A DNA stretch of 42,648 nucleotides from Chthonomonadaceae bacterium. Its GTDB lineage: Bacteria > Armatimonadota > Chthonomonadetes > Chthonomonadales > Chthonomonadaceae. The notes beneath the pieces are model-generated. The model had not been told where the DNA came from and did not search any database. It saw only the letters and a list, made by a program, of their open reading frames with translations. Positions 1 to 42,648 of this stretch are shown in pieces. Within the stretch, counting starts at the first letter, position 1. Every line of letters starts with the position of its first letter. The translations under genes were made by a program, and so were the position numbers. The DNA is taken from positions 1 to 42,648 of the forward strand of contig JANXSG010000250.1 of assembly GCA_025352825.1 (NCBI GenBank), given 5' to 3'.

Positions 1-53
1 AGTTTTGGGGAGGGTGGGCACAGTAATATCTATTTTGCACTTGGTCGTTTGTT

Positions 54-1367
54 TTAAGGTAGTGTATTTTTCCCTGCGGTAAAATCCGGTTTGGTAGCAA
101 GTAGAATCTTCAGAATATTTTGACGATCTTCATGAGATAGATTGGAAAATTCGGCTTGTTGTTTTTTTTCTGATAGAACCTCGAAAAGTCGTCGGTAGAT
201 ATACTCTTTAACAAGTATTGGGAGCGAATCAAACTCTGGTGAATAGATCAGAAAGCTGCAGGGATACCTAAACAGACGCGTTTTCAAATCCAAATCAGCC
301 AATGATCTGCCCAGGCTATCTTTTAGAGCATCCGGTTTGAATTTCGAAGTACCAGTGATTGGTGATGTTAATGGCTGCTCTTTTACCATAAGTATTCCCT
401 GCAATAGAGATTCTCCCACGCCTTCAATTCGATGTGTAGTGCTTTCAGAAATAGTTCCTCCTGGCCTATCGAGCGCTTCGTTCATCACACTGTTATAGCG
501 CAGGGCTCTGCGGGTCTCATAGCTCGCGCGAGTTATCAGATTATGAATATGAGTCTGATGTTCCGCCACCATGAGGGCAGCGATATCACTCGTTTTTGCC
601 AGGTAAGGATTGGTATCCACTTTCCCCTCAAGACTGGTGATATTCGCGCCTAAATTCAGATTCATAGTCGGAACCTGAGCGGCGCTCTCCACTGTCTGAT
701 TTCCCATGTGTCGCTGTAGGCCATGTTTACCTGTGACATACCATCCACCCCAACGCTCTTTTAACGGACTCTCATCCGTGGTCGCATAGCTGCCTTCAGA
801 AAAAATAGCCTGCCCCGCATGGTCCGTATACACCGACCTCATAAGCAGGCCAGGAACACCGCGAGTAAGATTTGAATCGTGGCACTGCAGGCAGTCGTCA
901 GTTTTACGTTCAAATTTTGGTTTATTCGCCTGCTGCTGATTTAGAGTGTAGAAGACAGTACCCAACTTAGGATCCTGAGCGGCCACTTCCACCACGCTTC
1001 CATTGGGAACCCAGCCTATGTAAGTTCTCTCATTGAAATAGAGGGCACGGGGTGTTCGAGGAGAGATGACGTCACGTTGAAAGCTGGTCTTAGAAAACAC
1101 GAGCAGTTGTGAAGAGAGTGGAATTTTCAGATTATGCAGCACCGAAGACAGATATCCATTCTTAGAATTAAACTCCAGATGTACATCGCCGTTATCCAGC
1201 CGGTGCTGTAGTTCGGTGATTTCGTTGGCAGGAGTAGATCCGTAATAGTTAATAGCGGGATCTTCACAGTCGTGCTCGGTTTGAGGAATACCTGCTCCAA
1301 TTAATGGCAGGAGGCCTGAAACCATCATGATAAGCGCCGCACTGCGCATTACACGATTAATATTCAT
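54..1367 (-). CDS. Secreted protein with one c-type heme motif
   Basis: This 437-residue protein begins with a hydrophobic signal segment (about residues 7-26, ending in a small-residue stretch), so it is probably exported. A CLQCH motif at residues 159-163 is a canonical CxxCH covalent heme site, preceded by two Asp residues. The following GVPGLLMRSV and WGGWYVTGKHG stretches give the look of a conserved heme-binding family of unknown role that I recall from soil bacteria. No second CxxCH is present, so it would be monoheme. A catalytic role cannot be assigned; electron transfer or redox sensing is only an inference. No clear Shine-Dalgarno precedes the ATG. The next minus-strand gene upstream is hicB/hicA, beyond the tRNA, so it is probably transcribed alone. 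Confidence 0.75.
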   Translation of the reverse strand: MNINRVMRSAALIMMVSGLLPLIGAGIPQTEHDCEDPAINYYGSTPANEITELQHRLDNGDVHLEFNSKNGYLSSVLHNLKIPLSSQLLVFSKTSFQRDVISPRTPRALYFNERTYIGWVPNGSVVEVAAQDPKLGTVFYTLNQQQANKPKFERKTDDCLQCHDSNLTRGVPGLLMRSVYTDHAGQAIFSEGSYATTDESPLKERWGGWYVTGKHGLQRHMGNQTVESAAQVPTMNLNLGANITSLEGKVDTNPYLAKTSDIAALMVAEHQTHIHNLITRASYETRRALRYNSVMNEALDRPGGTISESTTHRIEGVGESLLQGILMVKEQPLTSPITGTSKFKPDALKDSLGRSLADLDLKTRLFRYPCSFLIYSPEFDSLPILVKEYIYRRLFEVLSEKKQQAEFSNLSHEDRQNILKILLATKPDFTAGKNTLP

Positions 1368-1448
1368 CTAAATCTATCTGACTTTCTAAAAATTCATTTA
1401 CGACGTAAACTAAACCACACCGTAGCACACTTTTTCACGGTTTAATAT

Positions 1449-1479
1449 TTGACAGATTGGCGGTTGGTATGGCTATAAT
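1449..1479 (+). promoter_or_regulatory. Putative tRNA-Leu promoter
   Basis: TTGACA (1449-1454) and TATAAT (1474-1479) are both perfect hexamers. The 19-bp spacer is longer than the ideal 17. The predicted start, near 1486, lies about 16 bases before the tRNA. Confidence 0.5.
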
Positions 1480-1501
1480 AGTAGGCTTCATCCAACTGCT
1501 T

Positions 1502-1582
1502 GCCCGGGTGGCGAAATGGCAGACGCAAGGGTCTTAAAAACCCTGGCCGTAAGGCATGCGGGTTCGAGTCCCGCCCCGGGCA
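1502..1582 (+). tRNA. tRNA-Leu (anticodon UAA)
   Basis: The 81-base sequence folds as a class II tRNA. The acceptor strands GCCCGGG (1502-1508) and CCCGGGC (1575-1581) pair fully, followed by discriminator A at 1582. The anticodon stem AGGGT/ACCCT (1528-1532, 1540-1544) encloses loop CTTAAAA, with anticodon TAA at 1535-1537. There is a long variable arm, and a T arm GCGGG-TTCGAGT-CCCGC (1558-1574). Discriminator A and the long variable arm fit leucine. CCA is not encoded. Confidence 0.97.
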
Positions 1583-1635
1583 ATTCTCATTGTATTGATA
1601 ACTGCAAACACATCTGATATAGTAAACGAGAATAT

Positions 1636-1849
1636 CTATACAAGCCGCAAAAAGTCTTCGACAGTCAAGCCAGCATCACGAGCTATACCCCCCCATGGTG
1701 AAGGCATTTATTTGATTATGACGCGGTATCTTCAAGATTCTCATGCCGTTTGACATCACAATATGCTTGCCTTGCCTCACAATTGAAAATCCCGCTTTCT
1801 CCAGTGCCGCCACTGCTCGCAAATGAGGAATATCAGGAATCTTAGGCAT
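1636..1849 (-). pseudogene. hicA: HicA-like mRNA interferase toxin, frameshifted
   Basis: Starting at the ATG at 1849, two bases after hicB, the frame reads as a HicA/YcfA toxin: an N-terminal MPKIP start, then RQGKHIVM with the expected catalytic His at residue 29, then IPRHNQINAFTMGG. It then runs into a TGA at 1678-1676 after 57 codons. A run of seven G on the coding strand (plus-strand C run 1688-1694) is the cause. With six G the reading continues GGIARDAGLTVEDFLRLV and stops at TAG (1638-1636), giving a normal 70-residue HicA. So the gene is either an inactive allele, a slippage-prone allele or a base-call error. HicA cleaves mRNA; hicB upstream is its antitoxin. Family identity is confident; the functional state is open. 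Confidence 0.8.
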
Positions 1850-1851
1850 CT

Positions 1852-2049
1852 TCAGGCCGCAACTTCCACTTCCTTGATTTGCAAACCGATCACTTGCTCG
1901 TCTACAACAGAAAGATATTCTTGTAATGATTCTTTAATGTTAGCGATTGCCTCGTCCTCGGTTTCGCCCTGCGACCAACAGCCTGGTAATCCTGGACAAG
2001 AGACCGAATACCCTTCTTCAGAGATATGTAGCACGACTTTATATTTCAT
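1852..2049 (-). CDS. hicB: HicB-family antitoxin
   Basis: This 65-residue protein has the HicB partial RNase H fold signature: N-terminal MKYKVVLHISEEGYSVSCPG, followed by LPGCWSQGETEDEAIANIKE. This matches the usual pattern of a beta strand, the CPxLPGC turn and the DEAxANI helix. It is shorter than HicB proteins with a C-terminal DNA-binding domain, so autoregulation by a fused HTH or RHH domain is not evident. It lies immediately upstream of the hicA reading frame. The order hicB-hicA is the reverse of the classical E. coli order but is common. Its role is to bind and neutralise HicA. An AGGA-containing stretch lies upstream of the ATG. Confidence 0.88.
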   Translation of the reverse strand: MKYKVVLHISEEGYSVSCPGLPGCWSQGETEDEAIANIKESLQEYLSVVDEQVIGLQIKEVEVAA

Positions 2050-2090
2050 ATTAGTATTCCTTAAGTATTACTCCTATTAGGCTTAATAAA

Positions 2091-3155
2091 TCACACAGCT
2101 TCCGGATATGATCCCAATACCCGCACAAACAGCGACTGTTCCTTCAACAGCCCGATCGATTTCTCCACTGCCTTATCCCGAATATGCCCTTGAACATCGA
2201 TATAGAACACGTACTGCCAGGCCGCTGTCTTGGTAGGTCGCGATTCGATCATAGTTAGATTCACATCGTACTTTTCGAAAGCATTGAGAGCGTGTACTAG
2301 TTCACCGGCACGGTTATGAACCGAGAACATCAGAGATGTCTTATCTTTGCCTGTCGGCTCCGGCTCGTTATATCCCAGTACTAGGAACCGAGTTCGATTC
2401 GACGGATTGTCCTCAATATGTTCGCAAAGTACCGGCAGTCCGTATCTTTCTGCTGCAAGTGAAGTCGCGATGGCAGCGCTCTCTTTATCCGCTGAAGCCA
2501 GTTCGGCTGCCTTCGATGTGCTGGAAGCCTCGATCTCTTCGATGTTAGGCAGATGGTTACGCAGCCATTGCCGGCACTGTGCCAGAGGCTGAAAATGCGT
2601 ATAGAGTTTTTTCACCTGTTCCAGATTTTCACAGTGTGTGAGCAGATTATGTGTAATAGGCTGATAAATCTCCGAGACAACCCTCAGATTAGAGTTCATA
2701 AAGGTATCGAGCGTTTCTGGCACCACACCTGCCCAGGAGTTTTCGACTGGCACCAATCCATAGTCTGCACTGCTTCGTTCTACCGTCGAAAACACATCAG
2801 CAATACTCTCGACAGGTTTGAAAGAGCAGCTAGTACCGAATTTTGCAATACTTACCAGATGGCTGAAAGTACCTTCTGGCCCGAGGAAAGCCACCATCAG
2901 GGGTTTTTCGAGCGCTCGGCATGCGGAGATGATTTCACGATACACTGAGCGCACCGCCGTACCTTCCAGCGGCCCTTTATTTAAACTTAACAATCGTTTA
3001 AATACAGAATGTTCTCTTTCCGGGGTAAAATAGTGAGTCTTAGTGTGGGATTTAGTATGACCCACCTGCTGCGCTAGCTCCGCGCGGCGGTTGAGCAGCG
3101 TAAGCATCTGCTCATCTACACTGTCTATCTCTTTACGCAAATCCAACAAACTCAT
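2091..3155 (-). CDS. pheA: Bifunctional chorismate mutase/prephenate dehydratase (P-protein)
   Basis: The protein converts chorismate to prephenate and then to phenylpyruvate, the committed route to phenylalanine. I use the ATG at 3155 (354 residues), which begins directly with the AroQ-type mutase helix (LRKEIDSVDEQMLTLLNRR). An in-frame ATG 60 bases upstream would add an unconserved tail. An AAGGA lies 12 bases before the chosen start. Domains in order are chorismate mutase (1-85), prephenate dehydratase (about 87-265; FLGPEGTFSH, VPVENSWAGVV, and the catalytic TRF motif in SNRTRFLVLG) and a C-terminal ACT domain with ESRP, the phenylalanine-binding motif. Feedback inhibition by phenylalanine is therefore expected. 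It is divergent from accD, with no tryptophan or tyrosine genes nearby. Confidence 0.95.
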   Translation of the reverse strand: MSLLDLRKEIDSVDEQMLTLLNRRAELAQQVGHTKSHTKTHYFTPEREHSVFKRLLSLNKGPLEGTAVRSVYREIISACRALEKPLMVAFLGPEGTFSHLVSIAKFGTSCSFKPVESIADVFSTVERSSADYGLVPVENSWAGVVPETLDTFMNSNLRVVSEIYQPITHNLLTHCENLEQVKKLYTHFQPLAQCRQWLRNHLPNIEEIEASSTSKAAELASADKESAAIATSLAAERYGLPVLCEHIEDNPSNRTRFLVLGYNEPEPTGKDKTSLMFSVHNRAGELVHALNAFEKYDVNLTMIESRPTKTAAWQYVFYIDVQGHIRDKAVEKSIGLLKEQSLFVRVLGSYPEAV

Positions 3156-3228
3156 GGTAGTGAGGTATCCTTCAGTGTGGCAGCTTCCCGCAATATCCAG
3201 GAAGCAGGTCTGCAATACTTTCCCGAAA

Positions 3229-3257
3229 TTGTATCGACGTTTATATTCTCGTACTAT
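3229..3257 (+). promoter_or_regulatory. Putative accDA promoter
   Basis: TTGTAT (3229-3234), a 17-bp spacer and TACTAT (3252-3257) lie about 57 bases before accD, in the divergent pheA/accD intergenic region. Both hexamers are imperfect but the spacing is ideal. Confidence 0.4.
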
Positions 3258-3314
3258 TGATAATTATCCTGCATATCCCTGTCAGCCTGGAGGCTCTGGA
3301 AGGAATTTCAACAT

Positions 3315-4166
3315 ATGGCTCGAGGCGGTTGGTTCCGCAAACAGTCGCGCAACGGCGCAGCCGAAGCGACTGTCCCTGATGGTTTATGGAGTAAGTGTCC
3401 CCGATGTGGGGTGATATCGTTCGCACGGGATGTCGAGCGAAATCTGAACGTCTGTCCAAAGTGTGAATATCATCATCTCATCACTGTGGAGCAGAGGTTA
3501 ACTCTGACTGTGGATGAAAATAGCTTTGTAGAGATGGATGCTGGAATTACTTCCCTCAATCCGTTAGCTTTTCCGGATTATGATGACAAGCTGAATTCAG
3601 ACCGTGCGAAAACCGGACGTAAAGAAGCCATCGTAACAGGCCGTGCGAAAATCGATGGCCAGACTTTGCTCATTGGAATCGCTGAATTCGGTTTTCGTGC
3701 AGGTTCCATGGGCGGAGCTGTGGGAGAAAAAATAGTTCGCCTTCTCGAGTTAGCCGAACAAGAGAATCTGCCGGTAATACTATTTACTGCCTCTGGAGGG
3801 GCACGAATGCAGGAAGGTTTGCTCTCTCTCATGCAGATGGCAAAAACGAGCGCAGCTTTGGCGAGGCTGGATCAGGCACGAATTCCTTATATTGTGGTTA
3901 TCACGCATCCTACCACGGGAGGAGTTTATGCCTCTTATGCCGCACTTGGGGATGTCATTATAGCAGAGCCAGGAGCTACCGTTGGGCTGGCAGGCCGCAG
4001 AGTAGGAAATCAGGATATGGGAGCTAAACTTCCTGAAGATTTTCAGACTACTGAGTTCCAATATCGATGTGGGATGGTAGATCAGATAGTTCACCGCCGA
4101 GATGTTCGCGGCACACTGGGAAAGCTTTTAATGTTTCTCACGGAGGCGCGAACATATGTTAAATAA
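3315..4166 (+). CDS. accD: Acetyl-CoA carboxylase carboxyltransferase, beta subunit
   Basis: With AccA this forms the carboxyltransferase that moves CO2 from carboxybiotin to acetyl-CoA, making malonyl-CoA for fatty acid synthesis. The 283-residue protein has the usual AccD length and the N-terminal zinc ribbon: C28-x2-C31 and C47-x2-C50. The crotonase-like core carries GGSMGGAVGE-like and ASGGARMQEG segments, then TTGGVYAS and GDVIIAEPGA. A strong GGAAGGA lies just upstream of the ATG. The last 11 bases overlap accA, whose GGAGG sits inside accD, so translation is probably coupled. accB and accC are not in the window, a common arrangement. Confidence 0.97.
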   Translation: MARGGWFRKQSRNGAAEATVPDGLWSKCPRCGVISFARDVERNLNVCPKCEYHHLITVEQRLTLTVDENSFVEMDAGITSLNPLAFPDYDDKLNSDRAKTGRKEAIVTGRAKIDGQTLLIGIAEFGFRAGSMGGAVGEKIVRLLELAEQENLPVILFTASGGARMQEGLLSLMQMAKTSAALARLDQARIPYIVVITHPTTGGVYASYAALGDVIIAEPGATVGLAGRRVGNQDMGAKLPEDFQTTEFQYRCGMVDQIVHRRDVRGTLGKLLMFLTEARTYVK

Positions 4167-5181
4167 TCCACTCGATTTTGAAAAGCCTATCGCAGAGCTA
4201 GACGACTTGATCGACGAGTTTAAATTAGCGTCTCGTGAACCGGAAATGCGTGCAGATGCAGAGTTAAAGGGGATTGATATAGAACTACAGATCGCCGAGC
4301 TCGAAACAAAACGGGAGGCGCTGATGACCCAGATATTTGCAAATCTCACCCCGTGGAACGAAGTCCAGATGGCACGGCATAAAGACCGGCCCTACACGCT
4401 GGACTATATACGCACTATTTTTAAAGATTTTATGGAACTGCATGGCGACCGTACCAATGCAGACGACCCTGCGATTGTAGGTGGATTTGCAAAATTTCAA
4501 GGGGAGTCGGTGGTGGTACTCGGGCATCAGAAGGCGCGTGATCTCAAGGAGAGGCAGCTTCGCAACTTTGGAAGCGCTCGCCCATCGGGATTCCGTAAGG
4601 CGTTGAGGTTGATGAAACTTGCTGAGAAGTTCTCCCGGCCTTTGATAATCTTTGTAGATACCCCTGCCGCAGAAGCCAATCTTATGGCGGAAGAGGAAGG
4701 TATTAGCTCTACGATCGCCATCTGCCTTCGAGAGATGTCTGTGCTGCGCACTCCAATTATCGTCGTGATTATCGGTGAGGGTGGCAGCGGTGGAGCGCTT
4801 GGCATTGCCGTAGGCGATACTATATTGATGCTGGAGCACGCGGTCTATTCTGTCATCCCTCCCGAAGGCTGTGCTGCTATCTTATGGAGTGACAGAAGCC
4901 GTGCTCCGGAAGCTTCTGCCGCTCTCAAACTAACTGCAAAACATGCGGCGGAGTTTGGGTTAATTGATGAAGTGATCGGAGAACCACTCGGTGGCGCCCA
5001 TCGCGATCATCCTCTTATTGCGGAATCGGTAAAATCGTCACTTTCATATCATCTCGATGTTTTGAAGAATCTATCGATACAGGATCTGGTTGATCGGCGG
5101 TACAGCAAATTCCGAAACATGGGAAGATGGGAAAATACAGATATTACCACCGCAGTTGTCCATGTATCCAGTTCGGACTAA
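4156..5181 (+). CDS. accA: Acetyl-CoA carboxylase carboxyltransferase, alpha subunit
   Basis: This is the alpha half of the carboxyltransferase, which binds the carboxybiotin partner. The 341-residue product shows the AccA N-terminal helical segment (LDFEKPIAELDDLIDEFK), PWNEVQMARHKDRPYTLDYI, HGDRTNADDPAIVGGFA, and the glycine-rich GEGGSGGALGIAVGD that forms an oxyanion hole. EHAVYSVIPPEGCAAILW is also typical. It is slightly longer than the common 315-325 residues because of the C-terminal tail. It starts inside the 3' end of accD, and the SGNH hydrolase follows after 26 bases, so all three are likely one transcript. Confidence 0.97.
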   Translation: MLNNPLDFEKPIAELDDLIDEFKLASREPEMRADAELKGIDIELQIAELETKREALMTQIFANLTPWNEVQMARHKDRPYTLDYIRTIFKDFMELHGDRTNADDPAIVGGFAKFQGESVVVLGHQKARDLKERQLRNFGSARPSGFRKALRLMKLAEKFSRPLIIFVDTPAAEANLMAEEEGISSTIAICLREMSVLRTPIIVVIIGEGGSGGALGIAVGDTILMLEHAVYSVIPPEGCAAILWSDRSRAPEASAALKLTAKHAAEFGLIDEVIGEPLGGAHRDHPLIAESVKSSLSYHLDVLKNLSIQDLVDRRYSKFRNMGRWENTDITTAVVHVSSSD

Positions 5182-5207
5182 TCCATTTTCCCCCGTGAGG
5201 AGTTTTC

Positions 5208-5951
5208 ATGCGCGCTATTATGCTGTCTGTTGTTTCACTTATTTCTTGTGTTGTCGCTCAGGCAGCAACGCCTCCAATATTATTAAAAGACGTTCATAGA
5301 ATTGTCTGCCTCGGCGATAGCATTACGCAGCAGGGAGAAGTAAAAGGTGGATACGTCTGGATTATCAAGCAGTACTTAACAGCCCTGTATCCAGACCAGA
5401 AAATTGAAGTCATCAATGCGGGAATTTCGGGGCACAGATCAAATGATATGCTTGCGCGTTTGGAGAAGGATGTTTTATCGAAGAAGCCCCAACTGGTTAC
5501 AATAAGTGTCGGTATCAACGATGTGTGGCATGGATTTCAGGATAATCACCCCAAAGGAGATGGACCTCGAGGAATCCTATTGAAAGATTTTACACACAAT
5601 GTGGATAAAATAGTATCTAAAATTGTTAATTCTGGATCGAAAGCAGTGGTATTATCCACGACGGTCATCACGGAAGAACCGAAAGCAATCGAGAATAAAA
5701 AGCTGCTGGACTATAATCGTGCTTTGCGCCAGATCGCAAAAAAACACAATGCCATATTCGTTGATCTGCAAAAATCGTTTCACAAAGCGATAAACCTCTA
5801 CTACGATACCTCTCCTGCCCACAAAAAAGTACTAACAGTAGACGGGGTACACTTGAACCCCGAAGGCAATCGATTCATGGCTAAATCTATCCTGAACGCG
5901 TTGGGGGTAACTCCAGCAATGCGCATGCCGTTCAAGAAGAGTATCGAGTAG
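5208..5951 (+). CDS. Secreted SGNH/GDSL-type hydrolase
   Basis: This 247-residue protein carries a signal peptide (about residues 1-19, ending AQA). The four SGNH blocks are visible: GDSIT with nucleophile Ser38, the Gly of NAGISG, the Asn of ISVGIND, and the Asp-x-x-His of DGVHLNPEG near the C terminus. Such enzymes are esterases, lipases or carbohydrate acetyl esterases; the substrate cannot be read here. Extracytoplasmic location and the block spacing resemble the acetylxylan esterase/TesA-like group. A GAGGAG precedes the ATG. It follows accA by 26 bases on the same strand and may be cotranscribed, though no functional link to malonyl-CoA synthesis is evident. Confidence 0.9.
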   Translation: MRAIMLSVVSLISCVVAQAATPPILLKDVHRIVCLGDSITQQGEVKGGYVWIIKQYLTALYPDQKIEVINAGISGHRSNDMLARLEKDVLSKKPQLVTISVGINDVWHGFQDNHPKGDGPRGILLKDFTHNVDKIVSKIVNSGSKAVVLSTTVITEEPKAIENKKLLDYNRALRQIAKKHNAIFVDLQKSFHKAINLYYDTSPAHKKVLTVDGVHLNPEGNRFMAKSILNALGVTPAMRMPFKKSIE

Positions 5952-5996
5952 GGTACATTTTTTTTGAGTGAAAAGCGCTCCGGGCTTAATCTGAAC

Positions 5997-7088
5997 TTAC
6001 CCCAGATCATAACCGGAAAGGCTGCCAATTTCTGTTCCATCCGACTGAATTCGCAAAGTGCCGAAGTGAACTACTCGTGCTGAAGATGGTGTTCTTATGG
6101 GCGTGAGAACCCCGAAAGTGCGACGGCGGAAATCGATTGCCTGCAGAATCCCCATCCCTAAAAGTTGGCCATTACTCGCTTCTAATCCCAGTAGAACATG
6201 ATTTAAGTCTGGAGCACGCGTTACCGTGAGTGATTTCATTTTTAGGTGCTGCATAATCAATCCCATCTCTGGTCGTTCCTGTGAAACATGACGATTGGCC
6301 ATCATGAATAACTGATGATCCACTGTCTCTGCATAGTAAACTTTTATCCCGAGCCCAATTGATAGGTTGATAAACTTTAGAAGATGTGCTGCGAGAGGAG
6401 TACCATATCCCAGCCAGCTTCCAACGAAACTAACATCTTCGAAATTGTAGGTGGAAACTTGTGAATTCTGGAAATAGGCTGCGAACTTGAGCGATCGCCG
6501 CTGCCTGCGAAACTGCATACTTTTTTTCGTGATAATGGAAGGAATATTGGGAGTAATAACCTGGCAATTCTCTCGGCGACGAATGGGGCCAAGAATTGCC
6601 TCCAATTCTGAAGTACGCTGCATTGCTACTACATGATCTGGTTTAATCAGTTCAAAAAGTGTCTGGCTCAGTTCCCGCGCTTCCCTGCCCCGAATATAAC
6701 CCCCCATATCCACAATACAAATGACCTCTTTACTTTCGGGCAGCAGATGCGTTATGGCGCGAAAATAAGGAGCTAGATGACCGGATGGGGAGATGGAACC
6801 TACAAAACCCAATTTCACGGAAGACATTTCTGAAAGTGCACGTACTGACGTATCCGTGAATCCGAGGCCAATACATCCGGGCGAGCCGATTTCAGACTGG
6901 CCAATATCACAGTCGAGAACGCTCACAGTGCGATTTGACCCTGTAATTCGGTTCACTAGTTCACGTACAAAGGTGGTTTTTCCAGTGTCTGTACCGCCCA
7001 GAATCAGAGTTCTTCCGGTGCTGAGACATAGATCAGAGAGAAGGGTTTCCCAATCCGGGTAGTCTCCATGAGGTAGATCGGTTTTCAC
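5997..7088 (-). CDS. Clp1/Grc3/NOL9-like polynucleotide 5'-hydroxyl kinase
   Basis: This is a 363-residue P-loop protein. Walker A is GGTDTGKTT (residues 31-39). The following LDCDIGQSEIGSPGCIGLG closely matches the DxDxGQxxxxPPG block of the Clp1/Grc3/NOL9 family, whose members phosphorylate 5'-OH ends of RNA or DNA. FVGSISPSGHLAPYF and VDMGGYIRGREARELSQ correspond to the family's middle blocks. The C-terminal third is variable, as in the family, and may be a substrate-binding domain. In eukaryotes the family acts in tRNA splicing, mRNA 3' processing and rRNA processing; archaeal homologues are RNA kinases. The bacterial role is not established to my knowledge; end healing is inferred. A lipoprotein gene lies 3 bases upstream on the same strand. 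Confidence 0.82.
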   Translation of the reverse strand: MKTDLPHGDYPDWETLLSDLCLSTGRTLILGGTDTGKTTFVRELVNRITGSNRTVSVLDCDIGQSEIGSPGCIGLGFTDTSVRALSEMSSVKLGFVGSISPSGHLAPYFRAITHLLPESKEVICIVDMGGYIRGREARELSQTLFELIKPDHVVAMQRTSELEAILGPIRRRENCQVITPNIPSIITKKSMQFRRQRRSLKFAAYFQNSQVSTYNFEDVSFVGSWLGYGTPLAAHLLKFINLSIGLGIKVYYAETVDHQLFMMANRHVSQERPEMGLIMQHLKMKSLTVTRAPDLNHVLLGLEASNGQLLGMGILQAIDFRRRTFGVLTPIRTPSSARVVHFGTLRIQSDGTEIGSLSGYDLG

Positions 7089-7091
7089 ACT

Positions 7092-7823
7092 TTACTCCAC
7101 CTGATTCCGCCGAAGAATTTCCGAAATATCAGCTATACCTGAAATTATAAGCTTCCCACGTGTGCTCTGAATAGCCGTGAGATGGATTGGGAACGCGAGA
7201 GTAGAGAGATCGGCCGCCGTTTCAAAGCGACGTTTGAGGAAATTAAGCGGCCTGCCGGAGATAGGAATGCCAGCGACAACAAGTCTGCTGGGATCGATCT
7301 CCACCAGCTGGTCTCCATTCAGTCGTATCGGGCCGGTCATGTGAAAAGGAATCCCAATTCCCAACACTACTCTTTCAGAGGTTATGGTAACCAGATTATT
7401 ATCTGAAAGTGTTACCCTTGTTCCACGCAGTGGTTCATCTTCAGGCGCTTCCCCTGCTAAGTATTCATCTATGCTTGCCTCTTCCATCGTTGCTGTGAAG
7501 AGAGCGCTTCTAACATGAGTGACATTTTTACCTTTGACTTCCACTCCTTTCAGTACTAAATGGAGAGTATCTAGCCGAAGGCTGCCATGCAGAAGTACAT
7601 CCTCTCCATCGACCGACACATCCGAGAGGTGACCTCCTAACGTATCCTCGGCAGAACCAGTGACATGCACACGATAAGATCTTGCTGGCCCTATTACGTT
7701 CGGCAGTGAATCGCGAAATCTTCGTTCTGCGGCTCTATTGATGGCTCGCCCGCATCCCAGGGTAAAAACAACCGCAACTGTAACGATGATTGAAATTAAT
7801 CTATACTGTTTGATATCGGTCAT
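7092..7823 (-). CDS. DUF2993 (LmeA-like) lipoprotein
   Basis: I choose the ATG at 7823 (243 residues): it gives a short basic/polar start, a hydrophobic stretch and a lipobox ending TLGC, so the mature protein would be a lipid-anchored lipoprotein. An upstream in-frame ATG at 7934 would bury the signal. The body (LGGHLSDVSVDGEDVLLHGSLRLDTLHLVLKGVEV, given here only in part as the GHLSDVSVDG/LHLVLKGVEV pair) matches the repeating beta pattern of DUF2993, a TULIP-like fold also found in mycobacterial LmeA. The latter supports lipomannan elongation and binds lipid. Lipid binding at the envelope is inferred. The gene is 3 bases from the kinase gene and almost certainly in the same operon, an odd pairing. 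Confidence 0.72.
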   Translation of the reverse strand: MTDIKQYRLISIIVTVAVVFTLGCGRAINRAAERRFRDSLPNVIGPARSYRVHVTGSAEDTLGGHLSDVSVDGEDVLLHGSLRLDTLHLVLKGVEVKGKNVTHVRSALFTATMEEASIDEYLAGEAPEDEPLRGTRVTLSDNNLVTITSERVVLGIGIPFHMTGPIRLNGDQLVEIDPSRLVVAGIPISGRPLNFLKRRFETAADLSTLAFPIHLTAIQSTRGKLIISGIADISEILRRNQVE

Positions 7824-8003
7824 TAGGCAGAATGTTTCTTTCGTTGCAGCGCGCGATGAACTGTTTCGATTTCTATATATTAATTCGAATTGTGCAGGGC
7901 AATGGCAGAAGTATACCCTTCTGAAACGATACACAACTGATGTTCTGAAAGAAGATCGGCCGATACAACTTCAATAAGTTCAAAATATTTATTATTCAGC
8001 AAT

Positions 8004-8215
8004 TTGCAAAAGTCTTAAGTAGTTGAAATACTCTTAACGCCCTCATCCCCATCCCCTCTCCCAAAAACAGGAGAGCGGGTGACAAAATTACGGGATTATC
8101 TTTTAATTGTTAAATTATTCTCACACGTCTCTATTCCAATGAGTGGAATAGAGAGAACCAACTACCGCTCTAGCTCCCCCTCTCCTGTTTTTGGGAGAGA
8201 GGATGGGGATGAGGG
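8004..8215. repeat. C/G-tract inverted repeat, family A copy 1
   Basis: The left arm (8040-8083) and right arm (8172-8215) are near-perfect reverse complements of about 44 bases. Each contains the core CTCTCCCAAAAACAGGAGAG. A TTGCAAAAGTC motif (8004-8014) sits 26 bases outside the left arm, exactly as at 10664. The AT-rich centre has no reading frame. A non-autonomous mobile element or REP-like cruciform is the likeliest explanation. Confidence 0.8.
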
Positions 8216-8289
8216 CTGAAACAAAAGAAGATGCTTCTCTTAATAATTCGTAATTGGATACCCGTAAAAGCACTAGATATTTAGTAAAC

Positions 8290-8335
8290 CTGACTTGAAA
8301 ATGTTAATCTTTACATAGTATACTGATTAAGTCAG
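8290..8335 (+). promoter_or_regulatory. Promoter of the Rrf2-cysK unit within a 7-bp dyad
   Basis: TTGAAA (8295-8300), an 18-bp spacer and TATACT (8319-8324) form a good sigma70-type promoter. Perfect inverted CTGACTT (8290-8296) and AAGTCAG (8329-8335) frame it. Such a dyad could be an operator, possibly for autoregulation by the Rrf2 protein. That role is inference. Confidence 0.45.
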
Positions 8336-8402
8336 ATATATATAACAAGAGGGCTTTTTTATTGATACGATTAGTTGTGTCCTCGAAAAAGGTGGTCGAC
8401 GA

Positions 8403-8858
8403 ATGGGGTTTTTCAATTCGAAACTGAGGTATGCATTATGCGCTGCCGTTGATCTCGCAATGCAGCCACCTTTCGAAGCCTGTCAAAGCCGTGAAATCGC
8501 CCATCGCCAGTCGATACCCGGGCCGTATCTTGACCAAATTCTGGCTGCTCTTAAAGGTGCAGGAATAGTTCGGAGTGTAAGAGGAGCAGGTGGAGGCTAT
8601 AGTCTTGCACGTACGCCTGATCGCATCAATGTAGGAGATGTTGTACGCGCCCTAATGCGAGGAGATCGACTTTTTTCCAGCAGTAGTGAGGACGACCCGA
8701 CTGATTTCAATGCGCCTGGAGTGGGTTGGATAGTTAGAGACTTTGAAGAAAAAGTCGAAAGCAGTCTCACTGCACAGCTCGATTCGACCACTCTAGCTGA
8801 TTTGGTGCAGCAAAAAATATCTCTCGACGATTCCCTTAGCTATATGCCCAGCATGTAA
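8403..8858 (+). CDS. Rrf2-family transcriptional regulator (CymR-like)
   Basis: This 151-residue winged-helix regulator shows the Rrf2 signature: an N-terminal KLRYALCAAVDLA helix, SREIAHRQSIPGPYLDQILAAL as the recognition helix, and SVRGAGGGYSLARTPDRINVGDVVRAL for the wing. Family members such as IscR and NsrR hold an Fe-S cluster through three Cys in the segment after the wing; here that segment (about 85-110) has no Cys, so it resembles the cluster-free CymR type. CymR controls cysteine synthesis with CysK as partner, and cysK follows 85 bases downstream. Control of cysK is a reasonable inference. A GGTGG lies 7 bases before the ATG. Confidence 0.9.
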   Translation: MGFFNSKLRYALCAAVDLAMQPPFEACQSREIAHRQSIPGPYLDQILAALKGAGIVRSVRGAGGGYSLARTPDRINVGDVVRALMRGDRLFSSSSEDDPTDFNAPGVGWIVRDFEEKVESSLTAQLDSTTLADLVQQKISLDDSLSYMPSM

Positions 8859-8943
8859 GGGAAAGCACTACAAGAAATATTACGCTGACTGCTCTTCGTC
8901 TGAAGAAATAGCAGCAGCAATACCAGAATTATAGGAGATTCCA

Positions 8944-9885
8944 ATGCGAATCGCAAACAATGTGACAGAACTTATAGGGAACACCCCGCTCGTTCAGTTG
9001 AATCGCGTGACCGATGGGGCCAAAGCACGAATTGTATGTAAACTCGAATATTTCAACCCGCTGTCCAGTGTAAAAGATCGTATAGGGGTTGCGATGATTG
9101 AAGCGGCTGAGAAGTCCGGCCGCCTTACGAAAGATGTCACTGTACTCGAGTCGACAAGCGGAAATACAGGGATAGGGCTCGCTTTTGCCTGTGCTGCAAA
9201 AGGCTATAAGTGTACTCTGATAATGCCTGAAACGATGTCGCAAGAGCGAAGGTCGCTACTGCGTGCGCTTGGTGCTGAACTGATACTCACCCCTGGGCCA
9301 GAAGGAATGGCCGGAGCCATTCGGAAAGCTGAAGAGATATCTGCTGCTGCGCCCGGGAAGTACTGCATAGCGCAACAGTTTGAGAACCCCGCTAACCCGG
9401 AAATACATCGCAAAACTACTGCAGAGGAGATATGGAAGGATACAGATGGCACTATCGATATATTAGTAGCAGGAGTTGGCACAGGTGGAACAATCACAGG
9501 AGTAGGTGAGGTTATTAAAGCCCGAAAACCCGATTTCAAAGTGGTTGCGGTAGAGCCTGAGGGATCTGCAGTTCTGAGTGGTAAACCTAAAGGGCCACAT
9601 ACAATCCAGGGCTTGGGAGCTGGGTTTATTCCTGCTATCTTGAATACGAAGATCTATGACGAAGTGATCGCCGTTTCCAGTCAGGATTCCATGGAGATGG
9701 CGCGGAGAATGGCCAAAGAAGAGGGCGTCTTCGCTGGCATTTCTTCCGGCGCAGCTGTATGGGCAGCCAGAGAAGTTGCTCTGCGCCCCGAAAATGAGGG
9801 CAAGCTGATAGTAGTAATTATCCCCTCTACTGGTGAGAGGTATCTCTCCACACCTACATACTCGATCTATGCGGATCACCCCTAA
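8944..9885 (+). CDS. cysK: Cysteine synthase A (O-acetylserine sulfhydrylase)
   Basis: This PLP enzyme makes cysteine from O-acetylserine and sulfide. The 313-residue protein has the PLP lysine K44 in [11 protein letters not shown], the substrate loop [10 protein letters not shown], the phosphate-binding GTGGTITG, and SSGAAVWAA near the C terminus. Length and motif order match CysK/CysM throughout. An AGGAG sits 6 bases before the ATG. It follows the Rrf2 regulator on the same strand and probably shares its promoter. No cysE is present in the window. Confidence 0.95.
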
Positions 9886-9971
9886 ATTTACTAAATATAT
9901 TTTCGACCGTTTTCAATCTGCAGCTATTTCAAAAAAATAAAGTAGATCAAGTTTTATCGGGGGAATGGCGA

Positions 9972-10628
9972 GTGAATAGACGCATACTATGGATACGTGA
10001 ACCATTTAGCGGCCTGTCTCATATTGTAGGAGCTGTACTTTCTGCCATTGGTCTTGTCGCGCTTCTACTGGTTTCGAATGGCAAATCAATGCATGTTTTG
10101 AGTTTTACAATCTACGGTTTGAGCCTGATCATACTATATACCGGCAGTGCGCTTTACCATTCCCTATACTGCTCCCAGCATCATTTGGATCAACTACAGC
10201 GATTCGACCATAGCGCTATCTATCTCCTCATCGCAGGAACCTATGCGCCAATCTGCCTGATTTTGCTGCATGGATCGTTCGGGTGGAGTATTCTTGTGTT
10301 TCAGTATATTCTCGCTGCCATAGGGATTGTAAGTGGTTTATTGGTTAAAAAACTTCCTCACTGGCCGCGAGTTGTGCTGTATGTTTTGATGGGCTGGATG
10401 GCTCTCATTACTCTGCCTGCATTGTATACTTTACTTCCATATTCAGCGCTAGCTTGGCTGATTGGCGGTGGGCTGGTATACACGATCGGTATCATCTTCT
10501 ACGCATCAGATAGGCCAAAACTATGGCCCGGCAAATTTGGTGCACACGATCTTTGGCATGTTTTCGTGCTAGCCGGAAGTGCGTGCCATTTCATTTTGGT
10601 CTATATCTTCATCGCTCCCAGAGCCTAA
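9972..10628 (+). CDS. Hemolysin III/TrhA-family membrane protein
   Basis: This 218-residue membrane protein has seven hydrophobic segments and the family signatures EPFSGLSHIVGA, YTGSALYHSLY, FDHSAIYLLIAGTYAP and HDLWHVFVLAGSACHF. The conserved His, Asp and Ser residues are thought to bind a metal in this progestin/adipoQ-receptor superfamily. Despite the family name, the role in bacteria is mostly in membrane homeostasis and remains poorly defined. The start is GTG at 9972 with GGGGGA in front; the nearby ATG at 9965 runs into a stop after four codons, so it cannot be used. Confidence 0.88.
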   Translation: MNRRILWIREPFSGLSHIVGAVLSAIGLVALLLVSNGKSMHVLSFTIYGLSLIILYTGSALYHSLYCSQHHLDQLQRFDHSAIYLLIAGTYAPICLILLHGSFGWSILVFQYILAAIGIVSGLLVKKLPHWPRVVLYVLMGWMALITLPALYTLLPYSALAWLIGGGLVYTIGIIFYASDRPKLWPGKFGAHDLWHVFVLAGSACHFILVYIFIAPRA

Positions 10629-11045
10629 CCCCAATTAACGAAATCCAGGATAAATCGAGGAAGTTGCAAAAGTCAGTTATTTACGCACATTTCAGCCCTC
10701 ACTCCCCCGTCCCCCTCTCCCAAAAATAGGAGAGGAGGTGACTATGAAATGGGGTTTTCAATATTATATAGGGTTTTGATCTTACTATAAGCACATATCT
10801 CGCGAAATGGGAGATAGGAAATCAACGATTTAAAGCTCCCCCTCTCCTGTTTTTGGGAGAAGGGGACGGGGAGTTGAGGTTAATATTTCTGAAACATCGT
10901 GAATCTATTAACGATGTTGTTGCCATTAGTGACGCGCATCTGATAATTTTGAATAGATACCGAAATCCTACTCCTTCATCGCCCGGCTCGTATTGATGAA
11001 TGCTTCACGATGTAATAAACAAGCAAAGCGGCAAAGAACCAGATA
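10629..11045. other. Gene-free region holding a second family A repeat
   Basis: Apart from the inverted repeat annotated separately (10664-10880), I see no coding frame or RNA gene. The remaining stretch (10881-11045) is plain sequence downstream of the minus-strand cytochrome gene. Confidence 0.55.
10664..10880. repeat. C/G-tract inverted repeat, family A copy 2
   Basis: The left arm (10696-10742) and right arm (10834-10880) are imperfect reverse complements of about 47 bases. They have the same CTCTCC(C)AAAAA-type core as copy 1. The TTGCAAAAGTC motif is at 10664-10674, 21 bases outside the left arm. Total size and layout match copy 1, so the two are members of one element family. Confidence 0.8.
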
Positions 11046-11435
11046 CTATTTTAAGGTAGACAAGTACGTTCCCAAGGCCTGCAGATCTTTATCGCTCATT
11101 CGGTCTTTGAAGGATGGCATACGCGATTGTGGATTAACCGACTTCGGATTGCCAACAAAGCCTGCGAACCATTCTGCTGTATGTGCACTCTCTATGCCGG
11201 TGTGTGTCAATTCTGGGCCTTGCTTTCCACCCTGTCCGTCAAGAGTATGACAGCGCATACATCCGTTGGATGCGAATGCAATCTTTCCTGCCGATATGAC
11301 AGTCGGATCAGGAGTGCCTCTATTTCCCGCAGCCGCATCTTCTCCCTTTTTACAGCCAGCAATTAAAAGTACTATCAAAAATAGTGATGCGGCAGCTCGG
11401 GTCTGACTGACCGTGGTAGAGTGGAAGAGTAGCAT
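11046..11435 (-). CDS. Cytochrome c lipoprotein
   Basis: A small lipid-anchored class I cytochrome c. A hydrophobic signal ends in a lipobox (LLIAGC), a flexible linker follows, then the heme site CMRCH, and an RMPSF motif downstream supplies the Met axial ligand. From the ATG at 11435 the product has 129 residues. I prefer it because AAAGGA lies 8 bases upstream; the earlier ATG at 11453 has no Shine-Dalgarno sequence but cannot be excluded. It would carry electrons at the outer face of the cytoplasmic or outer membrane. No oxidase or reductase partner is adjacent. The broken GH16-like gene and an aldo/keto reductase lie upstream on the same strand. Confidence 0.88.
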   Translation of the reverse strand: MLLFHSTTVSQTRAAASLFLIVLLIAGCKKGEDAAAGNRGTPDPTVISAGKIAFASNGCMRCHTLDGQGGKQGPELTHTGIESAHTAEWFAGFVGNPKSVNPQSRMPSFKDRMSDKDLQALGTYLSTLK

Positions 11436-11508
11436 CAGGTAATTCCTTTTCATAAGGTATGGTGATTATCTTTTCAGATAGTGCTGACGGCCGAACAGAT
11501 CGATTGTT

Positions 11509-12267
11509 CTATTTCTCTGGAATAAACTTAAAGCTGTTGATTATAATTTCTACCTCTTTCCCATCAAAAGGGGAGTGGCCCTGAAAAAGCCATAGATTAA
11601 GCAGTACTGGCATCGGCTGCTGTGCAATAGCATCCAGATATTTCTCCAGCTTGAATAGCCAACTACCGAACTCCTCTCTATTATCATCACGATGGCCGTG
11701 GAGGCTCTGGCAAAGTATACTCTTGCTCTTCCAGGTAAAACGCTGGGTAGTGTAGTCACCATTAAGTGTGAACTTAAAAGTGTGAGAAGTCTCCTTGGTT
11801 CCCTTCTTAGCGGGCCATATAGTGTAGTTCCCATAATCGGCTTCTGCATTTCCCCAGTGTGCAAACTCTATATCAATCTCATCCATTCCATCCGAGCCTA
11901 CATCGCGTGTGGGGTAGTTGAAGATTCAAAGTACAATGTTCTTATCAAACTGATCTAACCGCCCTACACCTTGAAACTGATATGTTCCAAAACCGAGTCG
12001 TTTTGTCATGGCTATCTCGCCATACGACCAGTTTCCGTTTTCGTTCGAAATTTTCAGATGCAGAAATCCCTTACTGTCGACGGATACATTGGATGGTTTC
12101 CAGGAATTCGGCCCTGGCACGAGTTTAACTCCGAACTTCACTTCCCATTCATACCTCCTGATCTTGATAGTGTCACTCAAAACACTAGTGGTATTTAGCA
12201 TTTGCGCAGCGATAAACAGTATGTAAACCAGATATTTTATTGAAATTTTTGCTGGAAGCCTAGACAT
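11509..12267 (-). pseudogene. GH16-like secreted glycoside hydrolase with one in-frame TGA
   Basis: Read straight through, this is a 252-residue secreted protein: a signal peptide (hydrophobic stretch about residues 12-31), a beta-rich N half with FGVKLVPGPNSW and YGEIAMTKRLGFGTYQF, then EIDIEF, the catalytic E-x-D-x-E block of glycoside hydrolase family 16, and a WKSKSILCQS/LLNLWLFQG C half. Codon 114 (plus-strand 11926-11928) is TGA, in the same frame, between NIVL and IFNYPTRDVGSDG. In relatives I recall a Gly there (NVVLGLFNYP), and GGA to TGA is one change. The first 113 residues alone lack the catalytic block. TGA is used as a normal stop elsewhere here, so this is a nonsense mutation or a base error. 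GH16 assignment is from motifs only. Confidence 0.72.
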
Positions 12268-12332
12268 TTTGAATCCTTGCTGATCAGAAAATTTTAAGTG
12301 TCCTCTTGGAGTAAATACTCGCTCAACTACTC

Positions 12333-13283
12333 TTACTCGGATCCGTTAAGCCATTTTACCTGCTCATGGGAGAGAGTAACTTTGACGGAAGACATAACTT
12401 CTTGCATGTGTTCGATTTTCCCAGTGCTGAACAGCGGGACTACAGGAAATGGTTGATGCAGCAGCCATGATATAGCGATCTGTGTAGGTGTACACTCGAG
12501 TTCAACACTCAGTTCTTTGCTGCGCCGGTACCGAATTTCATTTTCTTTGCTGGCATAGTTACCCTTGTCGTGCCCTTTGCCGGCAAAATAGCCGCAGGCA
12601 GTGGAAGAGTAAGCCATTACAGGCATTCTGGATTTAGTGTGATAGCTAATTTCGTCTGTCGAAATATATCTCATCGTGGGATCTGTTGTGACCTCCCAGT
12701 CCGGGACGGCGAGGCTGCCCGCTATCTGGGATATCGAAAAGCCTTGCAGGCTTTTTTCTCTTGCGTAGCTGTTTGCAGACTCTATTCGCTCTACAGACCA
12801 GTTACTGGCGCCGAGAACGCGAATTGCGCCTGTGCGAAGATGAATGTTCATCATCTCGATAATCTCTGAAACAGGGGTTATCCCGTCGTCGCGATGTAGA
12901 AAATAGATATCAATGATATCGTATCCGAGTCGATCGATGCTCTCATTTAGGTCACTCTGAATGATTTTCTCCGAGAGGAAATCGGCAGGCCGTGGATAGT
13001 CTGAACCTCCATCTGTATGGCCTCCCTTGGAGACGATTACGACACTTTCTCTGCATCCCAATCTGCGAATGGCGGCTCCCAATTCCTTTTCACTTACACC
13101 CAGGCCGCCTTTTTCCCAGAAGGCGTAGCAATGGGCAGTATCGAGAGTATTTCCCCCTGAGGAAATATATTCCGAAGTTAATTCATCTGCTTTCGAGCCT
13201 GTCACCTCAGTCCCAAAGTTCGCAACCCCATATGCTATATCTGATATCTCAATTTCAGAGAAAGCGATTTTGATTTTTCTCAT
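12333..13283 (-). CDS. Aldo/keto reductase
   Basis: This is a 316-residue NAD(P)H-dependent (alpha/beta)8-barrel oxidoreductase that reduces carbonyls. The catalytic tetrad is visible: D48 and Y53 in NTLDTAHCYAFWEKGG, K86 in VVIVSKGG, and H130 in IYFLHRDDG. LGASNWSVERI and the C-terminal PTQIAISWLL are typical of the AKR7/12-like bacterial group. The start at 13283 is chosen because AAAGGAAAC lies just upstream and the family alignment begins there; an in-frame ATG at 13394 would add 37 unconserved residues. The substrate is unknown. It is probably monocistronic or loosely linked to the GH16-like gene 66 bases downstream. Confidence 0.93.
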   Translation of the reverse strand: MRKIKIAFSEIEISDIAYGVANFGTEVTGSKADELTSEYISSGGNTLDTAHCYAFWEKGGLGVSEKELGAAIRRLGCRESVVIVSKGGHTDGGSDYPRPADFLSEKIIQSDLNESIDRLGYDIIDIYFLHRDDGITPVSEIIEMMNIHLRTGAIRVLGASNWSVERIESANSYAREKSLQGFSISQIAGSLAVPDWEVTTDPTMRYISTDEISYHTKSRMPVMAYSSTACGYFAGKGHDKGNYASKENEIRYRRSKELSVELECTPTQIAISWLLHQPFPVVPLFSTGKIEHMQEVMSSVKVTLSHEQVKWLNGSE

Positions 13284-13412
13284 AATAAGTTTCCTTTGTC
13301 CGAGCATGATATTCAACGAGGCCCGAACGACCTTTTTTATACTGATGAAAGATACGCCTATTCTGACGATAATACCTGCTGAAACTCCGATCACTCTATG
13401 ATATGATTCGAA

Positions 13413-13455
13413 TTAGTACGTTAGAAGTAAACTTGCGTTCAGAATGAACGCAAGT
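13413..13455. repeat. Hairpin repeat, family B copy 1
   Basis: ACTTGCGTTC (13431-13440) and GAACGCAAGT (13446-13455) form a perfect 10-bp stem with loop AGAAT. It is preceded by TTAGTACGTTAGAAGTAAA. A near copy with the same leader and loop is at 20323-20364. Confidence 0.75.
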
Positions 13456-13482
13456 TGTATTTGGGCGTGGGTTGAAGGGGAC

Positions 13483-13667
13483 GTGAAAGTAATACCAATA
13501 TAGCGTAAAATACGCAACTGCACCTCACCCCAACCCCTCTCCCAGGCGTTCGTTCCTCACTGGGAGAGGGGCAAATGCAGGGTATAGTCACCCCCTCTCT
13601 TTTGCGAGCTATCGAGCAATATGGGAGAGGGGGACGGGGGGGTAAGGTTAAATGGTATTACTTTCAC
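13483..13667. mobile_element. 185-bp MITE-like element
   Basis: Perfect 15-bp terminal inverted repeats, GTGAAAGTAATACCA (13483-13497) and TGGTATTACTTTCAC (13653-13667), bound an interior with inner C/G-tract arms (CACCTCACC... near 13521 and the G-rich run near 13621). No reading frame is inside. No clear target-site duplication was found on hand inspection. Size and termini suit a miniature inverted-repeat element. Confidence 0.65.
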
Positions 13668-13690
13668 AACCCCTGAAACCCCGCGCTGGA

Positions 13691-13743
13691 TTTGTAAAGC
13701 CCATCTCCGGTCGCTAGACACTCCCTGCATGGGCTGAGATTTT
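13691..13743. repeat. 53-bp dispersed repeat, copy 1
   Basis: By hand alignment this matches 39375-39427 at 42 of 53 positions in the same orientation. The shared core is CTAGAC, CTC, CTGCAT, GGCT and AGAT in fixed spacing. In this copy GCCCAT/ATGGGC can form a stem. Confidence 0.6.
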
Positions 13744-13750
13744 CAATTTA

Positions 13751-13803
13751 GTCACCCCCTCTCCCCGCGAGGTACGAGCATCTGGGAGAGGGGGTGAGGT
13801 TAA
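13751..13803. repeat. C/G-tract hairpin repeat
   Basis: ACCCCCTCTCCC and GGGAGAGGGGGT flank a short GC-rich loop. This is the same palindromic theme as the inner arms of the 13483 element and of family A, reduced to one hairpin. Confidence 0.65.
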
Positions 13804-14030
13804 GAGTTTACTTTAGATTCTGGCTATGCCAGCTTAGGCTATTTTAAAGAAAAACTCCGGATAGTAATTGTAAATGGTGGGATTAATCGAGATAAATAAG
13901 AAAATTACCCTGATGGATGAACCTGTATTTACAGATATTAGATATTAAACATGCCGGTTTGATGTGGAATATATAGCCAGTGAAGTAGTCACGCAGCCAT
14001 CAACAACGCAGGAAGGAGCAGCCGAAAATA

Positions 14031-14264
14031 ATGATTCAGGGACATGAAATCAGCCTGTCTTTTAATGAAGCCGAAGCACTTGGATTATTGGATCTTGTGC
14101 TCATGTGTCCTGGTGAATTAAGTGTCGACCAACATCGTGCCGCTTTGAAGCTGAGTGATGTATGCCGACAGCTGCTTAGGAACTCGAACTATCCAGAAAT
14201 TCTTCCAGACAGCCTGAATTCACACCTTGATGAACAAGAAATAAATAAAGTGCGGGCAGCTTGA
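14031..14264 (+). CDS. Small conserved-looking hypothetical protein
   Basis: A 77-residue acidic, soluble protein with no signal or membrane segment. It looks like three amphipathic helices (FNEAEALGLLDLVLMC, VDQHRAALKLSDVCRQLL, LDEQEINKVRAA). I do not recognise the family. Support for being real: AGGAAGGAG upstream of the ATG, and a strong rho-independent terminator 8 bases after the stop. The terminator fixes it as a separate short transcript. A regulatory or adaptor role would be guesswork. Confidence 0.7.
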   Translation: MIQGHEISLSFNEAEALGLLDLVLMCPGELSVDQHRAALKLSDVCRQLLRNSNYPEILPDSLNSHLDEQEINKVRAA

Positions 14265-14271
14265 ATAATAT

Positions 14272-14304
14272 AAACCCCCTTCCGAATTGCAGGAAGGGGG
14301 TTTT
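14272..14304 (+). terminator. Rho-independent terminator
   Basis: AAACCCCCTTCC and GGAAGGGGGTTT form a 12-bp stem around an 8-base loop, ending in TTTT. It ends the 14031 gene. The reverse strand also reads as a weaker terminator for the convergent DUF1501 gene. Confidence 0.9.
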
Positions 14305-14329
14305 GATTTTCTCATTCTTCATAGATATT

Positions 14330-15598
14330 TTATATGAAGCCCATGGGTTCAAATTTCGATTTTAGAATCTTTTCGGAAGGTGATTTCAGCCATCTATCCA
14401 GCACGGTTGCATATACCTGCCTGAAATCCACCTTATACTTCAGATCGCCCTGATACAGATCGTTTAGAAGTGGATACTCTCCGTAGAGGCCCCCTTTCAC
14501 CGCTCCTCCCACCACAAACATAGGGCCTGCTGCGCCATGATCCGTACCCTGAGAGCCATTCTCCTGCACACGCCTCCCAAACTCGGAAAATACCAGTGTA
14601 AGTACATCCTTTGCCCGGCCTCTGCGCTCCAGATCAGCAATGAATGCAGCAATCGAATCTGCAACATCCTTCAGTAGGTTTCCATGGTTTCGAGGTTGGT
14701 TCGCGTGAGTGTCAAAACCGCCTGCAGAGACATAAAATATCTGAGTTCCAAGATCAGCACCGATAAGCTGTGCTACTGTTTTCAGATTTCCACCTAATGC
14801 GGACGCTCGCCCCGTACCGGCTGGATAGGCGGCATCTAGAGTTGCACCGGAGGGTGAACCCAGTTCAGTTCCATCTCCAGGAGACACTGTCAGGGCTTTC
14901 TTGATCTTTTCCGAACAGGTGTAGGCTTCCATACCAATTTTGCGTATGAGATCGATATGTGAGGTGGCCATCGTTCCCTGAGAATAGAGTTCGGTAAAGG
15001 CCTTGATCTCGGCGGTGCGTTCCGAACCAGCCACAGGCTGAAGCTGGAACGTCTCCGGACTCTGCATCGATACCACCGATCCGAAATCGCTATAGAGGGT
15101 TCTTGGCAGTTCGCCGCCAATATTGATTCCTGCGAGAGGATTCGTCTTGAGATGCCCATCTTCATCAAAATATTTACCCAGCCAGCCCTCGCCTGGCATT
15201 TGTGACTGTGGATCAGCCGTCTGCCATATCTCCATGCTGCGGAAGTGGGAACGGTTTGGATTCGGGTAGCCAGCTCCTTGAACTATTGCTAAATGGCCTT
15301 TTTCGTAGATCGGCTTTAGCGATGCCAATCCAGGATTCAGCCCGATCTTATCGGATATCGTAACTACGTCTGCTCGTGCAATACCAATGGTTGGCCTGGC
15401 TTTGTAGTAAAGGTCATCTGTGTAGGGAATGACAGTATTGAGGCCATCGTTCCCACCACTGAGCTGTACTACCACCAGTATTTTGCCATTTTTAGCTGTG
15501 CTCGCTCCTGCCGCATTCGCCAGAAACGCCGGGGCTGCCATACCAAGGGAAACGAACGATATTCCATTGGAAATAAACTCTCTTCTAGTTGCTTTCAT
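14330..15598 (-). CDS. DUF1501 family protein, Tat-exported
   Basis: A 422-residue protein of the DUF1501 family, related in fold to alkaline phosphatase/sulfatase-like enzymes but without a proven reaction. The N terminus TRREFISNG followed by a hydrophobic segment is a twin-arginine signal, so it is folded before export. ILVVVQLSGGNDGLNTV, NRSHFRSMEIWQTA, GGFDTHANQP and VFSEFGRRVQENGSQGTDHGAAG are characteristic. A GGAG precedes the ATG. It sits 34 bases downstream of the DUF1800 gene, the pairing typical of these two families, and the two products probably act together outside the cytoplasm. Confidence 0.93.
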   Translation of the reverse strand: MKATRREFISNGISFVSLGMAAPAFLANAAGASTAKNGKILVVVQLSGGNDGLNTVIPYTDDLYYKARPTIGIARADVVTISDKIGLNPGLASLKPIYEKGHLAIVQGAGYPNPNRSHFRSMEIWQTADPQSQMPGEGWLGKYFDEDGHLKTNPLAGINIGGELPRTLYSDFGSVVSMQSPETFQLQPVAGSERTAEIKAFTELYSQGTMATSHIDLIRKIGMEAYTCSEKIKKALTVSPGDGTELGSPSGATLDAAYPAGTGRASALGGNLKTVAQLIGADLGTQIFYVSAGGFDTHANQPRNHGNLLKDVADSIAAFIADLERRGRAKDVLTLVFSEFGRRVQENGSQGTDHGAAGPMFVVGGAVKGGLYGEYPLLNDLYQGDLKYKVDFRQVYATVLDRWLKSPSEKILKSKFEPMGFI

Positions 15599-15632
15599 CT
15601 ATTTTCTCCATCCCATTAGTGGGACTAAATAA

Positions 15633-16991
15633 TTAAACAAGCTGATACTCTGGTGTGAGCATCATTATATGCATCAGTCCATGGACTTTTTCAGTGGATG
15701 CAAATCCGAAGTGGTTTGTAGTGATTCTATTTTGAGGCTGTTCTGACTTAAGGTAGGCAGCCAATGTAGTTCGGGAGTGTTGACTAAGCGGACGGTGCAG
15801 TATATGGTCTGCAAAATAGTCGACCAACTGCTCGGGAGACTGAAACTCGCCTTTTTCGATGTGATTTTTGAGATCCTGGAGCAGAGGCTGATTAGACTCA
15901 TTCAGTTTAGCTAATCGCAAAGCAAAGTTAAATCGTGCCAGAAGTGTAGTGGTATTTACCCATGCTAGTCCGCCATCCCATCCCTTAACATTCGGAGGAT
16001 TAAACAGCTCCTGCCCCATCGCCTTAAGCGCTTGTGGTGCATCCCGAATCTGCATTTCAGCTTGAGTAGATTTTAATGCCCCTACTACAAATTCTACCGG
16101 ACTTTTTATCCGTGCCCAGACTGCCTTTTCAGAATAGAAAATGGGGGAGTGAAACATCGCTTCCAGAACAGGCTTTATTTCAAATTGTGATGCAGTGAAT
16201 ATATTGGCGAATGGCCGCACATCCTCAGAGGTGGGATCATCGTGGATAAAGAATTGAAATAGTTTTTTACAAATATGCTGAGCACAAGCGGGGTGTTTCA
16301 CCGCCATATCTACCACATCATTACCGCTGAACGAGCCCGTTTTCCCAAAGACAGTCTTGCTTTCATCGTCGTGCTGGCGGCTCAGGAAAACATATGAGTT
16401 TGTGAGCCTGTTTGCACTCCATCCTGTAAATGCCCTCGCAGCCTCGTGAATGTCCTGCTCGGTATAGTTACCTATGCCAAGAGTGAAAAGTTCGAATAGT
16501 TCTCTTGCATAGTTTTCATTGGGATGGCCTTTGCGATTTGTCTGGTTGTCGAGATAGAGTATCATGGCGGGGTTTCTCGAAACAGCTTGAGTTAGCTCCC
16601 TGAAGTTTCCTACGGCGTATTTGCGGAACAGCTGATTTTGCTGAAACATCAATTCTGGAGAGCGAACCTTTGAATAAGCGGAAACGAAGTGACCGTGCCA
16701 GAACAGAGTCATCTTCTCCTGCAGCGGCCGATCAGTCGTCTGCATCTTCTGCAGCCACCACATCTGCAGATCACCGAAATTCCGGAAATCCAGGAAGTCT
16801 CCCTGCAATCGATCCTGCACTTTCTCAAATTCGTTATCTGGCAGAGCAGTCTCAAAATGAACCAACTCGTTAATAGTGGCGTCAAATCCTTTAGAGAGGT
16901 AGCGGGCAGCCTCTTCTTTGTTTGCGCCAAAACCAGCACGGCGAAGAAGATGTGACATTTTTTCGTATTCGTTAATCGTTTTATCTTTCAT
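15633..16991 (-). CDS. DUF1800 family protein
   Basis: A 452-residue protein with the DUF1800 hallmarks: N-terminal HLLRRAGFGANKEE, then MTLFWHGHFVSA, NPAMILYLDNQTNRKGHPNENYARELFELFTLG, AARAFTGW and NPPNVKGWDGG. (Only fragments of the longest motif should be used as probes.) The biochemical function of this family is unknown. No classical signal peptide is seen, unlike many members, although its DUF1501 partner has a Tat signal; co-export on the partner is possible but unproven. An AGGAG lies 8 bases before the ATG. It is the first gene of a two-gene operon with DUF1501. Confidence 0.92.
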   Translation of the reverse strand: MKDKTINEYEKMSHLLRRAGFGANKEEAARYLSKGFDATINELVHFETALPDNEFEKVQDRLQGDFLDFRNFGDLQMWWLQKMQTTDRPLQEKMTLFWHGHFVSAYSKVRSPELMFQQNQLFRKYAVGNFRELTQAVSRNPAMILYLDNQTNRKGHPNENYARELFELFTLGIGNYTEQDIHEAARAFTGWSANRLTNSYVFLSRQHDDESKTVFGKTGSFSGNDVVDMAVKHPACAQHICKKLFQFFIHDDPTSEDVRPFANIFTASQFEIKPVLEAMFHSPIFYSEKAVWARIKSPVEFVVGALKSTQAEMQIRDAPQALKAMGQELFNPPNVKGWDGGLAWVNTTTLLARFNFALRLAKLNESNQPLLQDLKNHIEKGEFQSPEQLVDYFADHILHRPLSQHSRTTLAAYLKSEQPQNRITTNHFGFASTEKVHGLMHIMMLTPEYQLV

Positions 16992-17277
16992 AATAAATCT
17001 CCTGAAAGTGCGGATATATTTCCGCTCAGTTCTAAATCACCAGTAGAGCAAAATTTGCTTTTAGCAGGGAACCGATTATGAATTCATGACGAGAATGTTT
17101 GCGAAATGTTTACTCGATTATTCTGTGAACCCTAAAGTTAATCACATATTCTGAGGAGCCAGAAATTAATCTGGCAGCTCTACGAGTGAAGACACCTTTC
17201 TATTCTGGCAAGATTAAGACTGTGCTCGAATCATCGCTACAATTTGATGATCGAATACAAAGTAAGAGGTAATTTAT
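16992..17277. other. Divergent intergenic region with small dyad
   Basis: This 286-base region separates the DUF1800 operon from the small gene at 17278. The only structure I see is GCCAGA-AATTAA-TCTGGC (17158-17175), flanked by GAG and CTC. It could be an operator, but there is no further support. Confidence 0.4.
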
Positions 17278-17529
17278 ATGACAATAAGCGGTAACACTAA
17301 TACTTATAGTAATCTACAGAGCTACAGCTCCAGCGCTGCATTAGACACTAAACCCGCATCATCAGGAGCAGTTCAAGCAGCAGGTGGAAGTCGAGAACAG
17401 AGACTGTCGGATCAACTTACAAACCAACTTAATCAGAAAGTTAGCAGTATTCGACAACAGATCAGATCTTCTTCTCAGGATCAAAATAGCTCTTCCGAAG
17501 TGGGCAGCATTCTAGATATTTCTGCATAA
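17278..17529 (+). CDS. Small Ser/Gln-rich hypothetical protein
   Basis: An 83-residue low-complexity hydrophilic protein, rich in Ser, Gln, Asn and Ala, with no Cys, Trp or Phe and no signal peptide or membrane segment. The centre (REQRLSDQLTNQLNQKVSSIRQQI) could form an amphipathic helix. I do not recognise it; the pattern resembles disordered secretion substrates or anti-sigma-like small proteins, but nothing decides. AGAGGT precedes the ATG and a good terminator follows the stop by 6 bases, so it is very likely a real single-gene transcript. Confidence 0.65.
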   Translation: MTISGNTNTYSNLQSYSSSAALDTKPASSGAVQAAGGSREQRLSDQLTNQLNQKVSSIRQQIRSSSQDQNSSSEVGSILDISA

Positions 17530-17535
17530 CGGGTG

Positions 17536-17561
17536 AGAGGGCCGAAATTCGGTCCTCTTTT
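17536..17561 (+). terminator. Rho-independent terminator
   Basis: AGAGGGCCGA and TCGGTCCTCT form a 10-bp stem (one G-T pair) with loop AAT, followed by TTTT. It ends the 17278 gene. Confidence 0.85.
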
Positions 17562-17605
17562 CCATTTGTGTTCACAAAGATTATTAACAAAAAATTTATC
17601 TCCTC

Positions 17606-17634
17606 TTGTCAAATCTGGCTAACACTGTTATAAT
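17606..17634 (+). promoter_or_regulatory. Strong sigma70-type promoter
   Basis: TTGTCA (17606-17611), an exact 17-bp spacer and a perfect TATAAT (17629-17634). No gene starts within 400 bases downstream. It therefore probably drives the untranslated, hairpin-rich stretch before the BtuD-like gene. Confidence 0.6.
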
Positions 17635-17824
17635 AGCGGTGTAATTAAATTCTGATCTCAAAATTCCATTTCAAATTTAAAATTACGTGTCTGAAATGAT
17701 AAATACAAAATATATTTTCTTCGTTCGCCGGAAGAATCTATTTTAATTTTACAAATTTCGAACGAATGTGAAGGATATTCCGTCTTAATATTGAACTTCT
17801 AAATATTGGAAAATTTAAAGTCGT

Positions 17825-17941
17825 GCTACACCGGCGCGGGGGGCGTTCAGTGTAGCCGTATCCCTTCAAATGTCAGACGTAAGTCTGGCCAGCGAAGGAA
17901 AAACGGGGCGGAGCATATCTGGGGGGATGTTGCTCCGCCCC
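17825..17941 (+). ncRNA. Candidate structured RNA or leader with three hairpins
   Basis: Three hairpins follow one another. Hairpin 1 is GCTACAC/GTGTAGC (17825-17831, 17850-17856). Hairpin 2 is CAGAC-GTAA-GTCTG (17874-17887) with a GNRA-type loop, nested by internal loops in CCTTC/GAAGG (17863-17867, 17894-17898) and CGT/ACG. Hairpin 3 is GGGGCGGAGCA/TGCTCCGCCCC (17905-17915, 17931-17941). The whole is GC-rich in an AT-rich surround and lies between a strong promoter and the BtuD-like gene. No U tract follows hairpin 3, so it is not a standard terminator. It could be a free small RNA, a leader or riboswitch, or DNA-level palindromes. It matches no family I know. Confidence 0.45.
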
Positions 17942-18033
17942 AAATAATTTATGAGGCGCATAGTTTCCACCTCTCCCATCCATATTCTGTACTTTAGTGC
18001 GGCGATGCGAGTACTCACCCAATTAGCAGCGGG

Positions 18034-18039
18034 TATAAT
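18034..18039 (+). promoter_or_regulatory. -10 element just before the BtuD-like start
   Basis: A perfect TATAAT ends 8 bases before the ATG at 18048. If used, transcription would start at or next to the ATG, giving a nearly leaderless mRNA. An AGGA is also present in the gap and would serve longer transcripts from upstream. Confidence 0.35.
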
Positions 18040-18047
18040 AGGATATT

Positions 18048-19319
18048 ATGAACTTAGCTGCAACTAACCTCGAGGCTGGCTATCCCTCTCATCCTGTTCT
18101 ATCCAATATCACAATAAAGTTAGAGCCTGGCGAATTAGTCGGGCTCATCGGGCCGAATGGATGCGGTAAATCCACTCTTCTTAAAGTAATATCAGGAGTG
18201 ATGCCTTCATCGGATGGTGTAGTCCATTTAGAAAATCGAGAGATGTCAGCCTGCCCGAAACATGAAATTGCCCTTAAAATAGGTTTTGTGCCACAAAGCG
18301 AAACAGCAGTCTTCGATTTTACTGTAAGAGACATTGTGCTGATGGGTCGGCATCCTCATCATCGAAATGGAAAATCGAACACTGCCGAGGATTTTGCTGC
18401 TGTGAATCGAGCCCTTGCTGAGACCGACGCAATTCACCTAGCCGACAGACCAATCACACAGCTCTCAGGAGGCGAACATCGCCGTGTTCTTCTCGCACGT
18501 GCTCTGGCACAGCAAACACCTCTCCTCCTGCTGGACGAACCGACAGCTCATCTGGATATTACGCATCAAGTGGAGCTAATGCAGCTATTACTCCGACTAA
18601 CTAGAAGCGAGCGCAAGGTAGGAGTTTTAGCCGCACTGCACGATCTGAATCAGGCGGCAGAATTTTGTGATCGGTTAATTTTGATGCGATCGGGCTCGAT
18701 TTTAGCAGAAGGTGCACCTTCCACAGTCATCAACGCGGCCAGCTTGAGGCGTGCCTACGAAGCGGACATGCGAGTAGGTATTAATTCTTCTACTGGCCGC
18801 CCCATGATTCTTACAATTCAGCCAGCGCGTGCAGAGAGAAATAGTCCGGATGCACACCGAGTACATCTGATCTGTGGAGGTGGGTCTGGAGCATATACGA
18901 TGGGTGCACTTGTTCGCCAGGGCGTCCATGTGACAACGGGAGTACTGAATCGCCTGGACACCGATTGTGATACTGCTAAAGCACTTGAGATTCAGCAGGT
19001 ACTGGCAGAGCCATTTTCGAGTATTGGGCGGGAAGCATTGGCGGAGGCACGCCGATTGATTTTTGCAGCAGATACTACTATTATTACGGATGTGCCTTTC
19101 GGAAATGGCAACGTGCCCAATCTTGAACTAGCAATAGAAGCGCAAGAAATTGGCAAAAATGTTATACTATTAGGCAGTGTAGATATTACATCGCGTGATT
19201 TTACCGATGGTACTGCCACTGAGATGATTTCTCGACTGCTTGTAGGTGGGGCAGTTGAATATCCCAAAATTGAAGATTGGATTGACAACCACTTTCCACT
19301 GGATATATTTGCAAAGTAG
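18048..19319 (+). CDS. BtuD/FecE-type ABC ATPase with C-terminal nucleotide-binding-like extension
   Basis: Residues 1-255 are the ATPase of a cobalamin, heme or ferric-siderophore importer: Walker A GPNGCGKST (35-43), Q-loop VPQSE, signature LSGGE (139-143), Walker B LLLLDEP (159-165) and the H-loop LAALHD. Residues about 270-423 form a second domain beginning HRVHLICGGGSGAYTMGALV, with TTGVLNRLDTDCDTA, resembling the C-terminal extension I recall on haloarchaeal BtuD proteins. Its function is unknown; its glycine-rich start suggests nucleotide binding. The permease and binding protein are absent here, so the ATPase must pair with subunits encoded elsewhere. The product has 423 residues, far above the 250-270 usual for the ATPase alone. 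Confidence 0.88.
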   Translation: MNLAATNLEAGYPSHPVLSNITIKLEPGELVGLIGPNGCGKSTLLKVISGVMPSSDGVVHLENREMSACPKHEIALKIGFVPQSETAVFDFTVRDIVLMGRHPHHRNGKSNTAEDFAAVNRALAETDAIHLADRPITQLSGGEHRRVLLARALAQQTPLLLLDEPTAHLDITHQVELMQLLLRLTRSERKVGVLAALHDLNQAAEFCDRLILMRSGSILAEGAPSTVINAASLRRAYEADMRVGINSSTGRPMILTIQPARAERNSPDAHRVHLICGGGSGAYTMGALVRQGVHVTTGVLNRLDTDCDTAKALEIQQVLAEPFSSIGREALAEARRLIFAADTTIITDVPFGNGNVPNLELAIEAQEIGKNVILLGSVDITSRDFTDGTATEMISRLLVGGAVEYPKIEDWIDNHFPLDIFAK

Positions 19320-19407
19320 GATTTCAGATGCCTTCTGATACTGTGTTGCAACTTGGAGATAGTTCAACGCAATGCAGGTAATTCGAAGAGTTGGGAGTGT
19401 CAATACG

Positions 19408-20247
19408 ATGATACATTTAGGTTATAAGAGAAGTATTATGAGATTATGTATGATGCTCAATATCATATTTATTGGAAATACGGGTTTGTTAAAAGCTAAC
19501 CCAGCTTCGCCCAGAATCTCGCCAGTTCGCAGTGAAGAATCACTCTACACATTTCCCAGAGTGTTCAAATCAGGTGAATCCGATCGGTACAAGCTGTCGT
19601 TCCATGCAAACTTCGATAGCCCACAGGCAGGAGCTAAACCAACTGAATTCCTTCTTAACTTGACGTTAAAAGAAACCTCGAAAGATATCAAAGAGGATGG
19701 TTCTGCTACACTCGTAGATATTCTTGAGCAGGGAGTAGCTAAATTTGGGGAGCAGGAACTCAACGCTCCCCAGGCGCTTATCTCATTTACCCAGAAACGC
19801 GATAAGCTGGGACGCCTGACAGATATTAAACTGGATGCTGGCGACGATCCGCTGTCACAGGGAATTGCTAGTATTCTGCAGCAGGTTCTGGAAGTTCAAT
19901 CGGAATTCTATCCAGGTAAAGCTGTCAAGATAGGGGACAAATGGAGCGTTAATCCTCAGGAGCTTAGAGTTAAAGACCAGACAATTTCCACGACTAGTAA
20001 TGCAACCGTTATTGGAAAAGAGAAAATTGGCGATCTGGACACGATCAAAATCAGGCTTATTCGAGAGACTACGGTGAGCGGCGCTAAGAGTTCAAAAGCT
20101 CACTTTGAAGGATTCGGGTATATCGATCCAAAGGATGGCAAGTTTCGCCGTATGACAGGAAAAATAGAGGGGGCTGGCGGAATTATAAAGAAGGGTGATT
20201 TTACTTATAACCGCGATTTTGAAGTAACCCCACCTGCCACAAAATAG
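19408..20247 (+). CDS. Secreted hypothetical beta-rich protein
   Basis: From the ATG at 19408 (GGGAG 10 bases upstream) the product has 279 residues. It begins with a basic n-region (YKRSIMR) and a hydrophobic stretch, so it is exported. Two further ATG codons, at 19372 and 19438, are possible starts. The mature part alternates beta strands and charged turns (YKLSFHANFD, FLLNLTLKETSKDI, GYIDPKDGKFRRMTGKIEG) and contains no Cys. It resembles the loosely defined secreted proteins of about 300 residues that measure as DUF6263-like; I hold that only weakly. No enzyme motif is seen. It follows the BtuD-like gene by 88 bases. Confidence 0.68.
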   Translation: MIHLGYKRSIMRLCMMLNIIFIGNTGLLKANPASPRISPVRSEESLYTFPRVFKSGESDRYKLSFHANFDSPQAGAKPTEFLLNLTLKETSKDIKEDGSATLVDILEQGVAKFGEQELNAPQALISFTQKRDKLGRLTDIKLDAGDDPLSQGIASILQQVLEVQSEFYPGKAVKIGDKWSVNPQELRVKDQTISTTSNATVIGKEKIGDLDTIKIRLIRETTVSGAKSSKAHFEGFGYIDPKDGKFRRMTGKIEGAGGIIKKGDFTYNRDFEVTPPATK

Positions 20248-20286
20248 TTCGATGTCATCTTTGTGTTTGCCTAACTTCCCGACCCG

Positions 20287-20310
20287 CTTCCCTCCGAGGA
20301 ACGAGGGAAG
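20287..20310 (+). terminator. Hairpin, possible terminator of the 19408 gene
   Basis: CTTCCCTC and GAGGGAAG form a perfect 8-bp stem around CGAGGAAC, 40 bases after the stop codon. There is no U tract, so it may instead be part of the neighbouring repeat. Confidence 0.35.
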
Positions 20311-20322
20311 CATGGCAGGGGG

Positions 20323-20364
20323 TTAGTGCGTTAGAAGTTAAATTGCGTTCAGAATGCACGCAAT
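20323..20364. repeat. Hairpin repeat, family B copy 2
   Basis: It repeats the leader GCGTTAGAAGTTAAATTGCG and the AGAAT loop of copy 1 at 13413. The arms ATTGCGT/ACGCAAT differ between copies but still pair, so the structure is kept while sequence varies. Confidence 0.7.
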
Positions 20365-20406
20365 ATCGATTACGGGTAAGGAAGCAGCTCAGGACTAATG
20401 GATCGG

Positions 20407-20533
20407 TTTTTTGGACAGGATTAACAAGATTTACAGGATTAAGGCTCTCTGATAAGGGCTTGAAATGATAATGATAATTTCATTTTATAGGATCGCATTA
20501 ATCCTGTAAATCTTGTTAATCCTGTCCAAAAAA
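20407..20533. repeat. Perfect 36-bp inverted repeat
   Basis: The arms 20407-20442 and 20498-20533 are exact reverse complements, containing GGACAGGATTAAC and TTTACAGGATTAA units, separated by 55 bases. Closely similar GGACAGGATTAACA..ACAGGATT repeats occur between genes of many unrelated bacteria, as I recall. Cruciform or bidirectional terminator function is possible, since T runs flank the arms. Confidence 0.85.
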
Positions 20534-20691
20534 ACCTACTTCTGAAATCATCTTTATAAATGACATGATGCATGTTTTTTTAAAGAAAATCCATTTTGGT
20601 TCTGTCTTCACCAGCTTCGGCAATTAGCCATATATTCGATCTATGAATGATTATTTCACCTTTTGAATAAATAACACGGGGTACATTTCGC

Positions 20692-23600
20692 ATGGGTGCA
20701 ATCTTCAATATAAAACCTGCCGTGAATACGGTTCTCTTCATTCTGTTTACAACCTACGCTCATAACAGTTATTCCCAGGCTCCATCTGCCGTCAGCCCCG
20801 GGGCGCCGCCAGCAGGATCCGTTAAGGCAAGAGCTGTCATCCCTGCAGAACTAAAGCCTGTAGCGGCCGCTTATGACCGAGCGATAAAATACCATAGAAG
20901 CGGCAAAATCGATAAAGCAATCGCAGCTTACCAGGAGTTTATTAAACTTGGCACGGAGGCCAAGCTGCCTCGTACTTCTCTGCTGCCAGGATATCAAAAT
21001 CTCGGTTCACTTTTCGAAATCACCGGTAATTTTAAGGCTGCTTCCGAAGCGCTTATGCAGGTAGTGGAGATAAGCCCAAAAGACTCCTCAGCACTGTCTC
21101 ATCTTGCCGCTATACTCGCCGGAATGGGAAACTATACCAGAGCTAAATCATATGCTGAAAAAGCTCTCGCACTCAATCCCACGCCGAAAATAGCCGCTCC
21201 GGCCCACTTCGCACTTGGTTCTGCAGCCGGAGCATCAAAAGATCTCATAACTGCGGAACGAGAGTTCAGGATTACTATAGAACTCTCTCCGGAAAATCCT
21301 CAGGCCCAGTTTAATTATGCTTTGATCCTTAATAGGCAAAAAAAATTAAAACCCGCATTGGAAATTATTAATAAAGCTATTCGCTTAGCGCCGAATTTCA
21401 TAGAAGCCAGGCTTTTTAAAGCATATCTCTTTCAAGAACTCAAAAACATACCCGCGGCGCTAATTGTTTACGAAGAAGTACTGAAGTCGACGCCTCAGAA
21501 TCCATCTGCGCTGTTAAATAAAGCGTTAATGCTGCAAAAAATTGGCAGATCTCAGGAGGCACTCACGAGCTATCTGAAGGTTATAGCTCTCTACCCAAAA
21601 ACCCTTTCCGCTCAGATGAACACGGCACAACTGTACTATGGTCTCCAAAACTTTCCAGCCGCGAAAACACACTACGAATCTGCTCTCAAGATCGATCCCA
21701 AATCTCCGGATGCTCTGACCGGATTAGCTCTTGCCGAGCTGCAAGAAGGGCTCCACTATGGTCCGGGTGCACAGGGAAATGAGACACTTAAAAGCTCGGA
21801 AAAACATCTGAAACAGGTTCTGACAGAAGCTCCCAAAAATCAACAAGCCACTCTGGGGCTAGCAATGTTGTATGAGCGATCCAATAGATACGACGAAGCT
21901 CTCTCAATATATAAGAGAAATATGGAGGCTGACCCGGAAAATCTCGATAACTACTATCGTGTTGCAAACGTCTACACCATGCAGAGAAAACTGACTGAGA
22001 TACTGACTCTCTGGAAGGGGTATAGAAGCAGACATCCCGAATCACCGGTTTCATATGAACAGTCCGCGAGAGTGTACTATACTCAAGGCGATCATCCTGG
22101 CGCGATCGAACAGTGGAAATTACTCCTTGTGATGCGGCCAAAGGATGCCGATGCCTTGATTTCAATCGCTAAGGAATATGTCATCCTTAAACAGTTCAAA
22201 GAGGCTGCCAATAGTTTTCAGGCAGTACTTGCCATGGACAAGGAAGGGGCAGACCTTCCCAGTATGCCCAGCAAACAAGCGGCATCCACTACCATGCACA
22301 CTTTGCGACTGGAATCTATGCGTGGTCTGGCAGAAATTGCTCAGAAAAATAATGATTCTAATGAAGCAGTTTCCTGGTATGCCAGAGTTTTAGCGGAAGA
22401 CAGAGAACAGGGGCTCAAGCTCAATCAGCCTCCATCTGCAGACTCATTTAAAAATCTGGCGAATGCATACCTGCTTGCAAAAAAAACTGAGCTGGCGGAG
22501 AAAGAGTATATTGCATGGACGACCGCCTCTCCGGACAGCGTGGAAGCATTCAGTGAACTTGCCCTATTTCAGGATCGACAGAACAAACCTGATGCCGCCG
22601 CCGAAGCATATAGGCGGGCAGTCAGTATCTCGAAAGATACATCCATCATCCTGCCAAAGATACCAGAGCTATTTGTGCGCCGCCACAACTTGAAGCAGGG
22701 ACTTACTGAATTTGAATCGATTCGTAAACTGTATCCCAAAGACAACTCATTCCTGGTTGCCATGGCACAAGCGTACGAACAGAATGGCCAGGATGAAAAA
22801 GCAATTGCCATCTATGATGAGTATGTTGCTGCTGCTCCTAATTCAGACTGGGTACTGGATCGTAAGGCAACTTGTTTAAGGAGGCTGAAAAGATATTCCG
22901 AAGCAAAGTCTCTCTATGAGAAGGAGATCGACCGTAATTCAGAAAACTACCAGATGTACTCGGATGTGGCTGTGCTTTTTACCGAGCAGGGGAAACCAGA
23001 GGAATTTCTGCCCTGGGTGATAGCACGCTTCGAAAAAAAACCAGACAGCATCACGTTAATGAAGGCGCTGCTGGATACATATGCCCGTCGGAAGAAAGAA
23101 CAAGATGGCTACATATTCATTCACAACTATTTGGATAAGCATCCTGAAAATAGGGCAGCGGTGGAATCTTTCGCCAGTGTTTTAATTCAAAAGGGTAAGA
23201 CACCAGAAGCAGTTGAAGTCTACCGTAAGATGGCGCTTAAATATCCTTCTGATATTCGCGTGCAGCGCATTTTGGCGCAGCAGCTCCAGGCATCTTCAAA
23301 AACAGAAGAAGCTGAGAATGTCTATGAAAAGCTGCTCATTCACAATGAAATATCCGAAGTGGAAAAAGTTCCCATTCGGCGTGAACTGGCGGAATGGCTT
23401 AAGGAAAGTGGTAATTCTGCAAAAGCGATTGAACAGTATCGTGCCATTTTAATTACGGAACCAGGGGATGTGAGCATTTCACTCAAACTGATTCAGTTAT
23501 ATTCAGATAGCAGCCACTACTCAGAAGCGCTTGATGTGCTAATTCCAATAAGCAAAAAAAGTGAATACCCTCCTGTTCTACGTGCGCAGTTTTTTGTAAA

Positions 23601-23727
23601 AACTGCTGGAATATATGAAAAAATGAATCGCAAGCCAGACGCCATCAAGAGTTACAAAGAAGCAATAAAAGTCGATGCCGGAAATTCTGATGCCATATCC
23701 GCTTTGAAGAGACTGGGAGAAGGCTAG
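20692..23727 (+). CDS. Large secreted TPR-repeat protein
   Basis: A 1011-residue protein with an N-terminal signal peptide (about residues 1-28, ending NSYSQA) and then tetratricopeptide repeats almost to the end. Typical units are AYDRAIKYHRSGKIDKAIAAY near residue 60, ALMQVVEISPKDSSALSHLA, YEEVLKSTPQNPSALLNKA, AIAIYDEYVAAAPNSDW and IKSYKEAIKVDAGNSDAI at the C terminus. The A/Y-x-x-A-L-x-x-P pattern recurs more than twenty times. It would form a long superhelical scaffold in the periplasm or at the surface. No catalytic domain is present. It heads a four-gene run; the ABC ATPase follows 31 bases later. Exported TPR proteins often organise envelope complexes, but the partner here is unknown. 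Confidence 0.9.
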   Translation: MGAIFNIKPAVNTVLFILFTTYAHNSYSQAPSAVSPGAPPAGSVKARAVIPAELKPVAAAYDRAIKYHRSGKIDKAIAAYQEFIKLGTEAKLPRTSLLPGYQNLGSLFEITGNFKAASEALMQVVEISPKDSSALSHLAAILAGMGNYTRAKSYAEKALALNPTPKIAAPAHFALGSAAGASKDLITAEREFRITIELSPENPQAQFNYALILNRQKKLKPALEIINKAIRLAPNFIEARLFKAYLFQELKNIPAALIVYEEVLKSTPQNPSALLNKALMLQKIGRSQEALTSYLKVIALYPKTLSAQMNTAQLYYGLQNFPAAKTHYESALKIDPKSPDALTGLALAELQEGLHYGPGAQGNETLKSSEKHLKQVLTEAPKNQQATLGLAMLYERSNRYDEALSIYKRNMEADPENLDNYYRVANVYTMQRKLTEILTLWKGYRSRHPESPVSYEQSARVYYTQGDHPGAIEQWKLLLVMRPKDADALISIAKEYVILKQFKEAANSFQAVLAMDKEGADLPSMPSKQAASTTMHTLRLESMRGLAEIAQKNNDSNEAVSWYARVLAEDREQGLKLNQPPSADSFKNLANAYLLAKKTELAEKEYIAWTTASPDSVEAFSELALFQDRQNKPDAAAEAYRRAVSISKDTSIILPKIPELFVRRHNLKQGLTEFESIRKLYPKDNSFLVAMAQAYEQNGQDEKAIAIYDEYVAAAPNSDWVLDRKATCLRRLKRYSEAKSLYEKEIDRNSENYQMYSDVAVLFTEQGKPEEFLPWVIARFEKKPDSITLMKALLDTYARRKKEQDGYIFIHNYLDKHPENRAAVESFASVLIQKGKTPEAVEVYRKMALKYPSDIRVQRILAQQLQASSKTEEAENVYEKLLIHNEISEVEKVPIRRELAEWLKESGNSAKAIEQYRAILITEPGDVSISLKLIQLYSDSSHYSEALDVLIPISKKSEYPPVLRAQFFVKTAGIYEKMNRKPDAIKSYKEAIKVDAGNSDAISALKRLGEG

Positions 23728-23758
23728 CTGATACAGTATCTGATTTGAAGGGAATATT

Positions 23759-25285
23759 TTGACTGCTACTAATTCCACAATTGAAAAAATGGTAAGTACG
23801 CCTGCTCTTGAAATGCGAAGTATCTATAAACAGTATCCAGGCGTGCGTGCTCTGGATGATGTCTCCTTGAGTGTGGGGGCAAGTGAAGTGCATGCGCTTC
23901 TGGGTGAGAACGGAGCGGGCAAATCGACTCTGATGAAGATTCTTGCTGGAGCTCAGAATAAAGATAGCGGAACTATTCTGATGGATGGGGCAACAGTGAA
24001 TGTAGATTCGCCTCAGAAGGCGATGGATCTGGGTATATCAATCATCTACCAGGAGTTCAATCTTGTCCCGTATCTCACAGCAGGAGAAAATATATTTCTT
24101 GGAAGAGAACCGCGTGCTGCAATACCGGGATTTGTCGATTTTAAAAAACTGTATTCGGAATCGCAGACTGTGCTAAACAAACTGGGAGTTAAAATCGATG
24201 CACGTACTGCTGTGCATCATCTCAGTATCGCGCAGCAGCAGATGGTTGAAATCGCCAAAGCTACCAGTAAAAAAGCCAAAGTAATTATTATGGACGAGCC
24301 CAGCGCCACTCTGACGGATCATGAGCTGGTAGCACTCTTCAACTTGATACGACAACTCAAGTCTGAGGGAGTGAGCATAGTCTATATTTCACACCGGCTT
24401 GAGGAGGTTTTCGAAGTCTGCGATCGCGCAACTGTCATGCGGGATGGCAAGTGGATTACAACCAGAGATGTTGGCGATCTCACACGTGAAGAGATAATAA
24501 AACTTATGGTTGGCCGGGAACTCAAAGATGCTATTCCCAAAGTTGCTGCCCAGCAGGGCGTTCCTGCTCTTAAGGTAAGCCATCTTTCCCGTGCAGGAGT
24601 ACTGCATGATATCTCTTTTGAGGTCAAACAGGGAGAAGTGCTTGGTATTGCAGGCCTGGTAGGAGCGGGAAGAACAGAGACTGTCCGTGCGATTTTTGGC
24701 GCCGACCCCCTCGATTCTGGCACCGTGGAAGTAATGGGAAAAATAGTTCATATTCGATCTCCACAGGATGCTATTAAATGCGGGATTGGCCTGGTAACAG
24801 AAGACCGTAAGCAACAAGGGCTGGTGCTGGGAATGACGGTTCGTGAAAATACGACTCTCTCTAATCTGGATGCGCTCACCTCCTTTGGATTCATTCGCCG
24901 TAAGGAGGAGCGTGAGATAGCCGAAAAATACAAAACTGACCTTGCCATCAAAACTCCTACGATTGAACAGACCACCCAGAATCTTTCGGGAGGAAATCAG
25001 CAGAAAGTAGTATTAGCCAAGTGGCTCTATACAGGATCCAAAGTGTTAATTTTTGATGAGCCAACACGCGGAATAGACGTTGGGGCGAAAAGTGAGATAT
25101 ATAAGCTCATGAACGAACTGGCAGCAAAAGGGGATGCTATTATAATGATATCATCTGAACTGCCTGAAATCCTGGGAATGAGTGACCGTATACTTGTGAT
25201 GCACGAAGGCGCAATCGCTGGGGAGCTTTCCAGAGCAGAAGCCACACAGGAAAAGATTATGCATCTAGCCACGGGTGGAGAGTAG
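23759..25285 (+). CDS. Sugar-type ABC ATPase with two nucleotide-binding domains (RbsA/MglA-like)
   Basis: A 508-residue tandem ATPase of the CUT2 sugar-import class. The first domain has Walker A GENGAGKST (49-57), SIAQQQMVEIAKA as signature region and VIIMDEPSATLT as Walker B. The second has the degenerate GLVGAGRTE in place of Walker A, then LSGGNQQKVVLAKWL and VLIFDEPTRGIDVGA, exactly as in RbsA, XylG and MglA. The start is TTG at 23759, with GAAGGGA 6-7 bases upstream; the first internal ATG lacks a ribosome site. No permease or sugar-binding protein flanks it, which is unusual for this class. The substrate is unknown (ribose, simple sugars or nucleosides). Confidence 0.93.
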   Translation: MTATNSTIEKMVSTPALEMRSIYKQYPGVRALDDVSLSVGASEVHALLGENGAGKSTLMKILAGAQNKDSGTILMDGATVNVDSPQKAMDLGISIIYQEFNLVPYLTAGENIFLGREPRAAIPGFVDFKKLYSESQTVLNKLGVKIDARTAVHHLSIAQQQMVEIAKATSKKAKVIIMDEPSATLTDHELVALFNLIRQLKSEGVSIVYISHRLEEVFEVCDRATVMRDGKWITTRDVGDLTREEIIKLMVGRELKDAIPKVAAQQGVPALKVSHLSRAGVLHDISFEVKQGEVLGIAGLVGAGRTETVRAIFGADPLDSGTVEVMGKIVHIRSPQDAIKCGIGLVTEDRKQQGLVLGMTVRENTTLSNLDALTSFGFIRRKEEREIAEKYKTDLAIKTPTIEQTTQNLSGGNQQKVVLAKWLYTGSKVLIFDEPTRGIDVGAKSEIYKLMNELAAKGDAIIMISSELPEILGMSDRILVMHEGAIAGELSRAEATQEKIMHLATGGE

Positions 25286-25310
25286 TCAATGAGTTTAGAA
25301 GGATATTCTC

Positions 25311-26321
25311 TTGCCTGATTCCTGGGACTATTCTCAAAAGGGCAGCAGCCAGAATTTAGTATCAAAGCAGATTCCAATGCTGACCACTTTTTTCTGTGCA
25401 ATGAGTATAGTAGTAACTCTTGCCTATCATACAAGGGAGATGGTTCACTCTCCCTTGTGGGTGAGATTAGGTAGTATTGGCGGGCTTTCCGTGTTTGAGG
25501 TATGGAATGGGGGCTATTTTTCGCTCATCACTTCCGTATTTGTACATGCTGGTATCGCGCATCTGCTTTTCAACATGCTGTGGCTTTGGCGTCTTGGATG
25601 TCTGCTTGAAACTACGATCTCTCCTCTTAAGTATGTACTATTTTTCTTCTTCTCAGCACTCGTAGGCTCTTCTTGTGAAATGGCAGCGTCAGGCAGTTCC
25701 GGTGTGGGAATGTCCGGAGTGGTATATGCTATGTTTGGGCTCATGTGGGCAGGGCGTTCAAAATATCCAGAATGGCGTTCCGTTGCCACCAAAGACAATA
25801 TGACGCTTTTCGTAATCTGGGGAATCGTCTGTCTTTTTGCTACTGTGACCCATACCATGAATGTAGCAAATGCGGCGCATGGTGGTGGTTTTCTATTAGG
25901 ATTATCGGTGGGATGGATATTCGTGGCAGCCAGAAAGCGACCAATTTGGGCATTTCCACTCATAGGATTGGCAGCAATCGTGGTTCTTTCTGTGACTTGG
26001 ATGCCATGGTCAGCAGAGTGGTGTTTCTGGAAAGGAACCAAAGCATTTGAAACGAAAAACTATGCAGAAGCTATCAGCTATTTCCACAAGAGTTTGAACA
26101 GAGGTAGTTACACGTATGAGAACTGGCTAAATATTTCCGGTGCCTGGCATAATTTAGCTATTCAAGAGCGATCTAGAGGGAATGAAGAGAGTGCGAGGCA
26201 TGCAGATCTCCAGGAAGAGACCTCGGCAATGAAAGCTGGCGCATTAAAAAAACCTGAGGCCAGCAGATACGATCCGGATACGACTACCTCCTCAGACGAA
26301 AAACTAAATTCGAAAAAATAG
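25311..26321 (+). CDS. Rhomboid-family intramembrane serine protease with C-terminal TPR-like segment
   Basis: A 336-residue membrane protein with the rhomboid motifs: HAGIAHLLFNML (H79, H84, N88), GMSG with nucleophile S135, and NAAHGGG with catalytic H190 in a later helix. The dyad is complete, so it should be active. After about residue 215 it has one more transmembrane segment and then a WKGTKAFETKNYAEAISYFHKSL stretch resembling a TPR unit, followed by a hydrophilic tail. The start is TTG at 25311 behind AAGGA. It lies 25 bases after the ABC ATPase and 29 before the next gene. A substrate in the same operon, for example the single-pass protein that follows, is plausible but untested. Confidence 0.88.
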   Translation: MPDSWDYSQKGSSQNLVSKQIPMLTTFFCAMSIVVTLAYHTREMVHSPLWVRLGSIGGLSVFEVWNGGYFSLITSVFVHAGIAHLLFNMLWLWRLGCLLETTISPLKYVLFFFFSALVGSSCEMAASGSSGVGMSGVVYAMFGLMWAGRSKYPEWRSVATKDNMTLFVIWGIVCLFATVTHTMNVANAAHGGGFLLGLSVGWIFVAARKRPIWAFPLIGLAAIVVLSVTWMPWSAEWCFWKGTKAFETKNYAEAISYFHKSLNRGSYTYENWLNISGAWHNLAIQERSRGNEESARHADLQEETSAMKAGALKKPEASRYDPDTTTSSDEKLNSKK

Positions 26322-26350
26322 TAATCCGATGCCTTGAAAAAGGATATCCT

Positions 26351-26929
26351 TTGAATAAAAAAACGGTGAATTATGGATACGATACGGGTAATGGAGTGCC
26401 AATACCACCTATTGACAGCAAGAAGCGAAGTGGGTTTGGGTGCCTGATCGGCACAATGGTCGGTTGTGGGGCGCTTACAGTGATGCTAATTATTGTTGGT
26501 GCATTAGCAGTTCAGAATATTGGTAAAAATAAAGATATTCAAAAAGCTCTTGGTCAGTTTTCATCAATTGGTGGCTGCAGTCAGAATTTAGTTCAAGTAC
26601 GAGATGCGATCAAACGTTATCGCCACGACCATCACGACCAATATCCTGACGCTCTTAAAGATATTACACCGAGATACCTCGCAAATTCAAGGGCGCTCTG
26701 GTGTGGTAACGGAAAAGATTCATCCGAATCTTTGCAGTATTATCGACCAGTTCAAAATGCTTTACCAACCGCAGTCGTTGTACGCGTGAAGTCATTAGAC
26801 ATAGAGATCATGGGGAAACAGCACCAGACTACCTTTCTGGCAATTCGGATGAATGGAGACATTATTCAAGAGCAGTCTGCAGTGCAGATACTTATTCCTG
26901 CTAATTCAAACAGAGAAATCGGAGATTAA
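26351..26929 (+). CDS. Membrane-anchored protein with pseudopilin-like periplasmic segment
   Basis: A 192-residue protein: a short cytoplasmic N terminus (GVPIPPIDSKKRSG), one strong transmembrane helix (about residues 30-54, with two Cys) and a periplasmic domain. The stretch RDAIKRYRHDHHDQYPDALKD resembles the region after the N-terminal helix of type II pseudopilins and DUF1559-like proteins, where a short helix and a D-x-Y-P turn recur. There is no prepilin cleavage site. The start is TTG behind AAGGA, as in the two genes before it. As a single-pass membrane protein next to a rhomboid protease it is a candidate substrate. I do not recognise a named family. Confidence 0.7.
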   Translation: MNKKTVNYGYDTGNGVPIPPIDSKKRSGFGCLIGTMVGCGALTVMLIIVGALAVQNIGKNKDIQKALGQFSSIGGCSQNLVQVRDAIKRYRHDHHDQYPDALKDITPRYLANSRALWCGNGKDSSESLQYYRPVQNALPTAVVVRVKSLDIEIMGKQHQTTFLAIRMNGDIIQEQSAVQILIPANSNREIGD

Positions 26930-27119
26930 ATTTCATCAGTCAAAGCAACATCAAATTGTACTTATGAACGATCAATTAAATATTTGATGAACAATTTCAT
27001 ATTTTAAGGAGTCTAAGTAGTTGTAACTGTAATCTTCTCGTCGGAATAGCTGATACTGAGATTAATTTGTAAACTTATTGATGTCTGTCCCTCTTCTGGA
27101 CGAGAAAGGACCAGAGAGT

Positions 27120-27392
27120 ATGCACACACGATACCGGGCTATCTGCTCCATATCTATTTTTGCGGTAATGATATTGGGGCTGCTCTCAACTATTGAGAGT
27201 ACGGCGCATCCGAATTACAATTCAGCACTCCCTCCACACTGTGACTCTACCATACTCCAAACGACACCGGACGCAAAATCTCAACCGCCTGCCAATGCAC
27301 AGGAAGAACCTGATCTTGTTATGCTGCTGGTTGGCTTAGGAGTCTGTGGGTCTGGTTTGCTCTCACTTAAATCTAAATTTTCATCTTATTGA
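27120..27392 (+). CDS. Small exported protein with C-terminal hydrophobic helix
   Basis: From the ATG at 27120 the product has 90 residues: a signal-like hydrophobic stretch (SIFAVMILGLLSTIESTA), a short polar middle with Pro and one Cys, and a C-terminal EEPDLVMLLVGLGVCGSGLL helix ending in Lys/Ser. The last part recalls a PEP-CTERM-type sorting tail (Pro-containing motif, helix, basic end) but the PEP motif is replaced by EEP and the basic end is weak. AAAGGA lies 12 bases upstream and GAGAG 3 bases upstream of the ATG. An in-frame ATG at 27081 is possible. Function unknown. Confidence 0.5.
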   Translation: MHTRYRAICSISIFAVMILGLLSTIESTAHPNYNSALPPHCDSTILQTTPDAKSQPPANAQEEPDLVMLLVGLGVCGSGLLSLKSKFSSY

Positions 27393-27443
27393 ACCACTGT
27401 GGAGCCATCTGTAAATGAGTTTTCAGTCTTCCTTTTTTCACGA

Positions 27444-27809
27444 TTAGATATTCTCTATCGTCACTACTCCATTTTCCTCGAAGTTTATACCAAGACGCAT
27501 TTTCTCTAGAAGCGCAGTTCCCAGTAGAGGTCTTCTCCCCATAGCCAAAACCGCTACATCAATTACATCTCCATTCCAGATAATTGTGGCGGCGTGAATA
27601 TTTGTTTTCACTGAAGAGTCATCTGCTAAATTAGCAGACATCTCTTGAACAAAAGGAATGTCTAGCGCTTCAATAATATCTGGCGGCAATGTCAACGCGC
27701 CTTCAAAACCGGTATCAACCACAAACTCCAATACCAAATTGGCCTGTTCTCGGAATCGAAAAGTAAGATTGACTTTAGCTTGCAGCGAGTCCACTCTTCC
27801 AATAATCAT
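27444..27809 (-). CDS. Clan AA aspartic protease, AF_0612 (DTGF) type
   Basis: A 121-residue soluble retropepsin-like protein. FVVDTGFEGALTLP contains the DTGF motif that defines the AF_0612 group, with the catalytic Asp; a later LLGTALLEKM supplies the hydrophobic-hydrophobic-Gly that closes the fold. As in retroviral proteases, two subunits would dimerise to make the active site. The substrate of this bacterial/archaeal family is not known. It overlaps the upstream gene by the four-base ATGA, so the pair is translated together. I find no signal peptide; it should be cytosolic. Confidence 0.85.
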   Translation of the reverse strand: MIIGRVDSLQAKVNLTFRFREQANLVLEFVVDTGFEGALTLPPDIIEALDIPFVQEMSANLADDSSVKTNIHAATIIWNGDVIDVAVLAMGRRPLLGTALLEKMRLGINFEENGVVTIENI

Positions 27810-28078
27810 TTGGAAGTCCTTACCAATGAGCCACCAACCGCGAAAACTGCGTTATACCCAATACGCTTGCCGTAAATTGCTGCACCGGAATGCTTTGCTT
27901 GTAATCTCCTTGCAGGAGCAAGCACATCTGTATCGATCTCATAGTCGCCAGTTTCAATATCTATGGATATAATTTTTCCGATGTTTTCTTGAGTTTCCAC
28001 CAAGGCGCGAATTGACTGATCATACAGGGCTTCGCCACGGCGCGTGATCTCATCACCACTGAATCTTGGGTGGGGCAT
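27806..28078 (-). CDS. Hypothetical partner of the aspartic protease
   Basis: A 90-residue hydrophilic protein with no membrane segment. The N half (RRGEALYDQSIRALVETQENIGKII) looks helical, the C half (SIDIETGDYEIDTDVLAPARRLQAKHSG) contains a short acidic beta segment then a basic helix. I recall proteins of this type being encoded next to DTGF proteases, giving a compact two-gene module that resembles toxin-antitoxin layout; that is inference, not established function. AGGAG lies 9 bases before the ATG. Its stop overlaps the protease start. It is oriented divergently from the gene at 28257. Confidence 0.75.
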   Translation of the reverse strand: MPHPRFSGDEITRRGEALYDQSIRALVETQENIGKIISIDIETGDYEIDTDVLAPARRLQAKHSGAAIYGKRIGYNAVFAVGGSLVRTSK

Positions 28079-28157
28079 GTACCTTTACTCCTAGCTTAAT
28101 ATAATTTCTTCTATTATACCTTGCTTCCAAAACTCGAAATTGAAGCAGTATATCCGG

Positions 28158-28251
28158 TTGTAAATATGCCAGTAATGAGCTATAATAGTGTTGGGCGCAA
28201 CGGGAAACTCCTCGTTGCGTTTTTGCATTTGGAACCTTCCAAATGAGGAGG
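28158..28251 (+). promoter_or_regulatory. Promoter and hairpin leader with anti-Shine-Dalgarno
   Basis: TTGTAA (28158-28163), a 17-bp spacer and TATAAT (28181-28186) predict a start near 28193. The leader then has CGCAACG/CGTTGCG (28196-28202, 28213-28219) followed by five T, a terminator-like unit, and CATTTGGA/TCCAAATG (28226-28245) ending on the first base of GAGGAG (28245-28250), the ribosome site of the 28257 gene. CTCCTC (28208-28213), in the loop and stem base of the first hairpin, is complementary to that GAGGAG. Control by attenuation or by sequestration is therefore possible. Confidence 0.6.
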
Positions 28252-28256
28252 CTAGT

Positions 28257-28460
28257 ATGCCACAGTATCAGCAACAGAAAAAAGGCCAGGCTCGGGTTCG
28301 GATTGTCACTAAAGATGCTACGCGTGCATATCTTTTGATAATGAAGCATAACAATACACGTCTTCAGGCGATGCCGAATGAAGTATATGTGATTGAAGAT
28401 CGAATGCTTCCGATTCTAACAGAAAATCATATCGAGTTCGAGATTTTGGATCAGAAGTAG
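28257..28460 (+). CDS. Small hypothetical protein behind a structured leader
   Basis: A 67-residue protein from the ATG at 28257 (GAGGAGG ideally placed upstream; extending the frame further back runs into the leader hairpins and is not credible). It is basic at the N end (QQQKKGQARVRIVTKDATRAYLL) and acidic at the C end (VIEDRMLPILTENHIEFEIL), with a pattern of alternating beta strands and one helix. I do not recognise the family. The highly organised leader suggests expression is regulated. It ends 93 bases before pyrG, on the same strand. Confidence 0.75.
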   Translation: MPQYQQQKKGQARVRIVTKDATRAYLLIMKHNNTRLQAMPNEVYVIEDRMLPILTENHIEFEILDQK

Positions 28461-28553
28461 CAAGTTAGATTTTGGTATAGCAGATAGAGTTTAATATTTT
28501 TATTGTTTATAGGGACGATTATTTATTTGTACCGGGAGAGAGTGGTGAGCGGG

Positions 28554-30296
28554 ATGACTAAATTCATTTTTGTGACTGGCGGAGTAGTCAGCAGTATCGG
28601 TAAAGGAATAACGACTGCCAGCCTTGGGCGTCTGCTTCGCAACCGAGGTTTCCGGGTGACTTTGCAGAAGCTGGATCCCTATATCAATGTCGATGCCGAT
28701 ACCATGAATCCTTATCAACATGGGGAAGCGTTTGTTACTGATGATGGCGCAGTCACCGATCTTGATCTCGGCCACTACGAAAGATTTGTAGATATAAACC
28801 TCACCAAAAGCGCCAGTGTCACGACAGGCAGTGTCTATCGAACCGTGATCGAAAAAGAGCGTCGTGGAGACTATCTGGGCGGCACCGTGCAGATGATTCC
28901 ACACGTGACGGATGAGATCAAGTCGCGTGTGAGAGATGCCGCAAAAGGGGAGAATGGGGAACCTGACCTCGATGTGGTGATTGCAGAAGTCGGCGGTACA
29001 GTTGGGGATATTGAAGGGCTTCCGTTCCTGGAAGCAATTAGGCAGCTGCGCAAGGATGTTGGCCCGGAAAATGTGATGTATATCCATGTCACCCTAATTC
29101 CAAATGTCGGTCCATGGGGAGAAGTAAAGACCAAGCCGACACAGCACAGTGTCATCAAACTTCGTGAAATAGGAATACAGCCCGATGTACTCATCTGCCG
29201 TACTCATCTTCCGCTCGCTCAGGAAGTTAAGAATAAAATATCTCTCTTCTGCGATGTCAGCCCTCATGCAGTCATTGAAGCCAGAGATGCAGAGACCATC
29301 TACGAAGTCCCGCTAAACTTTGAAGAAGCCGGCCTTACTGATCTTGTGGTCAAACGATTGGGGCTGCCGGATCACCAGCCGGACATGGCAGAATGGAAGC
29401 AGATCGTTGAGCGTATCAAACGCCCTAAATACGAAGTAGACATTGCAGCAATTGGAAAATATCTGGACAATGGCGATGCCTACATCTCCATTGTGGAAGC
29501 TCTTAAACATGGCGGAATTGCGAATGATGCACGTGTAAATGTTCATTGGATCGACAGTGAAAATCTTGAAAGCGGCAGTTTGGATGATGTGCTGAGTAAT
29601 ATGGACGCTCTTCTGGTCGCGCCAGGATTTGGGGCGCGCGGGGTGGAGGGTAAAATAAATGCGGCGCACTATGCACGCACCAAAGGAGTGCCATTTCTAG
29701 GCGTGTGCTATGGGATGCAGATGGCTGTCATTGAGTTCGCCCGACACGTGGCTGGCCTCGACCATGCGCATACGGAAGAGGTAAGCCCGGATACGCCACA
29801 CCCACTTATCCATATATTGCCAGATCAGAAGGATATTGTTGATAAGGGTGCCACGATGCGGCTGGGCACGTATAAATGTCAGCTAGTGGCTGGCTCTCTG
29901 GCGGAAAGGCTGTACGGCACTTCGTATATTCAGGAGCGTCATCGCCATCGATACGAGCTGAATAATGAGTATCGTGAGCAGCTCGCGAAACTGGGATTAG
30001 TCTGTTCAGGTCTCTCTCCGGACTACCGACTTGTTGAAATTATCGAAGTTCCAGATCATCCCTATTTCATCGCGACACAGTTCCATCCGGAGTTCCTTTC
30101 TCGGCCAAATAGAGCCCATCCGCTCTTCAGCGGCTTAATAAAGGCAGCGATTGATCGTTCACATCGACTATACCATCCGGAAGAGAAAAATCAATCTGCT
30201 GGCACTAATGGCACGAATGGGCAAAAGAATTCGGATGCTCCTTCACGAAGCATCAGTCGAGGCGATATGAATGTTGAGATGGCTGAGATTGAGTAA
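28554..30296 (+). CDS. pyrG: CTP synthase
   Basis: Makes CTP from UTP, ATP and glutamine. The synthetase domain opens with [24 protein letters not shown] and contains [21 protein letters not shown] (family signature, split here for length) and GGTVGDIE. The class I glutamine amidotransferase half has the nucleophile Cys in [11 protein letters not shown] (residue 385) and the His/Glu pair in [12 protein letters not shown] choose the ATG at 28554, the family start; in-frame GTG codons at 28542 and 28545 are nearer a GGGAGAG and could be the true start. At 580 residues it exceeds the common 535-550 because of a hydrophilic, Asn/Ser-rich C-terminal tail of about 30 residues that is likely disordered. 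Confidence 0.97.
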
Positions 30297-30322
30297 CTAT
30301 GCTTTCGTTATAGTGGGAGCGG

Positions 30323-30628
30323 ATGATGGCGCCTGTATTTGAAAATCAGAATGGAGATTCAAAAACGAATCTCTCCGACGCGAAAACGCGCACTTCTGGG
30401 ATACGTCGTAAAGTCTTCATTATCAACTGCAGGCTCTATATGTTTGTCGGGGCAGCGTCGATCATCATTGGAATTGGGATGATCGTCAGCTCGCGATTGG
30501 CCCCATCTAAAACAGGTTTTGCCCACGATCCTGCAATGAATTTCATCGCTGCAATTATGATGATTTTTGGTGTGATTCGCATTGCAGTTGCCCGCAGACA
30601 GCTTGCGAAAATCACTCATAAATCTTAA
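30323..30628 (+). CDS. Small two-helix membrane protein
   Basis: A 101-residue protein with a polar, basic N-terminal third followed by two transmembrane helices (about residues 37-58 and 70-86: MFVGAASIIIGIGMIVSS and NFIAAIMMIFGVIRIAVA) and a basic C-terminal end (RRQLAKI). Two ATG codons lie in tandem behind GGGAGCGG. It is 26 bases after pyrG and probably cotranscribed with it. I do not recognise a family; the layout is common among uncharacterised small membrane proteins. Confidence 0.65.
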   Translation: MMAPVFENQNGDSKTNLSDAKTRTSGIRRKVFIINCRLYMFVGAASIIIGIGMIVSSRLAPSKTGFAHDPAMNFIAAIMMIFGVIRIAVARRQLAKITHKS

Positions 30629-30699
30629 ATATTTCACCTGGAAACATTCATAAGTCATCGTAAATTTCATCACAGTATTTAAGAACTGGAGTTTAGATC

Positions 30700-31365
30700 A
30701 TGTTTGGTTTGGATAAAGACCCCAAGCTGCAGTCGGACAAAGTTTTAACTCCGGGGGATATTGAAGCCGGGATGATTATCAGTTCGGACACACATCGGGA
30801 CAACCGAATTCCTCCCCATCAATCACGGACTAAGAAATGGCCTGTCCTAGATGCCAGCGGTCCGCCTCGCATTGATATGGATAACTGGAGTTTGATTGTG
30901 TCGGGCCTCGTGGAAAATTCTAAAGAGTTCACGTGGGAGGAGTTTCAGCAGCTCCCTCGCAAGAGTGTGTTTGCCGATATGCATTGTGTCACACGTTGGT
31001 CGAGGCTGGGCAATGTCTGGGAAGGTGTCTGCACGCGCGATCTGATGGAACTGATAGGAGTGAAACCTTCAGCAAAGTTTGTAATCGCGCATGGGTATGA
31101 TAGAGGATGGACGACCAATATGCCGCTATCCGAATTTATGGGTGAAGACTGTCTGCTGGCGGATACTCACGATGGCGACAATATCGAGCTGGAGCACGGC
31201 GGGCCATTGCGGCTGGTAATTCCCCGACTATATGCGTGGAAAAGCGCCAAATGGCTTCGCGGATTAGAATTTGTAGAGAGTGACCGTGCCGGATATTGGG
31301 AGCGAAACGGCTATCATATGCTGGGCGACCCCTGGAAAGAGCAGCGCTTCAGAGAGGATTGGTGA
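30700..31365 (+). CDS. Cytosolic sulfite-oxidase-family molybdenum enzyme
   Basis: A 221-residue member of the sulfite oxidase/YedY molybdopterin family. The molybdenum ligand is Cys96 in ADMHCVTRWSRLGNVWEGV, and HGYDRGWTTNMPL, HGGPLRLVIPRLYAWKSAKW and the C-terminal GYWERNGYHMLGDPW are family marks. There is no Tat or Sec signal and no heme domain, so it corresponds to the small bacterial/archaeal cytosolic group rather than to MsrP or true sulfite oxidase; its substrate is unknown. It has no cytochrome partner next to it. It converges with the tolC-like gene, with only 17 bases between them and no terminator visible. Confidence 0.9.
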   Translation: MFGLDKDPKLQSDKVLTPGDIEAGMIISSDTHRDNRIPPHQSRTKKWPVLDASGPPRIDMDNWSLIVSGLVENSKEFTWEEFQQLPRKSVFADMHCVTRWSRLGNVWEGVCTRDLMELIGVKPSAKFVIAHGYDRGWTTNMPLSEFMGEDCLLADTHDGDNIELEHGGPLRLVIPRLYAWKSAKWLRGLEFVESDRAGYWERNGYHMLGDPWKEQRFREDW

Positions 31366-31382
31366 TACATAAAGTGTCCCAA

Positions 31383-32747
31383 TCAATTTCTTCCCTTCCC
31401 CGAAGACTTTAGCAATCGAGCAATAGCAACAGAGTGGTCGTAGAGAGACACGCCAACATTCGTCCGAGCCTGAGTGAGTGCTGCGAGTGAATCCAGCTGT
31501 TCCAATAGGATCGCCTTTTGGTTCAGAACACGCAATGCAGTCACCTCATAGGCGGACTGTGCGGCTTGCAGCGCTGACTGTGCGGTTTTGTAGTTTTGTG
31601 CAGCCGTCTCTACATCCAGCCACGATTGCCTCACCTCAGTTGATATTTGCTGTTCTGCTGCTAGAACTTCTGCGGCCACCCGATCCTTCCCCGCTCTTGC
31701 TCGATCAGTTTCTGCACGCCTCTGACCCCCATCGATCAAAGGTAGACTCATCGTCAGACCGAAGGTGTACGTTCCCGATGACCTTCCGCTGGATGCAAAG
31801 GCATCCAACATCGCTGTACCATATATCTGCGGCTGGAACGTTGCCCTCGCAGCGCCGATCTGTGCATCTGCTGATGCTGCACGGCTGCGAGCGGCTTTCA
31901 ATTCAGGGCGGTTCTTGATCGCCTCGTTCAGATAAAAAGCCAGGCTGCCAGCAGGAGGAGCGAATACCAGACTATCGGATAGCGAGATAACCGACTCGAG
32001 GTTTACACCCATAGCTGTCTTGAGGTATAGCATCATCTTTGACTGATCATTTCGTGCCGTCGTCAATATACGTTGAGCATCTGCCAATTCTGCTTGAACT
32101 CTGAGCAGAGATGCTTCAATCGATTTTCCCACATCTACCATGGCGCTGGTATTTTTCAGCAGTACTTCATCGGCCTCCACGCGAGCAAGAGCCGCCTTCA
32201 CAATTTCACTTAGCAGTTGTGCCCGAAAGTACGTCTCCTTGATCTGTAAGACAGTTTCATTCTGTACTCGATCTGTATCTGCAATTGAGGCGTGTTCCCG
32301 TTCGGAAGCGGCACGTACCAGACCGTTCAATCGGCCACCTGTTGAGATAGGAAACATTAAAGTGATGTTCTGATCCACGAAGGAGCGAGAAGGCACAGCG
32401 TACAGGTTCGTCGGCAGTACGCCGGGGGATGAACTGAGAATGTTCGATGTGTCACCTTGCGTCAGGAATGTGTTGGCAGAAATTTGAGGTCGTATCATAC
32501 TTTGGGCAGCGCGGGTCTCTGCATTGGCAGCACGAACATCAGCCTTCGCTGCTTTAATCATCAGGTTCTCGCGGAGACCAGTTTTAACTGCATTTTCGAG
32601 TGTCAGGGGGCCACTGATCAGAATTCTTTCTTGTAACATGACCTTTTGTGCCAGTACAATATTTGGCATCGAAAAAATAGTACACATACTGTAAAGGGTG
32701 ATCGTTTTCCGGAAGATAGCTGGTGAATAAAATGTACAAATGTTCAT
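31383..32747 (-). CDS. TolC-family outer membrane efflux protein
   Basis: A 454-residue outer membrane factor with two OEP repeats. The repeats share the FPISTGGRLNGLVRAA / LPLIDGGQRRAETDRA signature. The rest is long heptad-rich helices (LTLENAVKTGLRENLMIKAAKADVRAANAE region), as in TolC/CusC. A hydrophobic N-terminal segment with an Ala cleavage site marks export. AGGAAG lies upstream of the ATG. It is on the same strand as, and about 0.75 kb downstream of, the RND pump locus, with two small open frames in between. It most likely forms the outer channel of that pump, giving a complete tripartite system. Confidence 0.93.
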   Translation of the reverse strand: MNICTFYSPAIFRKTITLYSMCTIFSMPNIVLAQKVMLQERILISGPLTLENAVKTGLRENLMIKAAKADVRAANAETRAAQSMIRPQISANTFLTQGDTSNILSSSPGVLPTNLYAVPSRSFVDQNITLMFPISTGGRLNGLVRAASEREHASIADTDRVQNETVLQIKETYFRAQLLSEIVKAALARVEADEVLLKNTSAMVDVGKSIEASLLRVQAELADAQRILTTARNDQSKMMLYLKTAMGVNLESVISLSDSLVFAPPAGSLAFYLNEAIKNRPELKAARSRAASADAQIGAARATFQPQIYGTAMLDAFASSGRSSGTYTFGLTMSLPLIDGGQRRAETDRARAGKDRVAAEVLAAEQQISTEVRQSWLDVETAAQNYKTAQSALQAAQSAYEVTALRVLNQKAILLEQLDSLAALTQARTNVGVSLYDHSVAIARLLKSSGKGRN

Positions 32748-32968
32748 AGTTGTTTGTCTTCCTAGGTTAATAAAGTAGATGCAAATAGGTGTATGCTCTG
32801 GTATTATGAAATCACGTCATAATTATAACTCTAACAGACGAGACCAATCCTCATGTGAATAGAGATATAATTTGAAGAGGCCGATAAATCGAATCGTCAG
32901 TCTCGTCATCCTTGGTTTGCACAGTCAACGGAGACTATAATATAATAATTCATTAGGAGGTGAAACGA

Positions 32969-33193
32969 ATGGCTGATTTGACATCTACAACATCCACATC
33001 ACCAGTTGAAAGCGAGATAGTTAATTTAGTGGCGCGGACTATAGCCGAACTACAACAGATCAGTATCTATATTCAAAGAGAGCAAGTTGAAATTGATCGG
33101 TTGAAGGCAGAGTCTCAAATCATTACTTGTCATACTGATATGGTTGTATCTCGTCTTCGTGTCCAACTCGACTCACTTTCCCTACCAGGCTAA
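32969..33193 (+). CDS. Small coiled-coil-like hypothetical protein
   Basis: A 74-residue hydrophilic protein beginning MADLTSTTSTS and continuing as a single amphipathic helix (VARTIAELQQISIYIQREQVEIDRLKAES), with one Cys. A perfect AGGAGG lies 8 bases before the ATG. It lies on the plus strand between tolC and the efflux genes, which are on the minus strand, so it interrupts the efflux locus. It has no recognised family. A second, apparently broken, charged-helix frame follows it by 35 bases and may be part of the same unit. Confidence 0.65.
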   Translation: MADLTSTTSTSPVESEIVNLVARTIAELQQISIYIQREQVEIDRLKAESQIITCHTDMVVSRLRVQLDSLSLPG

Positions 33194-33227
33194 TTCATGT
33201 TAAACAGATAATTGATGCCGCAAGCAG

Positions 33228-33488
33228 GTGCTCGCCTTTGCAAGAGATATGCAGCAATGCAAAACGGACATCAAGGAAATTCGCCAACACGTCACAGAAC
33301 AAGATCAACGAATCGACGAATGAACCGAAGCTGTTCAGCGGCTCACTTTCGCATTGCAGCATGGCCGCGATATGTCAACACGTGACCGTGAAAATCTGTT
33401 GCTGCGCCTTGACATAGCGCTTCTGCGTTACGAGAAAGGTCTTCCTTCATCGAAAATTCAGAGCGATACTAGTATCATCGAACCGTAG
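33228..33488 (+). pseudogene. Possible broken coiled-coil gene
   Basis: From GTG (33228) to TAG (33488) the frame encodes 86 charged, helical residues (FARDMQQCKTDIKEIRQHV ... EAVQRLTFALQHGRD ... RENLLLRLDIALLRYEKGL) interrupted only by TGA at 33321-33323. A read-through product looks like a natural protein with continuous heptads on both sides of the stop. There is no Shine-Dalgarno before the GTG. It could be a remnant or a sequencing error; alternatively the composition is chance. It is coherent with the helix-rich gene just upstream. Confidence 0.4.
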
Positions 33489-33496
33489 AATCTGGC

Positions 33497-34069
33497 TTAT
33501 TCGCTTCCGATGTTTTTGGTAATATTTCCGAGATTTTCTTGTTGACTGGTGCTCAGCAAAGAAAGTGACCTTCTCCAACTATAGGCTCTGTGTTCGTCGT
33601 ACTCTCGCGATAACCTCGAATAGTCGATGAGATTTCCCGTCACCTGCAGAGTGGAATTGTTTTGATTTGCATTCGAACCATGAATGTGAATGGAAGCATC
33701 TGACTCGGCCTGGCTAATTTGCTTCTCAAGCTGTGCTTTTTCTGAGAGCCAGGCAGAATTCATTAGCTCAATTTCCCTTCGCTGGCGGCTATTCAAACTC
33801 AATTCCAGGGTGTGTTCTAACAGCAAACCCGGTTCCGGCTTCCATAGGTGTGGAGAATGCAAACGCTGCCGAGAAAGCGATTCCACCCGATGTAATTTCC
33901 CCTTATTATCCGCTTCAAAGATAATTCGGCCGGCGTTCGGATCAGGTGTGACTGGCTTCGCAAATCTCCCTGCCAACAAGATCCCTGCCGACCCGATTAA
34001 TGCAAGAATTGTGACCGGGCCAATACGGAACGGGCGACGATGCTTATCTGAAGGTGTATCTGCTCTCAA
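33497..34069 (-). CDS. Membrane-anchored protein resembling metal-sensing Spy/CpxP-type helices
   Basis: A 190-residue protein with one N-terminal transmembrane helix (about residues 17-35), then a periplasmic domain rich in charged helices. LELSLNSRQRREIELMNSAWLSEKAQLEKQ is comparable to the LTxxQ helix hairpin of CpxP/ZraP-like periplasmic proteins, and LLSTSQQENLGNI is a second copy; HIHG could contribute metal ligands. The comparison is weak. The start is TTG, and its AGGAGGTAAG ribosome site overlaps the stop codon of the RND pump gene, so the two are translationally coupled. It is presumably an accessory factor of the pump. Confidence 0.65.
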   Translation of the reverse strand: MRADTPSDKHRRPFRIGPVTILALIGSAGILLAGRFAKPVTPDPNAGRIIFEADNKGKLHRVESLSRQRLHSPHLWKPEPGLLLEHTLELSLNSRQRREIELMNSAWLSEKAQLEKQISQAESDASIHIHGSNANQNNSTLQVTGNLIDYSRLSREYDEHRAYSWRRSLSLLSTSQQENLGNITKNIGSE

Positions 34070-34078
34070 ACTTACCTC

Positions 34079-37000
34079 CTATTCAATGGGTGGGAGTGAT
34101 GCGGGATCGCGATGGTAAATATGAACCATCCACCATCTGAGGATGTCATCCACAATGGTGTGCATGATTGGGATATCCAGCAGACTTAATACGGTCCCCA
34201 CGATCAGCCCGCCAATGACGACCGTGCCCAGTGGTTGAAAGGCATCCATTCCAGTCTTTGGAAAGAAAGCTACCGGGCTCATCGCGATGATTGTAATTAG
34301 GGAAGTCATCAGGATAGGCCTGAGACGTTCCGGACAAGCTGCCGCAACTGCCTTGTTTCGGGGCATCCCAGTTTCCCTGTATTTGGTAATCAGATCGATA
34401 AGTAGGATCGCCGTCGTAATATCCATGCCAGTCAGGACAATGATGCCCATAATGGAGACGGTACTGAACGCCTGCCCTCCCAGCCACAGCGCAAAGAATA
34501 CGCCAGATAGTTCTAGAGGTATAGAAAAGATCATCTGCAGCGGCTGAAGAAATCCTCGGAATTGTGCCACCAACACGAGAAGAATAAAGACGAGTGCGAG
34601 TTTCAGACCATTGAGCAGCCTTCCGAAACTATCCATCATCTGGGTCATATCACCGCGCATCTCGATGCCATAACCTGGTGGCCAGTTCATGGTCATCTGT
34701 GCTTTCATCATCACTTCCATCGCCACGTCCATGGAAGGGCGGTTTGTGACTGGATTCTTCGGGGCTGCTCCCAGCGGCTGGTAGTGAGCCTTGCGATAGT
34801 AGCCCAGCACACTCACTACTCGGCGATAGTTATCGTGTTCTATAAGAGTAGGCGCTTCACGATACTGCAGGCTGGCAACCGACTTTAATGGTATTTGCCT
34901 GCCATCCGGTGAGGTCAGAGTCATATGTTCAAGGTCTGATGAATTTTCTCGATCATTCTTATCGTAACGAACCAGAATGGTGGACTGCCGTTTGTTTTCC
35001 ATTCGAAAGAACTCGTTTGTGAAGCCGCCTCGCATGGCGTAATATGCCTGATCCGCCACATCGGAAACAGTCAAACCCAGTTCCGAAGCGCGCCTGGGAT
35101 CAATCTTGAGTTCGTAACTAGGCTGCTGCATCCCCCAGGAAGTACCCACTTGATAAGCATCGGGGATTTTGCGCATAATGCTCGCGACTTGCTCAGCCAT
35201 CATCGAAGTGATCTTGAGATCTGGGCCATAGACAAGAAGCTGGATGGGTGAAGCAGAAGATGCCATTACATCCGAACCCATCTCCTTGATCTGGAATCGC
35301 CGAATGCCGGGAATTGTCGCCTGAGCTTCCGCAACAATCCCGTCCATAATCTGCCATACATCTCGCTTGCGCGTGTCCTTATCAGTAAAAGTAAGCATTC
35401 CGGATGCGCCATTTACCAATCCCATAGAATATCCGTTGAAGTACGCCCCAGTCGAATATCCTGGTCCACCCTCGAAGCCCAGTTCGATAGAGGCGTGTCT
35501 CAACTCGGGATACTTCTCCATAATCTTCTCGATGTGCCTTACTGCCTCCTCCGTGGCGGCAAACGAAGTTCCTGGCTGCATCTCTAGACTCATAAAGGCT
35601 TGCCCCACGTCCGCAAGGGGCATCATCTCCGAGCCGATGAAATAGTAGAATCCAAACCCTATAAAGATTGTTGCAAATACACGGGCCATATTCACAAAGC
35701 GATGTTGCAGCAGCCACCGAATCAGGTTAGCATACGAGTGTTCCATTCTATCTAGTAGACGCTGGAACGGATTAAGAAACATCCGCGCAAACCAAAACTG
35801 CTGCTCTCTCTGATACTGTGGATCGTCATGTGGCTTAAGGAAGTGTGCTGCCATCAGTGAGGTGAGAGTGAGCGAAACAAGGAACGAGGCTAATAGTCCG
35901 AAAATGATTGGCCATACCAACCCCACAAACATATCCTGAACGATTCCTCCGCTTAAGCTGAGCGGCAGGAGTGCCAGGCAGAGCATGAGGGTGGCTGCGG
36001 CTACTGCCATTCGAACTTCTGTGATGCCGTCAACTGTCGCTGAAACCGGGTCTTTTCCCATGCGCAGGTGCCGCTCAACTGAGTGGATATCTATAATAGC
36101 GTCGTCTACAAGCCGCCCTATCGAGAGCAGCAGTCCAATAAGCGTACTGGAATTCAGTGTTAACCCCATAGGAATAAGAGCCAGAAGCGCCATTGCAAGA
36201 GAGACAGGAATGGCAGTCATCGCGATCAGAGTTCCGCGCCAATTTCCAAGGAAGAAAAGTACTGCAATTCCAGTCAGGAGAATTGCCACTCCCAGCTCCT
36301 CGAACATATTTCTGAGGAGAATGCCTACGAACTCGCTATTGTCGTATGCGACATCGAACTTGATTCCCTTGTACTCAGATTCTAGGCGTTTTAGCTCCTC
36401 CGAAACCGCAGATATCACCACTGGCGAGGAGGCTTCTGGGCTTTGCAGAACGCTGAGCTCGATCGTCTCGTCTACTGTCGCTGTCTCTGCAATAGTATTT
36501 CGTTTGTCACTGGATTTTCCCCTCTGAAAGTGATGGTAGGAGCTGCGTGCCTCGTAGTAAGTGTCCTCGACTCGCGCCACATCCTTAATGGTGACGATGC
36601 GTCCGTCCATGTTCGCTACTGGATAGTTCCTGATTGTTTCGGCATCGCCCCCCAGAGAGTTCACTCTCAGAATAGTCTCCCGGCCACCGGAAGTGAGTGT
36701 GCCTCCAGGTTTCGCGATATTATTGCCGTCTAAGGAATTCCGAACCTGCAAGATAGATACGCCATATGCTGCCAGCTTTTTGCGATCGACGATAACCTGC
36801 ATCTGCCTGCGGTATCCTCCGAAGGTTTGAACGGTGTAGATATACGGGCTGACGGATTTTAAGCGGTTGGTGATGGTGTTATCAGCGAGCTCCCGCAGGC
36901 TCTTCTTGTCCCAACGCTTATCAGCTTTCAGGGAGAGTGATAAGACTGGCAGGTTGAGCGGATCGATCTTCAGCACCCAGGATGGTTTGAGGTTTGCGCC

Positions 37001-37411
37001 TGTAGCAGGCAGGTCTGCCTGGATTACATTTAGGAGCGCCTGAGTTTGACCTAGCGCTTTGTCCATATCGGTCTGGTAAGGAAACTCTAGTGTGACGATG
37101 CTAAATCCATCCTGAGAAGTGGAACGAATGTATCTCACTCCCGGGATGTTGACCATCCGCTCCTCGATAGGTTTGGAGATGTAGGTCTCCATCTCTTCGG
37201 CGCTGAGGCCGGGCATCATCGAGACAACTCCAATGAGCGGACTCTGCACATAGGGAGTGAAGCGGCGCGGCAAATAGCCTTTAATCGCTATTACTGCAAG
37301 TAGAACCACAGCAGTATAAAACGCAATTACCACGTATGGATTTTCAATGGACCACTTCGAGATATTAAAGCCCGATTGATTTTTTTTTGTTGGTAAGTTC
37401 GTGTCTGGCAT
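34079..37411 (-). CDS. RND efflux pump inner-membrane permease
   Basis: A 1110-residue permease of the resistance-nodulation-division superfamily, with twelve membrane segments and two large periplasmic loops. N-terminal SIENPYVVIAFYTAV, PGLSAEEMETYISKPIEERMVNIPGV and the repeat in the second half are typical. The proton relay segment in helix 4 is GRLVDDAIIDIHSVERHLRMG, whose VDD pair matches drug pumps such as AcrB and not the single Asp of most CusA proteins, although the cluster carries metal-binding proteins. The pump takes protons in to drive substrates out. It begins 6 bases after the adaptor gene and overlaps the ribosome site of the next gene. Confidence 0.93.
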   Translation of the reverse strand: MPDTNLPTKKNQSGFNISKWSIENPYVVIAFYTAVVLLAVIAIKGYLPRRFTPYVQSPLIGVVSMMPGLSAEEMETYISKPIEERMVNIPGVRYIRSTSQDGFSIVTLEFPYQTDMDKALGQTQALLNVIQADLPATGANLKPSWVLKIDPLNLPVLSLSLKADKRWDKKSLRELADNTITNRLKSVSPYIYTVQTFGGYRRQMQVIVDRKKLAAYGVSILQVRNSLDGNNIAKPGGTLTSGGRETILRVNSLGGDAETIRNYPVANMDGRIVTIKDVARVEDTYYEARSSYHHFQRGKSSDKRNTIAETATVDETIELSVLQSPEASSPVVISAVSEELKRLESEYKGIKFDVAYDNSEFVGILLRNMFEELGVAILLTGIAVLFFLGNWRGTLIAMTAIPVSLAMALLALIPMGLTLNSSTLIGLLLSIGRLVDDAIIDIHSVERHLRMGKDPVSATVDGITEVRMAVAAATLMLCLALLPLSLSGGIVQDMFVGLVWPIIFGLLASFLVSLTLTSLMAAHFLKPHDDPQYQREQQFWFARMFLNPFQRLLDRMEHSYANLIRWLLQHRFVNMARVFATIFIGFGFYYFIGSEMMPLADVGQAFMSLEMQPGTSFAATEEAVRHIEKIMEKYPELRHASIELGFEGGPGYSTGAYFNGYSMGLVNGASGMLTFTDKDTRKRDVWQIMDGIVAEAQATIPGIRRFQIKEMGSDVMASSASPIQLLVYGPDLKITSMMAEQVASIMRKIPDAYQVGTSWGMQQPSYELKIDPRRASELGLTVSDVADQAYYAMRGGFTNEFFRMENKRQSTILVRYDKNDRENSSDLEHMTLTSPDGRQIPLKSVASLQYREAPTLIEHDNYRRVVSVLGYYRKAHYQPLGAAPKNPVTNRPSMDVAMEVMMKAQMTMNWPPGYGIEMRGDMTQMMDSFGRLLNGLKLALVFILLVLVAQFRGFLQPLQMIFSIPLELSGVFFALWLGGQAFSTVSIMGIIVLTGMDITTAILLIDLITKYRETGMPRNKAVAAACPERLRPILMTSLITIIAMSPVAFFPKTGMDAFQPLGTVVIGGLIVGTVLSLLDIPIMHTIVDDILRWWMVHIYHRDPASLPPIE

Positions 37412-37417
37412 GGGAGT

Positions 37418-39304
37418 CTAGTTCCTTCCCATTCCCGGCATACTATCCATAGAATCGTTCTTATTTTTAGTATCTGGACTTCGCATAGGAGCGCTATCTT
37501 TACCCATATTCATGCCGGGCATTTTGTGTGTATCTGTTCCACCCATGTCCATTCCGGGCATACTGGGCATCTCGCCGGAGGGTTGGGGGAGCGATTTCGG
37601 CCCGCTAAGGTTCCATTCAACCGGGGATACCGGATCGCCTTCATTCAGGTTCTCCATCCCGCGAGTAATAACTTTCTTCCCGATCTGTAAACCCTTTTCG
37701 AACACGCTTCGTTTTCCGTCCGATGCGCCGAGTGAGATGAAAGTACGATGGGCAGTGAACTTTCCACTTTTGTTTTTGGGCACTAATTCCATGCTGCATA
37801 TCGGGCATTTCCCAGGCTTGTCTCGGATGATTTCTGGGTGCATAACACAAGTGTATTGTGTTATTCTGTGTAGAGGATTATCCTCAGCGAGAGTCCAAAC
37901 AAATGAGTGTTGGTCAACGTCGTGCTGAACGGCTTCGAGGGGAATAGTGACGGCATTGCGAGGTGTCGCTGTAGCTATTTCCATCACGATATACTCACCT
38001 GGCAGCAGCTTTCCACCCGGATTCGGAGTTAGCGCCTCTATTGTTACGGTGCGCGTCTGGGCATTGGCCGCATTGAATATCGAAGTGAGATTTGTTTGCA
38101 GATGGAAGCTGGGATCATATGGCTTTGAGACCGTGACAGCGCTGCCGATGTGCACATCGGATAGATCTGATTGGGAGACGTTTGCCTGCAATCTGACCTT
38201 ATCGGTACTCTTTATTTTGAGGATTGGTATGCCAGGCTGCACCAATGTTCCCGGGCTGACCAGCCGTTCCGTAACAACTCCATCCTGCATTGCACGAATT
38301 TCTGTGTAACTTTGGATAATATCGGCGGTACGTTTTTGGGCTAAAGCCTGAGTTGCGAGTGCATCGTGATGCAGGATACGATGGGTGCTGGCTTCTGTAT
38401 TAATTTTCGCAGCAGCGACATCTGCGAGAGCTGCCTGTACTCCATTTCGAGCCAGTTCCAGCTTTGCTTGGGCGCTCACTCTATTTGCCTCGGACTGCTG
38501 AACTTTCGACTTTGCGGCGGCGATCATTACTCTCTTCTCACGAACTTCAGTCCTCGCCTGAACCAGTTTAGCATCTGCCGTTTTTGCCTGCGCACTCTCT
38601 CTGTCGTACTCTTCACGGGATACTGCTTTCGCCTGCAATAGCTGTTTTTCCCGGGAGATCTCAGCTTTCCAGTAGTCGGCATCGGCTTCCATAGCTTTCA
38701 CGTTTGCTTCGGTATCCACCAAACTGAGCTGTAGGGCTTGCAGCTCGTGCTCGGATTGATCTCTAGCAGCATCGGAAGCCGAAGCTTGAGCCTGCGCATC
38801 TGTCTCTCCGGAACTCATTGCTCGCGCCTTCGCCTGGAGGGATTTCGTCTGCGCTTCTGCCATGCGCTGCTCTTCCCGGGCGATCATGACATCGTGCTGC
38901 ATCACCACCAGGCCAGCTGCAGCCTCGTTTGTTTTAGAGGCAAGTTCTGCGCTGTCAAGCCGTGCCACCACCTGCCCAGTTCGCACTCTGTCTCCAGGGT
39001 ATACCGTGATTGCCGTCAGAGTACCGGTGACCCGTGAATAGATTTCCGAGTCGTTGAATGCGACGACAGTACCTGTATAGGTGACGGTAGGTGCGAAGGG
39101 GTGGTAGGCTACATCTTCTGCTGCCACAGGGATCGATCCGAGCGGAGTGTTAGCGCTCATTGCTTTCATATCCATCGCCTGCGCTTCTATCACAGTCATG
39201 GAGCCGGGCGGACGATAGTGTTTCACTACATTACTGGTAATCAAATAGACTATGACCAGCGTTATGACACCAATAATAATAGGTCGAATAGATTTGTCTT
39301 TCAT
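37418..39304 (-). CDS. RND periplasmic adaptor with heavy-metal-binding domain and Met-rich tail
   Basis: A 628-residue membrane fusion protein. I use the ATG at 39304 (GGGGAAG in front); the frame extends upstream but that region matches a dispersed repeat. It has a transmembrane anchor, a lipoyl-like half (VTGTLTAITVYPGDRVRTGQVVARLDS), a very long coiled-coil hairpin (EEQRMAEAQTKSLQAKARAM region), a beta-barrel, and near residue 510 the C-x-x-MHPE...CPICSMELVPK metal-binding domain known from CusB. The C terminus repeats PGM units (SMPGMDMGG, KMPGMNMG, SMPGMGRN), as in copper- or silver-binding proteins. It bridges the RND pump and TolC, and probably delivers Cu(I) or Ag(I). Confidence 0.93.
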   Translation of the reverse strand: MKDKSIRPIIIGVITLVIVYLITSNVVKHYRPPGSMTVIEAQAMDMKAMSANTPLGSIPVAAEDVAYHPFAPTVTYTGTVVAFNDSEIYSRVTGTLTAITVYPGDRVRTGQVVARLDSAELASKTNEAAAGLVVMQHDVMIAREEQRMAEAQTKSLQAKARAMSSGETDAQAQASASDAARDQSEHELQALQLSLVDTEANVKAMEADADYWKAEISREKQLLQAKAVSREEYDRESAQAKTADAKLVQARTEVREKRVMIAAAKSKVQQSEANRVSAQAKLELARNGVQAALADVAAAKINTEASTHRILHHDALATQALAQKRTADIIQSYTEIRAMQDGVVTERLVSPGTLVQPGIPILKIKSTDKVRLQANVSQSDLSDVHIGSAVTVSKPYDPSFHLQTNLTSIFNAANAQTRTVTIEALTPNPGGKLLPGEYIVMEIATATPRNAVTIPLEAVQHDVDQHSFVWTLAEDNPLHRITQYTCVMHPEIIRDKPGKCPICSMELVPKNKSGKFTAHRTFISLGASDGKRSVFEKGLQIGKKVITRGMENLNEGDPVSPVEWNLSGPKSLPQPSGEMPSMPGMDMGGTDTHKMPGMNMGKDSAPMRSPDTKNKNDSMDSMPGMGRN

Positions 39305-39374
39305 AACTTCCCCACAATCGATGCTAGTATAGAAAATACTGGATGAAGAGACAGCACTGAAGTTCCGGCCTATA

Positions 39375-39427
39375 TTTGCAAAATCCATCTTAGGTGGCTA
39401 GACGCTCTCTGCATCGGCTCAGATATT
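39375..39427. repeat. 53-bp dispersed repeat, copy 2
   Basis: This is the same-orientation counterpart of 13691-13743 (42 of 53 by hand). It lies between the adaptor gene and the Cys-rich gene, and overlaps the frame upstream of the adaptor's preferred start. Confidence 0.6.
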
Positions 39428-39505
39428 ACCAAAGATGCAGGATAGTGCCCAGGCAAAAATAGCTGTGCCGGAGTGTTATCTCTTACCTCGAAAAGATTGG
39501 GAACA

Positions 39506-39985
39506 TCAAAGGACGATTGGAGGGGAGCGGCCAGACAAGATACGTAGGAATCGTTGTGGATAGAAACTGAGGATAGATGTAGAAATAGAAGCAGATTTAA
39601 TCGAGATTGGCGCGAACGCAGTTACAGGCGGGAGCAATGCCAACTGAGGCGAAACCCACTTTACGCCATCTTGCAGGTTTGAAGCAGGGTGATCGGAAAC
39701 GTGCATTACACACTGTGGAGTGGTACATACACCGCCGGATTTTGCAATCATATTGACAGTTAGTGATGAAGATATGGGGGAGTGGCAGTGCGAACAGCCC
39801 TTAGATTTAGGGGCAGTGAAGGCGGAGGTATTCCCCTCAATACCATGCTGCATTTTGCAGTTGGCATCGCAGGGCTTCCCATCCAAGCATTGCCAGGAGG
39901 CACGAGAGACAATCCCCATCATCAAGATGGCTAAAGTCAATACCCAACAAACCCATCTTCGATTGTACAATGTGATTGTCTTCAT
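39506..39985 (-). CDS. Cys/His-rich secreted protein of the metal efflux locus
   Basis: From the ATG at 39985 the product has 159 residues with a signal peptide (hydrophobic about 12-28). The mature part has clustered Cys and His: WQCLDGKPCDANCKMQHG, GCSHCHS and TPQCVMH, all likely soft-metal ligands or disulfides. The C-terminal third (LALLPPVTAFAPISIKS) is hydrophobic and proline-rich. It lies upstream of the adaptor and RND pump on the same strand, 201 bases from the adaptor start. A periplasmic copper-binding or chaperone role is inferred; I know no named family. An in-frame ATG at 40003 is an alternative start. Confidence 0.68.
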   Translation of the reverse strand: MKTITLYNRRWVCWVLTLAILMMGIVSRASWQCLDGKPCDANCKMQHGIEGNTSAFTAPKSKGCSHCHSPISSSLTVNMIAKSGGVCTTPQCVMHVSDHPASNLQDGVKWVSPQLALLPPVTAFAPISIKSASISTSILSFYPQRFLRILSGRSPPIVL

Positions 39986-40031
39986 AATATTCCAGTATTG
40001 CATATTTATTTAGATAATTTCATGTACTCAC

Positions 40032-41504
40032 TCACTTAGTTCCTGTCTTTATTACAATCTTCAGATCAGGTTGTGGATAACTATTTTTGAGCCAGGATAA
40101 TAACACCGTATCAGTACTTCCGCTCAACTGATCGTTAAATCGTGCTTCCCACCAATTTGCCTCCGTGAAGTTTGCACTGTGTTCTCTCTTCTGCGGATCG
40201 TTTGAAACGATAATTTGCCATAGACATGTGTCTTTTAAGTCAGCACCTATCAGGTGGGCTCTTTGCAGCTGTGCGCGGCTCATGTCGGCGCCATGGAGAC
40301 GAGCTGAAGTCAGAGTTGCTTCCTGAAAGTTTGCGCTCCAGAGTTTCGCGTTGTCTAATTTTGCTGCGAAAAGCTGCGCATTCCTTAAGTTGGCGGCTGT
40401 CATGTCAGAGTTCATCAACTGGCAGTCGGTGAGGTTCGCGGCTTGTAAGGCAGCATGATTCAAGTCAACTCCATGCAATTGAGTCTTATTCAGGTCAGTG
40501 CCTACCAGAAAACATGTGTGCAGTATCAACGGCCGTATGCGCTTCCAGCCACGAAGCGCATCTTTATCTGTTGGAATGTCGCTTGGGGTTGATAGGGCAC
40601 GTAGCGCCTGAGCCAGAGCGTTACGTGTATCGCGCAGTTTAATGGCGGCGTTCCGAATCCTCTTCAGCAGGGCGGCTTCGTCTGTCTTTTGCGATATAAC
40701 CCCCTTATGCAGTATCCGTCGGGCTGCAAGTGAATCCTGGCATAGCGGAGAGTCAATAAGATCATGCAGGACTGCTCTATCCGTCTCCTCTGAATCTGTA
40801 AAGCGTACTAGTGGCAAAATCAATTCATAGTTTTCTGAGGACACGCTTTCCATAGATCCGAAATGATCTGCAAGAGCGTCAGATAACATGCTCAGGGAAG
40901 TTCGATTCACGTGGGCGAGATCATTAACAAGAGAATCGAGTAGGTGCGGCTCGCTATCGTGAGCGAACCCCGCCATCTCTTCTAAAGATTCGAGCGCTTG
41001 ATTCCGTGGAGCTATCTCCGATTCTAGATACAGTACTGCCGTCAAGTGTGTAACTGCGCAAAAGAAGAATGGGTAAGGCTCTCGCAATCCCGATATATGT
41101 GTTTGGGCGAGCTCTTTGAGATCGAGCAGACCGCTGGCACGAATCTCCGGGCTCTGGGAAACAAGATTATTCTGAATATCGGAATATTTCAGTTCGAGTG
41201 CTGTGTATTCGAGCTGCTGCTGTGGGTCGATACGTGCTTCTGGCGAGAGGTGGAGATAGTGTGACTGCATTCGCAGCAGATAATCTCGTAGACGAGCCAG
41301 CTCATGCAGCTCCTGTTGTTGACTCCAGATAACACGAATAGACACGGTTGCGATGAACAAAGCCAAACCTGTACCAATAACAATGGATAATCCGTGCCTT
41401 ACATCCATAGGAAGATACATTAAAAACCAGTGACCGATTATTTCCCATATTGTGAACGCAATCGCTGTGCCAATGATGAGAATCAAAGACTGTCTGTAAC
41501 GCAT
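40032..41504 (-). CDS. Membrane-anchored pentapeptide-repeat protein
   Basis: A 490-residue protein with two transmembrane helices near the N terminus (about residues 4-22 and 32-52), a helical cytosolic middle of about 280 residues, and a C-terminal run of A(D/N)Lxx pentapeptides from about residue 340 (TDLNKTQLHGVDLNHAALQA, ANLTDCQLMNSDMTAANLRN, ANFQEATLTSARLHGADMSR and more). Pentapeptide repeats form right-handed quadrilateral beta-helices that mediate protein or DNA-mimic contacts. The start is set at the ATG at 41504 with GGGAGGTA upstream. It precedes the Cys-rich gene by 46 bases on the same strand. The link to metal efflux is positional only. Confidence 0.85.
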   Translation of the reverse strand: MRYRQSLILIIGTAIAFTIWEIIGHWFLMYLPMDVRHGLSIVIGTGLALFIATVSIRVIWSQQQELHELARLRDYLLRMQSHYLHLSPEARIDPQQQLEYTALELKYSDIQNNLVSQSPEIRASGLLDLKELAQTHISGLREPYPFFFCAVTHLTAVLYLESEIAPRNQALESLEEMAGFAHDSEPHLLDSLVNDLAHVNRTSLSMLSDALADHFGSMESVSSENYELILPLVRFTDSEETDRAVLHDLIDSPLCQDSLAARRILHKGVISQKTDEAALLKRIRNAAIKLRDTRNALAQALRALSTPSDIPTDKDALRGWKRIRPLILHTCFLVGTDLNKTQLHGVDLNHAALQAANLTDCQLMNSDMTAANLRNAQLFAAKLDNAKLWSANFQEATLTSARLHGADMSRAQLQRAHLIGADLKDTCLWQIIVSNDPQKREHSANFTEANWWEARFNDQLSGSTDTVLLSWLKNSYPQPDLKIVIKTGTK

Positions 41505-41592
41505 TACATTACCTCCCAAACATCGTAGATCATCAGAAATTTCAAGCAGTTATATACTTTTGTTAACCGTCTTTTTTTCCTGATTAAATATT

Positions 41593-41628
41593 AAAAGCAT
41601 CCCCATGAGTTAACAAGAGGATGCTTTT
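41593..41628 (-). terminator. Rho-independent terminator
   Basis: AAAAGCATCC and GGATGCTTTT form a 10-bp stem with a 16-base loop, and the T-rich end on the minus strand follows the stop of the 41644 gene. It would also stop transcription from the plus strand. Confidence 0.8.
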
Positions 41629-41643
41629 GGTAACTAGGAACGG

Positions 41644-42186
41644 TCAGGGTTTTGCTGTGTTTTCTGCTTTACTCTCATCTTTAGTTTCTGCTTTGTTTCG
41701 TTTCTTCATCGGTTTGTTGTTTTTGTCAAGGTTGAAGTGTTCACGATAGACATTCGGCCGTTCTTTGCGAAGCCACTCAGCGAACGCAACATCGTGTCCG
41801 TACTTCTCCGCGCTTAATCGAAGATCTGTACGCTTCGTGAGCAAACTATCGAAGTCTTCCATATGAGCAGTGCTTTTGTACTCTTTGGACATTTCGCCGA
41901 TCTGCTTTACACATTCTTTCGCAAAAATGAAGGGGTGATCGCGCTGCATCCACTCGGTATAAGCGACATCAATCCCTTTTCTCTTTATTTCAGATTCAAT
42001 GCTTCGGTCTTTACTGCGACGGACGTTGAAATCGTTCGAGTGCATGGAATGCGCTTTAAACTTGATGATAATTGGAGCAGGTTTAAGATGTGCTGTCTCC
42101 TTGTCATCTTGAGCGTAAGTTATTGATCCCAATGGGAAAACGGACATTGCAAGCACACTTAACGCTATAGCTAATTTAGATTTCAT
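41644..42186 (-). CDS. Secreted protein with two internal repeats
   Basis: A 180-residue protein with a clear signal peptide (residues 1-25, cleavage after TYAQ). Two copies of a motif DVAxxEWxxxxxP occur: DVAYTEWMQRDHPFIFAK (73-90) and DVAFAEWLRKERPNVYRE (132-149). The C terminus is very basic and Lys/Asn-rich, so it may bind polyanions or be disordered. I do not recognise a family. GAGGAGG with perfect spacing precedes the ATG, and a terminator follows it, so it is a single-gene unit. Confidence 0.7.
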   Translation of the reverse strand: MKSKLAIALSVLAMSVFPLGSITYAQDDKETAHLKPAPIIIKFKAHSMHSNDFNVRRSKDRSIESEIKRKGIDVAYTEWMQRDHPFIFAKECVKQIGEMSKEYKSTAHMEDFDSLLTKRTDLRLSAEKYGHDVAFAEWLRKERPNVYREHFNLDKNNKPMKKRNKAETKDESKAENTAKP

Positions 42187-42648
42187 GACAATACCTCCTC
42201 GAAAGCGAATGTAAAATGGTTAATAGAAATGAATAAATCATGCTCGAAAAAGAACTCAAAACTGATTTAGAAATGTCATTATACGAATACCCTAATATTA
42301 GATATAGTATAAATCAGATTGCATCGATCTGTCATCCGCTAATTGGCGGATTTGTTGGTCTAACTCAAATAAGTCGGTGATGATGTATTTGTTATACAGA
42401 ATACAGTAATGGTGTATAGATTTCGGTAAGTTCCAAATAAATTCTCATGAGTATGGGTTTGTGCTGGGTATGGCACAATGCTACGAAACCGAATGAAATC
42501 CAAGACAAAATAATAGTGCAAAAAAAGCAAAAAACTATCTAGAATTTCTAAACACAAGAGATGGTCTAATGTGAGTGATTTCCGACTTTTGCAATTACCT
42601 AATTGGATAGCACTTTAGCTCATAGCGGAATGGAGATTGGAAAATGGG
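42187..42648. other. Gene-free right end
   Basis: An AT-rich tail of 462 bases; the open frames seen are short and unlike proteins. It contains GACTTTTGCAA at 42584-42594, the reverse complement of the motif that marks the family A repeats, so another copy of that element probably begins here and continues beyond the window. Confidence 0.5.

Follow-up and report, generated by a model that had tools for sequence, protein, structure and literature searches.

Contig C284 of the 4.87-Mb genome G000 (Chthonomonadaceae, Armatimonadota), analysed here over a stretch of 42,648 nucleotides that we call the window, carries what is, as judged from sequence, a previously undescribed small RNA gene, which is conserved and single-copy, is preceded by a promoter of its own, ends in a terminator-like hairpin, and contains two invariant runs of six guanines. 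We consider the existence of this structured RNA element nearly certain, and our literature searches turned up no regulatory small RNA described from Armatimonadota. From the evidence below we infer that the RNA is transcribed, that it acts in trans, that its loops base-pair, and that a lipoprotein mRNA is a target. Our main reading, to which we give a probability of about 0.6, is that this "6G RNA" is a stand-alone trans-acting small RNA that would pair through its G6 loops with C-tracts.

Parts of the RNA and predicted fold

The promoter is followed by about 410 nt up to the ATG at 18048, and reading both strands of this interval yielded no convincing ORF. The folding energy of 17640-17950 is -89.3 kcal/mol, as compared to a mean of -69.0 (sd 4.9) in 100 dinucleotide shuffles (z -4.2), with none of the 100 shuffles as good. 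The features of the region, all on the + strand, are as follows.

17606-17634, +, promoter TTGTCA-17-TATAAT, with 11/12 consensus matches and a TG ahead of the -10 box; supported by the promoter alignment
17606-17623, +, TTGTCAAATCTGGCTAAC block, running from the -35 box through the spacer; conserved
17641-17822, +, variable 5' leader, its start inferred from the -10 box; holds an unconserved dyad
17825-17856, +, hairpin 1, GCUACAC...GUGUAGC, with a G6 run at 17838-17843; supported by the fold and compensatory changes
17863-17898, +, hairpin 2, CCUUC...GAAGG; supported by the fold; GUAA tetraloop at 17879-17882 in G000 only
17905-17941, +, hairpin 3, GGGGCGGAGC...GCUCCGCCCC, with a G6 run at 17921-17926; terminator-like; 11/12 pairs changed on both sides, and T-runs
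18034-18039, +, TATAAT, the separate -10 box of the ABC ATPase gene, ending 8 nt upstream of its ATG (18048); outside the RNA; from the sequence

A preliminary description of this DNA had proposed a near-consensus promoter, about 400 bases without a gene, three stems at the 3' end of the RNA, and an end 106 nt before the ATG of the ABC gene, and each of these points was borne out. It had also named an 8-bp dyad, TTCGTTCG/CGAACGAA at 17720-17727 and 17759-17766, and the GUAA tetraloop. Both are present where described and neither is conserved, the dyad lying in a leader that varies and the tetraloop at the apex of a hairpin that varies. At the position of hairpin 2, a hairpin is predicted in most members, with a different sequence and a varying apex, and hairpin 1 begins anywhere from about 14 to 190 nt after the -10 box. 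The conserved part, unremarked in that description, is the pair of GGGGGG loops: the runs of hairpins 1 and 3 are invariant in every member while the stems around them vary. Loop 3 contains GGGGGGA in every member, and loop 1 mostly has GGGGGGC. On the 3' side of hairpin 3, a T-run is present in G001, G008, G011, and G014 and is shorter in G002 and G016, while the window copy has only a weak AT tail (17942-17950).

Distribution among genomes

A DNA search recovered six relatives, which have the two hairpins with G6 loops in common and, in all but G007, the promoter and spacer as well. We built a covariance model from seven sequences (R1) and another from all 16 members (R2) and ran both over 291 genomes of the phylum. 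R1 found a single copy per genome in 15 Chthonomonadaceae genomes, and a sixteenth member, in G006, was located via its promoter sequence; R2 found one copy in each of the 16 members, as expected for its own training sequences. The covariance models and the promoter together thus place the RNA, as a single copy, in 16 of the 17 Chthonomonadaceae genomes, the sole exception being G009, which is 73% complete. Neither model gave a credible copy in the 274 other Armatimonadota genomes, where the best result was a 24-bit match in G209 (E 0.04) that we take as chance. Scanning the GTDB species collection by pattern gave 21 stretches, 14 of which do not fit the covariance model; the seven that do are all Chthonomonadaceae members already found. 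As far as tested, the predicted RNA is confined to Chthonomonadaceae. Since it is kept in G002 (3,437,861 bases, one contig), which we take to be the cultured Chthonomonas calidirosea, it is open to testing; the G002 copy is on the minus strand of C1, at about 2283630-2283800.

Covariation of the stems

Pairing holds in 92% of the cells of the alignment of 16 members, where 17 of the 22 pairs change on both sides. There are 57 double-changed cells, whereas shuffling gives 12.7 and none of 500 shuffles reaches 57, and the covariation score is 0.535 versus 0.09-0.13 when the partners are slid, the slid controls giving 4-15 such cells. This alignment was fitted to the covariance model, and its values are hence biased towards that model. 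Each G6 hairpin was also assessed from a plain alignment of its own: in hairpin 3, aligned with MAFFT, both partners change in 11 of 12 pairs, with 37 double-changed cells versus 8.5, and in hairpin 1, aligned independently, both change in 6 of 11 pairs. Compensatory changes were thus found by the covariance search in relatives that had been suggested as a check on the fold.

The promoter and its upstream side

A promoter scan by itself would be weak proof, since in shuffled sequence the scanner also reports, for each region, about 2 promoter-like sites that score 9/12 or better. The promoter of 6G RNA, including its spacer, is kept upstream of the RNA in every member except G007, and the 18-mer, with at most 2 mismatches, precedes the RNA in 14 genomes and occurs elsewhere at chance level. 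The -35 box and spacer (window 17606-17623) together make up a TTGTCAAATCTGGCTGACAA-like inverted repeat, which resembles an operator to which a dedicated regulator would bind; regulation at the RNA promoter would then run through this TTGTCA...TGACA-like element. A second copy of the repeat lies exactly 143 bp upstream in G005 and G013 (G005:C66:34010-34027; G013:C86:24273-24290). No recurrent further promoter bearing the same element was found. Directly upstream of the promoter, the interval 17278-17559 of the window holds an 83-aa low-complexity Ser/Gln-rich ORF without a Pfam match and, after it, a terminator-like hairpin belonging to that ORF (17535-17559).

Comparison with known RNA families

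At gathering score, Rfam gave no match in the window region or in 11 homologous loci, and nothing credible appeared in 17560-18060 when E was raised to 10. The 6C RNA family (RF01066) was among those without a match, for both strands and at both thresholds. 6S RNA (RF00013) has a match on another contig of the same genome (G000:C264:2895-3075) and none in the region. These scans agree with the preliminary description, which could place the RNA in no known riboswitch or small RNA family; its proposal of a candidate new structured RNA is supported by the covariation together with the absent Rfam match.

The closest parallels are in design. 6C RNA consists of two hairpins with CCCCCC loops (PMC4046766). 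B11 of Mycobacterium marinum has three stem-loops, of which two are homopolymeric (C-rich) and the last is the terminator (PMC12395582), and two-loop redundancy is described for B11 of Mycobacterium abscessus (PMC10470900). In 6C/B11 the C-rich loops serve as seeds, and G-tracts lie in the target mRNA leaders (PMC12395582, PMC10470900). The sX13 RNA of Xanthomonas has three stable stems with homopolymeric apical loops, preceded by an unstructured and dispensable 5' region (PMC3771888). The homopolymer-loop small RNAs that we compared from the literature have C-rich loops, which fit G-rich ribosome-binding regions.

Like 6C/B11 (RF01066) in Actinobacteria, 6G RNA appears to be a stand-alone, strongly structured small RNA of one lineage, with two hairpins whose loops hold runs of at least six of one base, and it shares with the M. 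marinum B11 the arrangement of three stem-loops, two of them homopolymeric and the last terminator-like. 6C RNA itself was rejected as an identification, the loops on the transcribed strand being GGGGGG and not at least six cytosines. Besides this difference in loop base, 6G RNA differs from 6C/B11 in having no Rfam match, in belonging to a different phylum, and in having a conserved promoter element and a long variable 5' leader. As its loops are G6 and not C6, its targets should carry C-tracts rather than G-tracts. With sX13 and other C-rich-loop small RNAs it shares three stems with homopolymeric loops after a 5' region, but its loops are G6 as opposed to the C4-C5 of sX13, and no sequence relation to sX13 was seen. 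It resembles 6S RNA in being a single-copy small RNA kept throughout a lineage, but differs from it in structure, and the 6S match of G000 lies elsewhere in that genome.

Proposed mode of action and candidate targets

Because the G6 loops mirror those of known C-rich-loop regulatory RNAs, 6G RNA probably regulates mRNAs with cytosine runs. As a stand-alone trans-acting small regulatory RNA, it would be made from its own strong promoter and would end at hairpin 3, which would double as the terminator. Hairpins 1 and 3 would supply the seeds, their GGGGGG loops each pairing loop-to-linear-tract with C-rich stretches in mRNA leaders, in analogy to the C-rich loops of 6C/B11 and sX13 on G-tracts. 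One target may be, by a weaker inference, the mRNA of a lipoprotein of about 500 aa, the leader of which keeps five or six cytosines in a row (C5-C6) ahead of the start codon. Only tentatively do we go further, to a new small RNA family with twin G6 loop seeds that would be a reversed-polarity counterpart of the 6C type, with a dedicated conserved promoter element and a C-tract regulon including surface lipoproteins across Chthonomonadaceae. If true, such a conserved G-rich-loop RNA would have C-tracts further up the leader as its targets, and the loop-seed design would exist with both polarities.

Over the 17 genomes, the pattern of a C6 run followed by AGGAGG and ATG matched 40 times, as compared to 16 times for the reversed pattern, while its G6 version matched 23 times and the reverse of that version 16 times. 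Of the seven C6 matches in G000, six derive from a dispersed repeat, which lies around CTCTCCCAAAAACAGGAGAGGAGGTGAC in contigs C51, C114, C160, C209, and C212 of that genome. The recurrent gene outside the repeat encodes the lipoprotein, and was picked by its tract in G001, G008, G011, and G014. Orthologues gathered from protein similarity, and not by the tract, have C6 in G004, G013, and G010 and C5 in G005 and G009. The C5-C6 tract is therefore present in nine of nine orthologues, four of which were picked by the tract itself and five without it, and the orthologue in G011 has two C6 tracts in its leader. As background, 966 leaders sampled from five genomes contained C6 in 8 cases (0.8%) and C5 or longer in 40 (4%); G010 alone has a higher background (C6 in 4/149, C5 or longer in 11/149). 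C-tracts are not a general property of lipoproteins, of which 1 of 18 had one.

By duplex energy the lipoprotein leader comes first among 314 leaders from G008, whereas in G004, G013, G010, and G005 it reaches only the best 3-9%, and the fit between loop and leader is not species-specific. The lipoprotein is absent from G000 and from seven other RNA-bearing genomes, and the target evidence for it was gathered post hoc. Given the moderate ranks, the lack of a species-specific fit, these absences, and the selection of four of the nine orthologues by the tract, we regard the lipoprotein as a candidate target and at most one of several. The C-tract could instead have a partner within the lipoprotein mRNA itself, namely its G-rich poly-glycine codons.

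Returning to pairing by the loops of 6G RNA, we note that loop 3 is altered to UUUCGGGGGGAUGG in G010, where two lipoprotein leaders hold the matching AUCCCCCCG. Sites exactly complementary to loop 3 (ATCCCCCCAGA) pointed to no recurrent gene and lie mostly within or antisense to genes, and none of the C6 tracts of the window (1688, 6700, 36648) is in a gene leader. The lipoprotein family (L125-L130, L134, L135, and L137) has no Pfam match above cut-off. Two further lipoprotein genes, L107 in G007 and L150 in G010, are unrelated and each have two C6 tracts shortly upstream of the start.

Alternative explanations

The RNA might instead bind a protein through its G-rich loops, as a decoy or scaffold that, for example, titrates CsrA, which we consider unlikely. 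The strict conservation of the loops within variable stems fits recognition by a protein, CsrA was found in 16 of the 17 family genomes, and CsrB/RsmZ-type decoys of CsrA likewise have hairpins with G-rich loops. CsrA sites are GGA in hairpin loops, and the GGGGGGA of loop 3 comes near the 3' half of the consensus for CsrA. However, CsrB-type RNAs have many GGA sites, whereas the conserved loops here have at most one, in loop 3 only, loop 1 being mostly without GGA (GGGGGGC). Moreover, the GGA of loop 3 follows a G where A-N is usual, and it is partly paired in the predicted fold. G007 (98% complete, 20 contigs) keeps the RNA and, unlike the other 16 family genomes, gave no CsrA match.

It is highly improbable, in our estimate, that the G6 tracts form an intermolecular G-quadruplex and that a dimer is the working form of the RNA. 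Each molecule strictly retains two G6 tracts and a dimer would have four, but this would leave unexplained both the conserved bases flanking the G6 run of loop 3 and the C-tracts of the lipoprotein leaders.

We give a slightly smaller chance still to a functional RNA on the minus strand. The reverse complement would form two hairpins with CCCCCC loops, as in 6C RNA (PMC4046766), yet Rfam, which scans both strands, gave no match to RF01066. We assign the RNA to the + strand because the T-runs lie on that side and because, in the two stems, G-T cells (15) are more frequent than A-C cells (4); the conserved promoter is also on the + strand.

The ABC ATPase gene next to 6G RNA in the window (18034-19319, -10 box included) encodes an extension of about 170 aa beyond the ATPase domain that Pfam leaves unnamed. 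A TATAAT, TATACT, or TATAGT lies 8-11 nt ahead of the ATG of this gene in G000, G013, and G007, and with such a -10 box of its own the gene looks nearly leaderless and independent. In G000, G007, and G013 the RNA adjoins the ABC ATPase, while its neighbours elsewhere include a polyketide cyclase-like protein (G002), a radical SAM protein (G011), and ThuA (G008), among others, and the adjoining genes are in either orientation among genomes. The preliminary description had implied a link between the RNA and this BtuD-like gene, a link that fails on the differing neighbours, the T-runs after hairpin 3 in several relatives, and the gene's own -10 box. A riboswitch role is accordingly very unlikely. 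The RNA does lie on the same strand as the ABC gene and 106 nt upstream of it, and in G013 and G007 it is near the homologous gene; a leader of that gene acting in cis, as riboswitch or attenuator, is nevertheless hardly credible given the other neighbours in either orientation, the terminator-like end, and the -10 box so close to the ATG.
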